A DNA stretch of 64,000 nt from Ignavibacteria bacterium (GTDB lineage: Bacteria > Bacteroidota > Ignavibacteria > Ch128b), in the NCBI GenBank assembly GCA_013177855.1, contig JABLYA010000001.1:2250983-2314982 (forward strand), written 5' to 3'. Positions within the stretch are counted from its first letter, which is position 1. The number at the start of each line of letters is the position of its first letter. Under the pieces are notes generated by a model. The model saw nothing but the letters and a program-made list of their open reading frames with translations. It was not told where the DNA came from and did not search any database. The position numbers and the translations under genes were made by a program. Shown here piece by piece: positions 1 to 64,000 of the stretch.

Positions 1-2625
1 ATTGAATTTTATCATTTTATAAATCGAATGAGTTTCTGGATGGCTACTGGCAGTGGCAAAACTTTAGTCATTGTAAAGCTCCTTGAGATTTTAGGAAATT
101 TAATAAGCTCAAATCAGATCCCAGCAAAAGATATTTTGTTTCTTACCTATCGTGAAGATTTAATTGAACAGTTTAAAAGACATATTGAAGAATTTAACTA
201 TTCTAACAATAGTGTATTTATAAATTTATATGATTTGAAAAATTATGATTTGATAAAAAGAGAAAATAGATTAAGATATGGAAATGAATTGACTGTATTT
301 TATTACCGAAGCGATTTAATTTCAGATGAACATAAGGATAAGATTATAGATTTTAGAAATTATGATAACTTTGGTAATTGGTATCTATTGCTCGATGAAG
401 CTCACAAGGGAGAAAAAGAGGATAGTAAAAGGCAGCAGTATTATTCAATCCTTTCAAGAAATGGATTTTTATTTAACTTCTCTGCAACTTTTACTGACCA
501 GATTGATTTTGCAACTTGTGTCTTTAACTTTAATCTAGAAAAGTTTATAACCAACGGATATGGAAAACAAATTTTTATTTCAAAAAGCGATATTTCAAAT
601 ATCAGCAACAAAGATGACTTCTCTGATGAAGAAAAAAAGATTATAGTTCTAAAGATTTTGCTTTTATATGCTTTTATTGCAAGTCAAAAAAAATATATTG
701 GTGATAAATTTTATCATAAACCGCTCATTATCACATTAGTAAATTCTGTTAATACTGAAGATTCTGATTTATATCTTTTCTTTAAAGAAATTGAAAGAAT
801 CGCTGTTGGGGAAGGTGATAATGAGATTTTAGAGGAAGCAAAATTAAAATTACTAATTGAAACAAATGGTACCTGTGAATTTACGAATGAAGTTATATCA
901 TTCGATAAAGATATTATTAATAGTCTTACTTATGATGATATTTTGAAGTATGTCTTTAATGCAGAAACATATGGCAGAATAGAAGTTTTAAAAATACCCA
1001 GCAATAAACAGGAAATTGTTTTTAAACTCACATCAAGCGATAAACCTTTTGGACTTATAAAAATAGGTGATATCTCTGAGTGGTTAAAAAATAAACTCAC
1101 AGGCTATGAAATAATTGAAACATTCGACAACGAAAGTGTATTTACAAAACTCAATAAGGATGATTCTGATATTACTATTTTAATGGGCTCTCGCTCTTTT
1201 TATGAAGGATGGGATAGTAACAGGCCTAATATTATTCTCTATATTAATATTGGTAAAGGCAGTGATTCAAGAAAATTTGTTTTACAATCTATTGGCCGAG
1301 GTGTAAGAATAGAACCCATACCAAACCGTCGAAAAAGAATTCAATTCTTATATAATAACAATGAAATAAACAAAGAAGAATTTGATCAAATTAAGAATTA
1401 TGTACAGGCTCTTGAGACATTGTTTGTATTTGGAACTAAAGCTAAAAATCTTGCAGAAGTTATCGAGACACTTAAAGAAGAAAAGCAGGAAGAATTACTT
1501 GGTGATTTATTCGAAATAAATCCAGATATAATTGATAAACTACTGCTAATTCCCGTTTACAAAGAATCTGAAAAAATCATTGCCGAAGAAAGAGAAACTA
1601 TTAAGTTCTTAATTCATTCCGCAGATTATCAAAAAGTAAAAGAATATTTTAATTATTTGGGCGATAAAATTGTATTGATCAAATATCAGTGTAATGTATC
1701 CGTACTTAATGTTTTGAAAAGAGGCTTTAATGGATACGCTGATAATTACTTTAAATTAGATTCTCAAATTAGTCCAATCAAAAATCCAGATTTGTTGCTG
1801 CGCACCATAATTAGACACTTCGAAAATAAAGTAAAAGAGTTCAATACATTCAAACCATTACAAAATGAAATTATTCATTTCAAAAGTATAAGAATATCAA
1901 AAGATAAATTGGATGCTCTTAGGGAAAAGATTGAAATAGTAAAAAGGGTAAAAGACCGAGATGGATTAGTAGCTGCACTTAGAGAAAGATTTCAACGTGG
2001 TGAGATTTCTTTAGATGATTATACAAGACAAATAGAAGAGATTGCTATTAATCTAACAAGGGAAACAGAAGTTTCTTATAGCGTAAATGAAAATCTAAAA
2101 ATTAAATATTTATCCAATCATTACTACATACCTGTTGCATTAATAGAATCAGATACAGCAATTTATATTCAACATATTATCAAACATCCGAGTGAAGTAT
2201 ATTTTATTAACGAATTAGAAAATTACCTGCAAAAGAATGATAATAAATTAAAAAATTTTGATTGGTGGTATTTTTCAAAAATTGATGAAACTTTAGATGA
2301 AGTTTTCATACCATACCATAATCCAAAATTAAAAAGGATAGTGAAATTCAAGCCTGATTTTATTTTCTGGCTAAAAAAGGATTCAAACTATTTCATTTTG
2401 TTTGTTGACCCTAAAAGTACTGAGTATACTGATGCCTTTAGAAAAATAGATGGTTATAAAAAGATTTTTGAAAGTGATAATAACTTGCGAATTTTTAATT
2501 ATAATGGTTTACAAATCAAAGTTTATCTCAAACTTTTTAATACTAAGATATTAACGCCCCCTGAACAAGATCGGAGCTTTTGGTGTGACGATATTAATCA
2601 ATTGTTTAATGCTATTATTAATTAA
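1..2625 (+). CDS. Type III restriction-type helicase/nuclease (Res-like), 5' end outside window
   Basis: DNA-translocating ATPase with a C-terminal nuclease-like domain, resembling the Res subunit of type III restriction systems. The frame is open to the first base of the window, so the true start lies upstream and the N-terminus is missing. Seen: Walker A (ATGSGKT, nt 43-63), DEAH box (nt 394-405), a helicase motif III-like SAT, and a motif VI-like GRGVR about residue 420. Near the C-terminus a KPD followed by D-P-K (nt 2407-2415) fits a PD-(D/E)xK nuclease core. The modification (Mod) partner would be expected nearby but is not in this window, so it may lie upstream. A solitary DEAD-family helicase-nuclease is the alternative. 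The next 80 bases show no terminator, then a tandem repeat array begins. Confidence 0.8.
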   Translation: MEFYHFINRMSFWMATGSGKTLVIVKLLEILGNLISSNQIPAKDILFLTYREDLIEQFKRHIEEFNYSNNSVFINLYDLKNYDLIKRENRLRYGNELTVFYYRSDLISDEHKDKIIDFRNYDNFGNWYLLLDEAHKGEKEDSKRQQYYSILSRNGFLFNFSATFTDQIDFATCVFNFNLEKFITNGYGKQIFISKSDISNISNKDDFSDEEKKIIVLKILLLYAFIASQKKYIGDKFYHKPLIITLVNSVNTEDSDLYLFFKEIERIAVGEGDNEILEEAKLKLLIETNGTCEFTNEVISFDKDIINSLTYDDILKYVFNAETYGRIEVLKIPSNKQEIVFKLTSSDKPFGLIKIGDISEWLKNKLTGYEIIETFDNESVFTKLNKDDSDITILMGSRSFYEGWDSNRPNIILYINIGKGSDSRKFVLQSIGRGVRIEPIPNRRKRIQFLYNNNEINKEEFDQIKNYVQALETLFVFGTKAKNLAEVIETLKEEKQEELLGDLFEINPDIIDKLLLIPVYKESEKIIAEERETIKFLIHSADYQKVKEYFNYLGDKIVLIKYQCNVSVLNVLKRGFNGYADNYFKLDSQISPIKNPDLLLRTIIRHFENKVKEFNTFKPLQNEIIHFKSIRISKDKLDALREKIEIVKRVKDRDGLVAALRERFQRGEISLDDYTRQIEEIAINLTRETEVSYSVNENLKIKYLSNHYYIPVALIESDTAIYIQHIIKHPSEVYFINELENYLQKNDNKLKNFDWWYFSKIDETLDEVFIPYHNPKLKRIVKFKPDFIFWLKKDSNYFILFVDPKSTEYTDAFRKIDGYKKIFESDNNLRIFNYNGLQIKVYLKLFNTKILTPPEQDRSFWCDDINQLFNAIIN

Positions 2626-2705
2626 ACATCTTTGATTAATTAATATTAAAACAATTATTATTCCTCGAAATAAAAATATTCTTTGATCTAACATTTTATC
2701 TGAAT

Positions 2706-3230
2706 GTGGGGAAAGTTTATAAAGCCATAGTGAATAAAAAGAGCCACTCGGAAAACTTTCAAACCCAATTAGGATATGAGTACTCCCTCTTCGGAAACTC
2801 TACTGACCTTTTCGGAAGATTATATTACCTTTTCGGAAAGATATATAACCGTTGCGGAATGATATATAGCCGTTGCGGAATCAAATATGACCCGTTCGGA
2901 TTAAAATATAACCTCTTCGGAAAGACAGATATCCTCTTCTGAATGATATATAACCATTGCGGAATCAAATATGACCTGTTCGGATTAAAATATAACCTCT
3001 TCGGAATGACATATAACCATTTCGGAAGCGTATATAACCTCATCGGAAAGATATATAACCTCTTCGGAATGACATATTACCGTTTCGGAATCGCATATAA
3101 TCTGTTCGGAACGATATATAACCGTTTCGGAAGCGTATATAACCTCTTCGGAATGATATATAACCTCTTCGGAATGATGTATTTATGGGAATATTTCATA
3201 AATATCATAAAAATTTCAATTTTTTGCTGA
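2706..3230 (+). pseudogene. Repeat-encoded open frame interrupted by one stop codon
   Basis: A GTG-initiated frame whose body is built almost entirely from heptapeptide repeats of the form F-G-x-x-Y-N-x, one per 21-bp DNA repeat. An in-frame TGA at 2940-2942 splits it: the repeat unit normally reads TTC GGA, here TTC TGA. The frame then continues as if uninterrupted to 3230 and ends in a short hydrophobic non-repeat tail. The first 20 codons are not repeated. Because the repeat length is a multiple of three, open frames appear by chance on both strands (all three minus frames of the consensus are open), so openness is weak evidence of coding. It may be a decayed or readthrough gene or simply non-coding satellite DNA. 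No known family is recognised. Confidence 0.3.
2769..3188 (+). repeat. 21-bp tandem repeat array, about 20 units
   Basis: Twenty head-to-tail 21-bp units run without spacers; the consensus is close to TTCGGAATGATATATAACC plus two variable bases. The core TCGGA (or GCGGA) and the TAT-AACC block are the best conserved; unit 1 and the last unit are degenerate. A second-order duplication is visible: the stretch from 2857 recurs from 2941 (offset 84 bp, four units) with only a few differences. In the plus frame each unit encodes FGMIYNL-like heptads. The array sits between the restriction-type gene and an unknown two-repeat protein. Confidence 0.95.
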
Positions 3231-3558
3231 AAATTAAAGTTTTATTAAAAAAGCCTTAAAAATCTGAAAATTTTATTGGTTTTAATTTTTAATTAATAGA
3301 AGTTGATTTTTTTTGCATATTTCATATATTTACACCAGAATTTAAGGGTAATCGAAAAAATTTATTAAAATATTCAATTAATCGAGTGAAAAAATTTTGA
3401 TTTTTTGCTCGATTTTAAATTCTGTATTATCCGGGGATTGGGCAAAAAATCTATTATTAGGATTGAAAATTGATTTGTTTTTGGAGTTTTTTTGACTGTT
3501 TCTATTTGAGACAGTTATTTAATTAACTAATCAAAAACCAAATCTAAGGAGATATTCT
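3189..3558. other. Intergenic region, AT-rich, no gene seen
   Basis: Very T-rich DNA between the repeat array and the next gene. It contains the tail of the repeat-derived frame (to 3230), a stem-loop at 3380-3414, and a possible weak Bacteroidota-type promoter: TTTG at 3480-3483 and TCTATTTG at 3501-3508, which matches the -7 consensus TAnnTTTG at all but one position. No other coding frame or RNA was recognised. Confidence 0.5.
3380..3414 (+). terminator. Stem-loop, terminator-like
   Basis: A perfect 7-bp stem AATCGAG/CTCGATT continues after a small mismatch into A6/T6 pairing and is followed by TTTAAAT. It could end transcription through the repeat array or be a structured leader for the gene at 3559. 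The T-tail is short, so the terminator call is tentative. Confidence 0.35.
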
Positions 3559-4287
3559 ATGGCACATTTAAATAAACGCTCAATTTCTGAGTTGTTAACT
3601 TCAGCTCAGACGGTGATATTTAATTCATTAGCCGACCCTGAAATCCTTGGATATGTATCAAAATACGGTTATACCAAGGAGAAAATCGAAGAGGGTAAAA
3701 ATCTTTATGAAGCAGCTGTTGAAGCAAAAAACAATCAAACCAAGGCTGCTGGTGCCCAATATCAGGCAACAGAGGTTCTTAAAAAAATAGAAAAAATTGC
3801 TCGTGAAGCTTATCTTGATTTGGCAAAAGTTGCACGTGCTGTATTTAAGGATGATAAATCAAGACTTGCACAATTAGGAATAACCGGGAAAATGCCTCTC
3901 AAAACAGCTGACTTTCTCAACGTAAGTATGAATGCCTTTAATAATGCTTTGACCATTCCAGAAATTTTGGATTCGCTTACTCATTTTGGTTATGATGAAG
4001 CTAAATTGAATTCAGAAAAACAAAAGATAATTGATTTCGAGCAAGCTAACTTAAGACAGGAAGCAGCTAAAGGTGCAGCTCAACAGGCTACTAAAGATCA
4101 AGAAGCTGCTTTGAATGCTCTGGATAAATGGCTATCTCAATATGTTAGTATTGTAAAAGTTGCTTTGAAAGATAACAAACAATTAATGGAAAAATTGGGG
4201 ATAAGAGTTTATTCAGGTAAGACAAAAGCACAGCGTGAAGGTGTAAAAAAAGCTCAAGCAACAAAGGCAAATAAAAAAGGCCAGTAA
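3559..4287 (+). CDS. Hypothetical protein with internal two-fold repeat
   Basis: A 242-residue soluble protein with no signal peptide and no recognised family. It consists of two related halves of about 105 residues. Each begins with a PEIL motif (residues ~28 and ~135), then an F/YGY turn, a long Ala/Gln/Lys-rich probable coiled-coil helix ending in QAT, and a final segment with VAxxxKD and an LGI motif. A short Lys/Ala-rich tail follows. The ATG is preceded by AAGGAG at good spacing. A strong terminator follows directly, so the gene is probably transcribed alone. The composition suggests an all-helical protein, possibly DNA- or surface-associated, but the function is unknown. Confidence 0.75.
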   Translation: MAHLNKRSISELLTSAQTVIFNSLADPEILGYVSKYGYTKEKIEEGKNLYEAAVEAKNNQTKAAGAQYQATEVLKKIEKIAREAYLDLAKVARAVFKDDKSRLAQLGITGKMPLKTADFLNVSMNAFNNALTIPEILDSLTHFGYDEAKLNSEKQKIIDFEQANLRQEAAKGAAQQATKDQEAALNALDKWLSQYVSIVKVALKDNKQLMEKLGIRVYSGKTKAQREGVKKAQATKANKKGQ

Positions 4288-4303
4288 ATTATAGAGTAAA
4301 TAT

Positions 4304-4336
4304 AAATGGTCAGTCGAAATTGGACTGACCATTTTT
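4304..4336 (+). terminator. Rho-independent terminator
   Basis: A 12-bp perfect stem (AAATGGTCAGTC with GACTGACCATTT) closes a 7-base loop and runs into a T5 tract. It lies 17 bases after the stop of the two-repeat protein and before the next ribosome-binding site. Confidence 0.9.
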
Positions 4337-4367
4337 CTATTTTTTATCTAAACAATAAGGAGGTTCT

Positions 4368-5477
4368 ATGGATAATGAAATCGGGAAGAAAGATATTCGT
4401 ATAACTTTTCACACTTATGATTTTTTAGGATATTTTTTACCTGGGGCTGTGTTTTTATCTATAATTTATGTTTTTAAGAAATTAATAGAGGAATTTTATA
4501 AAGGCCCTTTTCCGCCTTTTCATTATTTAATCTCATCTTTTAAATCATACTTTTCTGGTTCTAATTCCCATTGGGCTTCTGAGGTTGTATTTCTAGTTTT
4601 ATTTATTATTTTTTGTTACTCACTCGGTCATTTAATTGCGTCTCTTTCCGCTTTTTTTCTAGATAGATTATTAGTTGGTAAATGTTATAAATATCCATAT
4701 GTGATTTTATTTAAAATAATTGGTAATAGTAATAGTAATAGTAATAACAAATTAAAAAGGGTTTTGTTTTTCTTGGTTTTTGTTTCGAACATATTGTTTT
4801 TAATAAATCTTTTCTTATTTCAAAAACAATTGTTCTTCATTTCATTAGCAGTAATTGTTCTGCTGGGAATTATATCATTATCTTACATAAATAAAATTCA
4901 TGTAGAAGAAGAGCGCGGTCAAAATAATAAAGATAATTTTCTAATATCATTTATTATAAGAATTTTTGACACTAAGCTAATAAAAAAATTAGGGGTTATT
5001 GAAAATGTGTTAAAGTATTCATTAAATATTTACAGCACTTTTGATGATAATTTTATTAATAAATTCAAAGTTGCTTATAAAGAGGTATTTGATTCAGATT
5101 TAGAACAAGATAAAGTATTAGTTTATTGGAACTGCAGAAATTATATTTATCAAAAAGGAGGCGCTTTAAATGAAATGTTAATTAATTGGTTTAATCTATA
5201 TAGTTATTCAAGAAATTTGGCCTCAAGTGTCTATTTATCGTTCATTTATATTTTAATAATTATCTTTTATCAAGCTTTCATTATTGGTGATAAAAATTTA
5301 ATAACAAATTTTTCAACATTTAGCATTCATATTTTATCCTTAAAATTATTTTTATCATCGTTAATTATTATTTCAGTTTTATTCGTTCTAAGGTACTACT
5401 ATCTTTATTATATCTTTTACAATAAAAATTTGTATAGAACATTCTTTTACTTGTACCAACAAGAAAAAAAGAAGTAA
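4368..5477 (+). CDS. Multi-pass membrane protein of unknown function
   Basis: A 369-residue protein preceded by a strong AAGGAGG ribosome-binding site. About six hydrophobic segments are visible: residues ~18-38, ~65-90, ~120-137, ~141-160, ~278-300 and ~310-335. The intervening charged loop (~170-270) is probably cytoplasmic. An Asn-Ser microsatellite (residues ~120-126, four GTAATA units) sits just before the third segment. No catalytic motif or family is recognised. It stands between a terminator and lepA and shows no obvious functional link to either. Its position near a restriction-type gene and its odd composition are compatible with an accessory gene, but nothing in the sequence proves a defence role. 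Confidence 0.7.
   Translation: MDNEIGKKDIRITFHTYDFLGYFLPGAVFLSIIYVFKKLIEEFYKGPFPPFHYLISSFKSYFSGSNSHWASEVVFLVLFIIFCYSLGHLIASLSAFFLDRLLVGKCYKYPYVILFKIIGNSNSNSNNKLKRVLFFLVFVSNILFLINLFLFQKQLFFISLAVIVLLGIISLSYINKIHVEEERGQNNKDNFLISFIIRIFDTKLIKKLGVIENVLKYSLNIYSTFDDNFINKFKVAYKEVFDSDLEQDKVLVYWNCRNYIYQKGGALNEMLINWFNLYSYSRNLASSVYLSFIYILIIIFYQAFIIGDKNLITNFSTFSIHILSLKLFLSSLIIISVLFVLRYYYLYYIFYNKNLYRTFFYLYQQEKKK
4723..4746 (+). repeat. Hexanucleotide microsatellite (GTAATA)x4
   Basis: Four perfect copies of GTAATA lie inside the membrane-protein gene. They encode alternating Asn and Ser. Because the unit is six bases, copy-number change would alter length without shifting the frame. Confidence 0.85.
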
Positions 5478-5575
5478 ATCACTTTAAAATTATTACATAC
5501 TTTTTAATACTGCTTTTTTAGATTTTCTCTTTCAATCTTATATTGAACCAGAATTTTTATCATTCTTTTAGTTGT

Positions 5576-5583
5576 TATCTTTG
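5576..5583 (+). promoter_or_regulatory. Candidate -7 promoter element for lepA
   Basis: TATCTTTG matches the Bacteroidota -7 consensus TAnnTTTG exactly and lies 34 bases before the lepA ATG. No clear TTTG -33 element is found at the usual distance, only a T-run near 5554, so the call rests on one box. Confidence 0.35.
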
Positions 5584-5617
5584 CAATCAGGAAAATGAAA
5601 ATTAATTCAACGGAGTT

Positions 5618-7411
5618 ATGCTGAACATCAGGAATTTTTGCATAATTGCTCATATTGATCACGGTAAGTCGACTTTGGCAGATAGATTGCTCGAAAGAAC
5701 AGGAGCAATATCGGAAAGAGAACTTGTCGATCAGGTTCTGGATGATATGGATCTCGAGCGTGAGCGCGGAATTACCATAAAGTCTCACGCTGTTCAAATG
5801 AAATATAAACATACAGACGGTATTGAATATACGCTTAATTTAATCGATACTCCCGGTCATGTTGATTTCACATACGAAGTTTCGCGTTCTCTTGCTGCCT
5901 GCGAAGGTGCAATATTAGTCGTAGATGCCTCTCAAGGTGTTGAAGCTCAGACCATCAGTAACCTTTATATGGCAATTGAAGCAGGTCTCGAAATTATTCC
6001 GGTTATTAATAAAATCGATCTGCCTAGTGCAGATATCGAAAATGTTTCTCAACAAATCATTGATCTAATTGGCTGTAAAAAGGAAGAGATTATTCTTGCA
6101 TCGGCAAAACAAAAAATTGGTGTCGATGAAATATTAAAAGCAATTGTTGAAAGAATTCCACCACCTGAGGATAATCGAGATAAACCTCTTCGAGCATTGA
6201 TTTTTGATTCAAAGTATGATACTTATCGCGGGGTTATTACTTATATCAGAATTTTTGATGGAGAATTAAAAGAGGGTCAAAAAATAAAATTCTTCCGGAC
6301 AGATAAAACTTTTATCGCTGAAGAAGTCGGCGTGCTTGAACTGAAACCAGTCAGAAAAGGCATTCTTGAAGCAGGAAATGTTGGTTATCTGATCGCTGGT
6401 GTAAAAGATGTTCACGATACAAAAGTAGGAGATACAATTACCACGGTTGATAATCCAGCGGCTGAACCATTACACGGATACAAAGAAATAAAACCAATGG
6501 TTTTCAGCGGATTGTATCCAACTAACAGTGATAAATATCAAGAATTAAGAGATGCTTTAGATAAATATGTTCTAAACGATGCTGCCTTAACTTATCAACC
6601 AGAAACTTCAGCAGCGCTTGGATTTGGTTTTCGTTGTGGTTTTCTTGGATTACTTCATATGGAAATTGTTCAAGAAAGACTTTCGAGAGAATTTAATCAG
6701 GATATTATCACAACAATTCCAAATGTTGAGTATCATGTGACCAAGAGAAACGGCGAAAAAATTGTTGTGGATAATCCTGCCTTTATGCCTCCATTAGGTG
6801 AAATTGATTTTATAGAAGAACCTTATGTTAAAGCTCAGATTGTTACTCCAGCTGAATATATCGGGAATATTATGAAGTTATGTATGGATAGAAGAGGAAT
6901 TCATAAAAGCACAACTTATTTGAGTCCCACTCGTGTGGATATGCAATACGAACTTCCCCTTTCCGAAATCATATTTGATTTTTATGATAAGTTAAAATCA
7001 ATCTCCCGAGGCTATGCTTCATTTGATTATGAATTCATTGGTTATCGCGAATCTGATCTTGTTAAAGTAGAAATTTTATTAAATGGTGATCCAGTTGATG
7101 CATTTTCATTTATTGTCCATCGATCTAAAGCTTATGAATGGGGGAGAAAACTTTGTTCTAAATTGAAGGAACTTATCCCTCGTCAACTTTTCGAGGTTGT
7201 AATTCAAGCAGCCATTGGTAGTAAAGTAATTGCTCGTGATGTAATCAAACCACTTAGAAAAAATGTTCTTGCAAAATGTTATGGCGGAGATGTTACTCGA
7301 AAAAGAAAACTTCTTGAAAAGCAAAAAGAAGGCAAGAAGAGAATGAAGCAGGTTGGAAATGTAGAAATTCCGCAGGAAGCTTTCCTTGCTATCCTATCTA
7401 TGGAAGATTGA
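5618..7411 (+). CDS. lepA: Elongation factor 4 (LepA), back-translocating GTPase
   Basis: Ribosome-associated GTPase of the translation-factor superfamily, 597 residues, the normal length for LepA. Motifs in order: G1 AHIDHGKST (residues ~10-18), switch I RGIT, G3 DTPGH (~75), G4 NKID (~130), then EF-Tu domain II, EF-G III/V-like regions, and the LepA-specific C-terminal domain with [18 protein letters not shown]. The EF-G domain IV is absent, which separates it from EF-G. The start is an ATG after CGGAG. lepB follows 105 bases downstream in the same direction, an arrangement common in bacteria and the origin of the lepA name. Confidence 0.98.
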
Positions 7412-7516
7412 TTAATGTTTATGTTCTTGATCTTAAGTTTTCCAATGGAACAAAATCATCTTAAAATCAAATAAGGATATAATTAAATTCATTAAATCTG
7501 ATTGAGGAGAAATTAA

Positions 7517-8464
7517 ATGATAGATTGGCTCAAAAATTATTGGCGTAAACGACAGGAAATAAAAAGGAAGCGTGAAGAAGAAAAAGCAAAAAGAACCGTT
7601 AAAGAAAAGTTTCTGGATAATTTAAGAAACTTTTTCTGGGCTGCAGTTGCTGCATTAATTCTTAAAACATTTGTTATCGAAGCATATACTATTCCAACCG
7701 GTTCAATGGAAGATACTTTGCTGCCCGGTGATTTCCTGCTTGTAACCAAATTTACACTTGGTGCAACGACACCGAGAAATATCCCATTTACAAATGTTGC
7801 TTTGCCCTATTATCAGTTTCCCAAATTAAAAGAAGTTAAACGTGGAGATATAATTGTTTTTGAATATCCTGGCGATAGGGATGAGCTTCGACATGAAGAA
7901 ATTATGAATTATATCAAAAGATGTGTCGGATTACCGGGCGATACTATAACGATTGTTGATAAAGTCTTGTATGTAAATGGCGAACTCTTTCCTCCGCCTC
8001 CAAAGATGAAATTTTTAAATCCAGTTCCAACTCCAAAAGGTATAGGTAATCCGTACATCTTTCCAAGATTTTCGAATTTCAATGAAGATAATTATGGACC
8101 ACTTTATGTTCCCAAAAAAGGTGATACAGTCCATCTTTCACTTGATAATATTGAGCAATATCGCACTTTAATTAATCGTGAATACGGTCGAGAGGTTGTA
8201 AGAGTAATTGGTGACCAAATAACAATTGATGGTGTTCCAGCCAAGACTTATGTGATTAAAAAGAATTACTATTTTATGATGGGTGATAATCGTGATGATA
8301 GTGCTGATAGCCGCTTCTGGGGTTATGTTCCTGAAGATTTAATTATTGGCGAACCTCTTATCATTTATTGGTCGTGGGATAAAGAACTTCCAATGTTTCC
8401 TGATGTAATTAAAAAGTTGTCTTCCATCAGGTTAAATCGTATCGCTAAGTTGATACACAATTAA
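7517..8464 (+). CDS. lepB: Signal peptidase I
   Basis: Membrane-anchored serine protease that removes signal peptides from exported proteins, 315 residues. A positively charged N-terminus (residues 1-35) is followed by one membrane segment (~38-56). The catalytic Ser63 lies in TGSMEDTL and the general-base Lys134 in the box D motif KRCVGLPGD. Box E is MGDNRDDSADSRFWG near residue 255, with an extended P2 insertion between. A GAGGAG ribosome-binding site precedes the ATG. The gene is followed after 8 bases by an exported subtilase, so the two are probably cotranscribed. The family-typical length and both catalytic residues make the call firm. Confidence 0.97.
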   Translation: MIDWLKNYWRKRQEIKRKREEEKAKRTVKEKFLDNLRNFFWAAVAALILKTFVIEAYTIPTGSMEDTLLPGDFLLVTKFTLGATTPRNIPFTNVALPYYQFPKLKEVKRGDIIVFEYPGDRDELRHEEIMNYIKRCVGLPGDTITIVDKVLYVNGELFPPPPKMKFLNPVPTPKGIGNPYIFPRFSNFNEDNYGPLYVPKKGDTVHLSLDNIEQYRTLINREYGREVVRVIGDQITIDGVPAKTYVIKKNYYFMMGDNRDDSADSRFWGYVPEDLIIGEPLIIYWSWDKELPMFPDVIKKLSSIRLNRIAKLIHN

Positions 8465-8472
8465 TCTAAGAT

Positions 8473-10458
8473 ATGACTAAGAGATTAATTTTTTTTCCAA
8501 TCATTTTTATTTTTTCGCTCCAGCTTTTTTCTCAAAGTAAATATCTGATTTATTTTAAGGACAAAGGCGAAAGCGATTTAAGATATTTCAAAAAGTCAGA
8601 AATCGAATCAAAATTATTAGCTGAATATTCTCCAAGAGCAATCGAAAGAAGAAAAAAAGTTCTTGGCAGCGAAATATTTAGTTATGGAGATTTTCCGATT
8701 TATGAACCTTACATTTTGAAATTAAAAGAATTTGGAATTGAGCCCGTAAATAAATTGAAATGGTTTAATGCAGTTTCGGCCTACCTGAGTGATGCTCAAT
8801 TAACTGCAATAAAAAATCTTCCTTTTATTCAAAAGATTGAAAAAGTAAAAATTTTTAAGAGTCGAAATCCAAATTACAATTCATCCTTAGAACTATTAAA
8901 CAAAATTTATTCAAATAACTACGGACCTTCTTTTACTCAACTTCAATTATCAGAGATTCCAGAAGTTCATTCAAAGGGAATTACGGGTAGAAATGTGATA
9001 ATTGGTTTGTTAGACTCAGGTTTTAGATGGAAATCACACGAAGCAACTGAAAATACAGATGTTTTAGCTGAATATGACTTTGTATTTCAGGATACAATCA
9101 CAGCTAATCAATCCAATGATGATCCAGGACAAGATGTTCATGGTACAATGATTTTAAGCATCGTTGGTGGTAAGAAAGATGGAAAACTTTACGGCTCTGC
9201 CTATGATGCAAAATTTATTCTTGCAAAGACTGAAGATATTAGATCAGAAACAAGAATTGAAGAAGATAATTATGCTGCAGCACTTGAATGGATGGAACAA
9301 CTCGGAGTTGATGTAACCAGCAGTTCACTTGGATATAGTGAATTTGATAATCCAGATGAAAGTTATACATATCGAGATATGGATGGTAAGACCACAATTG
9401 TTGCGCGAGCAGTTGATTCTGCATTTGTTCGAGGAGTGGTTACCGTCACAGCTGCGGGTAACGAATACAATTCAAATTGGAAATACATTGTCTCACCCGC
9501 CGATGCAAAATATGTCTTAGCAGTTGGTGCTGTGAATTCCGATGGTTCAATTGCATCATTTTCTTCTCGAGGACCAACAAGTGATGGTAGAATTAAGCCT
9601 GATGTTTGTGCGATGGGGACTATGGTTTACTCTGTTTCTGTTGGAAGTTATTCAAATTACACTTATGCTTATGGTACATCTGCATCGACGCCGATTGTCG
9701 CTGGAATAGCTGCTCTGCTTATTTCACATTATCCTGAAATAAATCAATATCAGGTGAGAGATGCAATAAGAAATACAGCAAGTCAATCGGATCGTCCTGA
9801 TACGATTTATGGTTGGGGAATTGCAAATGCGAAGAAAGCTATTTCTTATCCACTTTTAATTCAAAGATCAGGCAAGTCCATTCTTTACAAAACCTTTTTT
9901 GAGAATTCACAAATTGACAGCGTAAGATTGGTTGTATTGACTGATTATTCTCAGTCAATTGTAGTGAATGAATTGATGAATTCTGAAATATCGGGCTTTA
10001 AGTTTTATTATGAATTGCCGGCAGCATTAAGTCCTGACGATATCTATAAATTTTATTTCAAATATTACTCAAATGGAGTTGAATATCGCGAACCACAAAG
10101 TGAGCACTTCTATACTTTCCAGATTTCTTCGTTGAAAGTTTTTCCACCAAGAAGACCATTAAATCAAGTAACTAGTTTCAAACTCGAGCAGAATTATCCT
10201 AATCCATTTGTAAATCAAACAAGATTCCGTTTCGAATTGCCCGAACAGGACTGGGTCACAATTGAAATTTATGATGTACTTGGCAGAAAAGTTAAAACTT
10301 TAGTTGATGATGTTGGACTTTCTCGAGGAGTTCACGATTGGATTGTGTGGGATGGCAGAGATGATAATGGTAATTATGTCTCGAGTGGAATTTATTTTTA
10401 TAACTTTAAATCAATGAGATTTAATTCAACCAAGAAACTAATTTTATTGAGGAAATAA
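8473..10458 (+). CDS. Secreted subtilisin-family (S8) peptidase with type IX sorting domain
   Basis: An exported serine protease of 661 residues. It has a signal peptide (1-20, ending LFSQ), a propeptide-like region to ~150, and an S8 domain with the catalytic triad Asp181 (LLDSG), His223 (DVHGT) and Ser403 (YGTSAST). The oxyanion Asn330 (AAGNE) is also present. The last ~85 residues form a C-terminal sorting/FlgD-like domain beginning EQNYPNPF and ending KKLILLRK, as in substrates of the Por (type IX) secretion system. It therefore likely crosses the outer membrane and is surface-attached or released. It is cotranscribed with lepB upstream and a small helical protein 3 bases downstream. Its substrate is unknown. 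Confidence 0.93.
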   Translation: MTKRLIFFPIIFIFSLQLFSQSKYLIYFKDKGESDLRYFKKSEIESKLLAEYSPRAIERRKKVLGSEIFSYGDFPIYEPYILKLKEFGIEPVNKLKWFNAVSAYLSDAQLTAIKNLPFIQKIEKVKIFKSRNPNYNSSLELLNKIYSNNYGPSFTQLQLSEIPEVHSKGITGRNVIIGLLDSGFRWKSHEATENTDVLAEYDFVFQDTITANQSNDDPGQDVHGTMILSIVGGKKDGKLYGSAYDAKFILAKTEDIRSETRIEEDNYAAALEWMEQLGVDVTSSSLGYSEFDNPDESYTYRDMDGKTTIVARAVDSAFVRGVVTVTAAGNEYNSNWKYIVSPADAKYVLAVGAVNSDGSIASFSSRGPTSDGRIKPDVCAMGTMVYSVSVGSYSNYTYAYGTSASTPIVAGIAALLISHYPEINQYQVRDAIRNTASQSDRPDTIYGWGIANAKKAISYPLLIQRSGKSILYKTFFENSQIDSVRLVVLTDYSQSIVVNELMNSEISGFKFYYELPAALSPDDIYKFYFKYYSNGVEYREPQSEHFYTFQISSLKVFPPRRPLNQVTSFKLEQNYPNPFVNQTRFRFELPEQDWVTIEIYDVLGRKVKTLVDDVGLSRGVHDWIVWDGRDDNGNYVSSGIYFYNFKSMRFNSTKKLILLRK

Positions 10459-10461
10459 AAT

Positions 10462-10896
10462 ATGATAGATCCAGGATTTGAAGCCGAAAAGTTTTTGGAT
10501 GAATTCAGAGCTTTCTCAAATAAAGAACTCACAAACGAAATCGATGTCTTTAATCTAATCGAAGCAGTTTATAAGAAAGATCAATTTCAATTACTAGAAG
10601 ACATCGCTTTTACTTCTAAATATTGTTACGGACTTTATAAAATTTTAGGTCAAAATACTACTGAATTAAGCGATGAGTATAAAAAAGAAATATCAGATAC
10701 TTTCACCGAAACGATTGTAAAAATAAAAGAACTTCTAAATCAAATAACCTCTGAATTCACTGATTTTCAACGAGAGTCATTTAAGAGTAGATATCTTGAA
10801 ATGACACAATCATCTCTTAGCAATTTACTATCGTTGATCAACGATTTCAGTGAGATTAAGTTGTTTCTCAATAGCAGAAAAAGACAAGCTTATTAA
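10462..10896 (+). CDS. Small helical protein of unknown function
   Basis: A 144-residue soluble, acidic, apparently all-helical protein with no signal peptide and no recognised motif. The ATG lies 3 bases after the subtilase stop, with GAGG inside the end of that gene, so translation is likely coupled. Its length, good ribosome-binding site and lack of overlap with a better frame support a real gene. Position suggests cotranscription with lepB and the peptidase, but the cytoplasmic location makes a direct role in the protease's action doubtful. Confidence 0.7.
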   Translation: MIDPGFEAEKFLDEFRAFSNKELTNEIDVFNLIEAVYKKDQFQLLEDIAFTSKYCYGLYKILGQNTTELSDEYKKEISDTFTETIVKIKELLNQITSEFTDFQRESFKSRYLEMTQSSLSNLLSLINDFSEIKLFLNSRKRQAY

Positions 10897-11070
10897 TTAA
10901 CTTAACTTTAAATCATATTTTTGTTCAAAGGTATTAAGAGTTTTTTATTAAAGCACCCTAATCAATTTTTCTGAATTAATCTTTCCTGAATAAGTTAGGA
11001 TTCTACCTCTCATTATTATCAATTATGCAATAGAATTAACGAAATCACGATATTCAATTTTTTATTGGGA

Positions 11071-11658
11071 TTAAATTAGTGAGGTTTCTATTCCATTTTC
11101 TCTCATTAATATTTTGAATTTTTCAACAAGGTCTTCTTTTACTGAGATTTTTAATTCTATATTTTCAGTATAGATTGGTTTTAATTCATAGGGAGTAAAT
11201 TCTATTAATATTTTTTTCAACCGCTCGAATTGGTTGTAAGTTAATTTGATCAGAAAAGTGACAGTAAAATATTTTTCAACAATTTTTGCTTTGTTTAAGA
11301 CTTTCATACTTGCATCGAAATAAGCTTTTGCAAGTGGACCAGTTCCGAGTTTTGTCCCTCCAAAATATCGAACAACAAACATAGCAGCATAATTTAGATT
11401 TTTTATTTTTATTGCTGAATAAATTCTCAGTCCTGCTGTTCCACTTGGTTCACCATCATCATAATAATGAAAAGTTTTTTCATCAAGTTGATAAGCATAA
11501 CAGATATGCCTTGCTTTGTGATGTTCTTTCCATAAACTTTTGAGAATTTTATCAAAATCTTCTTTTGAAGAAATTGGATATAAGTAGGCAATAAATTTTG
11601 AGTCTTTTACACTAATTTCATCAATAAAAACTTCTTCTATAGTAAAATATTTATCCAT
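11071..11658 (-). CDS. YigZ/IMPACT family protein
   Basis: A 195-residue member of the UPF0029/YigZ family, homologous to the N-terminal fold of the eukaryotic translational regulator IMPACT. The N-terminal domain carries the family signature YFGGTKLGTGPL at ~100-112, preceded by DDGEPSGTAG. The C-terminal ~70 residues fit the DUF1949 ferredoxin-like domain. The biochemical role of bacterial members is not settled; links to translation or proline-peptidase-related functions have been proposed. The gene is divergent from uvrA with 82 bases between the starts, so the two promoters share that gap. No ribosome-binding site is obvious. Confidence 0.92.
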   Translation of the reverse strand: MDKYFTIEEVFIDEISVKDSKFIAYLYPISSKEDFDKILKSLWKEHHKARHICYAYQLDEKTFHYYDDGEPSGTAGLRIYSAIKIKNLNYAAMFVVRYFGGTKLGTGPLAKAYFDASMKVLNKAKIVEKYFTVTFLIKLTYNQFERLKKILIEFTPYELKPIYTENIELKISVKEDLVEKFKILMRENGIETSLI

Positions 11659-11740
11659 TTTGTCAATTATTTTATAGTTTGAAAATCAATTACAGATTAT
11701 TTAATATGAAAAGATAAAATGGACGTTTTGAATTTACAAT

Positions 11741-14575
11741 ATGGACAAGATAATAATTCGTGGTGCTCGAGAACATAATCTTAAAAATCTTGATCTGGAA
11801 ATTCCGCGAGATAAGCTCATTGTAATTACAGGACTTTCTGGCTCAGGTAAATCGTCACTTGCATTTGATACAATTTATGCAGAAGGGCAGAGAAGATTTA
11901 TCGAAAGTCTTTCTGCCTATGCCCGTCAATTTTTAGGAAATATGGAAAAACCAGATGTTGATTACATTGAAGGATTAAGCCCATCAATTTCAATTGAACA
12001 GAAATCAACCTCTGCAAATCCGAGATCTACCGTTGGAACAATCACAGAGATTTATGATTTTCTTAGACTTTTATTTGCAAGAGTTGGTGTACCTCACTGT
12101 CCACAATGTGGTAATCCTGTCGAAAAAATGAGCAGTGAGCAAATTTATGAATCTGTATTTCATACATTCTTTGGAAAAAAGATTGATATTCTTGCTCCAG
12201 TTGTTCGAGGTAGAAAAGGTCATTATAGGGAATTGTTTGAAGATATTTTAAAGGATGGTTTTCTCAAAGCAAGAGTTGATGGAGAAATTAAAGATATTGT
12301 CAAAGGGATGAAGCTTGAACGATATAAAGTTCATAACATTGAAATTCTTGTTGATAGAGTTGAAGTGCTTCGTAAGTCAGAAAGAAGAATTCATGAATCA
12401 CTTGAATATGCTTTGAATTATGGAAATGGTGTTGTTATCGTATCAGATGGACATTACGAAAAAATTTATAATAGAACATTAGCCTGTTTGAATTGCGGAA
12501 TTAGCTTACCCGAGCTTGCTCCAAATACTTTTTCGTTTAACTCACCCTATGGTGCCTGTCCCGCTTGTGAAGGTTTGGGAGTTAAAAAACAAATTGATCC
12601 AAATCTTGTTATTCCCGACTGGAGTAAATCAATAAACGAAGAAGCTATTGCTCCTTATGGAAAACCAAAAGATAACTGGTTCTTTAATCAGTTAAGAGCG
12701 CTTGCAGAGGCTTACGAATTTGATTTTGATACCCCACTCGAAAAATTGCCAAAAAAAGTAAAAGATATTCTCCTCTATGGTTCCGGTAATGAGAGACTTG
12801 AGTTTAGATATAAATTAGGTTCTGGAGAATTTGTAACTTACTCCCATCGTTTCAGCGGTATCGTTAGTCAATTACAACATACATACGATACAACTTCATC
12901 AAACAGCATCAGGGAATGGATTGAAGCTTATATGTCTGTTTCGGTTTGCCCAGAGTGTACTGGCTATAGATTGAAAAAAGATGCTCTAAGTGTGAAGATA
13001 AACGGAAAAAATATTGGTGAGTTATCTCAACTTTCAATTAAGGACCTGAAGAAATTTTTTGATGAAGTTAAGTTTTCTGGAAGAGAAGAAGAAATTGCTC
13101 GACAGATTCTGAAAGAAATTAAAATGCGTTTAAATTTTCTCTTAAATGTAGGTCTCAATTATCTTACTCTCGATAGGAATGCGACAACACTTTCTGGTGG
13201 AGAAGCTCAAAGAATAAGACTTGCAACTCAAATTGGATCGCAGCTGGTAGGTGTGCTTTATGTTTTGGATGAGCCAAGTATTGGATTACATCAAAGAGAT
13301 AATTTGAAATTGATTAATTCATTGAAAGAATTGCGAGATCTGGGAAATACAATAATTGTTGTAGAACACGATAAAGAAACAATTCTGAATGCTGATTACT
13401 TAATTGATCTTGGTCCAGGTGCAGCTCAAAATGGTGGTCAGGTTGTTTTACAGGGTGATCTGAAAGACATTATGAGCAATGGTGAAAAGAAATATTCAAA
13501 TTCAGTAACGCTCCAATATTTATTAAACAAAAAATTTATTCCTTTTAATTTTAATCCAAGAAAAGGTAATGGAAAGTATATTGTCTTAAAAGGAGCGAAA
13601 GGCAATAATCTTAAAAATGTAACAGTTAAGTTTCCGCTTGGTAAATTGATCTGTGTAACTGGAGTAAGCGGGTCAGGTAAATCTACTTTAATTAACGATA
13701 CGCTCGGAAGAATTTTGTTCAAACATTTTTATGGATCTAAGCTTGTTCCTTTACCCTATGAATCAATCACAGGATTAAAAGAGATAGATAAGGTTATCGA
13801 AATTGATCAATCACCAATTGGCAGGTCACCTCGATCAAATCCTGCTACTTATACAACTTTGTTCACTCTGATTAGAGATTTATTTGCAGAATTGCCAGAC
13901 TCAAAGATACGCGGTTACAAACCTGGCAGGTTCAGTTTTAATGTTAAAGGTGGAAGATGTGAAGAATGTGAAGGGGACGGAGTCAAAAAAATCGAGATGA
14001 ATTTTCTGCCCGATGTTTATGTTCTCTGTGATGTTTGTAAAGGAAAACGTTACAATAAAGAAACTCTTGAGGTAAAATATAAAGGTAAATCAATCGCTGA
14101 TGTTTTAGATATGACGGTTGAAGAAGCTTTACACTTCTTTGAAGATCTTCCTCGAATTAAAAGAAAACTTAAAACTCTTTACGATGTCGGATTAGGTTAT
14201 ATCAGACTTGGACAGCAAGCAACTACTCTTTCAGGTGGTGAAGCTCAGAGAGTTAAACTTGCAACTGAGCTTTCAAAGGTTCAAACTGGAAAAACTTTAT
14301 ACATTTTAGATGAACCAACAACTGGTTTACATTTTGAAGATATCAGAATTTTACTTGAAGTCTTAAATGGTTTGGTTGATAAAGGAAACACAGTTATAGT
14401 GATTGAGCACAATCTTGATGTAATAAAATCTGCCGACTGGATAATTGATTTAGGACCTGAAGGTGGTGACGCAGGCGGTTACATCATCGCTGAAGGAACA
14501 CCACTAGATTTAACTAAGGTTGAGAATAGTTATACCGGTCAATTTCTTAAAGCAGAACTTGAAAACAAAAATTAA
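11741..14575 (+). CDS. uvrA: Excinuclease ABC subunit A
   Basis: DNA-damage-recognition ATPase of nucleotide excision repair, 944 residues, full length. Two ABC modules are visible: Walker [10 protein letters not shown] (~31-40) and GVSGSGKST (~640), and two LSGGEAQR signatures (~485 and ~828), each with a downstream DEP Walker B. Zinc-binding CxxC pairs occur at ~112-115, ~250-253 with ~276-279, and ~740-743 with ~766-769. The last pairs correspond to the E. coli zinc fingers. The start has no clear ribosome-binding site, which is common in this window. An outer-membrane-type gene follows 10 bases later behind a strong AAGGAGG. Confidence 0.98.
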
Positions 14576-14585
14576 GGAGGAAATT

Positions 14586-15092
14586 ATGAATAAGTATTTT
14601 TATTTCTTCTTTCTAGTTTTGATGATTTCAAATTTAAATGCTCAACCTGATAAGGCCATTATGGTTAATCCACTTGGATTGTTCTGGGGTGTAATGAATG
14701 TGCAATATGAATTTAAGTACAAAAATGAAAATTCAATTGCCTTAAGAGCCAATTTTGTTGGTTATGATATCGGCTCTTTCTCTAACTCAGCTTTTGGATT
14801 GGGTGGATCATATCGCTGGTATTCAAAAACACGTCCAGTGGTTGGTTTATGGTATGGACCTTCTGCTGATTTGCTTTTCTGGTCTGCTAAAGAAAAAAAT
14901 AGAGCGATGCCGTCAACTTATAGAAACTCATTTTTAGGAATTGGTGGTGATATAGGTTACAAATGGAATTTTAATCAATTTGGTTTAGAAATATTCGGTG
15001 GTTTAAGGTATTACTTCGGTGAGATAGCTGGATTATCTTTTGGCGGTGTTTCGATTATTGGCGGAGTTAGTCTTGGGTATTTATGGAAGTAA
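14586..15092 (+). CDS. Exported beta-barrel-like protein, unknown function
   Basis: A 168-residue exported protein. The start is set by AAGGAGG six bases upstream; an in-frame extension into uvrA has no such site. Residues 1-19 are a signal peptide ending LNAQ. The remainder is rich in Gly and aromatic residues in alternating patterns (GLWYGPSADL, GGLRYYFGEI) and ends with an aromatic-containing strand, as in small outer-membrane barrels (DUF3575-like). The specific function is unknown. It is followed by a short 8-bp repeat and no clear terminator. Confidence 0.75.
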   Translation: MNKYFYFFFLVLMISNLNAQPDKAIMVNPLGLFWGVMNVQYEFKYKNENSIALRANFVGYDIGSFSNSAFGLGGSYRWYSKTRPVVGLWYGPSADLLFWSAKEKNRAMPSTYRNSFLGIGGDIGYKWNFNQFGLEIFGGLRYYFGEIAGLSFGGVSIIGGVSLGYLWK

Positions 15093-15105
15093 ATGAATTC
15101 TTATT

Positions 15106-15129
15106 ATTAACTGATTAACTGATTAACTG
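15106..15129. repeat. 8-bp tandem repeat (ATTAACTG)x3
   Basis: Three perfect copies of ATTAACTG lie in the intergenic gap downstream of the small exported protein. They include the tetramer TTAA and could be a slippage-prone tract. No function is visible. Confidence 0.85.
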
Positions 15130-15229
15130 AGACATCAAAAAAATCTTTGGTTTCAATCATTTGAAATTTGCTTAATTAGATATAAAGAATTTTCTTAAAC
15201 TAAATTGAAAATTTTTGAAAGGAATTACT

Positions 15230-15577
15230 ATGAGTAAATACGATGATTTTCATAAGTTTAGAAGCGAAATGAATGATAAAATTTTGAATTCTGGTTTTAG
15301 TGACTTTAAAAAATTTTTTGCTCTCGATACAAAAGCCTATCATGATGGGCAGATACCAGCTAAGTACAAAGAAATGATGGGACTTGTTGCTTCAATGGTT
15401 TTAAGATGCAACGATTGTATTTTTTATCATATCGAACAATGTGTAAAGCAGGGAGTAACGCGTGAAGAACTTTACGAAGCAATGAACATTGCTTTAATTG
15501 TCGGTGGTTCGATTGTTATTCCTCATTTAAGATATGCATTCTCAATTATGGATGAAATTTATGAGAGATTAAAATGA
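15230..15577 (+). CDS. AhpD-like/carboxymuconolactone decarboxylase family protein
   Basis: A 115-residue helical protein of the AhpD/CMD fold. Residues ~64-71 carry the CxxC-x3-H motif (CNDCIFYH) that forms the redox-active pair in AhpD-type alkylhydroperoxidases. The chosen ATG follows GAAAGGAA at 8 bases; an in-frame upstream codon adds MKGIT without a better site. It overlaps the amidohydrolase gene by 4 bases (ATGA), so the two are translationally coupled. A peroxidase or disulfide role is possible; no AhpC is seen nearby, so the partner is unknown. Confidence 0.88.
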   Translation: MSKYDDFHKFRSEMNDKILNSGFSDFKKFFALDTKAYHDGQIPAKYKEMMGLVASMVLRCNDCIFYHIEQCVKQGVTREELYEAMNIALIVGGSIVIPHLRYAFSIMDEIYERLK

Positions 15578-16917
15578 AAGTAATTTCTCCGAAATACATA
15601 ATCACAATGAATCAAAACTATGAGATTTTGAGTGGTCATTCAGTTTTAATTTCTGAGAATAAAATCCAGAAAATTGAAAGAAGCTCTAAACTTGAATCAC
15701 TGGCCCAGGAAAACGGATGGCAAATCTTTTCATTCCCCGAATCGATTCTAATTCCAGGATTTGTTCAAACCCACATTCATCTTTGTCAGACACTTTTCCG
15801 TGGCCTTGCTGATGATCTTGAACTGCTTGACTGGCTTCAATTGAAAATTATGCCGTTCGAATTTGCTCACGATAAAAACTCAATGAAATATTCAGCTTTA
15901 CTTGGTATAAGCGAATTAATCAGATGTGGAACTACTACCATCTTAGATATGGGAAGTATGAATCATTCTGATGTTGTGTTTGAACAATTAATTAATTCTG
16001 GAATTCGTGCTTTTCACGGCAAGGCGATGATGGATATAAACACTCTCTATCCAAAACTTTCCGAATCAACAAATGACTCGTTAAGGTCTTCTGAAGAACT
16101 TGCAAAAGAATTTCACAATAAAGCTGATGGAAGAATTAAGTATGCGTTTGCACCAAGATTTATTTTATCCTGTTCAGGTGAATTATTGAAAGAAACCAAT
16201 GAACTTGTTAAACAATATTCAGGTACACTTTTTCATACACACGCAAGCGAAAACCGAACTGAACTCGAAAATGTCAGGAAAAGATGCGGTAAAGATAATA
16301 TCGAGTGTTTTGAAGAATTAAATATATTGAACGATAAGAGTATGATCGCTCATTGTATCTGGTTAAATGAAAATGAAATTGATCTGATGAAAAAAAGAGA
16401 TGCAAGAGTTCTTCATTGTCCTTCATCTAACTTGAAACTTGCATCAGGCATTGCAAATATTCCGAGATATTTGAAAGAAGGTATTTCTGTTTCTCTCGGT
16501 GCCGATGGAGCTCCTTGTAATAATTTTTTAGATATTTTCGTGGAAATGAGATTGGCATCGTTAATTCAAAAACCATTTTATGGTCCAACCACAATGACAG
16601 CCAGAGAAGTATTCGAAATTGCAACAATTGGAGGCGCACGTGCACTTCATCTTGATGCAGAAATAGGAAGTATCGAAGAAGGGAAAAAAGCTGACTTAGT
16701 TTTACTCGAACTCAATCAAGTTCATAATTCGCTTGATGTAAATGAAGAAAACTTGTATTCAAGTATTGTCTATACCTGTGACCACACTAATGTTCAAAGT
16801 GTAATGATTAATGGTGAGTGGGTTTATCAAAACCGAGAATTTAATACGCTTGACGTAAATGAGATAATTCGAAAGTCTAACGAAGAATTGAAAAAACTTC
16901 TTAAAAGAGTGAAATAG
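15574..16917 (+). CDS. Amidohydrolase, likely purine/S-adenosylhomocysteine-type deaminase
   Basis: Metal-dependent hydrolase of the ATZ/TRZ and MtaD (5-methylthioadenosine/S-adenosylhomocysteine deaminase) branch, 447 residues. Metal ligands: THIH (His67, His69), His in FHTHASE (~219), His in IAHCIWL (~259), and the catalytic Asp in SLGADGAPCN (~309). The C-terminal GSIEEGKKADLVLLEL is the usual return to the urease-like beta sandwich. Related enzymes also deaminate guanine or hydroxydechloroatrazine-like compounds, so the substrate cannot be fixed from sequence. Its coupling to an AhpD-like gene and its position just before rdgB make a purine-salvage role reasonable. Confidence 0.85.
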   Translation: MKVISPKYIITMNQNYEILSGHSVLISENKIQKIERSSKLESLAQENGWQIFSFPESILIPGFVQTHIHLCQTLFRGLADDLELLDWLQLKIMPFEFAHDKNSMKYSALLGISELIRCGTTTILDMGSMNHSDVVFEQLINSGIRAFHGKAMMDINTLYPKLSESTNDSLRSSEELAKEFHNKADGRIKYAFAPRFILSCSGELLKETNELVKQYSGTLFHTHASENRTELENVRKRCGKDNIECFEELNILNDKSMIAHCIWLNENEIDLMKKRDARVLHCPSSNLKLASGIANIPRYLKEGISVSLGADGAPCNNFLDIFVEMRLASLIQKPFYGPTTMTAREVFEIATIGGARALHLDAEIGSIEEGKKADLVLLELNQVHNSLDVNEENLYSSIVYTCDHTNVQSVMINGEWVYQNREFNTLDVNEIIRKSNEELKKLLKRVK

Positions 16918-16930
16918 GATTTAAATTTTT

Positions 16931-17533
16931 ATGAAGATTGTTTTAGCAACGAATAATCCAAATAAGGTCAAAGAAGTAAAAGAAATATTGAATGAACTCG
17001 GTGTTGAAGTTCTTACTCTAAAAGATCTCGGAATTGATATTGAAATAATAGAAGATCAAGACTCATTTGAGGGGAATGCTCGTAAAAAAGCACATACAAT
17101 TTTTGAAATAACCAAAATTCCAACCATCGCAGATGACTCTGGTTTAATTGTGGAACAATTAAACGGCGCACCAGGAGTCTATTCTTCTCGTTATGCTGGT
17201 GAAGAACATAACTACGAAAAAAACAATCAAAAACTTCTTCAGGAATTAAAAGATAAACCAAAACCTCACCGAGCAAAATTTATTTGTGTGATAAATTATA
17301 AGTCTGAAACCGAAGATGAAATTTTCACAGGAATGGTTGATGGAGAAATTGTCGATCAACCTAGAGGAACAAATGGCTTTGGATACGACCCTCTCTTCAA
17401 ACCAGATGGATTTAATCAAACATACGCTGAACTACCTTCTGAAATTAAAAACAAAATCAGTCATCGTTATAAAGCTCTTTTACAATTTAGGGATTATCTT
17501 TTTGAGAGATTTAAAAAAGTTAGTGATAATTAA
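16931..17533 (+). CDS. rdgB: XTP/dITP pyrophosphatase (RdgB/HAM1 family)
   Basis: House-cleaning nucleotide pyrophosphatase that hydrolyses dITP and XTP to monophosphates, 200 residues. Family motifs: N-terminal ATNNPNKVKE (~5-14), ADDSGL (~68), GVYSSRYAG (~82), and TNGFGYDPLF (~150) followed by SHRYKAL. The gene starts 13 bases after the amidohydrolase stop and is the last of a three-gene run. The 185 bases after it, before the convergent beta-helix gene, contain only AT-rich DNA with no clear terminator. Confidence 0.96.
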   Translation: MKIVLATNNPNKVKEVKEILNELGVEVLTLKDLGIDIEIIEDQDSFEGNARKKAHTIFEITKIPTIADDSGLIVEQLNGAPGVYSSRYAGEEHNYEKNNQKLLQELKDKPKPHRAKFICVINYKSETEDEIFTGMVDGEIVDQPRGTNGFGYDPLFKPDGFNQTYAELPSEIKNKISHRYKALLQFRDYLFERFKKVSDN

Positions 17534-17719
17534 ATGAGTTTTTATTTTTCTGTGTTCAGAGATAAAAATTTTTAACAAATTATTTGATCTTTAATCGAAG
17601 AATACGCCTCTCAATCCTTTAAAAATTAAAGAGCTATAATTACAATATCTTTAATTACGAATCAGATTAAGATCCTTTACATTAATAGTCATTAAGTTTT
17701 TTATAACCGTAACATTTTA

Positions 17720-19597
17720 CTACTTCACTAAAATCATTTTTCTTGTTTTTATAAATTTTCCTGCTTTTAATTGATAGAAATAAACACCACTTGTTAATCC
17801 TGATGCATCAAATTCAATCTCATAAATTCCTGGTTTTTTGAATTCATCAATCAATGTTTTTATTTCATTTCCAAGCAAATCAAATACTTTTAATGTCAGA
17901 TAAGATGAGTTGGGTACCTTAAATTTTATTTTTGTTTTTGAGTTGAATGGATTTGGATAATTTTGAAATAATTCCAAGTTAGCTGGAATAACATTAAAAC
18001 CATCTTCTGTTTTTGTCCCAGTCAAATTTTCGTAACAGCCGATATCTACTCCATTACCTTGAGGTCTTAAATTACCTTCAAGATCATTCGTTGGTGCACT
18101 TAGTGGATCTCCCGAATCGATACCTGGACTATTTGGTTTTAAATGATAATTACCTTCAAAACCCCATCCGACAGAATAGAATAGTGGATTCCCATATTTA
18201 TTACCAGGACCAATTTGCTCGATTTCTAATGAAGTATAAGTTGTATTTCCTTTAATTAATAAACGATCATCGTTAGGGGAATAGAATAGATTATAAGTGA
18301 TATTATAATTGACTGAATCACCAAGCCAGATAGTAGGTGCATTATTTCCTCTACTGCAAAAAATAGAATTTACAATTCGTACGTAGACGGGTGTTGTAGG
18401 TGAATCATACTGGACGTGCATAATGTAATTTTCACCAACTGTATCGTCGATGGTGCAATTAATTATTTCAAAATAACTATTATGGTTTTCTGTACTTATT
18501 ACAAGTGGCGACCAGGGAGTTGTTGTTGCATTACCATCACCGCGGCCATAAATTAATGTGTTAACTACCCTTGAAGAATCACCCCAGAGTTTCACACCAT
18601 CACAGGAATTATTTGCAACTATGCATTCATGGATATAAGTTCTCTTTGCTTTTGAATCAAGTCCATCTCCATAATTGTGCGAGGCAATTGTATTGGAAAT
18701 TTCAATTGGGCCTTCCGATGCTTCAATACCAAAGCCATCGGGTCTATCATACGGGCTATTTGAACCATCTCCACCTTGATAATAGTGACCACTATAAGAA
18801 AGATTGCATCCTTTAATTTCGATAAATCTCCAACCGCCACTTTCACCGGCAGGTCCGCCTAATGCACCAAAACCGCAATACTCAATTCTTGAATCCAACA
18901 ATTTTAGTGAATCAATGTCCTGAAAATTCAACCCAAACTCATCAATATGATGAATATATAAGTTTTTTAGAACAATATTTGTGGATTTATTTCCACTTAT
19001 TACTATTCCATCTCTGAAAAATTTACCGTCCCCTGAAAGATTATCATTATGTGTAATCTCAAGATTTTCAATCCATATGTAATTCTTACCTGAAAGATCA
19101 AATGCAGCTCTTAGATTGTTCCCTCCAGCTATTATAGGTCTTGTTCTACCAGAACCAGGCAATACGACCAATGTATCCCCTGGTTGAATCTGCTGTACTG
19201 CAAAACTTAATGTTCTCCATGGCGATTCGAAAGAACCATTACTGCTGTCATTACCATATGGTGAAACATAATAATCACCTTTAATATTTCCACCGATTAT
19301 GTATACCCAGTTCCCAGGATTACCTGAAATTGGGGATATGATGTCTTCTTCTTGGTTCAATTCATAATCATAATTTTGCAATACTCGCTGATCTTTGAAC
19401 ATAGTAAAGGAAAGACTGTCTGAAAAATTCTGTATCAATTGAATTGGCTCATTAAATTCTCTTGAAAAAATATTCTCATTTTGATTTGTTTCAATTGAAA
19501 GGGGTGATGCTTGGTTCATCCCTTGAGCCAGTGAGATAAAAGTATTAAAAATCAGAAATAGCGCGAAAGAAAGAAGTGTGAACTCTTTTTTGACCAT
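17720..19597 (-). CDS. Secreted right-handed beta-helix protein with type IX sorting domain
   Basis: A 625-residue exported protein. The ATG at 19597 is preceded by GGGAGG; an upstream in-frame codon adds five residues. The signal peptide ends SLAQG near residue 25. At ~110 the motif YYVSPYGNDSSNGS starts a DUF1565/pectate-lyase-like parallel beta-helix with repeated NxxI/S rungs to ~510. The segment ending DIGCYE is common in these proteins. A C-terminal sorting domain starts FQNYPNPF (~543) and ends KKMILVK-like (TRKMILVK). It is probably a surface or released polysaccharide-binding or -cleaving protein; no catalytic set can be read with confidence. It stands alone on the minus strand. Confidence 0.88.
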   Translation of the reverse strand: MVKKEFTLLSFALFLIFNTFISLAQGMNQASPLSIETNQNENIFSREFNEPIQLIQNFSDSLSFTMFKDQRVLQNYDYELNQEEDIISPISGNPGNWVYIIGGNIKGDYYVSPYGNDSSNGSFESPWRTLSFAVQQIQPGDTLVVLPGSGRTRPIIAGGNNLRAAFDLSGKNYIWIENLEITHNDNLSGDGKFFRDGIVISGNKSTNIVLKNLYIHHIDEFGLNFQDIDSLKLLDSRIEYCGFGALGGPAGESGGWRFIEIKGCNLSYSGHYYQGGDGSNSPYDRPDGFGIEASEGPIEISNTIASHNYGDGLDSKAKRTYIHECIVANNSCDGVKLWGDSSRVVNTLIYGRGDGNATTTPWSPLVISTENHNSYFEIINCTIDDTVGENYIMHVQYDSPTTPVYVRIVNSIFCSRGNNAPTIWLGDSVNYNITYNLFYSPNDDRLLIKGNTTYTSLEIEQIGPGNKYGNPLFYSVGWGFEGNYHLKPNSPGIDSGDPLSAPTNDLEGNLRPQGNGVDIGCYENLTGTKTEDGFNVIPANLELFQNYPNPFNSKTKIKFKVPNSSYLTLKVFDLLGNEIKTLIDEFKKPGIYEIEFDASGLTSGVYFYQLKAGKFIKTRKMILVK

Positions 19598-19903
19598 AAT
19601 GACCTCCCTCATTTGAATTTATTAACCCTATCTTAAATTAAATGATTCAAAGGAAAATTAAAAGAATAGGTTGAATACAAAAATTCTCAAAACATTTTCG
19701 TTCGGTCTTTTAATTTTTCAATTTGAAGTTTCTTTGATTATTGATCTTAGGATTTCAATTTCTCTAATTAATTTTTACAGCAAATCATCTTTTAATCGAG
19801 GATGAGGTCAATCTTAAATCAAATACAGCCAAACATTTTACTTCAAAATTTATAATTTAATTTCTTTTCTTTAAGTTTGTGAACTAAAAATGAGCGGTTC
19901 AAG
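19598..19903. other. Divergent intergenic region, no gene seen
   Basis: AT-rich spacer between two divergent genes. It must carry promoters in both directions. The only recognisable element is the TAAGTTTG box at 19872-19879 listed separately. No RNA gene or coding frame is supported. Confidence 0.5.
19872..19879 (+). promoter_or_regulatory. Candidate -7 promoter element for the yicC operon
   Basis: TAAGTTTG fits TAnnTTTG and lies 24 bases before the first ATG of the operon. A matching -33 TTTG is not evident. Confidence 0.3.
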
Positions 19904-20779
19904 ATGATTATTAGTATGACTGGATATGGAAATGCTGAATTTGAAAAAGATGGCGTTTCCTATTCTGCAGAAATTAGAAGTTTTAATAGTAAATTTTTGG
20001 AAATCTCAATAAAGCTTCCTCGTGTTCACTCGCAGAGAGAAAATGAGATACGTGAACTCGTAAGAAAATATGTTAATCGAGGCAAAATTATTGTATCTGC
20101 TAACCTCGAGAGAAATGCAAGCTTAAACCTTCCAATAGACATAAATGAAGAAACAATTAAATATCTGAATCAGCTCTTTAAGAAGATTAAGAAGGTTACC
20201 AAATCAAAAGAGAAAATTAAACTTGATCACTTCTTAAAATTTTCGGAAATATTTCAGCACAAAGACGAAGAAATATCCGAAATCGAATTTCAGAATCTTT
20301 ACAATTGCGTTGAACTCTCGATCCAGAAATTAATGGAAATGAAAATTCAAGAAGGGAAAGAATTAGAGAAAGATCTTTTGAATAGAATTGGATTAATTGA
20401 AAATAATGTTTTTGAAATTGAAAGAATCTGGTCAGAAAGGGCAGAGCTGGAATTTCAAAGATTGAAAGAAAAAGCACAGAAATTACTTGAAGGAAAAGAT
20501 GTTAATGAAGAACGCCTGGAACTTGAACTCGCTTTATTGTTGGATAAAATGGATATAACAGAAGAATGCGTAAGATTGAAGAGTCACATTAAATTTTTCA
20601 AAGAATCAATAGATAAAAACGAACCGAGCGGCAGGCGTTTGAGTTTCCTTGCTCAAGAATTGTTAAGAGAAGCAAATACAATCTCGGCTAAATCAAATAG
20701 TGCTGAAATCTCACAGATTGTTGTTTTGATAAAAGAGGAAATCGAAAAAATAAAAGAGCAAATCCAGAACATTGAGTAA
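19904..20779 (+). CDS. yicC: YicC/YloC family endoribonuclease
   Basis: A 291-residue member of the YicC/YloC family, whose characterised members are metal-dependent endoribonucleases. The N-terminal MTGYGNAEFE (residues 5-14) and the NSKFLEISIKLPR segment are the family hallmarks. The C-terminal DUF1732 region carries GRRLSFLAQELLREANTIS (~245-263), with a charged coiled-coil stretch between. It is the first gene of an operon with gmk, rpoZ and coaBC, the same order seen widely in bacteria. Its end overlaps the TTG start of gmk. Confidence 0.95.
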   Translation: MIISMTGYGNAEFEKDGVSYSAEIRSFNSKFLEISIKLPRVHSQRENEIRELVRKYVNRGKIIVSANLERNASLNLPIDINEETIKYLNQLFKKIKKVTKSKEKIKLDHFLKFSEIFQHKDEEISEIEFQNLYNCVELSIQKLMEMKIQEGKELEKDLLNRIGLIENNVFEIERIWSERAELEFQRLKEKAQKLLEGKDVNEERLELELALLLDKMDITEECVRLKSHIKFFKESIDKNEPSGRRLSFLAQELLREANTISAKSNSAEISQIVVLIKEEIEKIKEQIQNIE

Positions 20780-21341
20780 GCAACCAAAACTTATTGTAAT
20801 CTCGGCTCCGAGTGGGACAGGTAAAACCAGCGTTATCAAAGAAATCTTAAAACTTAATCAAGATAAATTAATATTTTCTGTCTCAGCAACCACTCGACCA
20901 AAACGAGCAAATGAAATCGATGGAGTGGATTACTATTTTCTAACTGAAGACGAATTCAAAAAGAAAATTGAAAATGATGAGTTTATAGAGTGGGAAAGAA
21001 TTTATGATTATTATTATGGAACATTAAAGTCAGAGATTGAAAGAGCCAGAAAACTTGGTAAAAATATTTTATTTGAACTCGATGTAAATGGCAGTCTTAA
21101 ACTTAAAAAATTATACCCTAATGCTCACTTAATTTTTATCGTTCCTCCAAGCATTGAAGAGCTGGAAAATAGACTTCGTAAGCGGAATACAGAAACTCCT
21201 GAGACTCTTAAAAAACGAATTGAGCGAGCGAAAATGGAACTCGAAAAAGCAAAATATTTTGATTATGAAGTCAAAAATTATGAGCTCGAAAATGCAATAG
21301 AGGAAGTAAATGAAATAATTCAAAAAATAATTAAGGAATAA
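20772..21341 (+). CDS. gmk: Guanylate kinase
   Basis: Converts (d)GMP to (d)GDP with ATP, 189 residues. The P-loop SAPSGTGKTS (~11-20), the GMP-binding TRPKRANEIDGVDYYF (~42-57) and FELDVNG (~97) are present. The start is a TTG overlapping the last codons of yicC; no ATG upstream of the P-loop is available in frame. The overlap points to translational coupling. Confidence 0.97.
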   Translation: MSKQPKLIVISAPSGTGKTSVIKEILKLNQDKLIFSVSATTRPKRANEIDGVDYYFLTEDEFKKKIENDEFIEWERIYDYYYGTLKSEIERARKLGKNILFELDVNGSLKLKKLYPNAHLIFIVPPSIEELENRLRKRNTETPETLKKRIERAKMELEKAKYFDYEVKNYELENAIEEVNEIIQKIIKE

Positions 21342-21388
21342 TTCAAATTTTGATTTGAACTGCATTCTGAACAAAAGATAAAAATTCT

Positions 21389-21396
21389 TATCTTTG
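21389..21396 (+). promoter_or_regulatory. Candidate internal -7 element before rpoZ
   Basis: TATCTTTG fits TAnnTTTG exactly, with TCTG 20 bases upstream as a three-of-four match to the -33 TTTG. It lies in the 100-base gap between gmk and rpoZ, 45 bases before the ATG, and could give rpoZ and the genes after it their own start. Confidence 0.4.
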
Positions 21397-21441
21397 TAAA
21401 TCAGATGGTGGTATTAATAGTTAATTAAAACGAGGATAAAA

Positions 21442-21729
21442 ATGCCTTTAAAACCAATAGAACTCAAAGAAATTGAAAAACATAATGAAAGTATCTACGA
21501 AGCAATTATAGTTGCAGCTAAAAAAGCACGTCAAATTAACGCTGAAATGAGAGAAATATTTAATAAAAGATTATCCGAACTTCCTCCACAGGTTCAGCTT
21601 GATGATACTGAAGAAGTAGAAAATCCTGATCAAATTAGAATTAGTAAAGAACTTGAAGCTCTTGGAAAACCAACTGAGCAAGCTCTTGAATCATTGCTCA
21701 AAGGTGAAATTGTTTTCAGATATAAATAA
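21442..21729 (+). CDS. rpoZ: DNA-directed RNA polymerase omega subunit family protein
   Basis: A small 95-residue protein consistent with RNA polymerase omega. The N-terminal helix region has NESIYEAIIVAAKKARQIN (~14-32), which corresponds to the omega core helix with its conserved Ala/Arg face. The C-terminal half has the PTEQALESLLKGEIVF motif common in this lineage. The gene order yicC-gmk-rpoZ-coaBC supports the assignment strongly. The sequence diverges from the proteobacterial subunit, which is normal in Bacteroidota relatives. Confidence 0.88.
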   Translation: MPLKPIELKEIEKHNESIYEAIIVAAKKARQINAEMREIFNKRLSELPPQVQLDDTEEVENPDQIRISKELEALGKPTEQALESLLKGEIVFRYK

Positions 21730-21750
21730 TAATTTTTTAATTGTTTTTGA

Positions 21751-22959
21751 TTGACAGATTTAAAAAACAAAAAGATAATTTTAGGAGTAAGCGGTGGAAT
21801 AGCCGCTTACAAATCCTGTTATTTAGTACGCGAACTCGTAAGGCTTGGCGCAGATGTTCGTGTTGTAATGACTCCTTCGGCTTGTGAATTTGTCACTCCA
21901 CTTACATTCTCCACACTATCAAAAAACGAAGTAATTGTTAATATCTTTCCAGAGAAAAAAGAAAATACAAAAACCGCAACCTGGCATATCAATTTAGCTC
22001 AGTGGGCCGATTTAATTGTTATTGCACCTGCAACTGTGAACACAATTGCTAAGATAAATCATGGTATTGCTGATAATGCATTGACTACTTTAGTCTCAGC
22101 AAGAAGATGCCCGATGCTAATCGTTCCTGCTGCTGATGAAGATATGTATTTAAGTTATTCCAATCAGAAAAATATTTCTGAATTAAAGATGCAGGGAATT
22201 CATTTCCTTGAAGCTGAATATGGAGAACTTGCAAGTGGATTGACTGGTTACGGTCGAATGGCAGAAGTTGATTTAATCGTCGATAAAATAAAATCTTTAC
22301 TATATAATTCTGATAAAGATTTTAAGAAGAAAAAAGTTTTGATTACGGCTGGTCCTACATTCGAACCAATTGATCCTGTGAGATTTATTGGTAATCGTTC
22401 AAGTGGAAAGATGGGGCACGCTCTAGCGTTGGCTTCATTATACCGTGGTGCAAATGTGACAGTTATTACTGGTCCGACTAATTTGAACTATCCTTCTGCA
22501 ATTAAGTTGATCAAAGTAAGAACAGCAGAAGAAATGTTTAATGCCGTAAAAAAAGAATTTCCAAAATGCGATATTTTTATCTCAGCTGCTGCAGTGTCAG
22601 ATTATCGCCCCAAACAAATATCAAAGTCAAAAATTAAAAAGACTCAATCCCATCTGGTAATTGAACTCGTTGAGAACAAGGATATATTGAAAGAAATTTC
22701 AAAGTTTAAGAAGAAAAACCAGATTGTTGTTGGATTTTCCGTTGAAACAGAAAACGAAATTGAAAATTCTAAGGCAAAGCTTGTAAAGAAAAAACTTGAT
22801 ATGATTGTAATCAATAATCCACTTGAAGAAGGTTCAGCATTTGAAGTTGATACCAATCAGATTTATATTTTGAAAAAAGACGGCAGCTTTCAAAAGTATC
22901 CAAAAAAATTCAAATTTGATGTTGCCAATGATATTCTTGACGAGATAAAAAAATTATGA
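21751..22959 (+). CDS. coaBC: Bifunctional phosphopantothenoylcysteine decarboxylase/synthetase
   Basis: Two steps of coenzyme A synthesis in one 402-residue protein. The N-terminal flavin-dependent CoaC half has GVSGGIAAYK (~11-20), PSACEFVTPLTF (~45-56), the catalytic His in TWHINLAQW (~78) and the PATVNTIAK loop. The C-terminal CoaB half begins VLITAGPTFEPIDPVRFIGN (~193) with the NRSSGKMG nucleotide-binding motif and SAAAVSDYRP (~278). The start is a TTG; no ATG lies nearby. It overlaps the next gene by 4 bases. Confidence 0.97.
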   Translation: MTDLKNKKIILGVSGGIAAYKSCYLVRELVRLGADVRVVMTPSACEFVTPLTFSTLSKNEVIVNIFPEKKENTKTATWHINLAQWADLIVIAPATVNTIAKINHGIADNALTTLVSARRCPMLIVPAADEDMYLSYSNQKNISELKMQGIHFLEAEYGELASGLTGYGRMAEVDLIVDKIKSLLYNSDKDFKKKKVLITAGPTFEPIDPVRFIGNRSSGKMGHALALASLYRGANVTVITGPTNLNYPSAIKLIKVRTAEEMFNAVKKEFPKCDIFISAAAVSDYRPKQISKSKIKKTQSHLVIELVENKDILKEISKFKKKNQIVVGFSVETENEIENSKAKLVKKKLDMIVINNPLEEGSAFEVDTNQIYILKKDGSFQKYPKKFKFDVANDILDEIKKL

Positions 22960-23687
22960 GTAAAGATAAAAACGAACTTTTTGATAAGATTGAAGACTTT
23001 TTGCGTTATCAAGAAGAATTGAATCTTCCAATCTATGTTAATGAATCCAGTTCGAATAAAAGTGTTAAGAAACTAAATACGGAATTTATTGACTATTACT
23101 TAAAAAACATTGACGAGGATTTTGTAAAAGCTAATTCGCTTGTTGAACTGGATAAAATGATCAATCAATGTCAGAAATGCCCACTTGGAAAAACACGAAC
23201 AAAATTTGTATTTGGTGTTGGCAATCCATCTGCTGATATCGTTTTTATTGGTGAAGCTCCGGGCGCAGATGAAGATCTTCAAGGTGAACCTTTTGTTGGA
23301 AGAGCTGGAAAACTTTTAACTGAAACATTAAAGAAGATAGGACTCCAGCGAGAAGAAGTTTACATTTGTAATATATTGAAATGTCGTCCACCAAATAATA
23401 GAGATCCACTACCTCAGGAAGTAGAAAAGTGCGAACCATATCTTTTGAAACAGTTGAGCTTAATTAAACCAAAAATAGTTGTGGCTTTAGGTCGAATTGC
23501 TGCAAACACTCTCTTGCGAAAGAATGAAACTTTAAGCAATCTCCGAAAAAATATTTATAACTATTACGAAATTCCTCTATTTGTTACTTTTCACCCTGCT
23601 GCTATTTTGCGAAATATGGGATGGAAAACTACTTTTGAAGAGGATTTAATTAAAATGAAGAATTACTACGATACTTTAGTGAGGTGA
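22956..23687 (+). CDS. Uracil-DNA glycosylase, family 4
   Basis: Removes uracil from DNA; family 4 enzymes carry a 4Fe-4S cluster. Of 243 residues, the first ~65 are a variable extension. Then follow CQKCPLG (~71-77, two cluster cysteines), GEAPGADEDLQGEPFVGRAG (~99-118), CNILKCRPPNNRDP (~139-152, with a further cysteine), CEPYL (~160) and the HPAAILRN loop near 218. It sits between coaBC (4-base overlap) and dnaB (3 bases), so it belongs to the same operon. Confidence 0.95.
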   Translation: MSKDKNELFDKIEDFLRYQEELNLPIYVNESSSNKSVKKLNTEFIDYYLKNIDEDFVKANSLVELDKMINQCQKCPLGKTRTKFVFGVGNPSADIVFIGEAPGADEDLQGEPFVGRAGKLLTETLKKIGLQREEVYICNILKCRPPNNRDPLPQEVEKCEPYLLKQLSLIKPKIVVALGRIAANTLLRKNETLSNLRKNIYNYYEIPLFVTFHPAAILRNMGWKTTFEEDLIKMKNYYDTLVR

Positions 23688-23690
23688 AAA

Positions 23691-25190
23691 ATGGCAAAAA
23701 GAGTTTCAAATGATCGCTCGATAAAAATTTCATTCGAGGACGCAAATAAATCTATGCCCTACGCACCGGAGATTGAAAAAAGTGTTCTTGCTACAATGAT
23801 TTCAGACCCTCAGTGCATTAACAGAGTTACTGAGATAATTACTGATGAAAGGATGTTTTACTCAGAAGCGAATCAAAAAATTTACCGTGTGATTAGAGAT
23901 TTTACAGCTGTTAATCCTGCTGAAAATTTAAATCTTCCTATTGTTCTCGAAAAACTCAATGAAAGAAATTTAATTGAAGAAATTGGTGGTGTAAGTTACC
24001 TGCTTGAACTTTCAAGAATGGTTGAGAGCTCTGAAAATATAGAGGGAATGTGTAAAATTCTTGTCGAAAAATTTATGACAAGAGAAATTATTACTCATTG
24101 TTTAAACATCGCTTCTAAAGGTTACAGTGGGTCAACTGATGTCTTTGATTTATTAAATGATGCTGAAGCGGGTTTATTTAAGATTTCGGAATTAAAGTTT
24201 AAGAAGACTTATTTTGATTTTTCGAAGCTTGTGCAAAGGACTGTTGATTTCATAGAAAAAATGAAAAAGTCTGAAGTATCAGGAATTTCAACTGGTTATA
24301 CAATTTTGAACAATTTGACAGGCGGGTTTCAAGATTCGGATTTGATAATTATTGCAGCAAGACCAGGTGTTGGAAAAACTGCACTTGGTTTATCGCTTAC
24401 TTACAACATTTCAAAATATTCCAAAATCCCTGTCGGTTTTTTCAGTCTTGAAATGAAAGCAGAACAGATTGTTATTCGTTTGATAAGCATGGAATCTAAA
24501 ATTGATGTTAGAAAAATCAGGACAGGGCGCTTCTCTAAGGAAGAAGAGCCAAAAATTACTAAAGCCATAAGATCCTTAGGTAATCTTAAAATTTTTATTG
24601 ATGATACTCCTGCAATTTCATTGCACGAGTTAAGAGCAAAAGCAAGAAGAATGATTTCTGAAAATGAAGTTAGAATCATTTTTGTTGATTATTTGCAGTT
24701 GATGCAGGGACCCGCCGATGCTGAAAGTCGTGAGAGAGAAATTTCATACATTTCAAGAGGATTGAAAGCATTAGCCAAAGAGCTCGATATTCCAATTGTT
24801 GCGCTTGCTCAGCTAAATCGTCAGGTGGAAATTCGACAAACAAAAAGACCAATGCTATCAGACTTGCGTGAATCTGGTGCAATTGAACAGGACGCAGATA
24901 TTGTTTGTTTCCTTCATAGACCCGATTTGTATGCTAAAAGTTCAGATAGTGATAAGACTGATTCTCCAGATGAACCAAAACTGGTAGAATTTATAATTGC
25001 AAAACAAAGGAATGGTCCAACTGGATCGTTTGATTTACTATTTTTCCCGCAATTCACAAGATTTGAAGAGAAAACAACTGATGATTTCAGACAGTTGGTT
25101 TCTGAAAAAACTTATATATCGGAAGATTTTGATACATATCAAGAAGATTTTGATCAGGAAGAATCACCTTCAGAGAATGCACCGTTTTAA
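23691..25190 (+). CDS. dnaB: Replicative DNA helicase
   Basis: Hexameric 5'-3' replication-fork helicase, 499 residues. The N-terminal primase-interacting domain starts at APEIEKSVLATMI (~24). The RecA-like domain has Walker A ARPGVGKTALG (~223-233), FSLEMKAEQ, Walker B VDYLQLMQG (~328) and the arginine-finger region with RESGAIEQDAD (~393). No intein is present. The acidic tail is rich in Glu/Asp/Ser. A GAGGTG site precedes the ATG and a strong terminator follows, making dnaB the last gene of the operon. Confidence 0.98.
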   Translation: MAKRVSNDRSIKISFEDANKSMPYAPEIEKSVLATMISDPQCINRVTEIITDERMFYSEANQKIYRVIRDFTAVNPAENLNLPIVLEKLNERNLIEEIGGVSYLLELSRMVESSENIEGMCKILVEKFMTREIITHCLNIASKGYSGSTDVFDLLNDAEAGLFKISELKFKKTYFDFSKLVQRTVDFIEKMKKSEVSGISTGYTILNNLTGGFQDSDLIIIAARPGVGKTALGLSLTYNISKYSKIPVGFFSLEMKAEQIVIRLISMESKIDVRKIRTGRFSKEEEPKITKAIRSLGNLKIFIDDTPAISLHELRAKARRMISENEVRIIFVDYLQLMQGPADAESREREISYISRGLKALAKELDIPIVALAQLNRQVEIRQTKRPMLSDLRESGAIEQDADIVCFLHRPDLYAKSSDSDKTDSPDEPKLVEFIIAKQRNGPTGSFDLLFFPQFTRFEEKTTDDFRQLVSEKTYISEDFDTYQEDFDQEESPSENAPF

Positions 25191-25218
25191 TTTTTTATAA
25201 GTTTGAAAATTTTTTTCT

Positions 25219-25255
25219 AAAGTCAGATCGGAATTTTTCTGGTCTGACTTTTTTT
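25219..25255 (+). terminator. Rho-independent terminator after dnaB
   Basis: An 11-bp stem (AAAGTCAGATC with GGTCTGACTTT, one G-T pair) and an 11-base loop run into a T-tract. It ends the yicC-dnaB operon before the convergent nfo gene. Confidence 0.88.
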
Positions 25256-25348
25256 ATTGAATTATGCAAAGTTCTGATAACTTTTTGAGACTTTTTTATT
25301 TGGAAATAGTAGTCAATCATTTCAAATAAATAATTCATTCCTTGTGTA

Positions 25349-26212
25349 TTAGTGAAGGTTAGTTTTCACAAGTCTTAATAACTTTCTCATATTGATTATA
25401 TCCTCTTTCATATCTTCACCTTTAGGTGTTTCTAAAATTTTGGGAATTGAAAAAAATCTCTCATCATTCATTATAAACCTGAAACCGTTTAATCCAATCT
25501 TTCCTTTACCAATATGTTCATGACGATCTACTCTTTCTCCCAGACCTTTTTTTGAGTCATTCATATGAAATGCTTTTAGATATTTTAAGCCGATAACTTC
25601 ATCAAATTCTTGAAAGGTTTTTTCATAACCTTTTTCAGTCCTTATGTCGTAACCAGCTGCAAAAATATGGCAGGTATCCACACATACTGCCAATCGTTTT
25701 TTATCTTCAACAAGGTCAATAATTTTTCTAATCTGTTCGAACTTATAACCTATGCTCGTTCCTTGTCCAGCGGTTGTTTCGATCATGCATTTAACTTTGT
25801 AACCTTTTGTTTTATCGTGAGCAATATTTATTGATTCTGCTATAAGTTTAATTCCATCAAGTTCTCCCATTCCCATATGTGAACCTGGATGAAAATTTAA
25901 GTAATCAATTCCAAGCAATTCACATCGGTTAAGTTCGTCAATAAAAGCTTCTCTCGATTTTTTTAAGATTGATTTATCCTTTGCACAAAGATTGATTAAA
26001 TAAGAATCGTGAGCAATTACAGGTTTTAAATTTTTGAGTTTAATAAGTCTTTTATAATTTTGAATAACCTGTTCATTTAAAGGTTTTGCATACCATTGAT
26101 TACTATTCTTTGTGAAAAGTTGAAATGTTGTACAACCAATTCTGGCAGCTCGTTCAACTGCTTTATCGACTCCACCAGCAATGGAGGTATGTGCTCCAAG
26201 TAAAATTTTCAT
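25349..26212 (-). CDS. nfo: Deoxyribonuclease IV (endonuclease IV)
   Basis: AP endonuclease of base-excision repair, 287 residues, normal for the family. The start is set by MKILLGAHTSIAGG, the conserved N-terminus; a longer frame reaching upstream adds a hydrophobic stretch that is not part of the family. Zinc ligands are seen in GAHTS (~7), NFHPGSH (~110), ETTAGQG (~145), DTCH (~180), HMNDSK (~215), DRHEHIGKG (~228) and LETPKG. It is divergent from anmK with only 19 bases between the two start codons, leaving little room for separate promoters. Confidence 0.97.
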   Translation of the reverse strand: MKILLGAHTSIAGGVDKAVERAARIGCTTFQLFTKNSNQWYAKPLNEQVIQNYKRLIKLKNLKPVIAHDSYLINLCAKDKSILKKSREAFIDELNRCELLGIDYLNFHPGSHMGMGELDGIKLIAESINIAHDKTKGYKVKCMIETTAGQGTSIGYKFEQIRKIIDLVEDKKRLAVCVDTCHIFAAGYDIRTEKGYEKTFQEFDEVIGLKYLKAFHMNDSKKGLGERVDRHEHIGKGKIGLNGFRFIMNDERFFSIPKILETPKGEDMKEDIINMRKLLRLVKTNLH

Positions 26213-26231
26213 AACAAATCCATTTTTAATT

Positions 26232-27416
26232 ATGAATAGATTAATCAAACTACAAAATAAAAAAAAGAAAATTGTAATCGGATTGATGTCAGGCACATCA
26301 GTCGATGGGATTGATGCAGCCTTAGTCGAAGTTAAAGGAAATGGTGTTAATACAAAGTTTAGAGAATTATTCTTTAAAACTTATCCATATCCTAAAGGCT
26401 CAAAAGAGTTAATTCTAAAAAATTCATTAAAAGAAACAAGCAATGTAGAAGATATCTGTAGATTGAATTTTTTAATTGGCAAATTGTTCGCCAAAGCGGC
26501 AACTAAACTTTGCAAAGATTTTGGAATTTCAATTACACAGGTTGATTTAATCGGTTCACATGGACAAACAATTCATCACTTACCTGTTGAGAAAAAACTG
26601 TTTGGTGAAAAAATCAAGTCAACATTACAGATTGGAGATCCATCAGTCATTGCAAAGTTAACTGGAGTGGTGACAGTTGGTGATTTTAGAATTGGAGATA
26701 TGGCTTTGAATGGAGAAGGTGCACCGCTTGTGCCTTATTTCGATTTCTTAGCTTTCAGGTCCGATAAAACTAACAGAGCTCTTTTAAATATTGGCGGTAT
26801 TTCAAACATTACTCTTCTAAAAAAGAACGCCGCAATAGATGATGTTATTGCATTTGATACAGGTCCAGGAAATATTTTGATTGATCTTCTGGTGAAAAAG
26901 TTTTTTAATAAAAAATTCGATAAAGATGGAAAGATTGCAAGTTCGGGAAAAATTGATGAGAGACTTTTCAAAAAAATTATTGAGCTGGATGATTTCATTA
27001 ATAGAAAACCGCCTAAATCAACTGGAAGAGAAAGATACAATGAAGAATTTTTAATAAAAGTTTTGAATGATTTTAGAAGTTTACAACCGAAAGATATTGT
27101 TGCAACTTTTAGCGAATACACTGCATATGCGGTGTTTTATAATTATCATAAATTTTTGAAAAGATATTCAGAAATTTCAGAATTACTTGTGAGCGGTGGG
27201 GGCTCCAATAATCCTTACATTATGAAAGCGTTACAAAAATATTTTGGTGAAAAAGTCAAAGTAAAAAAAGTTGAAACTGATAACTTTTCAGTTGATTCTA
27301 AAGAAGCAGTGTGTTTTGCAATATTTGCTAATGAAACCATCTCAGAAAATCCAATCAATATTCCTTCTGTTACAGGTGCAACATCGAAAACAATTCTTGG
27401 AAAAATTTGTTTATGA
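26232..27416 (+). CDS. anmK: Anhydro-N-acetylmuramic acid kinase
   Basis: Cell-wall recycling kinase that opens and phosphorylates 1,6-anhydro-MurNAc, 394 residues. Motifs: GLMSGTSVDGIDAALVE (~17-33), SHGQTIHHLP (~105), GDFRIGDMALNGEGAPLVPYFD region (~150), LNIGGISN (~183), DTGPGN (~205) and the ATPase motif LVSGGGSNN (~323). An in-frame ATG 51 bases upstream lies inside nfo and is not needed by the family alignment. Its stop overlaps the ATG of the next gene (ATGA). Confidence 0.95.
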   Translation: MNRLIKLQNKKKKIVIGLMSGTSVDGIDAALVEVKGNGVNTKFRELFFKTYPYPKGSKELILKNSLKETSNVEDICRLNFLIGKLFAKAATKLCKDFGISITQVDLIGSHGQTIHHLPVEKKLFGEKIKSTLQIGDPSVIAKLTGVVTVGDFRIGDMALNGEGAPLVPYFDFLAFRSDKTNRALLNIGGISNITLLKKNAAIDDVIAFDTGPGNILIDLLVKKFFNKKFDKDGKIASSGKIDERLFKKIIELDDFINRKPPKSTGRERYNEEFLIKVLNDFRSLQPKDIVATFSEYTAYAVFYNYHKFLKRYSEISELLVSGGGSNNPYIMKALQKYFGEKVKVKKVETDNFSVDSKEAVCFAIFANETISENPINIPSVTGATSKTILGKICL

Positions 27417-28342
27417 CAAGAATTTTAGTTACGGGTTCATCAGGTTATCTGGGTTCGCATCTATGCCGTTTATTTGATATGGATAACATTAAAGTTTTTG
27501 CGATTTATAAAAATTTAAAACCACAATTTGGAAATGTTGAACCTATACAGCTTGACTTATTGAATAGCGAAGAGCTTAACATTCTATATAGAGATTTTAA
27601 GCCCGATTATGTGATACATCTTGCAGCAGTCATTCCTTCACAAGTGATTAATCAAGATGAAAAATATGTATATCAAATGAATGTAGAATTGACCAGACAG
27701 ATTGCTTCCTTATCTCACACTTACAATTCATTTTTAATTTTTACTTCATCTGATCTTGTTTATGATGAAGGTGATGATATAAAAGAAGATCACATCCTGA
27801 ATCCTCTCAATCTTTATGCGCATACAAAATTAGAAGCTGAAAAATCCGTTATCCAATATGGAAAATATTATTTGATTTTAAGAGTAGCTCTCATGTATGG
27901 TTTTTCAATTTCAATGCACAAATCATTTTTTGACTTTTCATTTAAGCAATTGATGAAGGGTCAAGTAGTAAATGCTTTTTATGATCAATTTCGAAATGCT
28001 TTATTTGTAGAGGAAGCAGCAAAGTTCTTGAAACATTTTACAGAAATTAAACTTCCTGAAAGAGAGATTATGAATTTTTGTGGTTTTGAAAAGATATCTC
28101 GTTATGAAATGGTATTCAAAACTGCTGAGGTATTTGGGTTTGATTTGAGGTTGGTTCAAAAAGAATCATGCGAGAGCTTCAAAGAATATAAAATGGTTAA
28201 AAATCTTGGATTAAATTTTGATAAGATGATTAAGCTTAATCTAATTCCCAGAACTTTTCTTGAGAATCTTAAACAACTCAAAGAAAATTTTGAGTTTTAC
28301 AAAAAATTTATTGAAGATGAAGAAGAACAAAAACAGGATTGA
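27413..28342 (+). CDS. NAD-dependent epimerase/reductase, RmlD-like SDR
   Basis: A 309-residue extended short-chain dehydrogenase. N-terminal nucleotide-binding motif GSSGYLGSHL (~7-16), HLAAVIPS (~69), the SSD motif as catalytic Ser region (~107) and YAHTKLEAEK as YxxxK (~131-140). It resembles dTDP-4-dehydrorhamnose reductases, but no other rhamnose genes are present, so the substrate is open. The ATG overlaps the anmK stop, and its own stop overlaps the TTG start of rsmA. Confidence 0.85.
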   Translation: MTRILVTGSSGYLGSHLCRLFDMDNIKVFAIYKNLKPQFGNVEPIQLDLLNSEELNILYRDFKPDYVIHLAAVIPSQVINQDEKYVYQMNVELTRQIASLSHTYNSFLIFTSSDLVYDEGDDIKEDHILNPLNLYAHTKLEAEKSVIQYGKYYLILRVALMYGFSISMHKSFFDFSFKQLMKGQVVNAFYDQFRNALFVEEAAKFLKHFTEIKLPEREIMNFCGFEKISRYEMVFKTAEVFGFDLRLVQKESCESFKEYKMVKNLGLNFDKMIKLNLIPRTFLENLKQLKENFEFYKKFIEDEEEQKQD

Positions 28343-29148
28343 CGAAAATTAAAGCAAAGAAAAAATTAGGTCAGCATTTTTTAGTCGATAAAAATATTAT
28401 CCGAAAAATTGTAGAGGCATTCTCACCAAAGAAAAGTGATTTAATTCTTGAAATTGGTCCTGGCAGAGGTGCACTGACAGAGGAGCTGATTAAGTATTCT
28501 CAAAACATAATCTTAGTTGAAATTGATAGTGAACTTATACAAGAATTAAATCAAAAATTTCCTGATCTAAAAATTATCAACAAAGATATTCTTGAATGTG
28601 ATTTCAAAAGTGAATTCTTCGAGAATAAATATCGGATCATAGGAAATTTACCATATTATATTACAAGTCAGATACTAATTAAAATTTTTGATAATTATGC
28701 ATATATCAATGATGCTTTTATAATGGTTCAAAAGGAAGTTGCTCAAAGAATCGTTGCTTCAAAAGGAAAGAAAGATTATGGAATTTTAAGTGTCTTTGCA
28801 CAATTTTATTCTGAACCTGAAATACTCTTCAATGTATCAAGAAATTGCTTTTACCCAAAACCTGAAGTTGATTCTTCAATAATTCGAATGACCATTAAAC
28901 CAAAACAATATTTGAATGACTTAGAAGAAAAAGTTTTTAGACACTTAGTTCGAACAGCTTTTAACCAGCGAAGAAAGACACTTAAAAATTCTTTGCAGAA
29001 TCTTTTTGATGAGAACGAAGTTGAAATAAAAAATAAATTCTTTGCATTGCAGTTTGATTTTTCAAAACGCGCTGAAGAACTCAGTCTCGATGATTTTATT
29101 TATCTTGCAAAAAATTTTTGTGGATTAAAATACACTAAGATTAAGTGA
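28339..29148 (+). CDS. rsmA: 16S rRNA dimethyladenosine transferase
   Basis: Dimethylates two adjacent adenosines near the 3' end of 16S rRNA, 269 residues. The family opening LGQHFLVDKN (~10-19), SAM-binding LEIGPGRGALTEEL (~39-52), and the catalytic NLPYYITSQIL (~106-116) are clear. The start is a TTG overlapping the stop of the SDR gene; the next in-frame methionine would remove the SAM motif. The KRAEELSLDDF segment near the C-terminus is also typical. Confidence 0.97.
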   Translation: MTKIKAKKKLGQHFLVDKNIIRKIVEAFSPKKSDLILEIGPGRGALTEELIKYSQNIILVEIDSELIQELNQKFPDLKIINKDILECDFKSEFFENKYRIIGNLPYYITSQILIKIFDNYAYINDAFIMVQKEVAQRIVASKGKKDYGILSVFAQFYSEPEILFNVSRNCFYPKPEVDSSIIRMTIKPKQYLNDLEEKVFRHLVRTAFNQRRKTLKNSLQNLFDENEVEIKNKFFALQFDFSKRAEELSLDDFIYLAKNFCGLKYTKIK

Positions 29149-29151
29149 GCT

Positions 29152-30087
29152 ATGAAAAAATATCTTAAAGTTCTCAATGTATTTGATATTTGTACCATTG
29201 TATTTTATGTTTTTTTAATCTCATTAAATATAATTTTTTATCAGCGAGTGCATCACACCTTTAATCTTCTTGTGATTGAAATATTAACTATCGTCTTAAT
29301 ATTTATCATCGCTTATCAAGATTACAAGGTAAACAATTCATTCTGGAAGCAATTGCATTACTGGTACCTCGCACCAATGATACTTATTACATTTAAGCAA
29401 TTGTATTATATGGTTCATCCCATTCATCCAACTGATTATGATGAATTACTTATAAAAATTGATCGATGGATATTTGGTGTCGACCCAACCCATTTTTTAT
29501 ATCAGTTTTCGCATCCAGTTATTACCGAAATTTTACAGATTGTTTATACTTCTTTTTATTTATTGCCAATCATAGTTGGTATTGATTTGCTCAGAAATAA
29601 GAAATACGAAGAATTTGAATTTGCCGCTTTTCTAATTGTGTATGGTTTCTTCCTATCTTATCTCGGTTATTTTTCGTTGCCTGCGGTTGGACCCAGATTT
29701 ACACTTCATGATTTTTTTAATATCGATAATGAGCTACCCGGATTATTACTCACCCCTTATCTTCGTGAATTTGTTAATATTGGTGAATCAATTCCGAAAG
29801 GAGTTGTAAATCCACATTTGCTTGTTCAAAGAGATGTTTTTCCATCAGGACATACGCAAATGACTTTGCTCACTATGTATGCAACAATAAAGTTTAATAC
29901 CAGGACAAAATATTTTATCATTCCCACAGGAATACTCTTGATAATTTCAACTGTTTACTTGCGTTATCATTATGTAATTGATTTAATTGCTGGCGCAATA
30001 TTTATGATCATTACACTCTGGACGGGAAGATTAATTTATAGGGCATGGAATAGATACACTGAAAGAAAAATACCTGACTGGATTTAA
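29152..30087 (+). CDS. PAP2-superfamily membrane protein (phosphatase or phosphotransferase)
   Basis: A 311-residue integral membrane protein with about six to seven hydrophobic segments. It carries the later two PAP2 signatures: FPSGHTQ (~229) and YLRYHYVIDLIAG (~270-282), in which the His of SGH and the H/D of RxHYxxD are the catalytic set. The first signature (KxxxxxxRP) is replaced by PAVGPRF (~182), as in the Aur1/inositol-phosphoceramide-synthase-like branch (PAP2_3). It may therefore transfer a phospho-head group between lipids rather than simply dephosphorylate. It starts 3 bases after rsmA and overlaps the convergent small gene by 4 bases at its end. Confidence 0.8.
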   Translation: MKKYLKVLNVFDICTIVFYVFLISLNIIFYQRVHHTFNLLVIEILTIVLIFIIAYQDYKVNNSFWKQLHYWYLAPMILITFKQLYYMVHPIHPTDYDELLIKIDRWIFGVDPTHFLYQFSHPVITEILQIVYTSFYLLPIIVGIDLLRNKKYEEFEFAAFLIVYGFFLSYLGYFSLPAVGPRFTLHDFFNIDNELPGLLLTPYLREFVNIGESIPKGVVNPHLLVQRDVFPSGHTQMTLLTMYATIKFNTRTKYFIIPTGILLIISTVYLRYHYVIDLIAGAIFMIITLWTGRLIYRAWNRYTERKIPDWI

Positions 30088-30401
30088 TATGCTTCTCTAT
30101 CAACCGACTGAATTGTTTCAACAATCAATGGGAAATATCTATCGAGACTACAATTTACATCCGCTCTTAAGTTGCAACGTTCAAAACCGCCGCGGCACTC
30201 AACACAAATTTTTTGATGAAGTGCATCAACATAATCTGACATTTTTTCGCTCTGAACCGAGTGGACAACATCAACAATTTTATCCAGATACAATTCAACT
30301 GCACAGCATTCTTCATCGGTCATTTTACAATTTCCATTATCATCGGAGTCGACACAAATTGAACAGACTTTTTCACGAATTGCTTTTAAGTATTTGTCCA
30401 T
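30084..30401 (-). CDS. Small protein with two cysteine modules
   Basis: A 105-residue protein made of two similar halves. Each starts Y-x2-A and continues K-V/I-C-x2-C, a third Cys, a fourth Cys and a Y...IV...SV ending. Cysteines are at 13, 16, 25, 32/33 and 66, 69, 76, 84. Four cysteines per half suggest a bound metal or iron-sulfur cluster in each. There is no signal peptide or membrane segment. The plus-strand frame over the same DNA is low-complexity and lacks any pattern, so the minus strand is preferred. The start lies 32 bases from the divergent menG start. Function unknown. Confidence 0.75.
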   Translation of the reverse strand: MDKYLKAIREKVCSICVDSDDNGNCKMTDEECCAVELYLDKIVDVVHSVQSEKMSDYVDALHQKICVECRGGFERCNLRADVNCSLDRYFPLIVETIQSVDREAY

Positions 30402-30433
30402 AACTTAACCTATCATTTGTTTGAACAAAGATA

Positions 30434-31186
30434 ATGAGTTACGATAAGAAATTAAATGAATTAAATTTTAGAGATAAAGAAGAAAAGAAAAAATTTGTTC
30501 GAGAAATGTTTAACTCAATTTATCGGACTTATGATTTATTGAATCATCTTCTAAGTTTTGGAATTGATATCTACTGGAGAAAAAGAGCTCTTAAAGATAT
30601 TTATCTTCATAAAGATGATACCTGTCTTGATCTTGCCGCAGGGACGGGTGATTTTGGAATTGAAGTTCACAAAAAATTTCAATGTAACATAATCGGCTAC
30701 GACATTGCTGAAAATTCATTGAAGGTTTTTCAAGAAAAAGTCAAAAAGAAAAAGTTTGATGAGAGTAAGTTCACCTATATTGTTGGTGAAGCTGAAAACA
30801 TTAATCTGCCAGATGAAACAGTTAATTTAATCACGATCGCATTTGGTATACGAAATTTTTACGATTCTCAGAAATCACTTAATGAAATGTACCGGGTTTT
30901 AAAAAACGGCGGCAGAATTTTAATCCTTGAATTCAGTCTTCCTGAAAACAGATTTATTCGATTTATCTATAGACTTTATTTTGAAAAAATACTTCCCTTT
31001 ATTGGGAAAATTATCTCTAAGGATAATTCAGCTTATAAATATTTACCTGCATCAGTAAAACTATTTGAACAAGAAAAAGATATAGCAAGTGAAATTATTA
31101 AAGCAGGATTTCGTGAGCTGAAAATAGAACCGCTGACTTTTGGAATTGTTAAGCTCTATTCAGCAAGAAAGTCGCCAGAGTATTGA
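30434..31186 (+). CDS. menG: Demethylmenaquinone methyltransferase (MenG/UbiE)
   Basis: SAM-dependent methyltransferase for the last step of menaquinone synthesis, 250 residues. Motifs: MFNSIYRTYDLLNHLLSFG (~25-43), W-R-K/R, LDLAAGTGDFGIE (~64-76), FGIRNFYD (~137-144) and YRVLKNGGRILILEFS (~154-169), followed by the YKYLPASV segment specific to the UbiE/MenG group. Menaquinone use is expected in this lineage; no other men genes are in the window. Confidence 0.95.
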   Translation: MSYDKKLNELNFRDKEEKKKFVREMFNSIYRTYDLLNHLLSFGIDIYWRKRALKDIYLHKDDTCLDLAAGTGDFGIEVHKKFQCNIIGYDIAENSLKVFQEKVKKKKFDESKFTYIVGEAENINLPDETVNLITIAFGIRNFYDSQKSLNEMYRVLKNGGRILILEFSLPENRFIRFIYRLYFEKILPFIGKIISKDNSAYKYLPASVKLFEQEKDIASEIIKAGFRELKIEPLTFGIVKLYSARKSPEY

Positions 31187-31311
31187 TTATTCATTTAATT
31201 GTAATTTTATCATTTTTATAAATTTCCAATCCTCAATTTTGAGTAAGATTATACCAATAAGTAAAAATTAATTTTTTATTTTTCGATTTTATTAAAGAGT
31301 AATTTTGCAAG

Positions 31312-31343
31312 TTTGTAAAGCAAAACCTCAATTAATATATTTG
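31312..31343 (+). promoter_or_regulatory. Bacteroidota-type promoter for cmk
   Basis: TTTG (31312-31315), a 20-base spacer and TATATTTG (31336-31343) match the known Bacteroidota consensus TTTG-N19/20-TAnnTTTG exactly. The -7 box ends only six bases before the cmk ATG, so the transcript would start at or next to the start codon. Confidence 0.5.
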
Positions 31344-31349
31344 TGGTCA

Positions 31350-32057
31350 ATGATAACCAAAAAAGGGATTATTATAGCTATCGATGGACCTGCTGGTGCT
31401 GGAAAAAGTACAACAGCAAAACTTTTAGCCGAAAAATTGAACTATAAGTATATCGATACGGGTGCAATGTATAGAGCCGTTACTCTCTATGCTTTAAGAA
31501 ATTCTATTAAACCAGATGAAGTTGACAAATTGGTTGAACTCGTCAAGGGAATGAATTTTAGATTTGAAAATAATGGAAGCGTATTATTTGTTAATTCTGA
31601 AAATGTAAGTGATGCAATCAGAGCACCTGAAGTATCAAATAAAGTCAGCGAATTCAGTAAAATTGGAAAGGTTAGGGAGTTGCTTGTTCAAAAGCAGAGA
31701 GAGATTGGAGCTGAGGGTGGAATTGTAATGGAAGGCAGAGATATTACAACAGCAGTTTTCCCAAATGCTGAACTCAAAATTTTCTTAACGGCTGATCTTG
31801 ACATTAGAGCATACAGAAGATTAATAGAATTGAAAAATAAGGGTTTGGATATAGATTTAGACGATGTGAGAGGTAATCTCGCTACTCGAGATAAAATTGA
31901 CTCAAGCCGGGAAGTAAATCCATTGATGATAACGGAAGATTCCATTGTTATTGATACAACAAAATTGACAATAGATGAACAGGTCGAAGCGATTTATAAC
32001 AAAGCAATGGAAATAATTAAGAGTTTTAATTTAGAAAATCAAAGCCATCGCAATTAA
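31350..32057 (+). CDS. cmk: Cytidylate kinase
   Basis: Phosphorylates (d)CMP, 235 residues. P-loop IDGPAGAGKSTTAK (~9-22), YIDTGAMYRAVTLYA (~32-46), and the lid region GRDITTAVFPNAELKIFLTA (~130-149). The ATG was chosen because it starts just before the conserved beta strand; a TTG 45 bases upstream extends into a non-conserved stretch. No ribosome-binding site is visible, in line with a possible leaderless transcript. rpsA follows, a pairing found across bacteria. Confidence 0.95.
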   Translation: MITKKGIIIAIDGPAGAGKSTTAKLLAEKLNYKYIDTGAMYRAVTLYALRNSIKPDEVDKLVELVKGMNFRFENNGSVLFVNSENVSDAIRAPEVSNKVSEFSKIGKVRELLVQKQREIGAEGGIVMEGRDITTAVFPNAELKIFLTADLDIRAYRRLIELKNKGLDIDLDDVRGNLATRDKIDSSREVNPLMITEDSIVIDTTKLTIDEQVEAIYNKAMEIIKSFNLENQSHRN

Positions 32058-32060
32058 CGA

Positions 32061-32128
32061 ATGTTCAACATCGAACAGGTTTTTTGCTTCGATGGCGGCA
32101 AGAAACTTGTTCAAAAAACGGAGGATAA
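32061..32128 (+). promoter_or_regulatory. Structured leader upstream of rpsA
   Basis: The 71-base gap between cmk and rpsA can fold into a 15-bp hairpin (32073-32087 with 32098-32112, two G-T pairs, 10-base loop) ending 8 bases before the GGAGG ribosome-binding site. A competing 7-bp helix pairs CATCGAA (32069-32075) with TTCGATG (32088-32094) and excludes the base of the first. The run after the long hairpin is A6, not T, so it is not a terminator. An in-frame 26-codon mini-ORF (ATG 32061 to TAA 32141) overlaps the rpsA start. Autoregulation of S1 through its leader is known in gammaproteobacteria; here it is inference. Confidence 0.55.
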
Positions 32129-33964
32129 ATGTCCGATTTAATAAACGAAACAAATCAAACAGGTGCTATGAGTGAAAAAAACATAGACCAAAAATTACTC
32201 AATCAGAAAAATCTCTATGATTTAGAAGGTAACTATTCTGAAGAAGAGTATAAACAACTTGCTGAACTTCTAACAAAAGATCTCACAGATTACAAAGAAG
32301 GTGAGATTGTAAAAGGAACAATAGTAGAAGTTCAGGGAGACAGGGTAATCATCGATATTGGATTCAAAGCGGAAGGTTCTGTTCCGGTTTCTGAATTTGA
32401 TGATCCATCACAAATTATTCCTGGCAAACAGGTTGAAGTACTCCTTGAAAAAGTTGAAGGTACTGCTGAAGGTGAAATAGTTCTTTCTAAAAAACTTGCT
32501 GACTTCCAGAGAATCTGGGAAAGAGTTGTACAGGCCTACGATAATCAAGAAATTATTCAGGCTAAAATCTTAAAGAGAATCAAAGGTGGTTTGGTTGCTG
32601 AAATCTTCGGAATGGAATCATTCCTGCCGGGAAGTCAGATTGATATCAAACCAATTCGTGATTTCGATGCGTTTATTGGAAAAACTCTTGATGTAAAAAT
32701 TGTAAAGCTTAATCATGCCCAGAAAAATGTTGTTGTCAGTCATAAAGTTCTGATCGAAGAAGAAATTAAAGATCAAAGAGAAGCTATTCTAAATAGTCTT
32801 GAAAAGGGACAGGTACTGCAAGGAACTGTCAAAGCAATTACTGACTTTGGTGTGTTTGTCGATCTCGGTGGTGTCGATGGTTTAATTCATATAACAGATT
32901 TAAGCTGGGGAAGAATTAATCATCCATCCGAGGTTGTAAAACTTGATGAAGTTATTAATTGTGTTGTGCTTGATTTTGATCCTGAAAAGAAACGAATCTC
33001 TCTCGGTATCAAACAACTTCAAGAACATCCTTGGAAAAACATTGATCAGAAATATGCAATTAATCAGCGTGTAACTGGTAAAGTTGTATCTTTAACTGAA
33101 TATGGTGCATTCGTTGAGATTGAAAAAGGTATTGAAGGATTAATTCATATTTCCGAGATGAGTTGGACTGAGCACATTAAGCATCCTTCGCAGAAAGTTT
33201 CACTTGGCCAGGTTGTTGAAGCTGTTATTCTTAGCATCGACAAAGAAGAAAAGAAAATTTCACTTGGTTTGAAACAACTTGAACCAGATCCTTGGGGTGA
33301 ACTACTTAAGAAATATCCTGAAGGATCAAGACACACTGGTATTGTTCGAAATCTTACAAACTTCGGTGTATTTGTTGAGCTTGAGCCGGGAGTAGATGGA
33401 TTGATACATATTAGTGATCTATCATGGACAAAGAAGATTCGTCACCCCGCCGAAATCGTTAAGAAAGGTGACAAAATAGATGTTGTTGTTTTGAACATAG
33501 ATGTTGAGCAGAGAAAAATTTCTCTTGGTCACAAACAGCTTGAAGAAAATCCATGGGACAAATTCGAGCGTGAATACAAAGTCGGAACTGAGGTCGTTGG
33601 TAAAGTTATCAGACATGTTGATAAAGGATTGCTTGTTGAGCTGCCATTGAAAGTTGATGGATTTGTTCCAGCTAATCAACTTTCACCAACTCCTATAAAG
33701 AATATCAAACAAGCATTCCCTGAAGGTGAAGAACTTACACTTAAAGTGATTGAATTTGATAAAGAAAATAAGAAGATCACTTTAAGCGCAATTGAAGCTT
33801 TGAGAGATAAAGAGCAAAAACTTGTTGAAGAATATCTAACCAAGCATAAACTTGAAAAAGTCACGATTGGCGATTTGTTCAAAGAAAAGGAACAACAAAG
33901 GACAAAAGCTCAAAAATCAAAGCAAGAAAAAGATAAATCCGAACCGAAAAAATCAGAAGAATAA
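32129..33964 (+). CDS. rpsA: 30S ribosomal protein S1
   Basis: mRNA-binding ribosomal protein, 611 residues, with six S1/OB domains starting about residues 53, 140, 226, 311, 398 and 486. Domains 3-5 share the canonical FGVFV/YGAFV-x-GLIHI-SW-HP pattern; domain 6 is more divergent (VDKGLLVEL). Residues 1-45 and the Lys/Glu-rich tail (~585-611) are lineage-specific. The start follows a strong CGGAGG. The preceding leader is structured and a strong terminator follows, so cmk-rpsA forms one unit. Confidence 0.97.
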   Translation: MSDLINETNQTGAMSEKNIDQKLLNQKNLYDLEGNYSEEEYKQLAELLTKDLTDYKEGEIVKGTIVEVQGDRVIIDIGFKAEGSVPVSEFDDPSQIIPGKQVEVLLEKVEGTAEGEIVLSKKLADFQRIWERVVQAYDNQEIIQAKILKRIKGGLVAEIFGMESFLPGSQIDIKPIRDFDAFIGKTLDVKIVKLNHAQKNVVVSHKVLIEEEIKDQREAILNSLEKGQVLQGTVKAITDFGVFVDLGGVDGLIHITDLSWGRINHPSEVVKLDEVINCVVLDFDPEKKRISLGIKQLQEHPWKNIDQKYAINQRVTGKVVSLTEYGAFVEIEKGIEGLIHISEMSWTEHIKHPSQKVSLGQVVEAVILSIDKEEKKISLGLKQLEPDPWGELLKKYPEGSRHTGIVRNLTNFGVFVELEPGVDGLIHISDLSWTKKIRHPAEIVKKGDKIDVVVLNIDVEQRKISLGHKQLEENPWDKFEREYKVGTEVVGKVIRHVDKGLLVELPLKVDGFVPANQLSPTPIKNIKQAFPEGEELTLKVIEFDKENKKITLSAIEALRDKEQKLVEEYLTKHKLEKVTIGDLFKEKEQQRTKAQKSKQEKDKSEPKKSEE

Positions 33965-33989
33965 TCTGATAGATTTTAGTATTTGATTT

Positions 33990-34030
33990 GTCATTGCATT
34001 CCTTCTATTTTGGAATGCAATGACATTTTT
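33990..34030 (+). terminator. Rho-independent terminator after rpsA
   Basis: A 13-bp perfect stem (GTCATTGCATTCC with GGAATGCAATGAC) and a 9-base loop are followed by A then T5. It separates rpsA from the mtaB gene. Confidence 0.92.
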
Positions 34031-34047
34031 ATTTTTATAAAGAGACT

Positions 34048-35361
34048 ATGAATACCAAAAAGGTTGCATTCCATACACTTGGTTGTAAATTAAATTATGC
34101 TGAGACAAGCGTAATAGGGAATTCTTTTTTAAAGAGAGGATTCTCCCTAACAGATTTTGACTCGCCAGCCGATGTTTATGTTATTAACACCTGCACAGTT
34201 ACCGAAAACGCTGAAAGAGAATGCCGTCAAATTATTCGAAGAGCTTTAAGACATAATCCCAATGGCTTCGTAATTGTAACTGGTTGTTACGCTCAATTGA
34301 GACCTGAACAAATTCAAAAGATAGAAGGTGTAGATTTAGTTTTAGGATCAAAAGAGAAATTTGAGATTTTTAATTTTATAGATTCATTCGAAAAGAAAAA
34401 TCTTGCCTGCGTGTATGTTTCTCCACTTGAAAAACTAAATGACTTCGGTCCAGCCTTTACTCCTCTTCCTGAAGATAGAACGAGAGCTTTTCTTAAAATT
34501 CAGGATGGTTGTGATTATAAATGTTCATTTTGTACAATTCCAAAAGCAAGAGGTTTAAGTCGCAGTCAATCTGTAGATGATACAATAAAACAACTAAGAG
34601 AGCTCGTTCAGCAAGGCTACAAAGAAATTGTTCTAACTGGTGTGAATGTTGGTGATTATGGTTCAAAGATCGGCACAAGTCTTTATGAACTTTTGAGAAA
34701 ATTAATTAAAGTTGATGGTGATTTTAGAATTAGAATTAGTTCAATCGAACCAAATCTTTTGAGTGATGAAATAATCGAGCTCGTTGCTCAGGAAGCTAAA
34801 TTGTGTAAACATTTCCACATACCACTTCAGAGCGGTAGTGATAAAATTCTGAAGAGAATGCAACGAAGGTATTTATCAAAATTATACGCTGATAGAATTG
34901 AAAAAGTAAAGACATTAATTCCTTCTGCTGGTATTGGTGTGGATGTAATTGTTGGTTTCCCTGGTGAAGATGAAAATGATTTTCAAACCACTCAGGAATT
35001 TATTGCTAATCTGCCGGTTTCTTATCTGCATGTTTTTACTTATTCCGAGAGACCTGGAACACCTGCTGCTGAAATGAAAGATCAAGTACCAAAAGATGAA
35101 CGAAGAAGAAGAACCAATACATTAAGAATTTTAAGTGCCCGGAAAAAATATCAATTTTATCTCGAGATGCTTGGAACTGAACAGAAAGTTTTATTTGAAC
35201 ATCGAGATGATGATGGAACAATAAAAGGTTTTACTTCAAATTACATTCGTGTTGTATCAGATTCTCCTTATGATCTCACAAATAAATTCGCCGACTTTAG
35301 GTTAACTGATTTAAAGAATGAACTTGTTGTCGGTGAAATTCAAAAAATTTATGAGGATTAA
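34048..35361 (+). CDS. mtaB: tRNA t6A37 methylthiotransferase
   Basis: Radical SAM enzyme that converts t6A to ms2t6A at tRNA position 37, 437 residues. The N-terminal UPF0004 domain has TLGCKLNYAET (~10-20), with further cluster cysteines in NTCTV (~50) and TGCYA (~84). The radical SAM cluster is CDYKCSFC (~152-159), followed by GVNVGDYG and PLQSGSDKILKRM (~257-269); a TRAM region closes the protein. The CKLNYAET variant distinguishes MtaB from MiaB. It begins a long same-strand run behind a terminator. Confidence 0.94.
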   Translation: MNTKKVAFHTLGCKLNYAETSVIGNSFLKRGFSLTDFDSPADVYVINTCTVTENAERECRQIIRRALRHNPNGFVIVTGCYAQLRPEQIQKIEGVDLVLGSKEKFEIFNFIDSFEKKNLACVYVSPLEKLNDFGPAFTPLPEDRTRAFLKIQDGCDYKCSFCTIPKARGLSRSQSVDDTIKQLRELVQQGYKEIVLTGVNVGDYGSKIGTSLYELLRKLIKVDGDFRIRISSIEPNLLSDEIIELVAQEAKLCKHFHIPLQSGSDKILKRMQRRYLSKLYADRIEKVKTLIPSAGIGVDVIVGFPGEDENDFQTTQEFIANLPVSYLHVFTYSERPGTPAAEMKDQVPKDERRRRTNTLRILSARKKYQFYLEMLGTEQKVLFEHRDDDGTIKGFTSNYIRVVSDSPYDLTNKFADFRLTDLKNELVVGEIQKIYED

Positions 35362-36069
35362 ATGAAAAAATCTCTCTTATTTGCTCTGATTTTCTTCACA
35401 TCAAATCTCTTTGCACAATTCAAAAGTCAACTTAGTTTAGAGACAAATTTGAAAATCAATCGGCAGGATATTTTAAGTTTTAATCATAAAGAAAAGAGTA
35501 AAACACTTGCATTTTTTCTTTCACTTGCAGTTCCCGGCGCAGGTGAATATTATGTAGAAAGGTTTGATGTTGGAAAATATTTTCTTTTAACTGAGGGAGG
35601 ACTCTGGTTAACACTCTGGGGCTTTGATTATTACGGAAAATTTCAAAGAGAAAATTACATCAATTTCGCTAAGACAAATGGCGGTGTAAATCCTTCCGGT
35701 AAAGATGAAAGATACTGGGCTGTTATTGGTAATTATATGAACATTAACGATTACAATAATGAAAAACTTTTAAATCGAGAATTTAATTCAGTCTATGATG
35801 AGGCTTATTATTATTGGAACTGGAATACAAATCAGGAAAGGAAAAGATATCGCAATCTTTGGTTATCCAGTGAAAGTGCTTTTAATAATAAGCAGTTTCC
35901 TATTGCTCTAATTGTAATAAACCATATTGTCAGCGCAATTAATGCAGCAATACTTGCAAATCGATTCAATGAAAAATTAGCGAATGGGTCTTTTCAGTTA
36001 ATCCCCAACCTTGGAGTTGATAAATTTTATAATCCACAAATCTATCTAACATTCCACAGATCTTTTTAG
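35362..36069 (+). CDS. Exported DUF5683-like protein
   Basis: A 235-residue protein with signal peptide (1-18, ending LFAQ). A hydrophobic block at ~48-85 contains SLAVPGAGEYYVERFDVGKY, the motif seen in DUF5683 envelope proteins of Bacteroidota relatives, where a small membrane protein with PGxGQ-type turns is predicted. Many Tyr/Trp/Asn residues follow. The function of the family is unknown. It starts directly after mtaB (no gap) and is followed by truA in 5 bases. Confidence 0.72.
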   Translation: MKKSLLFALIFFTSNLFAQFKSQLSLETNLKINRQDILSFNHKEKSKTLAFFLSLAVPGAGEYYVERFDVGKYFLLTEGGLWLTLWGFDYYGKFQRENYINFAKTNGGVNPSGKDERYWAVIGNYMNINDYNNEKLLNREFNSVYDEAYYYWNWNTNQERKRYRNLWLSSESAFNNKQFPIALIVINHIVSAINAAILANRFNEKLANGSFQLIPNLGVDKFYNPQIYLTFHRSF

Positions 36070-36074
36070 GATTT

Positions 36075-36803
36075 ATGCCAGTCATAAAAGGCACTGTTGA
36101 GTATGAAGGTACAAACTATTCAGGCTGGCAGAGGCAAACCAATTCAAATTCTATTCAAGAGGAGATTGAAAGAGCTTTAAGAATAATTCTTAAAGATGAA
36201 ATTAAAATCGTAGGTTCGGGAAGAACTGATGCAGGAGTTCATGCACTTAATCAAGTTTTTCATTTTAAAATTTCAGAAAAAGTTGATCTAATTAATCTAA
36301 AAAAATCTTTGAATAGTTTATTGCCGCAGGATATTGCGATAAAAGACCTTTCGATTGTTAATAATAATTTTCATGCGAGATACTCGGCAACAAGAAGAAC
36401 TTACCTTTATGTAATATCGAGAAGAAAAAATGTTTTCTGGGACAGGTTTAGCTGGACAATTTTTAGTGAAATTAATTTCAATGCATTAAAAGAAATTCAA
36501 TCAATGGTTCTTGGTAAAAAAGATTTTTCATCTTTCTGTAAAGCCGAAGAAGAAGTTCAAAATAAAATTTGCAATGTTTCATACTCACGCTGGTTCAATA
36601 AAGATGATTTTTTGTTATATTTTATTAGTGCCGATAGATTTATTCATGGAATGGTTAGAGGAATTGTAGGACTAATGATTGAATATGCTAAATCAAAATT
36701 AAATCTTGAAGAAGTAAAGAATATTCTTGATGGAAAAGCCCGAAATAAAATATGGGCGCCATCAAAAGGTTTGATCTTGTATAATGTTGAATATAAGGAG
36801 TAA
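36075..36803 (+). CDS. truA: tRNA pseudouridine(38-40) synthase
   Basis: Isomerises uridines at positions 38-40 of tRNA, 242 residues. N-terminal EYEGTNYSGWQRQ (~9-21), the catalytic Asp in GSGRTDAGVHAL (~50-61), RRTYLYVI (~104-111), DFSSFCKA and the FIHGMVRGIVG segment (~194-204) define the family. It is within a close same-strand group. Confidence 0.97.
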   Translation: MPVIKGTVEYEGTNYSGWQRQTNSNSIQEEIERALRIILKDEIKIVGSGRTDAGVHALNQVFHFKISEKVDLINLKKSLNSLLPQDIAIKDLSIVNNNFHARYSATRRTYLYVISRRKNVFWDRFSWTIFSEINFNALKEIQSMVLGKKDFSSFCKAEEEVQNKICNVSYSRWFNKDDFLLYFISADRFIHGMVRGIVGLMIEYAKSKLNLEEVKNILDGKARNKIWAPSKGLILYNVEYKE

Positions 36804-36808
36804 AATCT

Positions 36809-37579
36809 ATGATAAATCTTCAAAATAAAGTTGCCATTGTCACAGGTGGTTCTCGAGGAATTGGAAGAGCTTGTGTGAAATTTTTTGCTGAGGCTGGAGC
36901 GTCAGTCGTTTTTACTTACAACAGAGCAAAATCTGAAGCTGATAAGTTAATTGAAGAACTTGCTTACACAAATCAAAAAATAAAAGCATATCAGTGCACT
37001 CTCGATAACGATGTGGAAGCCGAAAAACAAATAATTAAAATCATTCAAGATGTTATAAATGAATTTGGAAGAATTGATATCCTTGTAAACAATGCAGGAA
37101 TTTGGGAATATGGTGAAGCTGATAAGATGACGCTGGAAAACTGGAATCGAACAATGACAATTAATGTAACTGGAACAATGCTTTTTACTCGAGAAGTCAT
37201 TCCGCATATGAAAAAACAGGGGGGCGGAAAAATAATTATTATCACTTCAACAGCTGGACAAAGAGGAGAAGCTTTTCATTCTCATTACGCTGCAAGTAAA
37301 GGCGCTTTGATTAGTTATGTAAAATCTCTTTCAACCGAGCTTGCACCTTACAAAATTTTGGTTAATTCAGTTGCACCAGGTTGGGTTGATACAGAAATGT
37401 GCGATCCTGTTTTTAATGATCCAGAATATAAAGAACAGGTTAGAAAAAGTATCCCACTACAAAAAATTGCAACTCCGGAAGATATTGCAGGACCAGTTCT
37501 TTTTCTTGCATCCGATCTTGCAAATCACATTACAGGTGAAATTCTCAACGTAAACGGTGGAAGTGTCCTTTGCGGTTAA
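36809..37579 (+). CDS. Short-chain dehydrogenase/reductase (FabG-like)
   Basis: A classical 256-residue SDR. TGGSRGIGRA (~12-21) binds NAD(P); NNAG is at ~96; catalytic Ser in ITSTAGQRG (~148) and YAASKGAL (Tyr ~162, Lys ~166) follow. The C-terminal DVxFLAS-type ending LASDLANHITGEILNVNGG is typical. It could act in fatty-acid or other carbonyl reduction; no fab genes are adjacent, so FabG itself is not asserted. It follows truA by 5 bases. Confidence 0.9.
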   Translation: MINLQNKVAIVTGGSRGIGRACVKFFAEAGASVVFTYNRAKSEADKLIEELAYTNQKIKAYQCTLDNDVEAEKQIIKIIQDVINEFGRIDILVNNAGIWEYGEADKMTLENWNRTMTINVTGTMLFTREVIPHMKKQGGGKIIIITSTAGQRGEAFHSHYAASKGALISYVKSLSTELAPYKILVNSVAPGWVDTEMCDPVFNDPEYKEQVRKSIPLQKIATPEDIAGPVLFLASDLANHITGEILNVNGGSVLCG

Positions 37580-37591
37580 TTTGGAGTTAAG

Positions 37592-38035
37592 ATGGAAAAG
37601 TTTATAAGTTCATTTTCAATTAAGACTGATCTTCAGAAAATTTTTCGATTTCATCTAGATCCAAAAAATTTGAAGCTTGTTTCAACTCCAGGTATGAACT
37701 TAAAAATAATTCAGCATCAATCACCGCTTGAAAAAAATTCCGAAGTGAAATTAAAATTCGACATCTTTCCATTTATCCCGATGGAGTGGAATCTTATAAT
37801 TGAAGACCTTGTTGAAAATGAACTAATTGTAGATTTACAAACGAAAGGACCTTTTAAATACTGGAGGCATCAACATCGTTTCAAGCAGTTATTTGATGGA
37901 ACTGTTGTGATGACTGACGAGATCGAATATGATCTGGGTTTGCTCGGTAAAATTTTAAAGCCGCTAATAAATTGGCGCTTAAATAAAATGTTTAAGTTTA
38001 GATATAAAATCATAGAATCACTTTTTGGAGGGTAA
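37592..38035 (+). CDS. SRPBCC-superfamily protein
   Basis: A 147-residue protein with the START/SRPBCC layout: FISSFSIKTDLQKIFRFH at the N-terminus, a central GPFKYWRHQHRFKQL strand pair (~85-100) and a long C-terminal helix. This cavity-forming fold binds hydrophobic ligands; members of this type are often called polyketide cyclase/CoxG-like, but a reaction cannot be read. It ends 1 base before the next ATG, whose GGAGGG site lies in this gene's end. Confidence 0.75.
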   Translation: MEKFISSFSIKTDLQKIFRFHLDPKNLKLVSTPGMNLKIIQHQSPLEKNSEVKLKFDIFPFIPMEWNLIIEDLVENELIVDLQTKGPFKYWRHQHRFKQLFDGTVVMTDEIEYDLGLLGKILKPLINWRLNKMFKFRYKIIESLFGG

Positions 38036-38036
38036 T

Positions 38037-38555
38037 ATGGAAACTTTAGCATCTTTTCATCCTAAGGTTGTTCATTTCGCTGTTGGTTTACTTCTAACCT
38101 ATGTGCTGTTTGAAGTTCTATATTTAATTTTCAAAAAAGATTTTCTGAACAAATCTGCAACTCTAATCTTATTCTTGGGAGTTCTTGGTGCTGTTGCATC
38201 ATTACTGACTGGTAATCAAGCATATCATTATGCTGAATATTTGTTTGATAATTTCAATGTAAAAATTCCGCTCGGTTTAATTGATGAGCACGAAGAATAT
38301 GCAAAGATCACAACATTTTGGTTTACTGGAATTTTATTAATTCGTTTCTTTTTGAACATTAAGAATAAATTTAAAGGTTTATTACAGATTGTGGTTTTAG
38401 TCCTTGCACTAATTGGTGTTTATTTCGTTTATGAAACAGGCGAGCATGGCGGTGAACTTGTCTATAAACACGGTGTTGGAACAAAGGTGATTGAACAGGG
38501 AATTACGCCAGGTCAAACAAATCAACCTGAAGTTGAAGAAGAACACGAACATTAG
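38037..38555 (+). CDS. DUF2231 family membrane protein
   Basis: A 172-residue membrane protein. PKVVHFAVGLLL (~9-20) followed by three more hydrophobic segments fits DUF2231, in which a conserved His near the first helix has been suggested to bind haem or metal. The GNQAYHYAEYL segment follows helix 2 and an acidic tail ends with HEH. The in-frame codon 12 bases upstream is rejected because GGAGGG precedes this ATG. Role unknown. Confidence 0.82.
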   Translation: METLASFHPKVVHFAVGLLLTYVLFEVLYLIFKKDFLNKSATLILFLGVLGAVASLLTGNQAYHYAEYLFDNFNVKIPLGLIDEHEEYAKITTFWFTGILLIRFFLNIKNKFKGLLQIVVLVLALIGVYFVYETGEHGGELVYKHGVGTKVIEQGITPGQTNQPEVEEEHEH

Positions 38556-38560
38556 AAAAC

Positions 38561-39385
38561 TTGAAGAAGAAAATTGTAACTTTAATTTTTTTGATTCTTT
38601 CGTACAATATTGTTTTCCTGCTTCAGGATTTATTTGATTCAGAGTTGCAAATATATTTATTGGGTTTTCGGTTTAACTTGTTTTTTCTTGTAAATTGTAT
38701 TGTAATATACTTTCATCGCACGAGGTTAATTGAACTAAAAAAATATTTCAATCAAATTGGAAGATTAAAAGCCTGGTTCATCTCTTTTGTAATTCCTGTT
38801 TTTATATCGGCACTCACATTAATTTTAATTTACGCATTAGGATATTCTTTCAAGTTCAAGAAACCAGAATTTTTAATTGAATTCGGTGTCTCGTCATTGG
38901 TAGACCTTCCGATTTATTACATCTGGAATTTACCATTACTTCTTTCATCATTGTTTGTAATTACTTTAATTCTTGAAGACTTTAAATTTTTGAAAGTTTT
39001 TGGTGTGTGTCTGTTATTGAGTCTAAGTTTTATTTCTGCCAAGCCAGTTTTCACTTTGAGTAAATTTAATCCTGAATATTTTTCATTCCTTGCATTAGTC
39101 TTTGCTGTGCTGTTTTACAATCTGACAATCTTTAAAATTTACAATTCAATCTGGTTGACAATTTTTTCTGTGCTTATTTCTATATATTCCTTTGTTCTTG
39201 TCTTTGGTTCAAACAATACTTTTCTTATTAAGACTTTTTTCGCTCGAATGTATTCAAGTTGGAACGGTTTGTTTGTATTCAAAAAATTGGATGTTTACTT
39301 GATAGATTTGCTCTTTGCTGGACTGATGATAATTTTCGCTTTTTTGTTTTTTATATTTGATAAGAAAAAGTCTAATAATTTATGA
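38561..39385 (+). CDS. Polytopic membrane protein, unknown
   Basis: A 274-residue protein that is almost entirely hydrophobic, with about eight membrane segments and basic loops (HRTRLIELKK, DKKKS at the end). No family motif is recognised. The start is a TTG five bases after the DUF2231 gene, and its end overlaps the following ATG by 4 bases, so it lies in a coupled series. Some CPBP-type or rhodopsin-like membrane enzymes look similar, but the catalytic motifs of those families are not evident. Confidence 0.65.
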   Translation: MKKKIVTLIFLILSYNIVFLLQDLFDSELQIYLLGFRFNLFFLVNCIVIYFHRTRLIELKKYFNQIGRLKAWFISFVIPVFISALTLILIYALGYSFKFKKPEFLIEFGVSSLVDLPIYYIWNLPLLLSSLFVITLILEDFKFLKVFGVCLLLSLSFISAKPVFTLSKFNPEYFSFLALVFAVLFYNLTIFKIYNSIWLTIFSVLISIYSFVLVFGSNNTFLIKTFFARMYSSWNGLFVFKKLDVYLIDLLFAGLMIIFAFLFFIFDKKKSNNL

Positions 39386-39936
39386 AGAAGATCTGGCTGC
39401 TTAGTTTTTTATTATTTGCTCAGGTTTATTCACAAGAGATTTCAGGAATTTTTGTAAGTCCATTTGTTGGTGCAAGATTTCCACTTGCCGAAGCATCTAA
39501 AAAGCATAAGACTGGATTTAGTTTTGGCGGCAGTTTCGAATATGGAACTTCTGCATTGCCTTTTATAATGAAGGTTGAATTCAATTACACCCATTTCCCT
39601 CAGAAAGGTATAATTAGAGATCAATACGAAAGCAAATCAATAACAGGAGTTGGGTTTGGAATTGATTATCTTTTGTTTCCATTAATTGCATCAGAAACAA
39701 TATTAACACCTTTTCTTTCGGTTGATTTAACTTATAATTACATCGAAAGACAAATTCTAACATATACATATAGATTTGAAACTTTCACAAAGCAGGAACA
39801 AAAATTTGGTTTTGCAATCGGCGGAGGTTTTAGTTTTTTCCTTGTTGAGTTTACTCTTAAATATCATTATTTAGTTTATGAACCTTACATCGGAATTGAT
39901 TACCGACTTCGTTTACCAATAAGTATTTCATATTAG
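39382..39936 (+). CDS. Exported outer-membrane-barrel-like protein
   Basis: A 184-residue protein with signal peptide (1-18, ending VYSQ) and a Gly/aromatic alternating pattern typical of an eight-stranded OmpW/OprF-like barrel (GVGFGIDYLLF, FAIGGGFSFF, YIGIDYRLRLPISISY end). It overlaps the upstream membrane gene by 4 bases, suggesting coupled production. Function unknown. Confidence 0.78.
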   Translation: MKKIWLLSFLLFAQVYSQEISGIFVSPFVGARFPLAEASKKHKTGFSFGGSFEYGTSALPFIMKVEFNYTHFPQKGIIRDQYESKSITGVGFGIDYLLFPLIASETILTPFLSVDLTYNYIERQILTYTYRFETFTKQEQKFGFAIGGGFSFFLVEFTLKYHYLVYEPYIGIDYRLRLPISISY

Positions 39937-39945
39937 GAGGTTATT

Positions 39946-40725
39946 ATGTACGAAACAATCTTATTTGAACAAAAAAACAACATTGCAATTATCACAATAA
40001 ATCGTCCAGATAAATTGAATGCACTAAATCACAAAGTTCTTGATGAGCTTTTCTCTGCATTCAAACATTGCGGAGAAGTGGAAACTATTTGGGGAGTGAT
40101 ACTTACTGGAGCAGGTGAAAAAGCCTTCGTTGCCGGTGCTGATATCTCAGAAATTAATAAACTAAATTCGGTGACAGGAAAGGAGTTTGCTCTGCATGGT
40201 CAACGTATTTTTTCATACATTGAACAGTTCTCAAAGCCAGTAATTTGTGCAGTTAACGGTTTTGCTCTCGGCGGCGGTTGCGAGCTGGCAATGGCTTGTC
40301 ATATTCGTATTGCATCTGAAAATGCAAAGTTTGGTCAACCTGAAGTAAATCTCGGCATTATTCCAGGGTATGGCGGAACGCAAAGATTGACTCGTCTTAT
40401 CGGAAAAGGCAGAGCGATGCAAATGATTTTAACCGGCGAAATGATTGATGCAAATACAGCTTATCAATTTGGACTTGTGAATAAAGTTGTCCCTCAAAGT
40501 GAACTTTTAAGTGAATCGGAGAAAATGCTTTCTACAATTATCCAGAAAGGAAGGGTAGCAATTACTACTGCGATTCGTTCAATTAATGCAGCGTGTGAAT
40601 TACCATTATCAGAAGGTTTAAAATTTGAGGCAGATATGTTTTCAGTTTGTTGTGGAACGGAAGATTTTAAGGAAGGTACATCAGCATTTTTGGAAAAAAG
40701 GAAACCTGAATTTAAGGGAAAGTAA
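39946..40725 (+). CDS. Enoyl-CoA hydratase/isomerase family protein
   Basis: Crotonase-superfamily enzyme, 259 residues. Oxyanion-hole segments AGADISEIN (~65-73) and ALGGGCELAMACH (~107-119), with catalytic Glu pair at CE (~112) and QPE (~132), as in short-chain enoyl-CoA hydratases. GYGGTQRLTRLIG (~140-152) is also typical. A strong AGGAGG site precedes the ATG. It may act in fatty-acid or branched-chain degradation; no partner genes adjoin it. A terminator follows. Confidence 0.93.
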   Translation: MYETILFEQKNNIAIITINRPDKLNALNHKVLDELFSAFKHCGEVETIWGVILTGAGEKAFVAGADISEINKLNSVTGKEFALHGQRIFSYIEQFSKPVICAVNGFALGGGCELAMACHIRIASENAKFGQPEVNLGIIPGYGGTQRLTRLIGKGRAMQMILTGEMIDANTAYQFGLVNKVVPQSELLSESEKMLSTIIQKGRVAITTAIRSINAACELPLSEGLKFEADMFSVCCGTEDFKEGTSAFLEKRKPEFKGK

Positions 40726-40818
40726 AATTCTTGTAATAAGTATTTATTGGTTGATCTAAGAAGAGTTTTTGATTAGGAATTATTCAAATCTTTAGGTCAA
40801 TAAAAAAGTTTTTTCAAG

Positions 40819-40846
40819 AAGGCTGAACAGAAATGTTTAGCCTTTT
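40819..40846 (+). terminator. Rho-independent terminator
   Basis: An 11-bp stem (AAGGCTGAACA with TGTTTAGCCTT, one G-T pair) with a GAAA tetraloop and T4 tail lies ~95 bases after the enoyl-CoA hydratase gene. Confidence 0.82.
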
Positions 40847-40886
40847 CTGTTTTGATTTAGAATTTTGAGTAAATGTTCAATCCCTG

Positions 40887-40920
40887 TTTGACAGATTGGA
40901 AAAAAATAATTATATCTTTT
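40887..40920 (+). promoter_or_regulatory. Possible promoter of the subtilase cassette
   Basis: TTTG (40887-40890) and TATCTTTT (40913-40920) resemble the Bacteroidota -33 and -7 boxes; the -7 box differs from consensus at its last base and the spacer is 22 bases. It lies just after a terminator and before the cassette's ribosome-binding site. Confidence 0.3.
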
Positions 40921-40940
40921 ATGAGATTGAGGAGGATAAA

Positions 40941-41030
40941 ATGAAAAATTTCAAATCAATTTTCATTTCACTTATATATATATCATTAATTTTTCCCACC
41001 TTTATTCCCAATCTAATTTTAAGTTTGTAA
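40941..41030 (+). CDS. Signal-peptide mini-ORF, out of frame with the subtilase
   Basis: From an ATG after a perfect AGGAGG the frame encodes a 29-residue hydrophobic signal-like peptide (MKNFKSIFISLI...) and stops at 41028-41030. The mature protein continues in the +2 frame, where SHLYSQSNF gives the expected signal-peptidase site. Loss of one AT unit (or gain of one base, for example in the T5 run at 40989-40993) would join the two frames and give a complete pre-protein. As written the gene is in an off state or frameshifted. Confidence 0.6.
   Translation: MKNFKSIFISLIYISLIFPTFIPNLILSL
40974..40983 (+). repeat. (AT)5 dinucleotide tract inside the signal-peptide codons
   Basis: Five AT units between the start codon and the signal-peptidase site. 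The paralogous module has eleven. Units are two bases, so slippage changes the reading frame; n=4 or 7 would be in frame with the subtilase, n=5 is not. Confidence 0.9.
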
Positions 41031-41050
41031 ATTTTGAAGGCCAGCAGTTT

Positions 41051-42850
41051 ATGGTTTCTGCGAATGAACTTTGTGTGAAATTAAAAAATGGAGTAAGTGA
41101 TCAAATATTGCAAAATTATGTCGCTAAATATGGAGGAGTAGTTGACCCCAAGGATCATAATTCACCTTTAAAATGGCGTGTTGTTTATTTCCCTGAACCA
41201 GTATCGATTGAGAATATGTTTTTAACATTTAAATCCAACTCACTATTTGAAAAAGTTGAATTCAACCATGCAGGAATTTTACAGGAAATAGTTCCCAACG
41301 ACCCAATGTTCAATCAACAATGGGCATTAAAAAATACTTATTACCCAGCTGCTGATATTGGATTTACAAAAGCATGGGAAATCACAACTGGAAATAATGA
41401 TGTAATTATTGCAATTTTTGACTCTGGTATTCCAATGAATGATCAAGATTATTCTTTATCTCACCCTGAATTAAATGATTTAAATAAAATCATATTAGGG
41501 ATTAATGTTACAAACGAAATAGACAGCTTAAGGGATAGGATTGGGCATGGTACCAAAATAGCAGGTATAATTGGAGCGAAAACCAATAATAATGAAGGTA
41601 TAGCAGGTGTTTGTTGGAATTGTAAAATGTGGATAATTAAAATTTTCGAAGGCGCGGGTTATACAAAGGCAAGTTACTTAAGAAGAGCTATAGAGTATTT
41701 AGTGACTGAGAAAAATATTATTGGTACAAATAAGTCAATAATTTTAAATGCATCACTGTCTTTTAGTTATAATGACAATATTTCACAAATTTCACAAATT
41801 ATAGATGCTGTTGAGCTTGCTAATAAAGAAGGTGTATTAATAAATGTAGCGATGGGAAATCATTTTGGTGTTTCTAAATATGAATTTAATTATTTAGCGT
41901 ATTTATCTCTAAATTATAATAATATTCTCTCAATAGGTGCAACCGATGTTTCAGGAGATCGAGCATTTTATTCAAACACAGGGTATCATATAAGTGTTAG
42001 TGCACCTGGTGGTGGTCATCATCAAATATTAAGTACAATGCCAGATTATTTGAATAACAACGATTTTTATGGCTTTGGATATGGTACATCATTATCAACA
42101 GCTTTTGTAAGTGGATTATGCGGTTTGATTCTAAGTCTTGAAAATTATGAACCAAATCTTATCCGCAAGATTATTGAGAAGACAGCTAAAGATAAAGGTA
42201 GTCCAGGATTTGATACACTTTATGGCTTTGGAATTATAGATGCTGCAAAGGCATTAATATTAACCAAAGCTCGGCCAAAAAATCTTAGGATCACAAATTA
42301 TAATAACAGACCTAAACTTATGTGGGATCTAATAGATTCTGCTATTTCATATAATATTTATCGTGGAGTTGATGATGGATATAAGACTGAATATTTTTTA
42401 ATAGGTAGAACAACTTCAAATGTTAATTTTTATGTTGATTACTCACAAAGAATTGAATCGCAAACAGGTTCGCCATACTTAATGAGTTACCGAGTCACAG
42501 CTAATTTTAACAATAACTTAGAATCTGCTTTTTCTAACAAAGCAAATATTTTAGTTTCTATGCCGACCCTGGAAAAATTTAATTTTTCGAATTCTTTTAA
42601 ATTACATCAAAATTTTCCAAATCCGTTTAATAATTCTACTACCATAAAATTAGAAATACCTGAACCGGGTGTTTTAGTTTTCGAAATTTATAATATTGTT
42701 GGGGAAAAGATAATGTCAATGGAAAAAACCTTTTTTAATCCTGAAGAGTATGAACTTGATTTGAATCTGAATTTACCGAGTGGCGTATATTTTTATTATG
42801 CACGAATTAATCAATTAAAAGCCTTTAGAAAGATGGTTTTAATTAACTAA
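41051..42850 (+). CDS. Secreted subtilisin-family (S8) peptidase with type IX sorting domain
   Basis: Serine protease of 599 residues counted from the first in-frame ATG. The natural start is almost certainly the ATG at 40941, now out of frame, so this version lacks its signal peptide. The open frame extends upstream through FVNFEGQQF. Catalytic residues: Asp124 (IFDSG), His166 (GHGTK), oxyanion Asn270 (MGNH), Ser347 (YGTSLST). A fibronectin-like region (~410-505) precedes the C-terminal sorting domain, which begins HQNFPNPF (~519) and ends FRKMVLIN. All catalytic residues are intact, so the body is under selection or only recently silenced. A lipoprotein gene follows by 17 bases. Confidence 0.88.
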   Translation: MVSANELCVKLKNGVSDQILQNYVAKYGGVVDPKDHNSPLKWRVVYFPEPVSIENMFLTFKSNSLFEKVEFNHAGILQEIVPNDPMFNQQWALKNTYYPAADIGFTKAWEITTGNNDVIIAIFDSGIPMNDQDYSLSHPELNDLNKIILGINVTNEIDSLRDRIGHGTKIAGIIGAKTNNNEGIAGVCWNCKMWIIKIFEGAGYTKASYLRRAIEYLVTEKNIIGTNKSIILNASLSFSYNDNISQISQIIDAVELANKEGVLINVAMGNHFGVSKYEFNYLAYLSLNYNNILSIGATDVSGDRAFYSNTGYHISVSAPGGGHHQILSTMPDYLNNNDFYGFGYGTSLSTAFVSGLCGLILSLENYEPNLIRKIIEKTAKDKGSPGFDTLYGFGIIDAAKALILTKARPKNLRITNYNNRPKLMWDLIDSAISYNIYRGVDDGYKTEYFLIGRTTSNVNFYVDYSQRIESQTGSPYLMSYRVTANFNNNLESAFSNKANILVSMPTLEKFNFSNSFKLHQNFPNPFNNSTTIKLEIPEPGVLVFEIYNIVGEKIMSMEKTFFNPEEYELDLNLNLPSGVYFYYARINQLKAFRKMVLIN

Positions 42851-42867
42851 TTCGGGGAGATAGAAAA

Positions 42868-44034
42868 ATGAGAAAAATTTTATTCATAATTTTTGTTCCT
42901 ATTTTCTTTTTAGGTTGTCAAAAAGACGAGGTAATTACACCTGATGAATCAGGACTAAAACCACCTCAGCAAAAAAACGAGATTGATCTAATTGGTTTTG
43001 CCGGTCACGATATAAAAGCAATTGCAGTAAATGTCAAAGAACCTAATAATATATTGATTTCAACTGCCAAACCCGGCGAAAGAATCTACATAAGCAGTAA
43101 TTATGGTTTAAGTTGGTCTATTGCAAAGGATTCATTCTATTCCCTTTGTTTGTCTTTTGACTTACATAAACCATCAAATATTTATATCGCACATAACTCC
43201 GGTCCTTCCTATGCTCTGATTCCTCCTTTGCTATTAAAGTCGAATGACTATGGTCAAACCTGGGTAAGTGCAGATAGTGGAATTTTAGTCGGTGCAGGGG
43301 AAAGACATATTACAACAATTTCTATGGATTATTTTAACCAGAATTTTATTTATTTAGTCGCTACGGCTAATTTTAATATTCAACCATCTAACTCATTTGC
43401 ATATTTTTCTCAAACTTTTATTTCTACAAACGGAGGAGTTAGTTTTTCTCAAGACATTGACATTAACATATTAAATAGTATAGGGTGGGTGTTTGTTGGT
43501 GATTTTGCAACCAGTAATCTTAAAACAGGAACAATTTATGCCGCAATTATTGGCGACAATAATAACTATGATATAGCTGAAAGTTCAGATTTTGGTGTTA
43601 GCTGGACCGCTAAAAATATAATTGACAATTGGTATTCTGATTTTATCAGAGTTTACAATAATTTCGTTATTCTAAAGGTAACTGATTATCCCAGATTGAA
43701 TAAAGAACTTATTTATAAATATAAAGGCAGAATTCTTCTAAGTAAGGATTTTGGTAATTCATTTACAATTCTAGATACTAATTTAATTGATTATTCAGAT
43801 GTCAATGATATGTTAATTACGCCAGAAGGATACATTATTTTTACTGCCACATTAAATTCCGACCCATCTAAGTCAACAATCTATATTTCAAAGGATGGTG
43901 GTATTAGCTGGCAAAACTTAGTGAATAACGATTTTGACAGTAAAACACTTCTTGCCTACGATAGCAAAAACAAGTTTCTCTATGTTGTAAAGGATAGAGT
44001 GAATAAAGGTCTCTACCGAATTAAACTAAATTAA
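42868..44034 (+). CDS. Asp-box (BNR/sortilin-like) repeat lipoprotein
   Basis: A 388-residue lipoprotein: lipobox FFLGC with the acylated Cys at 17. The mature part is a beta-propeller-like protein with at least five Asp-box-type motifs: SSNYGLSW, SNDYGQTW, SSDFGVSW, SKDFGNSF and SKDGGISW. These repeats occur in sialidases and VPS10/sortilin domains, where they are structural rather than catalytic. A GGGGAG site precedes the ATG. It is probably cotranscribed with the subtilase. A second Asp-box lipoprotein lies after the second cassette module, so the two may be diverged paralogues. Confidence 0.85.
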   Translation: MRKILFIIFVPIFFLGCQKDEVITPDESGLKPPQQKNEIDLIGFAGHDIKAIAVNVKEPNNILISTAKPGERIYISSNYGLSWSIAKDSFYSLCLSFDLHKPSNIYIAHNSGPSYALIPPLLLKSNDYGQTWVSADSGILVGAGERHITTISMDYFNQNFIYLVATANFNIQPSNSFAYFSQTFISTNGGVSFSQDIDINILNSIGWVFVGDFATSNLKTGTIYAAIIGDNNNYDIAESSDFGVSWTAKNIIDNWYSDFIRVYNNFVILKVTDYPRLNKELIYKYKGRILLSKDFGNSFTILDTNLIDYSDVNDMLITPEGYIIFTATLNSDPSKSTIYISKDGGISWQNLVNNDFDSKTLLAYDSKNKFLYVVKDRVNKGLYRIKLN

Positions 44035-44469
44035 AATTCTAATTAGGAACTGATGGCTTCAAGGCTAACCAAAATTTGGTTAGCCTTTTAAGTTTCGGTT
44101 ACTGACCTAAATTTAGTGAGCTCACTCTCAATCTGCTCTAGGTAATTTCTACTCGGAATAATCAGAAGCATTCTATTTTAGTTTAAAGAGTTGTCGCCAG
44201 CGTAGATAATCAGAATAATAATTTTACGAAATGCTGGTTCAATTTAATCTGTATTTTAAATTTCAGAAAGAATTAAGTTAGAAAATAAATTTTGTTTCAA
44301 TAAATTGTTTGGCAGTGGGAAAATCTTTTTGCGAGAATGCAAGTTCTAATTTTATGTCTAAGGATTCTTTTGATAGAGAAATTTAAAAAGTATAAAGATC
44401 AAAAGTGATTTCTTATTTGCTGTTACAGAAAAAAATAATTATATTTCTTTTGAAATTAAGGAGGATAAA
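44035..44469. other. Intergenic region with terminator and cassette promoter area
   Basis: Contains the terminator at 44061-44090 and, at its end, the region matching the upstream part of the first cassette. A possible -33 TTTG (44416-44419) and -7-like TTCTTTTG (44445-44452) are present with a long 25-base spacer. The middle (44100-44400) is AT-rich without any recognisable coding remnant. Confidence 0.5.
44061..44090 (+). terminator. Rho-independent terminator
   Basis: A 10-bp stem AAGGCTAACC/GGTTAGCCTT with an A/T-only loop and a short T-run. It closes the first cassette. The stem resembles the terminator at 40819, sharing AAGGCT and AGCCTT. Confidence 0.85.
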
Positions 44470-44625
44470 ATGAAAAATTTCAAATCAATTTTAATTTCAC
44501 TCATATATATATATATATATATATCATTAATTTTTCCCACCTTTATTCCCAATCTAATTTTAAGTTTGTAAATTTTGAAGGCCAGCAGTTTATGGTTTCT
44601 ACGAATGAACTTTGTGTGAAATTGA
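44425..44625 (+). repeat. Cassette 5' module, copy 2
   Basis: Near-identical copy of 40895-41086: the same AGGAGGATAAA, ATG (44470), signal-peptide codons, T5 run and first codons of the mature protein (VSTNELCVKLK against VSANELCVKLK). The AT tract is expanded. Confidence 0.92.
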
Positions 44626-44671
44626 AAACAAATACATTTACTTATAAAGATAAAATTGTTTTAATAAAATG
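44470..44671 (+). pseudogene. Collapsed second secreted-protein gene
   Basis: The ATG at 44470 opens a signal-like peptide that stops at 44569-44571. As in copy 1, the mature frame is the +2 frame. That frame (ATG 44592) reads the same first 12 mature residues as the intact subtilase, then jumps to KTNTFTYKDKIVLIK and stop. The ending KIVLIK is what the last residues of a type IX sorting domain look like (compare RKMVLIN in the intact copy). The simplest reading is an internal deletion that joined the first codons to the last codons of a former paralogue. Confidence 0.65.
44503..44524 (+). repeat. (AT)11 dinucleotide tract in copy 2
   Basis: Eleven uninterrupted AT units in the signal-peptide codons, against five in copy 1. 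The 12-base difference keeps both copies in the same, out-of-frame, register. A tract of this length is expected to be unstable by slipped-strand mispairing. Confidence 0.95.
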
Positions 44672-44684
44672 AGGAGGTATTAAG

Positions 44685-45734
44685 ATGTTAAAGTTAAATT
44701 ATATCTTAATGTTTGTGATTTTTTTCATAACCGCTGGATGCAAGGATAATGAACCCGTTTCATACGAGAACCCAGAAAATAGGTTGGAACTGGTTTATAA
44801 ATTTGACAATCATATAATCAATACCTTGATATTAAATAAAAAATATCCATCTCATATTGCAATGCTTTCTAATGGAGGGAAAATATTTTATTCAACTGAT
44901 TATGGGAAAGAATTTGTTTCACAGCTTCATATCGGATTATGGGCAATTTCATTTGACAATGTAACCACAAAATTATACATCGGTACATCGGGCAATGGTT
45001 ATGTTACACCAGATTTTGGTCAAACTCGGGTGGAATTTATTAATTATGGAGTATTATCTTTTTATCCATTAAACGATACAGTAATGTTATTCATTAAAAA
45101 GGATTATTTGGATTTATTTTACGCAGATCTATTCTGGTTAAATTTACAGGATTATAGATGGGGGCGGTTCATTGGACTTTTAGATACTTTTTATAATCTT
45201 GGTTTTCAAAATGTTCCACCCATCTATGATATATCGAATACAAATAAATCCGGTAAATTACACATATTCTTTTCAGAAAAGTATTTTGGTGGTATATGGC
45301 ATACAGAAGATTACTTTAATACATTTAACTCATATCACTCTCGATCCAATAAACATTTTATTAAGCACAGATTAAGCAGTGAAGGTGGTTTAGGCCTTGC
45401 TTTAGTCGAAGATTTAGATCAATCAAAGAAGCAGCTTTACATTACCTTCGATCTATTTAAGAATATTTCATTAGTTGAAAATAGAATATTAGAGAACTTT
45501 AAGATTAATGACTTTTATATACTCAATGAAGATGAGTTTATAGTTTCTGGGGTATCATTGACTGATAATATTTCATATTTATTGTTGTTTAGGAATAAAG
45601 GCACAAGTTATGTAGAACTTTATAAATCAGAAGGGGAAGTAACGAAATTAGCTTTTGATAGTCTAAATAAATGGATTTATTTTATTAAAATTTCTGGAAA
45701 CAACAGTGAGCTTTATCGTTACTCGTTGAAATAA
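44685..45734 (+). CDS. Exported lipoprotein, possibly Asp-box-like
   Basis: A 349-residue lipoprotein with lipobox FITAGC (Cys ~19). The mature part has all-beta character with at least one Asp-box-like motif (YSTDYGKEF), suggesting distant relation to the 388-residue lipoprotein of the first cassette. A GAGGAGG site precedes the ATG, inside the end of the collapsed gene, so it occupies the same position relative to the module as its counterpart. Function unknown. Confidence 0.75.
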   Translation: MLKLNYILMFVIFFITAGCKDNEPVSYENPENRLELVYKFDNHIINTLILNKKYPSHIAMLSNGGKIFYSTDYGKEFVSQLHIGLWAISFDNVTTKLYIGTSGNGYVTPDFGQTRVEFINYGVLSFYPLNDTVMLFIKKDYLDLFYADLFWLNLQDYRWGRFIGLLDTFYNLGFQNVPPIYDISNTNKSGKLHIFFSEKYFGGIWHTEDYFNTFNSYHSRSNKHFIKHRLSSEGGLGLALVEDLDQSKKQLYITFDLFKNISLVENRILENFKINDFYILNEDEFIVSGVSLTDNISYLLLFRNKGTSYVELYKSEGEVTKLAFDSLNKWIYFIKISGNNSELYRYSLK

Positions 45735-45794
45735 CAGGATAGATTAAGTTTGTGAATGCGAAGTATAGTCATCCTGAATTTAATCTTTAATTAT

Positions 45795-47840
45795 TCAAAA
45801 CTTCAAGTCAATTTGGAAGGTTAGTGATTTTGAAAGGTTTGTTGGAATTTGATCGTTTCCGCTTCCAAGTTTTTTCACATCATCACGATAAAGCTCAGCG
45901 TACTTTATTGAGAGATTCATTAATTGGAATAGCTTGTAATTTAATAATGCATACCATCTGATGCCTCTGCCATACAATGCCGTTGAGCTAAAGACTCCTT
46001 GAACATCGTTTTCAAATTGATAAACGCGTGAATCGTAAGACTTTGTTTGAAAGTAAGTTACTCTCCATTGCAGTTTTAAGTTTTGTAATAATCTTAAATT
46101 TAAATCTCCAAAGGCAAGCAAACCGTCTTCTGAATCGAAAATTGATTTATAATAGACATTAACATATTCAATCCTGAAGGCAACTCTGTTAATATTCCCT
46201 GAACCGAAGAACTTTTGAATTTCTAATCTTAAATTTTGTTGTTGCCTCGTATTTGAGATTTTCTTTGTTCTTCCAAATTCATCGATTGATGATGAATTGA
46301 TTTCTTTAATTTCATTTTTATAACGTAAGATGTATTTCGTTTTAGAAATTAATGGTGACTCGTAGCTTAAAAGATATTCCTTGCCTGCAGAAATGGTTTT
46401 ATCGTAAGTTAATGGATATAAAAATTTGAACTGATCAAAATAAAAATTGAAAGTTCCATATCGATCGGAATTTCTTATGCCTAAGTAAAATCCTTTTTCG
46501 TTATTTGTGGGGCCATTTCTTTCACCAAATCCATAACCATGGAGATTAATGAATTCAGCGGGATAGTTTCTAAAAACAGTTATGAAACTTAAATTTCTGG
46601 AAACTGAAGATTGAAAGCCTACAATAGTAGCTAAATTATTATCCTTATCCTTTGCTATCTCTCCAAATAAATTCAGATTCTCATATATGAAATTGAAATC
46701 AGATGAAATGTAATTGAATGTCCCTTGATAATTCTTGAAATAAGAATTTGGTGCAATAGGTTTGCTGAATCTTGCTTGATAGAAAGTCAATCCGATTTGA
46801 TTAAGAGCAAAGAGATAAGAAATTCTTGAGCCTAATAATTTTTCATTTTCAGCATTTTTTCTTAAGAGTTCATTTGTGTTTCGGTGATAACCATCGAGGG
46901 GAGTGCTGGTGATTACATTAATGATTGTATCGATTCTTGCATCAAAACTTTTCCCGGAATAAAAAAATGTAAATTCCAAATTCTTAATCTGGCTTGAAAA
47001 AGCAACTCCTCTGAAAAATTGATTTTCATCTGTGCTTTTGTATTGTTCAATTCCTGAAGCTTTCTTTTTAATTGGATAGACTGCATCTGAACCTTTAGCA
47101 AAACCGACTTGCCGCCACATTGCTAGTCCCTGCCCAAATTCAAGAGCATAATCGCCAATTACAAATTTTTTGAATATTAAAACATCTTTTATTAATAAAC
47201 TTCCACTTACAAAGTCATAAATATATTTTTCTCCAGGATCTTTTTCGGCTAATAATGACAGATAAATTTTTTTTGAATAATCTGCAGTTAGTCTATTGTA
47301 AAGCTTAAATGGTGAATTGTAATATGCGCCGGTTTCATAACCAATGCGTTTTGGAAATGTCTGATAATATCTTTGTCTGAAATTAACATTAAGCAGCTGT
47401 GTGCTGGATGTAGGTCTTTTAATTTCTGGGATTTCACCTGCTTGAGGAAGTTCTGAAAATTTACTTTGATCTATGTAAAGGAAGCGAGAGATTTTTTCGT
47501 ATAAATCTTCTGTCATTCCTTGAACATTTTTTAATTCTGTTAAAGTGTAATAATACCCATAGTAGTTTCTAAATTTTACTATTTCAGTTGCAAGTGAAAG
47601 ATCGATAAATGGGATTTTAGTTAAATCATCAATTGTTGCTTGATTTACTTCAATAGGATTCTGAATTAAATCTTCGATTATTTCGTTCAGTTGGGAATCT
47701 TCAGCATCACCTATTGATTCCTCGATTAGATTTTCAATTTGATCATCGATGGGGATTTCGAGCGTGTCAGTCTGTGAAAAGAGACTTATTGGTGAAATTA
47801 TAAAGATTAATAAAATTTTAAATAGCAATAAATTTTTCAT
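45795..47840 (-). CDS. Exported helix-hairpin-helix protein with barrel-like C-terminal region
   Basis: A 681-residue exported protein: signal peptide 1-22 (ending LFSQ), an acidic helical stretch, then a ComEA-like helix-hairpin-helix region (~58-115: EVNQATIDDLTKIPFIDLSL and a second unit ending MTEDLYEKI). From ~150 to the end are amphipathic beta strands rich in Tyr, Phe and Asn, ending QIDLKF with a terminal Phe as in outer-membrane barrels. HhH modules normally contact DNA; here the domain would face the periplasm. Proteins of this layout occur in Bacteroidota relatives without a known role. The start lies 7 bases after the stop of the co-oriented upstream gene. Confidence 0.82.
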   Translation of the reverse strand: MKNLLLFKILLIFIISPISLFSQTDTLEIPIDDQIENLIEESIGDAEDSQLNEIIEDLIQNPIEVNQATIDDLTKIPFIDLSLATEIVKFRNYYGYYYTLTELKNVQGMTEDLYEKISRFLYIDQSKFSELPQAGEIPEIKRPTSSTQLLNVNFRQRYYQTFPKRIGYETGAYYNSPFKLYNRLTADYSKKIYLSLLAEKDPGEKYIYDFVSGSLLIKDVLIFKKFVIGDYALEFGQGLAMWRQVGFAKGSDAVYPIKKKASGIEQYKSTDENQFFRGVAFSSQIKNLEFTFFYSGKSFDARIDTIINVITSTPLDGYHRNTNELLRKNAENEKLLGSRISYLFALNQIGLTFYQARFSKPIAPNSYFKNYQGTFNYISSDFNFIYENLNLFGEIAKDKDNNLATIVGFQSSVSRNLSFITVFRNYPAEFINLHGYGFGERNGPTNNEKGFYLGIRNSDRYGTFNFYFDQFKFLYPLTYDKTISAGKEYLLSYESPLISKTKYILRYKNEIKEINSSSIDEFGRTKKISNTRQQQNLRLEIQKFFGSGNINRVAFRIEYVNVYYKSIFDSEDGLLAFGDLNLRLLQNLKLQWRVTYFQTKSYDSRVYQFENDVQGVFSSTALYGRGIRWYALLNYKLFQLMNLSIKYAELYRDDVKKLGSGNDQIPTNLSKSLTFQIDLKF

Positions 47841-47847
47841 ATCTGTT

Positions 47848-48648
47848 TTATAAGCTAAAATCTATTCCAAAACTATGTGTAAAACCAAGGTAGTTATTAG
47901 AAATAAATGAATAATTAAAATTAAAGTTTCTGTAAAAAATCCCAATTCCAGAAAAATAGTTGTTAGGTTCTGTGTTATAACCTGCTCTTATGGCAAAATA
48001 CTTTATTGGTAAATATTCCAAACCGAATTTAAAATTAAAAGGATATCGAACTTCCTTTTCAAGCTCAAAAGCCATTAACAAATTATTTACTGGTTCATAT
48101 GACAAACCGCCCGAAAATTGTTGACTTAATTTTTCTTTATTCACTCCATAAGTTGGTCGATTTAAATTCTTTGCAAAAAATCCAAGCTGAAGATTGCTGC
48201 TTAATTGCGAGAGAATACCTAAATCAAATCCAATTGCAAAGTCGTTACCATAATTTTTAATTGAGAGCGAATAGTAATTGATATTAAGACCTAATGAGAA
48301 ATCGGAAAAAAGCTGATTGGCATAGCCCAGGGAAATTTTATTTTCTCTGAACAACTCAAATCCATAGGTGCTAAATGCAAAACCCGCTCCTCCAAATGAA
48401 AATGTCTTTGAAATCACCGCACTTGCATTCGAAAGTTCACTCAATCCAAATGGTGCAGGAGAATAATAAATACCTGCGGAAAGATTTTTAATTTTTGTTA
48501 ATCCAGCAGGATTGAAATAGATACTCCAATGGTCATCTGCTATTGATGTAAAAGCGTAACCAATTGCAGCCTGCCTTGAGCCTTGTGGGAACTGTGCAAA
48601 TAAGAGAGCATTTAAGAGAAGTGTAATTGTTAATATGTGCTTTATCAT
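47848..48648 (-). CDS. PorV/PorQ-like outer-membrane protein
   Basis: A 266-residue exported protein: signal peptide 1-18 (ending LFAQ) and a PorV/FadL-type barrel. Early residues contain GSRQAAIGYAFTSIADDHWS and the YFNPAGL motif (~43-50) that is shared by PorV, PorQ and UPF0164 proteins. The chain ends with a Phe/Leu-containing strand. PorV and PorQ take part in type IX secretion and in attachment of cargo; whether this one does is inference. It is upstream of and probably cotranscribed with the HhH protein. Confidence 0.82.
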   Translation of the reverse strand: MIKHILTITLLLNALLFAQFPQGSRQAAIGYAFTSIADDHWSIYFNPAGLTKIKNLSAGIYYSPAPFGLSELSNASAVISKTFSFGGAGFAFSTYGFELFRENKISLGYANQLFSDFSLGLNINYYSLSIKNYGNDFAIGFDLGILSQLSSNLQLGFFAKNLNRPTYGVNKEKLSQQFSGGLSYEPVNNLLMAFELEKEVRYPFNFKFGLEYLPIKYFAIRAGYNTEPNNYFSGIGIFYRNFNFNYSFISNNYLGFTHSFGIDFSL

Positions 48649-48716
48649 AGATTTTTCTAATTTTGTTTAAGCATATTAATTATTAAATCTTTTTTTTCAA
48701 AAATAATGAGGTAGCA

Positions 48717-49607
48717 ATGAAAAAGTTTATTTTTCTCTTTCTTCTTATTACAACTAAATTTCTTTTCTCTCAAGAAATTGCTGCCAAAGTTAGTGTGAAT
48801 TTTGAATCTCTTCAAACAGAATACAGAGAAAAACTTGAAAACTTTGCAACGCAGATTGAAGATTACATCAATAAAAACAAATGGACTGACATTAAATGGG
48901 AAGGTCCAAAAATACCAGTTTCTATTCAGGTTTATTTTAGATCGGGGAATCCTTCTAATCGTTATTCGGCACAGGTTGTAATTTCAAGTCAAAGACCGAT
49001 TTATCAGAGTGAGAAGAGTTCTTTAATGTTAAAACTGATTGATCCGAACTGGGAATTTGTTTACGAGAAAAATCAAGTTTTACTTTTCAATCCTTCCTTG
49101 TTTGAGCCTCTGACGGGTCTAATTAATTATTATGTTTATATGATCCTTGGAATTGATTCAGATTCTTATGAAGAATTTGGCGGGACAAAATATTTTAATC
49201 AAGCGCTTTCAATTGCATATCAGGGTGCATCGAGTAATTTTTCAAGTGGATGGTCGCAGGGAGAAGGTTCTTTCAATCGAGTAGATTTTGCTTCCGAGTA
49301 TTTGAATGAAAAATATCAAAACTTTAGAAAAGCATTTTTCGATTATCATTACAATGGACTGGATCTTGCAAGTGAAGACCCATCGTTACCTGCAAAAAAA
49401 TTAATAAGTTTTATAAAGACGCTGGAGGAACTGCGAAATAAAGTATTTTCAAGAAGTATGTTATTGAAGGTTTTTTTCGATACTAAATATCTCGAATTCT
49501 GTGAAGTTTTAAAGTCTTATCCAGATAAAAGTGTTTTTGATCGTTTGAAAAAAATTGATCCTGCTCACATTTCAACTTATGATGAGTATCAGAAAAAGAG
49601 AGGTTAA
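48717..49607 (+). CDS. Exported DUF4835-family protein
   Basis: A 296-residue exported protein with signal peptide (1-18, ending LFSQ). The sequence EIAAKVSVNFESLQ after cleavage, the central SLFEPLTGLINYYVYMILG (~123-141) and the YFDYHYNGLD-like segment fit DUF4835, an uncharacterised family of Bacteroidota relatives. It starts 68 bases from the divergent PorV/PorQ-like gene and ends 1 base from the convergent RlpA gene. Confidence 0.82.
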   Translation: MKKFIFLFLLITTKFLFSQEIAAKVSVNFESLQTEYREKLENFATQIEDYINKNKWTDIKWEGPKIPVSIQVYFRSGNPSNRYSAQVVISSQRPIYQSEKSSLMLKLIDPNWEFVYEKNQVLLFNPSLFEPLTGLINYYVYMILGIDSDSYEEFGGTKYFNQALSIAYQGASSNFSSGWSQGEGSFNRVDFASEYLNEKYQNFRKAFFDYHYNGLDLASEDPSLPAKKLISFIKTLEELRNKVFSRSMLLKVFFDTKYLEFCEVLKSYPDKSVFDRLKKIDPAHISTYDEYQKKRG

Positions 49608-49608
49608 T

Positions 49609-50373
49609 TTATTTATAAGTAATGACAAAACATCCAGGATAATGTTTTTCAATTTCGAATTTTTTTAACTGAGCTTCTCTCATATTATTAAAAATTCCAA
49701 CCACTACTCTATAAATTCCAGTTGATGGGTGATAAATAAAAAGCTGACTTTTATCAATATCATCTATCTGATCAAGAAAGATTTGAGCATTCTTTTGAGT
49801 TGAAAAACTCGAAAGCTGAATTAAATATCCGCTTGAAATTTCTACTTTTTGAAATTCTGAATTGTAAAGTCCAAATTCTGAAACAACTTTAGATTTTTCA
49901 TATTCCGTCGGTTTGGTTCTAAATCTTAAGTAAATTTCATTTTCATCAAGCTGGGGCAGTGGAGTTTCTATCGGAACTCTACCAATATCTTGTTCAGTTT
50001 GAGATAGGGGAGGACTAACAATTTCAAGTTTAACATAGATTGAGCCTGGCCCAAGCATTCCGAGTTGTCGTGCAGCCGCGTATGATAAATCGATAATTCT
50101 GTTTTTCATAAAAGGACCGCGATCATTTACTCTAACGATCACGGATTTTTGATTTGCAAGATTAGTAACTTTCAGCCAGGTATTAAAAGGAAGATAGGGA
50201 TGAGCGCAGGTTAATTTATGCATATCATAAACTTCGCCGCTTGATGTAAGTTTACCATGAAAATCTTCAGAATAATAAGAAGCAAAACCTTCAGTTTCGT
50301 AAAGCTTTTGTGCAAAGATTTGTATCGATGTAAAAATTAAAATGCAAAGAGATATATTAAATCTCTTTCTCAT
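49609..50373 (-). CDS. rlpA: RlpA-like double-psi barrel protein with SPOR domain
   Basis: A 254-residue exported protein: signal peptide 1-21, a double-psi beta-barrel with GFASYYSEDFHGKLTSSGE (~29-47), and LTCAHPYLPFNTWLKV, VRVNDRGPF (~80-88), IIDLSYAAARQLGM (~93-106) as in RlpA/EXLX proteins. The C-terminal SPOR domain (~178-254) binds denuded peptidoglycan at division sites. RlpA of Pseudomonas is a lytic transglycosylase; activity here is inferred. The gene overlaps the end of the upstream acyltransferase gene by 17 bases. Confidence 0.93.
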   Translation of the reverse strand: MRKRFNISLCILIFTSIQIFAQKLYETEGFASYYSEDFHGKLTSSGEVYDMHKLTCAHPYLPFNTWLKVTNLANQKSVIVRVNDRGPFMKNRIIDLSYAAARQLGMLGPGSIYVKLEIVSPPLSQTEQDIGRVPIETPLPQLDENEIYLRFRTKPTEYEKSKVVSEFGLYNSEFQKVEISSGYLIQLSSFSTQKNAQIFLDQIDDIDKSQLFIYHPSTGIYRVVVGIFNNMREAQLKKFEIEKHYPGCFVITYK

Positions 50374-51475
50374 AAATTCTGTATTTCTTATAGAGTTCTC
50401 CTTGCATCATTAAAGCGGATCGATTCATCATTTCGTTATCTTCAAGCACCCAGCTAGCTTCGCCAAGGTATATGCCTCTTTTTGCTGCACGATGAATAAT
50501 TTCGTAATAGAGCACGCCGTCAATTCCTTTTTTCTGATATTGTGGAATTATACCGAGCGTTAAAATTCTGCACCATTTAATTTTCTTTCTATCAGTAAAT
50601 AAACGAATAAAACCAAACGGGAATAATCGCCCATTTAATTTTTTAAATATTTCGTTATAATCAGGCATTGTTAATGAGAAACTAACAACTTCACCATTAA
50701 TTTCCGCAAACAAAACAAGCTCAGGGTCAACAATTAATTTTAAATCCGCAGCCATTGCATTTATCTCTTCATCAGTCATCGGAACAAAGCCCCAATTTGG
50801 TTCCCATGCTTTGTTATAAACATATTTTACTTTTTTAAGTTCATTATCGAAATCTTTCATATTAAGCGAAGTGATTTTTAAGTTGTATCGTCTTCTAACA
50901 ACATCCTGAACTTCCTCAATTTTCTTGACCTTTGTAATTTTATCGTAAGTCAATTTGTAAGCATAAAGATCTTTAATTTTTTTCAAACCATAGTTTTCAC
51001 AGAGATCGAGATAGTAAGGTGGATTATATGTCATAAGAAATCGAGGCGAATCATTGAAACCGTCAATCAACATTCCATATTCATCATTGCTTGAAGGATT
51101 TGCTGGACCGCGCATATGAGTTAATCCTTTTGACTTCAACCACTTTTCAGCTGAATCAAAAAGAGCGTTTGCAACTTCTTGATCGTTGATGGATTCAAAG
51201 AATCCGAAGAAACCGACTTTGTCATTATGAACTTGATTGTGTAAATCATTTTTAATAGCAGCAATCCTTCCAACTATTTCTCCATTCTTGTAAGCTAAAA
51301 ACATTTCCATTTCTGCATGCTGATAAAAAGGATGATGCTCTCTATCAAGAATTTTTTTCCTGTCCATAATTAAAGGTGGAACCCAATATGGGTCACCCTT
51401 ATAAATTTTCCATTGCATCTTGATGAATTTCATTAAATCTTTTTTTGTCTGGACGGTTTTTATTTCTATTGCCAT
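50357..51475 (-). CDS. GNAT acyltransferase, candidate bacterial ceramide synthase
   Basis: A 372-residue GNAT-fold protein. It contains YWVPPLIMDRK (~30-40), the central GFFGFFESIND (~88-98), RGPANPSSNDEYGMLIDGF region (~121-139), and a C-terminal acyl-CoA-binding-type segment ILTLGIIPQYQKKGID (~305-320). Long GNAT proteins of this kind acylate sphingoid bases in the Caulobacter pathway (bCerS). The assignment rests on resemblance to that family and on position: it follows a serine-palmitoyltransferase-like gene by 18 bases, and a CerR-like gene is divergent. A plain N-acyltransferase of unknown substrate is the alternative. Confidence 0.72.
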   Translation of the reverse strand: MAIEIKTVQTKKDLMKFIKMQWKIYKGDPYWVPPLIMDRKKILDREHHPFYQHAEMEMFLAYKNGEIVGRIAAIKNDLHNQVHNDKVGFFGFFESINDQEVANALFDSAEKWLKSKGLTHMRGPANPSSNDEYGMLIDGFNDSPRFLMTYNPPYYLDLCENYGLKKIKDLYAYKLTYDKITKVKKIEEVQDVVRRRYNLKITSLNMKDFDNELKKVKYVYNKAWEPNWGFVPMTDEEINAMAADLKLIVDPELVLFAEINGEVVSFSLTMPDYNEIFKKLNGRLFPFGFIRLFTDRKKIKWCRILTLGIIPQYQKKGIDGVLYYEIIHRAAKRGIYLGEASWVLEDNEMMNRSALMMQGELYKKYRIYEKEI

Positions 51476-51493
51476 TTTTTATTCCTTAAAGTT

Positions 51494-52684
51494 TTAGATT
51501 ACACCCAGTTCTTTTCCAATTTTTTTGAAAGCATCAATGATGAAATCTAGGTGTTCATCTTCGTGAGTTGCCATATAAGAAGTTCTGAGCATAGCCATAT
51601 TTGGTGGAACGCCAGGTGAAACAAATGCATTGACAAAAACACCGGCATCGAAAAGTTTACGCCAGAAGATAAATGTCTTCATATCATCACCAATAATCAC
51701 AGGAACAATTGCCGATTGATTTTCCACAATTCGAAATCCTAAATCTTTCAGTCCAGCTCTAACTTTCTGTGCATTGTATTGAAGTTTTTGAATTCTTTCT
51801 GGTTCTTGCTCTAAAATATCAAGTGCAGCGAGGGCAGCAGCAACAGAAGCCGGTGTTGGACTTGCGCTAAATATTAATGCTGGTGCGTGATGTTTCAAAT
51901 AATTTATCACTTTGCTTTCCGCAGCGACAAATCCGCCAAGTGAAGCAAAGGTTTTACTAAATGTTGCCATTGTCATATCGACTTGATCGGTAAGATTAAA
52001 ATGACTTGCTGTGCCTCTTCCACCTTCACCAATTACACCGATAGCGTGAGCATCATCAAGAAGAATTCGAGCGTTATATTTTTTTGCGAGTTCAACCATC
52101 TTTGGAACATCAGGAATTGTTCCCCAGGTACTAAAAATTCCATCACTTACAATCAACTTGCCTGCTTCGAGTGGAAGTTTTGAAAGCACTCTTTCCAAAT
52201 CTTCCATATCATTATGCTTATATCGGATGACTTCAGTCATCATTGCTTTTGCAATCAAATTACCGGCAACTATGCTTGCATGATTTTCTTTGTCTGAAAT
52301 TATATAATCACCTTTTTGTGCAATCACGGGAATTACACCCTGCGCTGCCTGAAAACCTGTGCTGTAAAGCAGGCAGTCTTCTTTTCCCATAAACTTTGCA
52401 AGTCTTTTTTCAAGTTCAATGTGTAAGTCAAGAGTTCCGGTGAGATATCTTGAGCCGGAACATCCTGTACCATATTTCTTTATTGCATTAATAGCAGCTT
52501 CTTTTACTTTTGGGTGAGTTGTTAATCCAAGGTAATTATTGGAACCAGCCATTATAATTTTTCTTCCTTCAATTTTTACGACTGGTCCTTCATTTTCTTC
52601 TAAAGGTCTGAAATAAGGATAATATCCCATTTGTTTGACTTCATCTGCACGAGTAAAGTTGTAACATTTATCGAATAAATCCAC
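51494..52684 (-). CDS. spt: Serine palmitoyltransferase-like aminotransferase
   Basis: PLP-dependent alpha-oxoamine synthase, 396 residues. It condenses an acyl-CoA with an amino acid. The N-terminal [14 protein letters not shown] and the [18 protein letters not shown] segment (~71-88), [11 protein letters not shown] (~151-161), [10 protein letters not shown] (~203), and the PLP-lysine in [11 protein letters not shown] (~235-245) match bacterial serine palmitoyltransferases more closely than BioF or 2-amino-3-ketobutyrate ligase; no biotin gene is near. The start codon is GTG after AAGGAG. The TAAATTTG box on this strand (52726-52733) may be its -7 element. It is the first gene of a three-gene minus-strand unit. 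Confidence 0.83.
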
Positions 52685-52793
52685 TTTATTATCTCCTTAA
52701 TAGTTCAACATATTTAAATTACTTTCAAATTTATGTAAATTCTACGAAAAATAATTTGAAGCAAAATTAAATACAATAAAATATGAGGAGTAA

Positions 52794-53786
52794 ATGAATC
52801 AAAAATTTACATCATTGGTTACAGGAGCAAGTGGTTTTGTTGGCAGTCATCTGGTTGATAAACTACTAAGTTTAAATCATCAAGTAAGAATAATTGCTCG
52901 AAAGGAAAGTAAATTAAAATGGGTTGATCCTTCCAGAGTAGAAATATTCACTGGTGATTATAGTGATATTAATTTTTTAAGAGATGCAGTTAAAAATGTT
53001 GATTATATATTTCATGTGGCTGGTGTAATTAAATCAAAGAAGAAAGAAGGTTACTACAAGGGGAATGTCGAAGTAACAAAAAATTTATTGTCAGCTGTTA
53101 AAAAAGAAAATCCAAATTTGAAAAGATTTTTGTTTGTAAGCAGTCAGGCTGCTGCTGGTCCAAGTCCTGAAGGTTTTGCAAAAACAGAAGATATGGAATG
53201 TAATCCGGTTACTACTTACGGCAAATCAAAATTAATGGCTGAGAATGAAGTGAAGAAATTTACAGGCATAATACCATTTACAATTGTTCGTCCATCGGCT
53301 GTTTATGGTCCAAGAGATCCGGAAATCTTAATGTTTTTTCAAACATTGAAAAAAGGAATTCAACCAATGGTTGGGTTTCGAGAAAAATATGTTTCTTTAG
53401 TGCATGTATCTGATTTGATTGATGGGATTTTGCTTGCTGCCTTTTCTGATAGATCAATTAATCAAACATATTTCATTTCAAGTGAAAAAGGTTATGGATG
53501 GGAAGAGATTGGAAACATTTCCTCAGAGATTTTAGGCAAGAAAGTAATTAAAATAAAAATTCCTCACTTTGTTGTTTATCTGGTTGCTGCGATTTCGCAG
53601 ACTTTAAGTCTATTTAGTAAAGAGGCAACAATTCTAAATCTTGAGAAAGCAAGAGAAATGGTCCAGAGCAGCTGGGTCTGCAGTGTTGAAAAAGCAAAAA
53701 AGGAATTAGGTTACAATCAGAAGATTTCTATAGAAGAGGGAATTAGAGAAACGATTAATTGGTATCTTGAAAACAAGTGGTTGTGA
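52794..53786 (+). CDS. NAD-dependent epimerase/dehydratase, candidate ceramide reductase
   Basis: A 330-residue extended SDR: TGASGFVGSHLVDKLL (~9-24), VAGVIKS (~76), catalytic Ser in VSSQAAAGPS (~108) and YGKSKLMAE (Tyr/Lys, ~143-147). It is close to the SDR group that contains CerR, the 3-oxo-sphinganine/ceramide reductase of Caulobacter. Divergent position next to the spt-like gene (109 bases between starts) fits a shared pathway. GAGGAG lies just before the ATG. Other substrates such as 3-beta-hydroxysteroid-like or dihydroflavonol-type compounds are possible from sequence alone. Confidence 0.78.
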   Translation: MNQKFTSLVTGASGFVGSHLVDKLLSLNHQVRIIARKESKLKWVDPSRVEIFTGDYSDINFLRDAVKNVDYIFHVAGVIKSKKKEGYYKGNVEVTKNLLSAVKKENPNLKRFLFVSSQAAAGPSPEGFAKTEDMECNPVTTYGKSKLMAENEVKKFTGIIPFTIVRPSAVYGPRDPEILMFFQTLKKGIQPMVGFREKYVSLVHVSDLIDGILLAAFSDRSINQTYFISSEKGYGWEEIGNISSEILGKKVIKIKIPHFVVYLVAAISQTLSLFSKEATILNLEKAREMVQSSWVCSVEKAKKELGYNQKISIEEGIRETINWYLENKWL

Positions 53787-53793
53787 TTTTTGA

Positions 53794-54183
53794 TTAATTA
53801 TTTTTTGCACCTTCAGCGACCCAGGTACGAATTGCCCGAATTTGTGTTTGTGTGAGTGGAGGTCTACCGGGAGGAGGCATTGGGAAATTTGAACGCCCTT
53901 CAATTGAAAGGACCAAAAGACTGGCATCTGGATTGCCTGGAAATACAATAGTGTAACTTGCAGTTGTATTTTGATAGCTTGTTAGACTGAGGCCAGCGCT
54001 TTTTGTCTGATCATCATGACAACCCGCAGTTGCACATCTTACATTAAATATAGGTTGAATGTGTTTGTTGTAAGAAACATTGTTTACTGGAATTTCTTCA
54101 TCGGAGGGAAGATTCAGTTGATCATCACAACTTGAAAAAATCGCCAGCAAGAAAATTAAAACTATTAATAAAATTTTATTCAT
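53794..54183 (-). CDS. Lipoprotein with cytochrome c-type haem motif
   Basis: A 129-residue lipoprotein (lipobox FSSC, Cys ~19). It carries RCATAGCHD (~49-57), which is CX4CH rather than the usual CX2CH, and a MPPPG sequence (~101-106) that could provide the distal Met, as in small c-type cytochromes of Planctomycetes and Bacteroidota relatives. It would sit on a membrane facing the periplasm or surface. It is convergent with the epimerase gene, 7 bases between stops. Haem attachment is inferred. Confidence 0.8.
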   Translation of the reverse strand: MNKILLIVLIFLLAIFSSCDDQLNLPSDEEIPVNNVSYNKHIQPIFNVRCATAGCHDDQTKSAGLSLTSYQNTTASYTIVFPGNPDASLLVLSIEGRSNFPMPPPGRPPLTQTQIRAIRTWVAEGAKNN

Positions 54184-54305
54184 AATCGATTGGAATTTTT
54201 GTTCAATAATAATTCAGGCAGAAGTTTGAGTCAAACTTATTTAAATCTTTACGAGATCATAACTAAAAAATTTTATTAATTAAAGACATCTCACGAATAA
54301 ATTTT

Positions 54306-54313
54306 TATATTTG
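54306..54313 (+). promoter_or_regulatory. Candidate -7 promoter element of the envelope operon
   Basis: TATATTTG matches TAnnTTTG exactly and ends 17 bases before the first ATG of the operon. A -33 TTTG is not found at the expected distance. Confidence 0.35.
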
Positions 54314-54330
54314 AAAAAGTTTGAGCAAAA

Positions 54331-55314
54331 ATGAGACATTTGATTGCTAACATCTCAACATTTATAATAAGTTGGTCGAAACGATTTGCTTTTCCAATAA
54401 TAAAAATTTCTGTTGGCATTGGTCTTACAGCTTATTTGATTCATAAAATTTCACTTAAAATAATTTTTGAATCTTTAAGCTCGGTCAATGTTTTTTATTT
54501 TTCCTTTGCCATAATTTTAGCAATCATAAATGTTTACTTACAATATTTCCGATGGAAAATTTTAGTTAAAAATGAAAATCCATCCATTGACGATAAGTCA
54601 ATTTTCAAGTCACTATTAATTGGTTTCAGCGCTGGGACTTTCACTCCTGCAAGAGCGGGTGAATATTTTCTTAGAATTATGACTTTAAAGAATTTAAGTT
54701 TAAGCTCTGTTATAACCTTGACTTTTATTGACAAGATGATGCTTCTTTTGAATGTTGTTTTCTGGGGTGCACTTCTAAGTTTTGGTTTAATGCTTTTCTA
54801 TTATAAAGTTGACATTTATGTTATCGCTTCTTTGTTTGTAATTTTTGCGACATTCTTTTCGGCTTTATTTATGATGATTTATTCAAAAAGATTTTATAAC
54901 TACTTGAGAGAGCTGAAAAGTCGTTTCAATTTTAGGATCCCTTTTTTGAAAAAGTTAATAGAACCTCTGTCAGATTTGCACAATCAATTAGTATCGAAGT
55001 TGATTTTAATTGCATTTGTTAATTACCTGATTATAGTCATTCAATTTTCACTCATTGTTGCCAGCTTTAATGTAAATACAAATTTTGAGATGCTGATGAT
55101 TGCATCAATTATGGTATATTTCACAAAAACTTTAATCCCTTCAATTACTCTTGGTGAGATAGGAATTCGTGAAGGGGCTGCAATTTACTTTTTTGGTTTA
55201 TTCGGTTGTAATGAAGCAGTTGCATTTAACAGCTCGATGCTTTTGTTTATTTTGAATTTGCTTCTCCCATCAATAATTGGATTATATTTCCTATTGAGAT
55301 TAAAGAGGGCATGA
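54331..55314 (+). CDS. Flippase-like membrane protein (lysylphosphatidylglycerol synthase TM family)
   Basis: A 327-residue polytopic protein with about seven to eight membrane segments. FTPARAGEYFLRI (~107-119) and ITLGEIGIREGAAIYFFG (~277-294) are the two conserved motifs of the UPF0104/YbhN family, the membrane part of MprF; this family moves or modifies lipids. It is the first gene of a run of overlapping envelope genes and its stop overlaps the next ATG (ATGA). A lipid- or glycolipid-translocating role is likely from context. Confidence 0.85.
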   Translation: MRHLIANISTFIISWSKRFAFPIIKISVGIGLTAYLIHKISLKIIFESLSSVNVFYFSFAIILAIINVYLQYFRWKILVKNENPSIDDKSIFKSLLIGFSAGTFTPARAGEYFLRIMTLKNLSLSSVITLTFIDKMMLLLNVVFWGALLSFGLMLFYYKVDIYVIASLFVIFATFFSALFMMIYSKRFYNYLRELKSRFNFRIPFLKKLIEPLSDLHNQLVSKLILIAFVNYLIIVIQFSLIVASFNVNTNFEMLMIASIMVYFTKTLIPSITLGEIGIREGAAIYFFGLFGCNEAVAFNSSMLLFILNLLLPSIIGLYFLLRLKRA

Positions 55315-56459
55315 CTAATTATTTAATGTTTGATCTGCTGAAAATTGCACTTGAGATTTTTTTTGGATTATATTTTTTATTTATCGTCTTTCTTTTTATT
55401 GGCATTTTTAGACTTCGGAAAGATAGGTATAAAAATAATTTTAATGCCAGTATCATTGTTCCTTTTAGAAATGAAGGTAAAAATTTAGCTAAATGTGTTT
55501 CGTCTTTATTAAATCAAAATTTTGATAAAGATAGATTTGAAATAATCCTGGTGGACGATAATTCGACTGATAATTACATTGAATACGTTGAGGATTATCT
55601 TAAAGATCCAATTGTAAAGCTTATTAAACTTGAAAAAGATTCTGGAAAGAAAAAAGCAATAGAAGCTGGAATTAATAAGGCAAGTAATGAAATAATAGTT
55701 ACAACAGATGCAGATTGCTTTCACTCCAGTGAATGGTTAAAATCACTTGTTGAATCTTTTGATGAAAAAACAGGTTTTGTCGCAGGAAAAGTTGTTTATA
55801 CCAGAGCAAATAGTTTTTTTGAAGAATTACAAAAAATAGAATTCGCAAGTCTGGTCAGCATTGGTGCTGCTTTCATTGGTAATAAAATTCCATTACTTGC
55901 GAATGGTGCAAGTTGTGCTTATCGAAAAGATTTGTTTTTTCAGGTTGGTGGATTTCAAGATAATTTAAACTTAGCTTCTGGAGATGAAGAGTTTTTGATG
56001 CAAAAAATTTTCTTTGATACTAATTATGAAGTGAGATTTTGTTCTTTAGAAAACAGTGTTGCATATACTGAACCCATAAGAGGAGTTTTAAGTTTTATTA
56101 ATCAACGAAAAAGGTGGGTATCCAAAGTTCCGTTTTATCGAAATAGACTGCTGCTGCCGATTCTTGTGATTTTATATTTATTTTATTTAATGAGTTTAAT
56201 TTCTTTATTTGCTCTAATCTTTAGTTCTCAATTTGTGATTTTATTCATAAAAATCTTTCTCTTGAAAAATCTTGTTGATTTAGTTTTTATGTTGAAAGGT
56301 TATCATTTGCTTGAATTTTCTAAGAATAAAATTGAAGTATTAAAATTGATTATTTTATTTCCATTAGCCGAAGTTTTTCATCTTTTTTATATTTCGATAG
56401 TTCCAGTTTTGAGTTATTTAACCGGCTTTAATTGGAAAGGTAGAAATTTCAAAAGATGA
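55311..56459 (+). CDS. Membrane-associated family 2 glycosyltransferase
   Basis: A 382-residue glycosyltransferase with one N-terminal and two or three C-terminal membrane segments. GT-A motifs: IVPFRNEGKNL (~48-58), VDDNSTDN (~80-87), TTDADC (~131-136, the metal-binding DXD), SGDEEFLM (~222-229) and QRKRWVSK (~265-272, the QxxRW of processive GTs). The layout resembles chitin- or hyaluronan-synthase-type enzymes. Overlaps on both sides by 4 bases show translational coupling. Confidence 0.92.
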   Translation: MTNYLMFDLLKIALEIFFGLYFLFIVFLFIGIFRLRKDRYKNNFNASIIVPFRNEGKNLAKCVSSLLNQNFDKDRFEIILVDDNSTDNYIEYVEDYLKDPIVKLIKLEKDSGKKKAIEAGINKASNEIIVTTDADCFHSSEWLKSLVESFDEKTGFVAGKVVYTRANSFFEELQKIEFASLVSIGAAFIGNKIPLLANGASCAYRKDLFFQVGGFQDNLNLASGDEEFLMQKIFFDTNYEVRFCSLENSVAYTEPIRGVLSFINQRKRWVSKVPFYRNRLLLPILVILYLFYLMSLISLFALIFSSQFVILFIKIFLLKNLVDLVFMLKGYHLLEFSKNKIEVLKLIILFPLAEVFHLFYISIVPVLSYLTGFNWKGRNFKR

Positions 56460-57091
56460 GATTTATTTTTTTTATTGAACCACCAAAAATTATCAGAAGA
56501 ATTTTTAAGCAATTAATCTGGGAAAATTCTGAGCGAAAAATTTGTTTAACTTTTGACGATGGACCTTTTCCAGAACCGACTGAAAAAATTCTTAGAATGC
56601 TTGAACAAAATAAATCTAAAGCTATTTTCTTTTTAACCGGCAAAAATGTGATTGAGAATATCAGTCTTGTCAATGAAATTACAGCAGAGGGACATTCTAT
56701 CGCTAATCACTCATTTAATCATTCAAGAAAAATGACAAAAATGAGTTGTGAAGGAATTAGATCAGAAATTTTAGAGACTGAAAAATTACTTTCCGATAAG
56801 CAAAACTTTTTAAAAATATTTCGACCACCTTACGGAAGAATTAATCTTAAAATGGTAAAAGAATTAAAGTCATTAAATTACAAAGTAATTATGTGGTCAC
56901 TTTTAACTGAAGATTATCTTGGTAACTTTGATATTGTTAAAAGAAATCTGGATAATCATCTTCGAGATAACTCAATAATTGTATTTCACAACAATCCAAA
57001 ATCATCTAATATTATTGAAAAATCTCTTGACTACACTTTTAATTTAATTGATAAGAGAGGATTTAAAGTTGGAAATACTTTCAGCTTTTGA
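56456..57091 (+). CDS. Polysaccharide deacetylase (NodB domain)
   Basis: A 211-residue NodB-fold deacetylase. Motif 1 TFDDGP (~29-34), motif 2 HSFNHS (~85-90, metal-binding His pair), motif 3 RPPYGR (~122-127) and a C-terminal FHNN motif (~184). The first Asp of TFDD and the two His are the expected metal site. It removes acetyl groups from amino sugars, probably on a glycolipid or glycan made by the adjacent GT2 enzymes. No signal peptide is evident, so it may act on the cytoplasmic face. Confidence 0.94.
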   Translation: MRFIFFIEPPKIIRRIFKQLIWENSERKICLTFDDGPFPEPTEKILRMLEQNKSKAIFFLTGKNVIENISLVNEITAEGHSIANHSFNHSRKMTKMSCEGIRSEILETEKLLSDKQNFLKIFRPPYGRINLKMVKELKSLNYKVIMWSLLTEDYLGNFDIVKRNLDNHLRDNSIIVFHNNPKSSNIIEKSLDYTFNLIDKRGFKVGNTFSF

Positions 57092-58172
57092 AATTCTATT
57101 TCTGGTTGCTGTGATATTTTATATCATTCAGCAAATCATCTTTCTAATTGGATTTAATAAAAAACTAAAAATCAATCCGAACTATGAACCTTCTGTTACA
57201 ATTATTGTAGCAGCAAGAAATGAAGAAAAAAATATCAGGCAATGCTTGAATTCACTTGTTCAGATTGATTATCCTTCGGAAAAACTTGAGATAATAATTG
57301 TCGATGATTACTCGACAGATAAAACCGGAGAGATTATCGATGAGTTTGTTAAAAATTTTCCTAATGTGAAAAAAGTAATTCCAGAGCTTAAAATTATTCC
57401 AAAACCCGGGAAGACAAATGCGATTGTAAATGGAATTAAAAATTCTTCCGGAGAAATTATTTTCACAACCGATGCTGATTGTATTGTGAAACCTTCCTGG
57501 ATTAAATCTCAGATAAAATATTTTACTGATAATGTGGGAGTAGTAACTGGTTTCACATTTCAAAAAAGTTATTCACAATTTACAGGAATGCAAAATCTCG
57601 ATTGGGTTTACTTGCTAACGGTTGCAGCTGGAACAATTAATCTTGGCCTTCCTTTGAGTTGTATCGGAAATAATATGGCTTATCGAAGAGATGCTTATGA
57701 TTGGGTCGGCGGATATGAAAACATTAAATTTAGCGTAACCGAAGATTTTGCTTTGCTTCACAAAATTCATAAACACACTCACTACAATGTAGTCTTTCCA
57801 GCTGAAGAAAGTGGCGTAAATTTGTCTGAACCCTGTCCTGATTGGAAAAGTCTCTACAGACAAAAACATCGTTGGGGAGTTGGTGGACTTGATGCTCCAT
57901 TTATTGGATTTGTAATTATGTTCTGGGGCTGGTTGAGTCATCTTTTGATTTTACTTCAAATTATTTTTGGAAGTGTTTTTACTCTTGTTCTGACTGTAAT
58001 AAAATTTTTGAGTGATTTAGTTTTCTTATTAATTCCTTTGCGAAAATTCAAGATGGTTAATCAATTAAAGTATTTCTTTGCATTTGAAATTTACTTTATT
58101 TTATATGTGCTGCTTCTTCCATTTTTTGTTTTTCTGGATAAAAAAGTTATCTGGAAAGAAAGAGAATATTGA
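57069..58172 (+). CDS. Membrane-associated family 2 glycosyltransferase, second
   Basis: A 367-residue GT2 paralogue. Start chosen at a TTG because GAGAGG lies 8 bases before it; a TTG 21 bases upstream lacks such a site. One N-terminal and three C-terminal membrane segments. Motifs: VAARNEEKNIRQCLNSL (~46-62), VDDYSTDKT (~78-86), TTDADC (~134-139), TEDFALLHK (~219-227) and QKHRWGVGG (~261-269, QxxRW). It overlaps the deacetylase by 23 bases and the radical SAM gene by 4. Confidence 0.9.
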   Translation: MEILSAFEILFLVAVIFYIIQQIIFLIGFNKKLKINPNYEPSVTIIVAARNEEKNIRQCLNSLVQIDYPSEKLEIIIVDDYSTDKTGEIIDEFVKNFPNVKKVIPELKIIPKPGKTNAIVNGIKNSSGEIIFTTDADCIVKPSWIKSQIKYFTDNVGVVTGFTFQKSYSQFTGMQNLDWVYLLTVAAGTINLGLPLSCIGNNMAYRRDAYDWVGGYENIKFSVTEDFALLHKIHKHTHYNVVFPAEESGVNLSEPCPDWKSLYRQKHRWGVGGLDAPFIGFVIMFWGWLSHLLILLQIIFGSVFTLVLTVIKFLSDLVFLLIPLRKFKMVNQLKYFFAFEIYFILYVLLLPFFVFLDKKVIWKEREY

Positions 58173-59182
58173 AATTGAATATGCTTCTACTTTGTAATTA
58201 TTATGTAACTTATAGATGCAACGCAGATTGTGAGTTTTGTCACTTCGGATTTTCAACAGAACTTAACAGAACTCCATTTGCAAAAGAAGAAGATGTATTC
58301 AATAATTTGCCACAGCTTCGAGAACTTGGAGTGAAGTTTATCGACTTTACTGGCGGTGAGCCGCTTCTTCACAAAAGCATTCATCTTTTTGTAGATGAAG
58401 CAAAAAAATTAAAAATGCAGACAAGCATTACAACAAATTGTCTGCTCTATCCAAAGTTTGCTGAAAAACTTGCAGGTAAAGTTAATCTCCTTCATTTCTC
58501 TCTCGATTCACCTGATGAAGAAGAACATAATCGAATACGAAGGGTTAAGTGCTTTAATTCAGTTATTGAATCAATTAATATCGCCAAGTCAATTGGAGAA
58601 TTCCCAGATATCTTGTTTACAGTGACGAATGATACTTATAAAAAACTTCCGCAGATGTATGAGCTTGCAAGAAAATATGAATTAGTTTTAATCGTAAATC
58701 CAGTTTTCAGTTATTTTGGAAATCCAGGACTTTCACTCGAAGCACTCGATTATATTGAAGATTTTTGTTCTGGTAAACCAGATATTTACATTAATCCAAG
58801 TTTTATCGAATTACGAAGAAGAGGCGGTAATAATCCTGAAAAACCTTTGTGCAAAGCAGTTTCTCGTGTAATTGTAATTTCCCCGTATAATGAAGTTATT
58901 CTTCCTTGTTATCATTTTGGAAATCAAACAATAAAGATTGATCGACCTTTGAAAGAAATTCGTAATTCCGATTTAGTTAAATATTATCAATCAATGGAAG
59001 GAAGGTTTGACTTTTGTAAAGGTTGTACAGTTAACTGTTACTTCGAACCTTCGTTTGCATTTCCAACTAATTATTTCGGAATAAAAAGCGTTCCCTCAAA
59101 ATTTTATTATGGTTTTCAAAAATTGGTAAAACAAAAAATTCTTAAATTTGACAATAAATTTTTTGGAGTTCGAAAGTCATAA
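58169..59182 (+). CDS. Radical SAM protein with C-terminal cysteine cluster
   Basis: A 337-residue radical SAM enzyme. The SAM-cluster motif CNADCEFC (~17-24, CX3CX2C) lies very near the N-terminus; FTGGEPLLH (~58-66) is the conserved GGE loop. A SPASM-like C-terminal set of cysteines (CKAVS at ~226, PCYHFG at ~248, CKGCTVNC at ~284-291) could bind one or two auxiliary clusters. The start is a TTG overlapping the GT2 stop; an ATG 12 bases later is also possible. It follows glycosyltransferases and a deacetylase, so a role in sugar or lipid modification is likely; no peptide precursor gene is seen. Confidence 0.87.
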   Translation: MKLNMLLLCNYYVTYRCNADCEFCHFGFSTELNRTPFAKEEDVFNNLPQLRELGVKFIDFTGGEPLLHKSIHLFVDEAKKLKMQTSITTNCLLYPKFAEKLAGKVNLLHFSLDSPDEEEHNRIRRVKCFNSVIESINIAKSIGEFPDILFTVTNDTYKKLPQMYELARKYELVLIVNPVFSYFGNPGLSLEALDYIEDFCSGKPDIYINPSFIELRRRGGNNPEKPLCKAVSRVIVISPYNEVILPCYHFGNQTIKIDRPLKEIRNSDLVKYYQSMEGRFDFCKGCTVNCYFEPSFAFPTNYFGIKSVPSKFYYGFQKLVKQKILKFDNKFFGVRKS

Positions 59183-60039
59183 TGAAAATAAAGCTATTAT
59201 TTCTTGTTCTTATTCTTTTCAGCGAGGTATATTCTCAGATTTATCTTTCAAATCGAATTTATTCGAAGACAATTTTATTTCCTGATTATCGATTATTCCC
59301 ATCGAATTTCTCTGACCCGATGGAAGCGAAAACTGGAACTCAATTCTACCTCGATGCAAAAAGTCTGGAACTAAACATTGGTGCGTCTAAAGATTTAATT
59401 CATCATCAATTTAATTGGAGCAATACTCTAGCATTTGGATTAGAATTTTTCAATTGGTCACTTCTGAATCGTGAAAAGCAATTTAAATTTCCTGTAATGG
59501 CAGTTGATTATTTTTTTGGAGGATACTTAATTTTTTATCATAACAGTCGAAGCATTGACTGGGCAAATCGAATTAGAATTAGTCACATTTCCGCTCATCT
59601 TTCAGACGGTTCTTTTGACAAAAGTCAAAATCAATGGACCAATAATAACCAGCCATTTACTTACAGCCGTGAATTTGTTCAATGGACTTCTGCTTTTATT
59701 TATCGCAATCTGAATTTTTATTTTGATGCAATTTATTTATTCCACTCAATTCCTGAATGGAAATTTAATACAATCACTGGAATAGGAACTGAAGCAATTA
59801 TTATTGGTTTTCCAGAATTACACACAAAAATTTTCACAGGTTTTGATCTAAAGTTTCAAAAATTTAATGGTGAAAAATTCGAAACCAATAAAAACTTCTC
59901 GGCAGGTTTTATCTTTGGAAATCAATCGACTACACATTTGAGATTGGCTTATCAATATTTTGATGGCTATAATTTTCACGGACAACTTTTTAATCAAAAA
60001 TTTAAACAGTCATTTATCAATATAAGCGTAGTGATTTGA
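59182..60039 (+). CDS. Exported DUF1207-like protein
   Basis: A 285-residue exported protein with signal peptide (1-18, ending VYSQ) and beta-barrel-like alternation. IRISHISAHLSDGSF (~131-145) and YSREFVQW (~159-166) resemble DUF1207, a family of exported proteins without a known function. It shares one base with the stop of the radical SAM gene. It is probably an outer-membrane component of the same envelope operon. Confidence 0.75.
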   Translation: MKIKLLFLVLILFSEVYSQIYLSNRIYSKTILFPDYRLFPSNFSDPMEAKTGTQFYLDAKSLELNIGASKDLIHHQFNWSNTLAFGLEFFNWSLLNREKQFKFPVMAVDYFFGGYLIFYHNSRSIDWANRIRISHISAHLSDGSFDKSQNQWTNNNQPFTYSREFVQWTSAFIYRNLNFYFDAIYLFHSIPEWKFNTITGIGTEAIIIGFPELHTKIFTGFDLKFQKFNGEKFETNKNFSAGFIFGNQSTTHLRLAYQYFDGYNFHGQLFNQKFKQSFINISVVI

Positions 60040-60040
60040 G

Positions 60041-61051
60041 ATGGCGGATTATTATCAAATTGAAGAAGAACAACCAAAAGTTAAATCATCTTTTTTATCA
60101 GGTAAATATTCTTTTATAATTAACATAATTTTATTTGTCATCACTTTTTTTACAACAACAATCGCTGGAGTTGCTTGGATCGCTGGACCAATTGCAGCTT
60201 TTAATCTAAATAACTTTCATCTTGGTCTACCTTATTCACTATCTATTTTGTTTGTTCTTGGTGTTCATGAGTTTGGTCACTACTTTGCCGCAAAATATCA
60301 TCGAGTGAAAGCAACACTTCCATATTTCATTCCATTTCCTGTTTCTGATGTATTTTTAAATTTTGGAACACTCGGTGCAGTAATTAAAACAAAATCAATT
60401 ATTCCCGATAAAAAGGCAATGTTTGATATTGGTGTTGCAGGTCCAATTGCCAGTTTTTTTGCATCAATTGCAATATTAATTTATGGCTTCACTCATTTAC
60501 CAGGAGTTGAATACATTCTAAAAATTCATCCTGATTACTTTAGCCCAATAAAAAATCCGGATGTGCTTGAGTTAAAATTTGGTTATAATTTGATTTACTG
60601 GACTCTTGAAAAGCTTTTCACAAATCCAGCAGTCGATTTTGTTCCGCCAATGTCTGAAATTTATCATTACCCATTTTTGTGTGTGGGCTGGTTTGGACTT
60701 TTTGTAACTGCTATGAATTTGATTCCTGTTGGTCAATTAGACGGTGGACATATTTCATACTCGCTTTTTTCAACGAGGACACACCAGAGAATTGCTGACT
60801 TGAGTTTTGTGTTTCTAATAATTCTTGGCATTGCAGGTTTTGCTTCTGAATTTTATCAGAATGAAATTCCTTTTGGCTGGACAGGCTGGCTTTTCTGGGC
60901 TTTAATTCTGAAATTTTTTGTTAAACTTTATCATCCAGAAGTTCCAGATCCATCCGAACTTGATCCGAGGAGAAAAATGATCGGCTACTTTGCGATTTTT
61001 ATGTTTGTGGTAAGTTTTATTCCAGTTCCATTTTATATTAAATTGGCTTAA
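60041..61051 (+). CDS. Site-2-type intramembrane metalloprotease (M50)
   Basis: A 336-residue membrane protease. The zinc-binding HEFGH (~76-80) and the LIPVGQLDGGH motif (~228-238, third ligand Asp) define the M50 family, with about six or seven membrane segments. No PDZ domain is evident, so it belongs to the minimal, FtsH-independent S2P type found in many bacteria and plants. It starts 1 base after the DUF1207-like gene. Substrate unknown; an anti-sigma factor would be a typical target but none is in the window. Confidence 0.92.
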   Translation: MADYYQIEEEQPKVKSSFLSGKYSFIINIILFVITFFTTTIAGVAWIAGPIAAFNLNNFHLGLPYSLSILFVLGVHEFGHYFAAKYHRVKATLPYFIPFPVSDVFLNFGTLGAVIKTKSIIPDKKAMFDIGVAGPIASFFASIAILIYGFTHLPGVEYILKIHPDYFSPIKNPDVLELKFGYNLIYWTLEKLFTNPAVDFVPPMSEIYHYPFLCVGWFGLFVTAMNLIPVGQLDGGHISYSLFSTRTHQRIADLSFVFLIILGIAGFASEFYQNEIPFGWTGWLFWALILKFFVKLYHPEVPDPSELDPRRKMIGYFAIFMFVVSFIPVPFYIKLA

Positions 61052-61081
61052 AGAAAATCATTAACGAAAAGAAAAAAACAA

Positions 61082-61549
61082 ATGATTAAAAATTTTATTC
61101 TAAGATTTATCCCGATTTCAATTATTTTTTTACTTACAATTTCTGGTTGTGAAAAAGATTATTCTGAAGTAATTGATCCTGTTCAAAATGTTCCACCGAT
61201 TGTTAGAAATCTTCAAGCTCCATCAGTTTTAAATTTACATCCGACTGATACATTAAAAATAATTCTCAGCATTGAAGCTTATGACCCAGATGGGCGTGAA
61301 GATATAAAGAGCGTATTTTTCAATTCTTTCCTGCCCGATGGCAGTCCTTCAAGAAGTAATCCAATTTATCTTTTTGATGATGGAAATTATCAGGCAAATG
61401 GTGATCAACAGGCAAACGATGGAATTTACTCGAGGATTATTATTCTTCCACCAAACACACCAAAAGGAACTTATAGATTTGAATTTCAAGCAATTGATAA
61501 AAAAAACGAATCAAGCAATATCATTTCACATAATTTAGTTGTACAATGA
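61082..61549 (+). CDS. Exported lipoprotein with Ig-like domain
   Basis: A 155-residue lipoprotein: lipobox TISGC (Cys ~23), then a cadherin/Ig-like single domain with PPIVRNLQAP and the DxNDGIYSR and GTYRFEFQAIDK strands. This matches the choice-of-anchor/extracellular Ig-type proteins seen in this lineage. It overlaps the next gene by 4 bases, so it is produced together with the secreted Asp-box protein. Confidence 0.8.
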   Translation: MIKNFILRFIPISIIFLLTISGCEKDYSEVIDPVQNVPPIVRNLQAPSVLNLHPTDTLKIILSIEAYDPDGREDIKSVFFNSFLPDGSPSRSNPIYLFDDGNYQANGDQQANDGIYSRIIILPPNTPKGTYRFEFQAIDKKNESSNIISHNLVVQ

Positions 61550-63111
61550 AAAAAATAATTCTATTAATCCTGTTTATTTCAGCTTCAATTTACTCTCAAA
61601 ATCTTCCTGAGGGTTATTTACTTGAAAATGAAATTCAATTAAAAAAGATTTCAGCAGGTTCTCCAGTCCAGCTTGGTAATTCCATTACAGATATCGTTGT
61701 TGCAGGCGATACGATAGTTTTAGGGACAGGGAAAGGATTAAGTATTAGTTACGATCGAGGTGAAAGCTGGATTAATTTTTATGGACATCCTGCCTTTGGA
61801 AATGAGAGCATTTCTGCTGTTGCATATAAAAATGGTTATATCTGGGTTGCAACTGCTCATTCAGTTGAGAAAGATGGACAAATTTTACCCGAAGGAAGTG
61901 GATTAAGATTTTCGTCTGATGGAGGATTGACCTGGCAAAAAGTTGATCAACCAGTTGATCATAAAGATTCAAATAAAGTTATTTACGGAAATAATGTCTT
62001 AAACGCTTTACCAATTACGACAACCATTAACAACATTACTTATGATATTGGTCTGACAAGTGATGCTGTCTGGATTGCATCATTTGCGGGCGGACTCAGG
62101 AAATCAACCGATCTTGGCAGAACCTGGCAGAGAGTTGTAATCCCACCTGATAATCTCGACTCAATCAAGCCGACTGAATCATATAATTTTGATCTCTCAC
62201 CAGTTAGTGGAAATCTTGGTTATCAAAGCAATTTGAATCACCGGGTATTTTCAATTTATGTTCAAAATGATTCAACAATATGGGTTGGGACTGCTGGCGG
62301 AATTAACAAATCAACTGATGGTGGAAAATCCTGGATGAAATTCAATAAACAAAATCAAACAAATCACATTTCAGGAAATTTTGTCGTTGCAATTGGTGGA
62401 ACAGAATATTTAGGTAATCATTATGTATATGCTGCAACCTGGAAAGCTGAAGATTTAACAGAAGAGTATGGAATTAGTTTAACTTCCGATGGAGGACATA
62501 ACTGGTCAATCTCTAATCGGGATATTAGAATTCACAATTTTGGTTTTCTTAATAAAATCGCTTATGCGGCTGGCTCAACAGGACTTTTTCGCAGTGATGA
62601 TTTTGGCTCAAGTTGGATTAAAGCACCAATGATTGTTGACTCGCTTACAAAACAAAGAATCTTAACTTCAACATTTTATTCTGTTGCAACTCAGGGAAAC
62701 ACTATCTGGGTCGGTTCAAACGAAGGATTAGCTAAAACAACCGAAACAGGTTTTGCCTGGGCTGCACCCTGGAGAGTATATCTTGCTTTCGTTCCTGTTA
62801 GAAGTAAAGAAGAAACTTATGCATATCCTAATCCATTCGATCCCGAAGCTGATGTTTTGAAAATTAAATACACAACTGATGGAAGAGACGAAAAAGTTAC
62901 AATTCGTATTTATGATTTTGGTATGAATTTAGTTAAAACAATTATTCAAAATGCGCCGAGAAGCGGTGCAGTTGATCAAAGAATTCAGCAAACTGAATTC
63001 TGGAATGGTAAAGACGAGTTCGGAAATATTGTCAGTAATGGTGTTTACTTTTATTCTGTTCAAATCGGAAATTCGGAACCTGTTTGGGGAAAAATTTTAG
63101 TTATTAGATAG
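61546..63111 (+). CDS. Secreted Asp-box protein with type IX sorting domain
   Basis: A 521-residue exported protein with signal peptide (1-17, ending IYSQ). A beta-propeller region contains several Asp-box motifs (SYDRGESW, SSDGGLTW, STDLGRTW, STDGGKSW, TSDGGHNW, SDDFGSSW). The final ~95 residues are a FlgD-like sorting domain starting YAYPNPFDP (~421) and ending GKILVIR. It is probably delivered to the cell surface by type IX secretion. A PorV-like gene follows by ~35 bases. Confidence 0.88.
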   Translation: MKKIILLILFISASIYSQNLPEGYLLENEIQLKKISAGSPVQLGNSITDIVVAGDTIVLGTGKGLSISYDRGESWINFYGHPAFGNESISAVAYKNGYIWVATAHSVEKDGQILPEGSGLRFSSDGGLTWQKVDQPVDHKDSNKVIYGNNVLNALPITTTINNITYDIGLTSDAVWIASFAGGLRKSTDLGRTWQRVVIPPDNLDSIKPTESYNFDLSPVSGNLGYQSNLNHRVFSIYVQNDSTIWVGTAGGINKSTDGGKSWMKFNKQNQTNHISGNFVVAIGGTEYLGNHYVYAATWKAEDLTEEYGISLTSDGGHNWSISNRDIRIHNFGFLNKIAYAAGSTGLFRSDDFGSSWIKAPMIVDSLTKQRILTSTFYSVATQGNTIWVGSNEGLAKTTETGFAWAAPWRVYLAFVPVRSKEETYAYPNPFDPEADVLKIKYTTDGRDEKVTIRIYDFGMNLVKTIIQNAPRSGAVDQRIQQTEFWNGKDEFGNIVSNGVYFYSVQIGNSEPVWGKILVIR

Positions 63112-63146
63112 CTTGAAAAAATTTTTGAATCAATAATTCAATTGGA

Positions 63147-64000
63147 ATGAAAATGAAATTAAAATTCGTCGGAATTTATCTTTTGTTAATCACACTCGAA
63201 ATTTTTGCTCAACCAAAGACATCTCAAATTGCTTCGCTACCAGGAGCTTTCTCAAGAATGGGTTTTGGTGCAAGAGGAATGGCAATGGGGAATGCAATGA
63301 CTGCTAATATTGATGGCTCGATCAATGTTTATTATAATCCTGCATTAAATCCTTTTGTGGATAATAATCTTATCCAGCTCGGTTTTTCTTTTCTTTCACT
63401 CGATCGTAAACTAAACTTCGTTCAATTGAGCAAAAGTTTCACTCAATACAAACGAGATGCTGAAGGTAACAAAACTTCTGAAGTTCATTCAAAAGCGGGT
63501 GTGACCTTCGGTTTAATTAATTCTGGAGTTGATAATATTGACGGAAGAGATAACAGCGGACTTAGGACAAAAACTTATTCAACTTCTGAAAATTTATTTT
63601 TTCTTTCTGTCGGAATAAGTCCTTTAGACAAACTTAGTTTTGGTGTGACAGCAAAGTATTACTATTACTCATTGTTTGATAAAATAAACTCGGAAGCGGT
63701 CGGATTTGATTTCGGTGTGATATACAAAGTTTTGGATAATTTAACCATTGGTGGATTTATTGGTGATATAAACTCGAAATATCGTTGGGATTCAACTCCA
63801 CTTTATGGTGAAGAAGGAAATAATTTCTATGATTACTTTCCAGTGATTAAAAGAATTGGTGGAAGTTTTCGCCTTCCTAAAAATTTTGGAATTGTTAATC
63901 TTGATTACGAGTGGACGAGTTATCAAACGAAGCTACTCAAAGGTGGAACAGAAATTAATTTAGATGAACATTTGAAACTACGAGCAGGAATTGACCGACT
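63147..64000 (+). CDS. PorV-like outer-membrane protein, 3' end outside window
   Basis: The frame starts with one of two in-frame ATGs (63147 or 63153) and remains open to the last base, so only the first ~284 codons are present. There is a signal peptide ending IFAQ near residue 22, then GAFSRMGFGARGMAMGNAMT (~33-52) and YYNPALNP (~61-68). These are the hallmarks of PorV/UPF0164 proteins, related to FadL barrels. It lies directly after a type IX cargo gene, as PorV paralogues often do. Confidence 0.85.
   Translation, partial: MKMKLKFVGIYLLLITLEIFAQPKTSQIASLPGAFSRMGFGARGMAMGNAMTANIDGSINVYYNPALNPFVDNNLIQLGFSFLSLDRKLNFVQLSKSFTQYKRDAEGNKTSEVHSKAGVTFGLINSGVDNIDGRDNSGLRTKTYSTSENLFFLSVGISPLDKLSFGVTAKYYYYSLFDKINSEAVGFDFGVIYKVLDNLTIGGFIGDINSKYRWDSTPLYGEEGNNFYDYFPVIKRIGGSFRLPKNFGIVNLDYEWTSYQTKLLKGGTEINLDEHLKLRAGIDR

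Follow-up and report, generated by a model that had tools for sequence, protein, structure and literature searches.

Most known cases in which repeat slippage switches an export signal come from host-associated pathogens. The closest described system is oipA of Helicobacter pylori, in which CT repeats within the signal-peptide codons toggle the reading frame (PMC10564699). The locus described here, in a window of 64,000 nucleotides from the genome of an Ignavibacteria bacterium, resembles oipA in that a surface-protein gene begins with signal-peptide codons that contain a dinucleotide repeat, whose length sets the frame of the leader; short tracts of five units occur in oipA too (PMC10564699). 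It differs in the repeat unit, which is AT here and CT there, and in that oipA encodes an outer-membrane protein of an unrelated pathogen whose length variation is documented across hundreds of isolates, whereas the present locus is known from one assembly (PMC10564699). Bacteroides varies the phase of surface features by means of invertible promoters (reviewed in PMC11868660). This parallel concerns surface features of Bacteroidota, but the Bacteroides systems depend on site-specific DNA inversion, in contrast to the repeat slippage proposed here (PMC11868660). The KP-43-type peptidases of Bergeyella are likewise subtilases regarded as putative type IX cargo, a likeness by description, although the abstract of that study describes no repeat-set leader frame (PMC11982257). 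In the open-access literature, we found no paper on repeat switching of export signals in Bacteroidota, nor any that treats simple sequence repeats and phase variation together with type IX secretion. The mechanism itself is already known from H. pylori oipA, and the subtilase locus would be a further, if incomplete, member of that group.

The mature frame of the subtilase gene (copy 1) runs on the forward strand from the Gln codon of an HLYS/Q junction to the stop codon (positions 41009 to 42850 of the window), with its first in-frame ATG at 41051. Profile matches to Peptidase_S8 (PF00082; 146.8 bits, cut-off of 21.8) and to the C-terminal sorting domain Por_Secre_tail (PF18962; 32.2 bits, cut-off of 27) both exceed their thresholds and agree with the predicted identity as a type IX-secreted subtilase, a class assignment (S8/T9SS) made from the mature part of the protein. 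The catalytic-residue motifs FDSG, GHGT and GTS were found by sequence reading, and approximately 620 codons are free of a second lesion. The open stretch of this frame extends from 40940 to 42850; it reads ...INFSHLYSQSNFKFVNFEGQQ, with ATG, GTG and TTG all absent before 41051. Copy 1 therefore has no in-frame Sec signal peptide, as the signal peptide exists solely out of frame. The HLYS/Q junction fits the signal peptides of this genome, which often end in SQ or AQ. Exposure of a glutamine by signal peptidase is described for Bacteroidetes as the Q-rule (PMC5837995). As the abstract of that study restricts the rule to Bacteroidetes proper, its extension to this Ignavibacteria bacterium would be an extrapolation (PMC5837995). 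Directly downstream of the subtilase lies a lipoprotein gene (42868 to 44034, forward strand) with weak BNR/sortilin-like matches, the match to Sortilin-Vps10 being below its curated cut-off.

The leader module is found in two copies, both on the forward strand and both preceded by a strong ribosome-binding site. In copy 1 (40930 to 40943), AGGAGG at 40930 to 40935 and an ATG at 40941 are followed by 11 codons, an (AT)5 tract in the signal-peptide codons (40974 to 40983), CATTAA, a T5 run (40990 to 40994) and then CCCACCTTTATTCCCAA. Copy 2 (44459 to 44472) has AGGAGG at 44459 to 44464 and an ATG at 44470, with an (AT)11 tract in the signal-peptide codons (44503 to 44524) and a T5 run at 44531 to 44535. 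Read from its ATG, copy 1 yields the 29-amino-acid peptide MKNFKSIFISLIYISLIFPTFIPNLILSL, terminated by TAA (open reading frame [ORF] at 40941 to 41030, stop at 41028 to 41030), while copy 2 yields the 33-amino-acid peptide MKNFKSILISLIYIYIYISLIFPTFIPNLILSL followed by a stop (44470 to 44571). The original prediction of two near-identical 5' modules about 3.5 kb apart, with 5 AT units in copy 1 and 11 in copy 2 and with each signal-peptide ATG out of the mature frame, was thus confirmed by sequence reading and translation: the two ATGs are 3,529 bp apart, and their frames stop after 29 and 33 codons. Tract lengths of 5 and 11 units leave the same remainder on division by 3 and hence represent one phase, so that both copies are off.

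Translation of altered tracts showed that 4, 7, 10 or 13 AT units fuse the leader with the mature frame, giving ...HLYSQSNFKFVNFEGQQ, whereas all other unit numbers stop early. Lengths 4, 7 and 10 had been predicted to do so, and 13 can be added. One AT unit fewer therefore joins the leader and mature frames in either copy. Replacement of T5 by T6 likewise restores the joined frame, as had also been proposed, and a one-base lesion in the T run and a change in AT units are indistinguishable. The expected signal-peptidase site is present in the mature frame (...SHLYS/QSNF...), and relatives with intact leaders indicate that a signal peptide should precede this mature frame. The repeat unit is not a multiple of three and lies inside the 5' coding region, and a change in unit number switches a long open frame between on and off, as is characteristic of translational repeat contingency loci. 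With respect to the tract length needed for hypermutability, copy 2 (n = 11) is long but bodiless, while copy 1 (n = 5) is marginal, though rare in the genome.

The 3.66-Mb genome contains no copy of the 5' module beyond these two. For composition, sampled stretches of the genome were used, and in 1.32 Mb AT tracts of 3, 4, 5, 6 and 11 units were counted 703, 31, 1, 2 and 2 times, respectively; two of the five tracts with at least five units are those of the two copies. Tracts of at least eight units were found at three places genome-wide. The two other long AT tracts of the genome were considered as signal-peptide tracts and rejected, as neither lies in a signal peptide. One of them is on a contig with a phage-like look. 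The other, an (AT)11 tract at L084 2958 to 2979, approximately 6.5 kb beyond the end of the window, precedes a further type IX-tailed gene by approximately 190 bp, and promoter-spacing or leader variation is possible there. Several further repeats were seen: a run of eleven G at L163 11357 to 11367, approximately 65 bp upstream of a minus-strand lipoprotein gene and unusual in a genome of 32% G+C, which could vary promoter spacing; C9 directly followed by (AC)6 at L101 3154 to 3174, where no long open frame begins; and, within the window, an intergenic 21-base repeat (ACCTTTTCGGAATGATATATA) present 18 times at 2806 to 3182, three intergenic units of ATTAACTG at 15106 to 15130 and four units of GTAATA within an ORF at 4723 to 4746.

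In 1.26 Mb of sampled genome, 39 of the 43 long ORFs with a type IX tail carried a signal peptide whose ATG is in frame. Copy 1 is one of the four that did not; the others are a gene with a TTG start, a gene with a stop immediately after the signal peptide and a gene with a mid-gene frameshift. Therefore, a repeat-broken leader is exceptional in this genome. Broken surface genes as such are not unknown in it. Single in-frame stops were observed in surface or type IX-tailed genes of L257 (minus strand, near 6592), L084 (4298 to 6481), L026, L027 and L032, one of them exactly after the signal peptide, which suggests ongoing decay or something stranger.

The description of the locus as a duplicated surface-protease cassette proved overstated, as the duplication is confined to the 5' ~190 bp and copy 2 contains no protease. 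Instead, it consists of the leader and first mature codons, followed by TNTFTYKDKIVLIK and a TGA stop at 44670 to 44672; its mature-frame fragment spans 44550 to 44672 on the forward strand. Alignment showed that the copies are approximately 97% identical from the ATG onward, with 4 substitutions in approximately 147 bp outside the tract, and that identity stops after GTGTGAAATT(A/G)AAAA. In the leader upstream of the ATG, 5 of 42 positions have changed (Fisher P = 0.03 against the coding part), so that the copies appear to have diverged less in the coding part than ahead of the ATG, a weak sign of constraint or conversion. The tail of copy 2 resembles the C-terminal end of type IX sorting domains. 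The corresponding motif matched 24 of 656 long ORFs and 8 of 76,079 short segments; as it had been widened to admit the copy 2 tail, this comparison serves as a lead and not as a test. As the body is missing and the frame ends in a type IX-like tail, copy 2 is probably a relic of an in-frame internal deletion in a second such gene. The lipoproteins flanking the two copies (the second at 44685 to 45734, forward strand, found by profile match and comparison) are only weakly similar, and since the modules are approximately 97% identical, the 5' module would have been copied or converted recently. The stop codon of copy 2 overlaps the GAGGAGG ribosome-binding site of this next lipoprotein gene (44670 to 44685), and translation of the fragment could therefore be coupled to that of the lipoprotein gene.

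In the subtilase homologs L033, L034, L035, L040, L047, L049, L166 and L168, leader and mature protein share one reading frame. An in-frame leader is therefore most likely ancestral, with the break located downstream of the ATG and ahead of LYSQ. Among full-length homologs, the closest is L033 (genome G032, the same locus as L185), which carries a (TC)7 tract within its signal peptide MKFPINSFCKKMLLSIFLFSLSLSAQ, in frame. The genome collections compared hold one genome per species. No direct ortholog of the locus was found in the family (six genomes), and a class-wide search of 391 genomes returned none at useful identity, the best matches reaching 38 to 41% over the N-terminal two thirds; a scan of named genomes gave distant subtilases alone (25 to 32%). 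The comparison of homologous loci called for by the original prediction recovered in-frame leaders and, in other genes of the class, tracts that vary, but no direct ortholog at useful identity among the 391 class genomes.

Dinucleotide tracts in export-signal codons are probably a more important finding at the level of the class (TC7 to TC14, AC9) than the protease locus itself. Among the 391 class genomes, (TC)n with n of at least 7 downstream of ATGA was found in 18 genomes, compared to 9 for the backward control, and at eight loci a long open frame followed the hydrophobic leader in which the tract lay. One exported protein has orthologs in three species of one genus, and their tract at a shared site is (TC)13 in L190 (in frame), (TC)14 in L191 (out of frame) and (AC)9 in L218 (in frame). 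L191, whose mature protein is 93% identical, also has an in-frame ATG upstream, but a clear ribosome-binding site precedes the out-of-frame ATG. The match of this protein to a C-terminal sorting domain is weak and below the cut-off. In orthologous lipoproteins of another genus, the tract is (TC)12 in L197 (in frame), (TC)13 in L196 (out of frame) and (TC)14 in L195 (in frame from a second ATG only), and a further leader, L199, has (TC)8 out of frame. L187 is also among the loci of other genomes with a dinucleotide tract in export-signal codons. When a repeat stays at its site while its unit has changed and its frame varies, this is the trace expected from selection for switching. Since tract length and frame vary among orthologs, members of this class probably switch export signals by means of dinucleotide repeats.

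The subtilase locus shares with these leaders (L190/L191/L218, L195/L196/L197, L199 and L185) a dinucleotide tract in the export-signal codons of exported or lipoprotein products, with in-frame and out-of-frame states occurring among their orthologs, and L185 is a homologous subtilase. It differs in the repeat unit, in that the tracts of the class are usually longer (7 to 14 units) and in that, L185 excepted, other genes are concerned; those leaders are also known from assemblies alone. The class-wide (TC)n and (AC)n leaders are the strongest support for the mechanism, yet they come from other genes. For (AT)n tracts of at least 7 units near ATGAA, hits across the class were mostly intergenic and near the control level, with no pattern like that of (TC)n, and none of the G/C runs of at least 8 that were examined had a broken leader.

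Our preferred reading, which we hold at close to even confidence, is that the AT-repeat frame break in the subtilase leader marks a slippage-type contingency locus, active now or until recently. Units gained or lost during replication would shift the leader codons into or out of the reading frame of the mature protease. In the state sequenced, the gene would be off, yielding the 29-residue peptide that ends at 41030 and at most an internally started, nonexported protein from 41051. In the on state (n = 3k+1), a complete signal peptide ending in HLYS/Q would precede an exported Sec/type IX protease. Copy 2 would be a truncated relative of copy 1 that owes its shared 5' module to a recent duplication or to gene conversion. 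The DNA itself shows the reading frames, both tracts, an intact protease body and the leaders of the homologs. From these we infer actual switching, and AT slippage instead of a T5 indel as the cause of the break. Switching is favored because the break sits at a genome-rare tract in both copies, because the protease body is open with its catalytic motifs and tail, because homolog leaders are in frame, one of them with (TC)7, while class analogues vary in frame, and because nearly all type IX-tailed ORFs sampled keep an in-frame ATG leader. It is weakened because five units should slip rarely, because the mutable (AT)11 sits on the protease-less relic while the intact subtilase has the short tract, and because the class-wide frequency of (AT)n tracts near start codons barely departs from the control.

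Recent gene decay explains the break almost as well and is a serious, if somewhat less likely, rival. An indel in the AT or T run would have destroyed the leader frame once, ahead of the copying of the 5' module, making the protease a young pseudogene and copy 2 an older wreck. The identical phase of both copies, which a single old lesion explains, and the loss of the copy 2 body fit decay and count against switching, as do other surface genes of this genome that are broken by in-frame stops or frameshifts without repeats: stops occur inside L026, L027, L032, L257 and L223, and L084 contains a broken protease gene. However, decay would not by itself predict a copy 1 mature frame still free of a second lesion, a break that coincides with one of only five AT tracts of at least five units in 1.32 Mb or, as weak evidence of constraint or conversion, the greater similarity of the coding part of the modules.

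Recoding, in which ribosomes would slip one base back on T5 (ATT TTT CCC) and so make some exported protease from the present sequence, is improbable. A -1 slip at TTT runs directly into SHLYSQ, and the slip site is identical in both copies, but an in-frame X XXY YYZ heptamer is absent, downstream RNA folding is no better than that of shuffled sequences (z = 0.74 and 0.60), and the leaders of the relatives checked are plainly in frame. Neither copy thus combines the slippery heptamer and downstream stimulatory structure of programmed -1 frameshifting. That the AT or T run was missequenced or misassembled is equally hard to credit: repeats and homopolymers are error-prone, but copy 1 holds just (AT)5 and T5, both copies show the same phase, and the assembly is not indel-rich, with ORFs of at least 100 amino acids covering 85% of sampled bases (88% in a congener), a median ORF length equal to that of the congener and a normal homopolymer spectrum. 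Most improbable of all is a working pair, in which the (AT)11 of copy 2 would generate lengths passed to the protease gene by gene conversion while its phase also tuned the downstream lipoprotein.

If switching is true of this locus and of the class (TC)n and (AC)n leaders, the mechanism would also operate on lipoproteins and type IX-secreted cargo in a further lineage that bears a T9SS. Gene-calling pipelines would then label such off-phase genes as leaderless or as pseudogenes.
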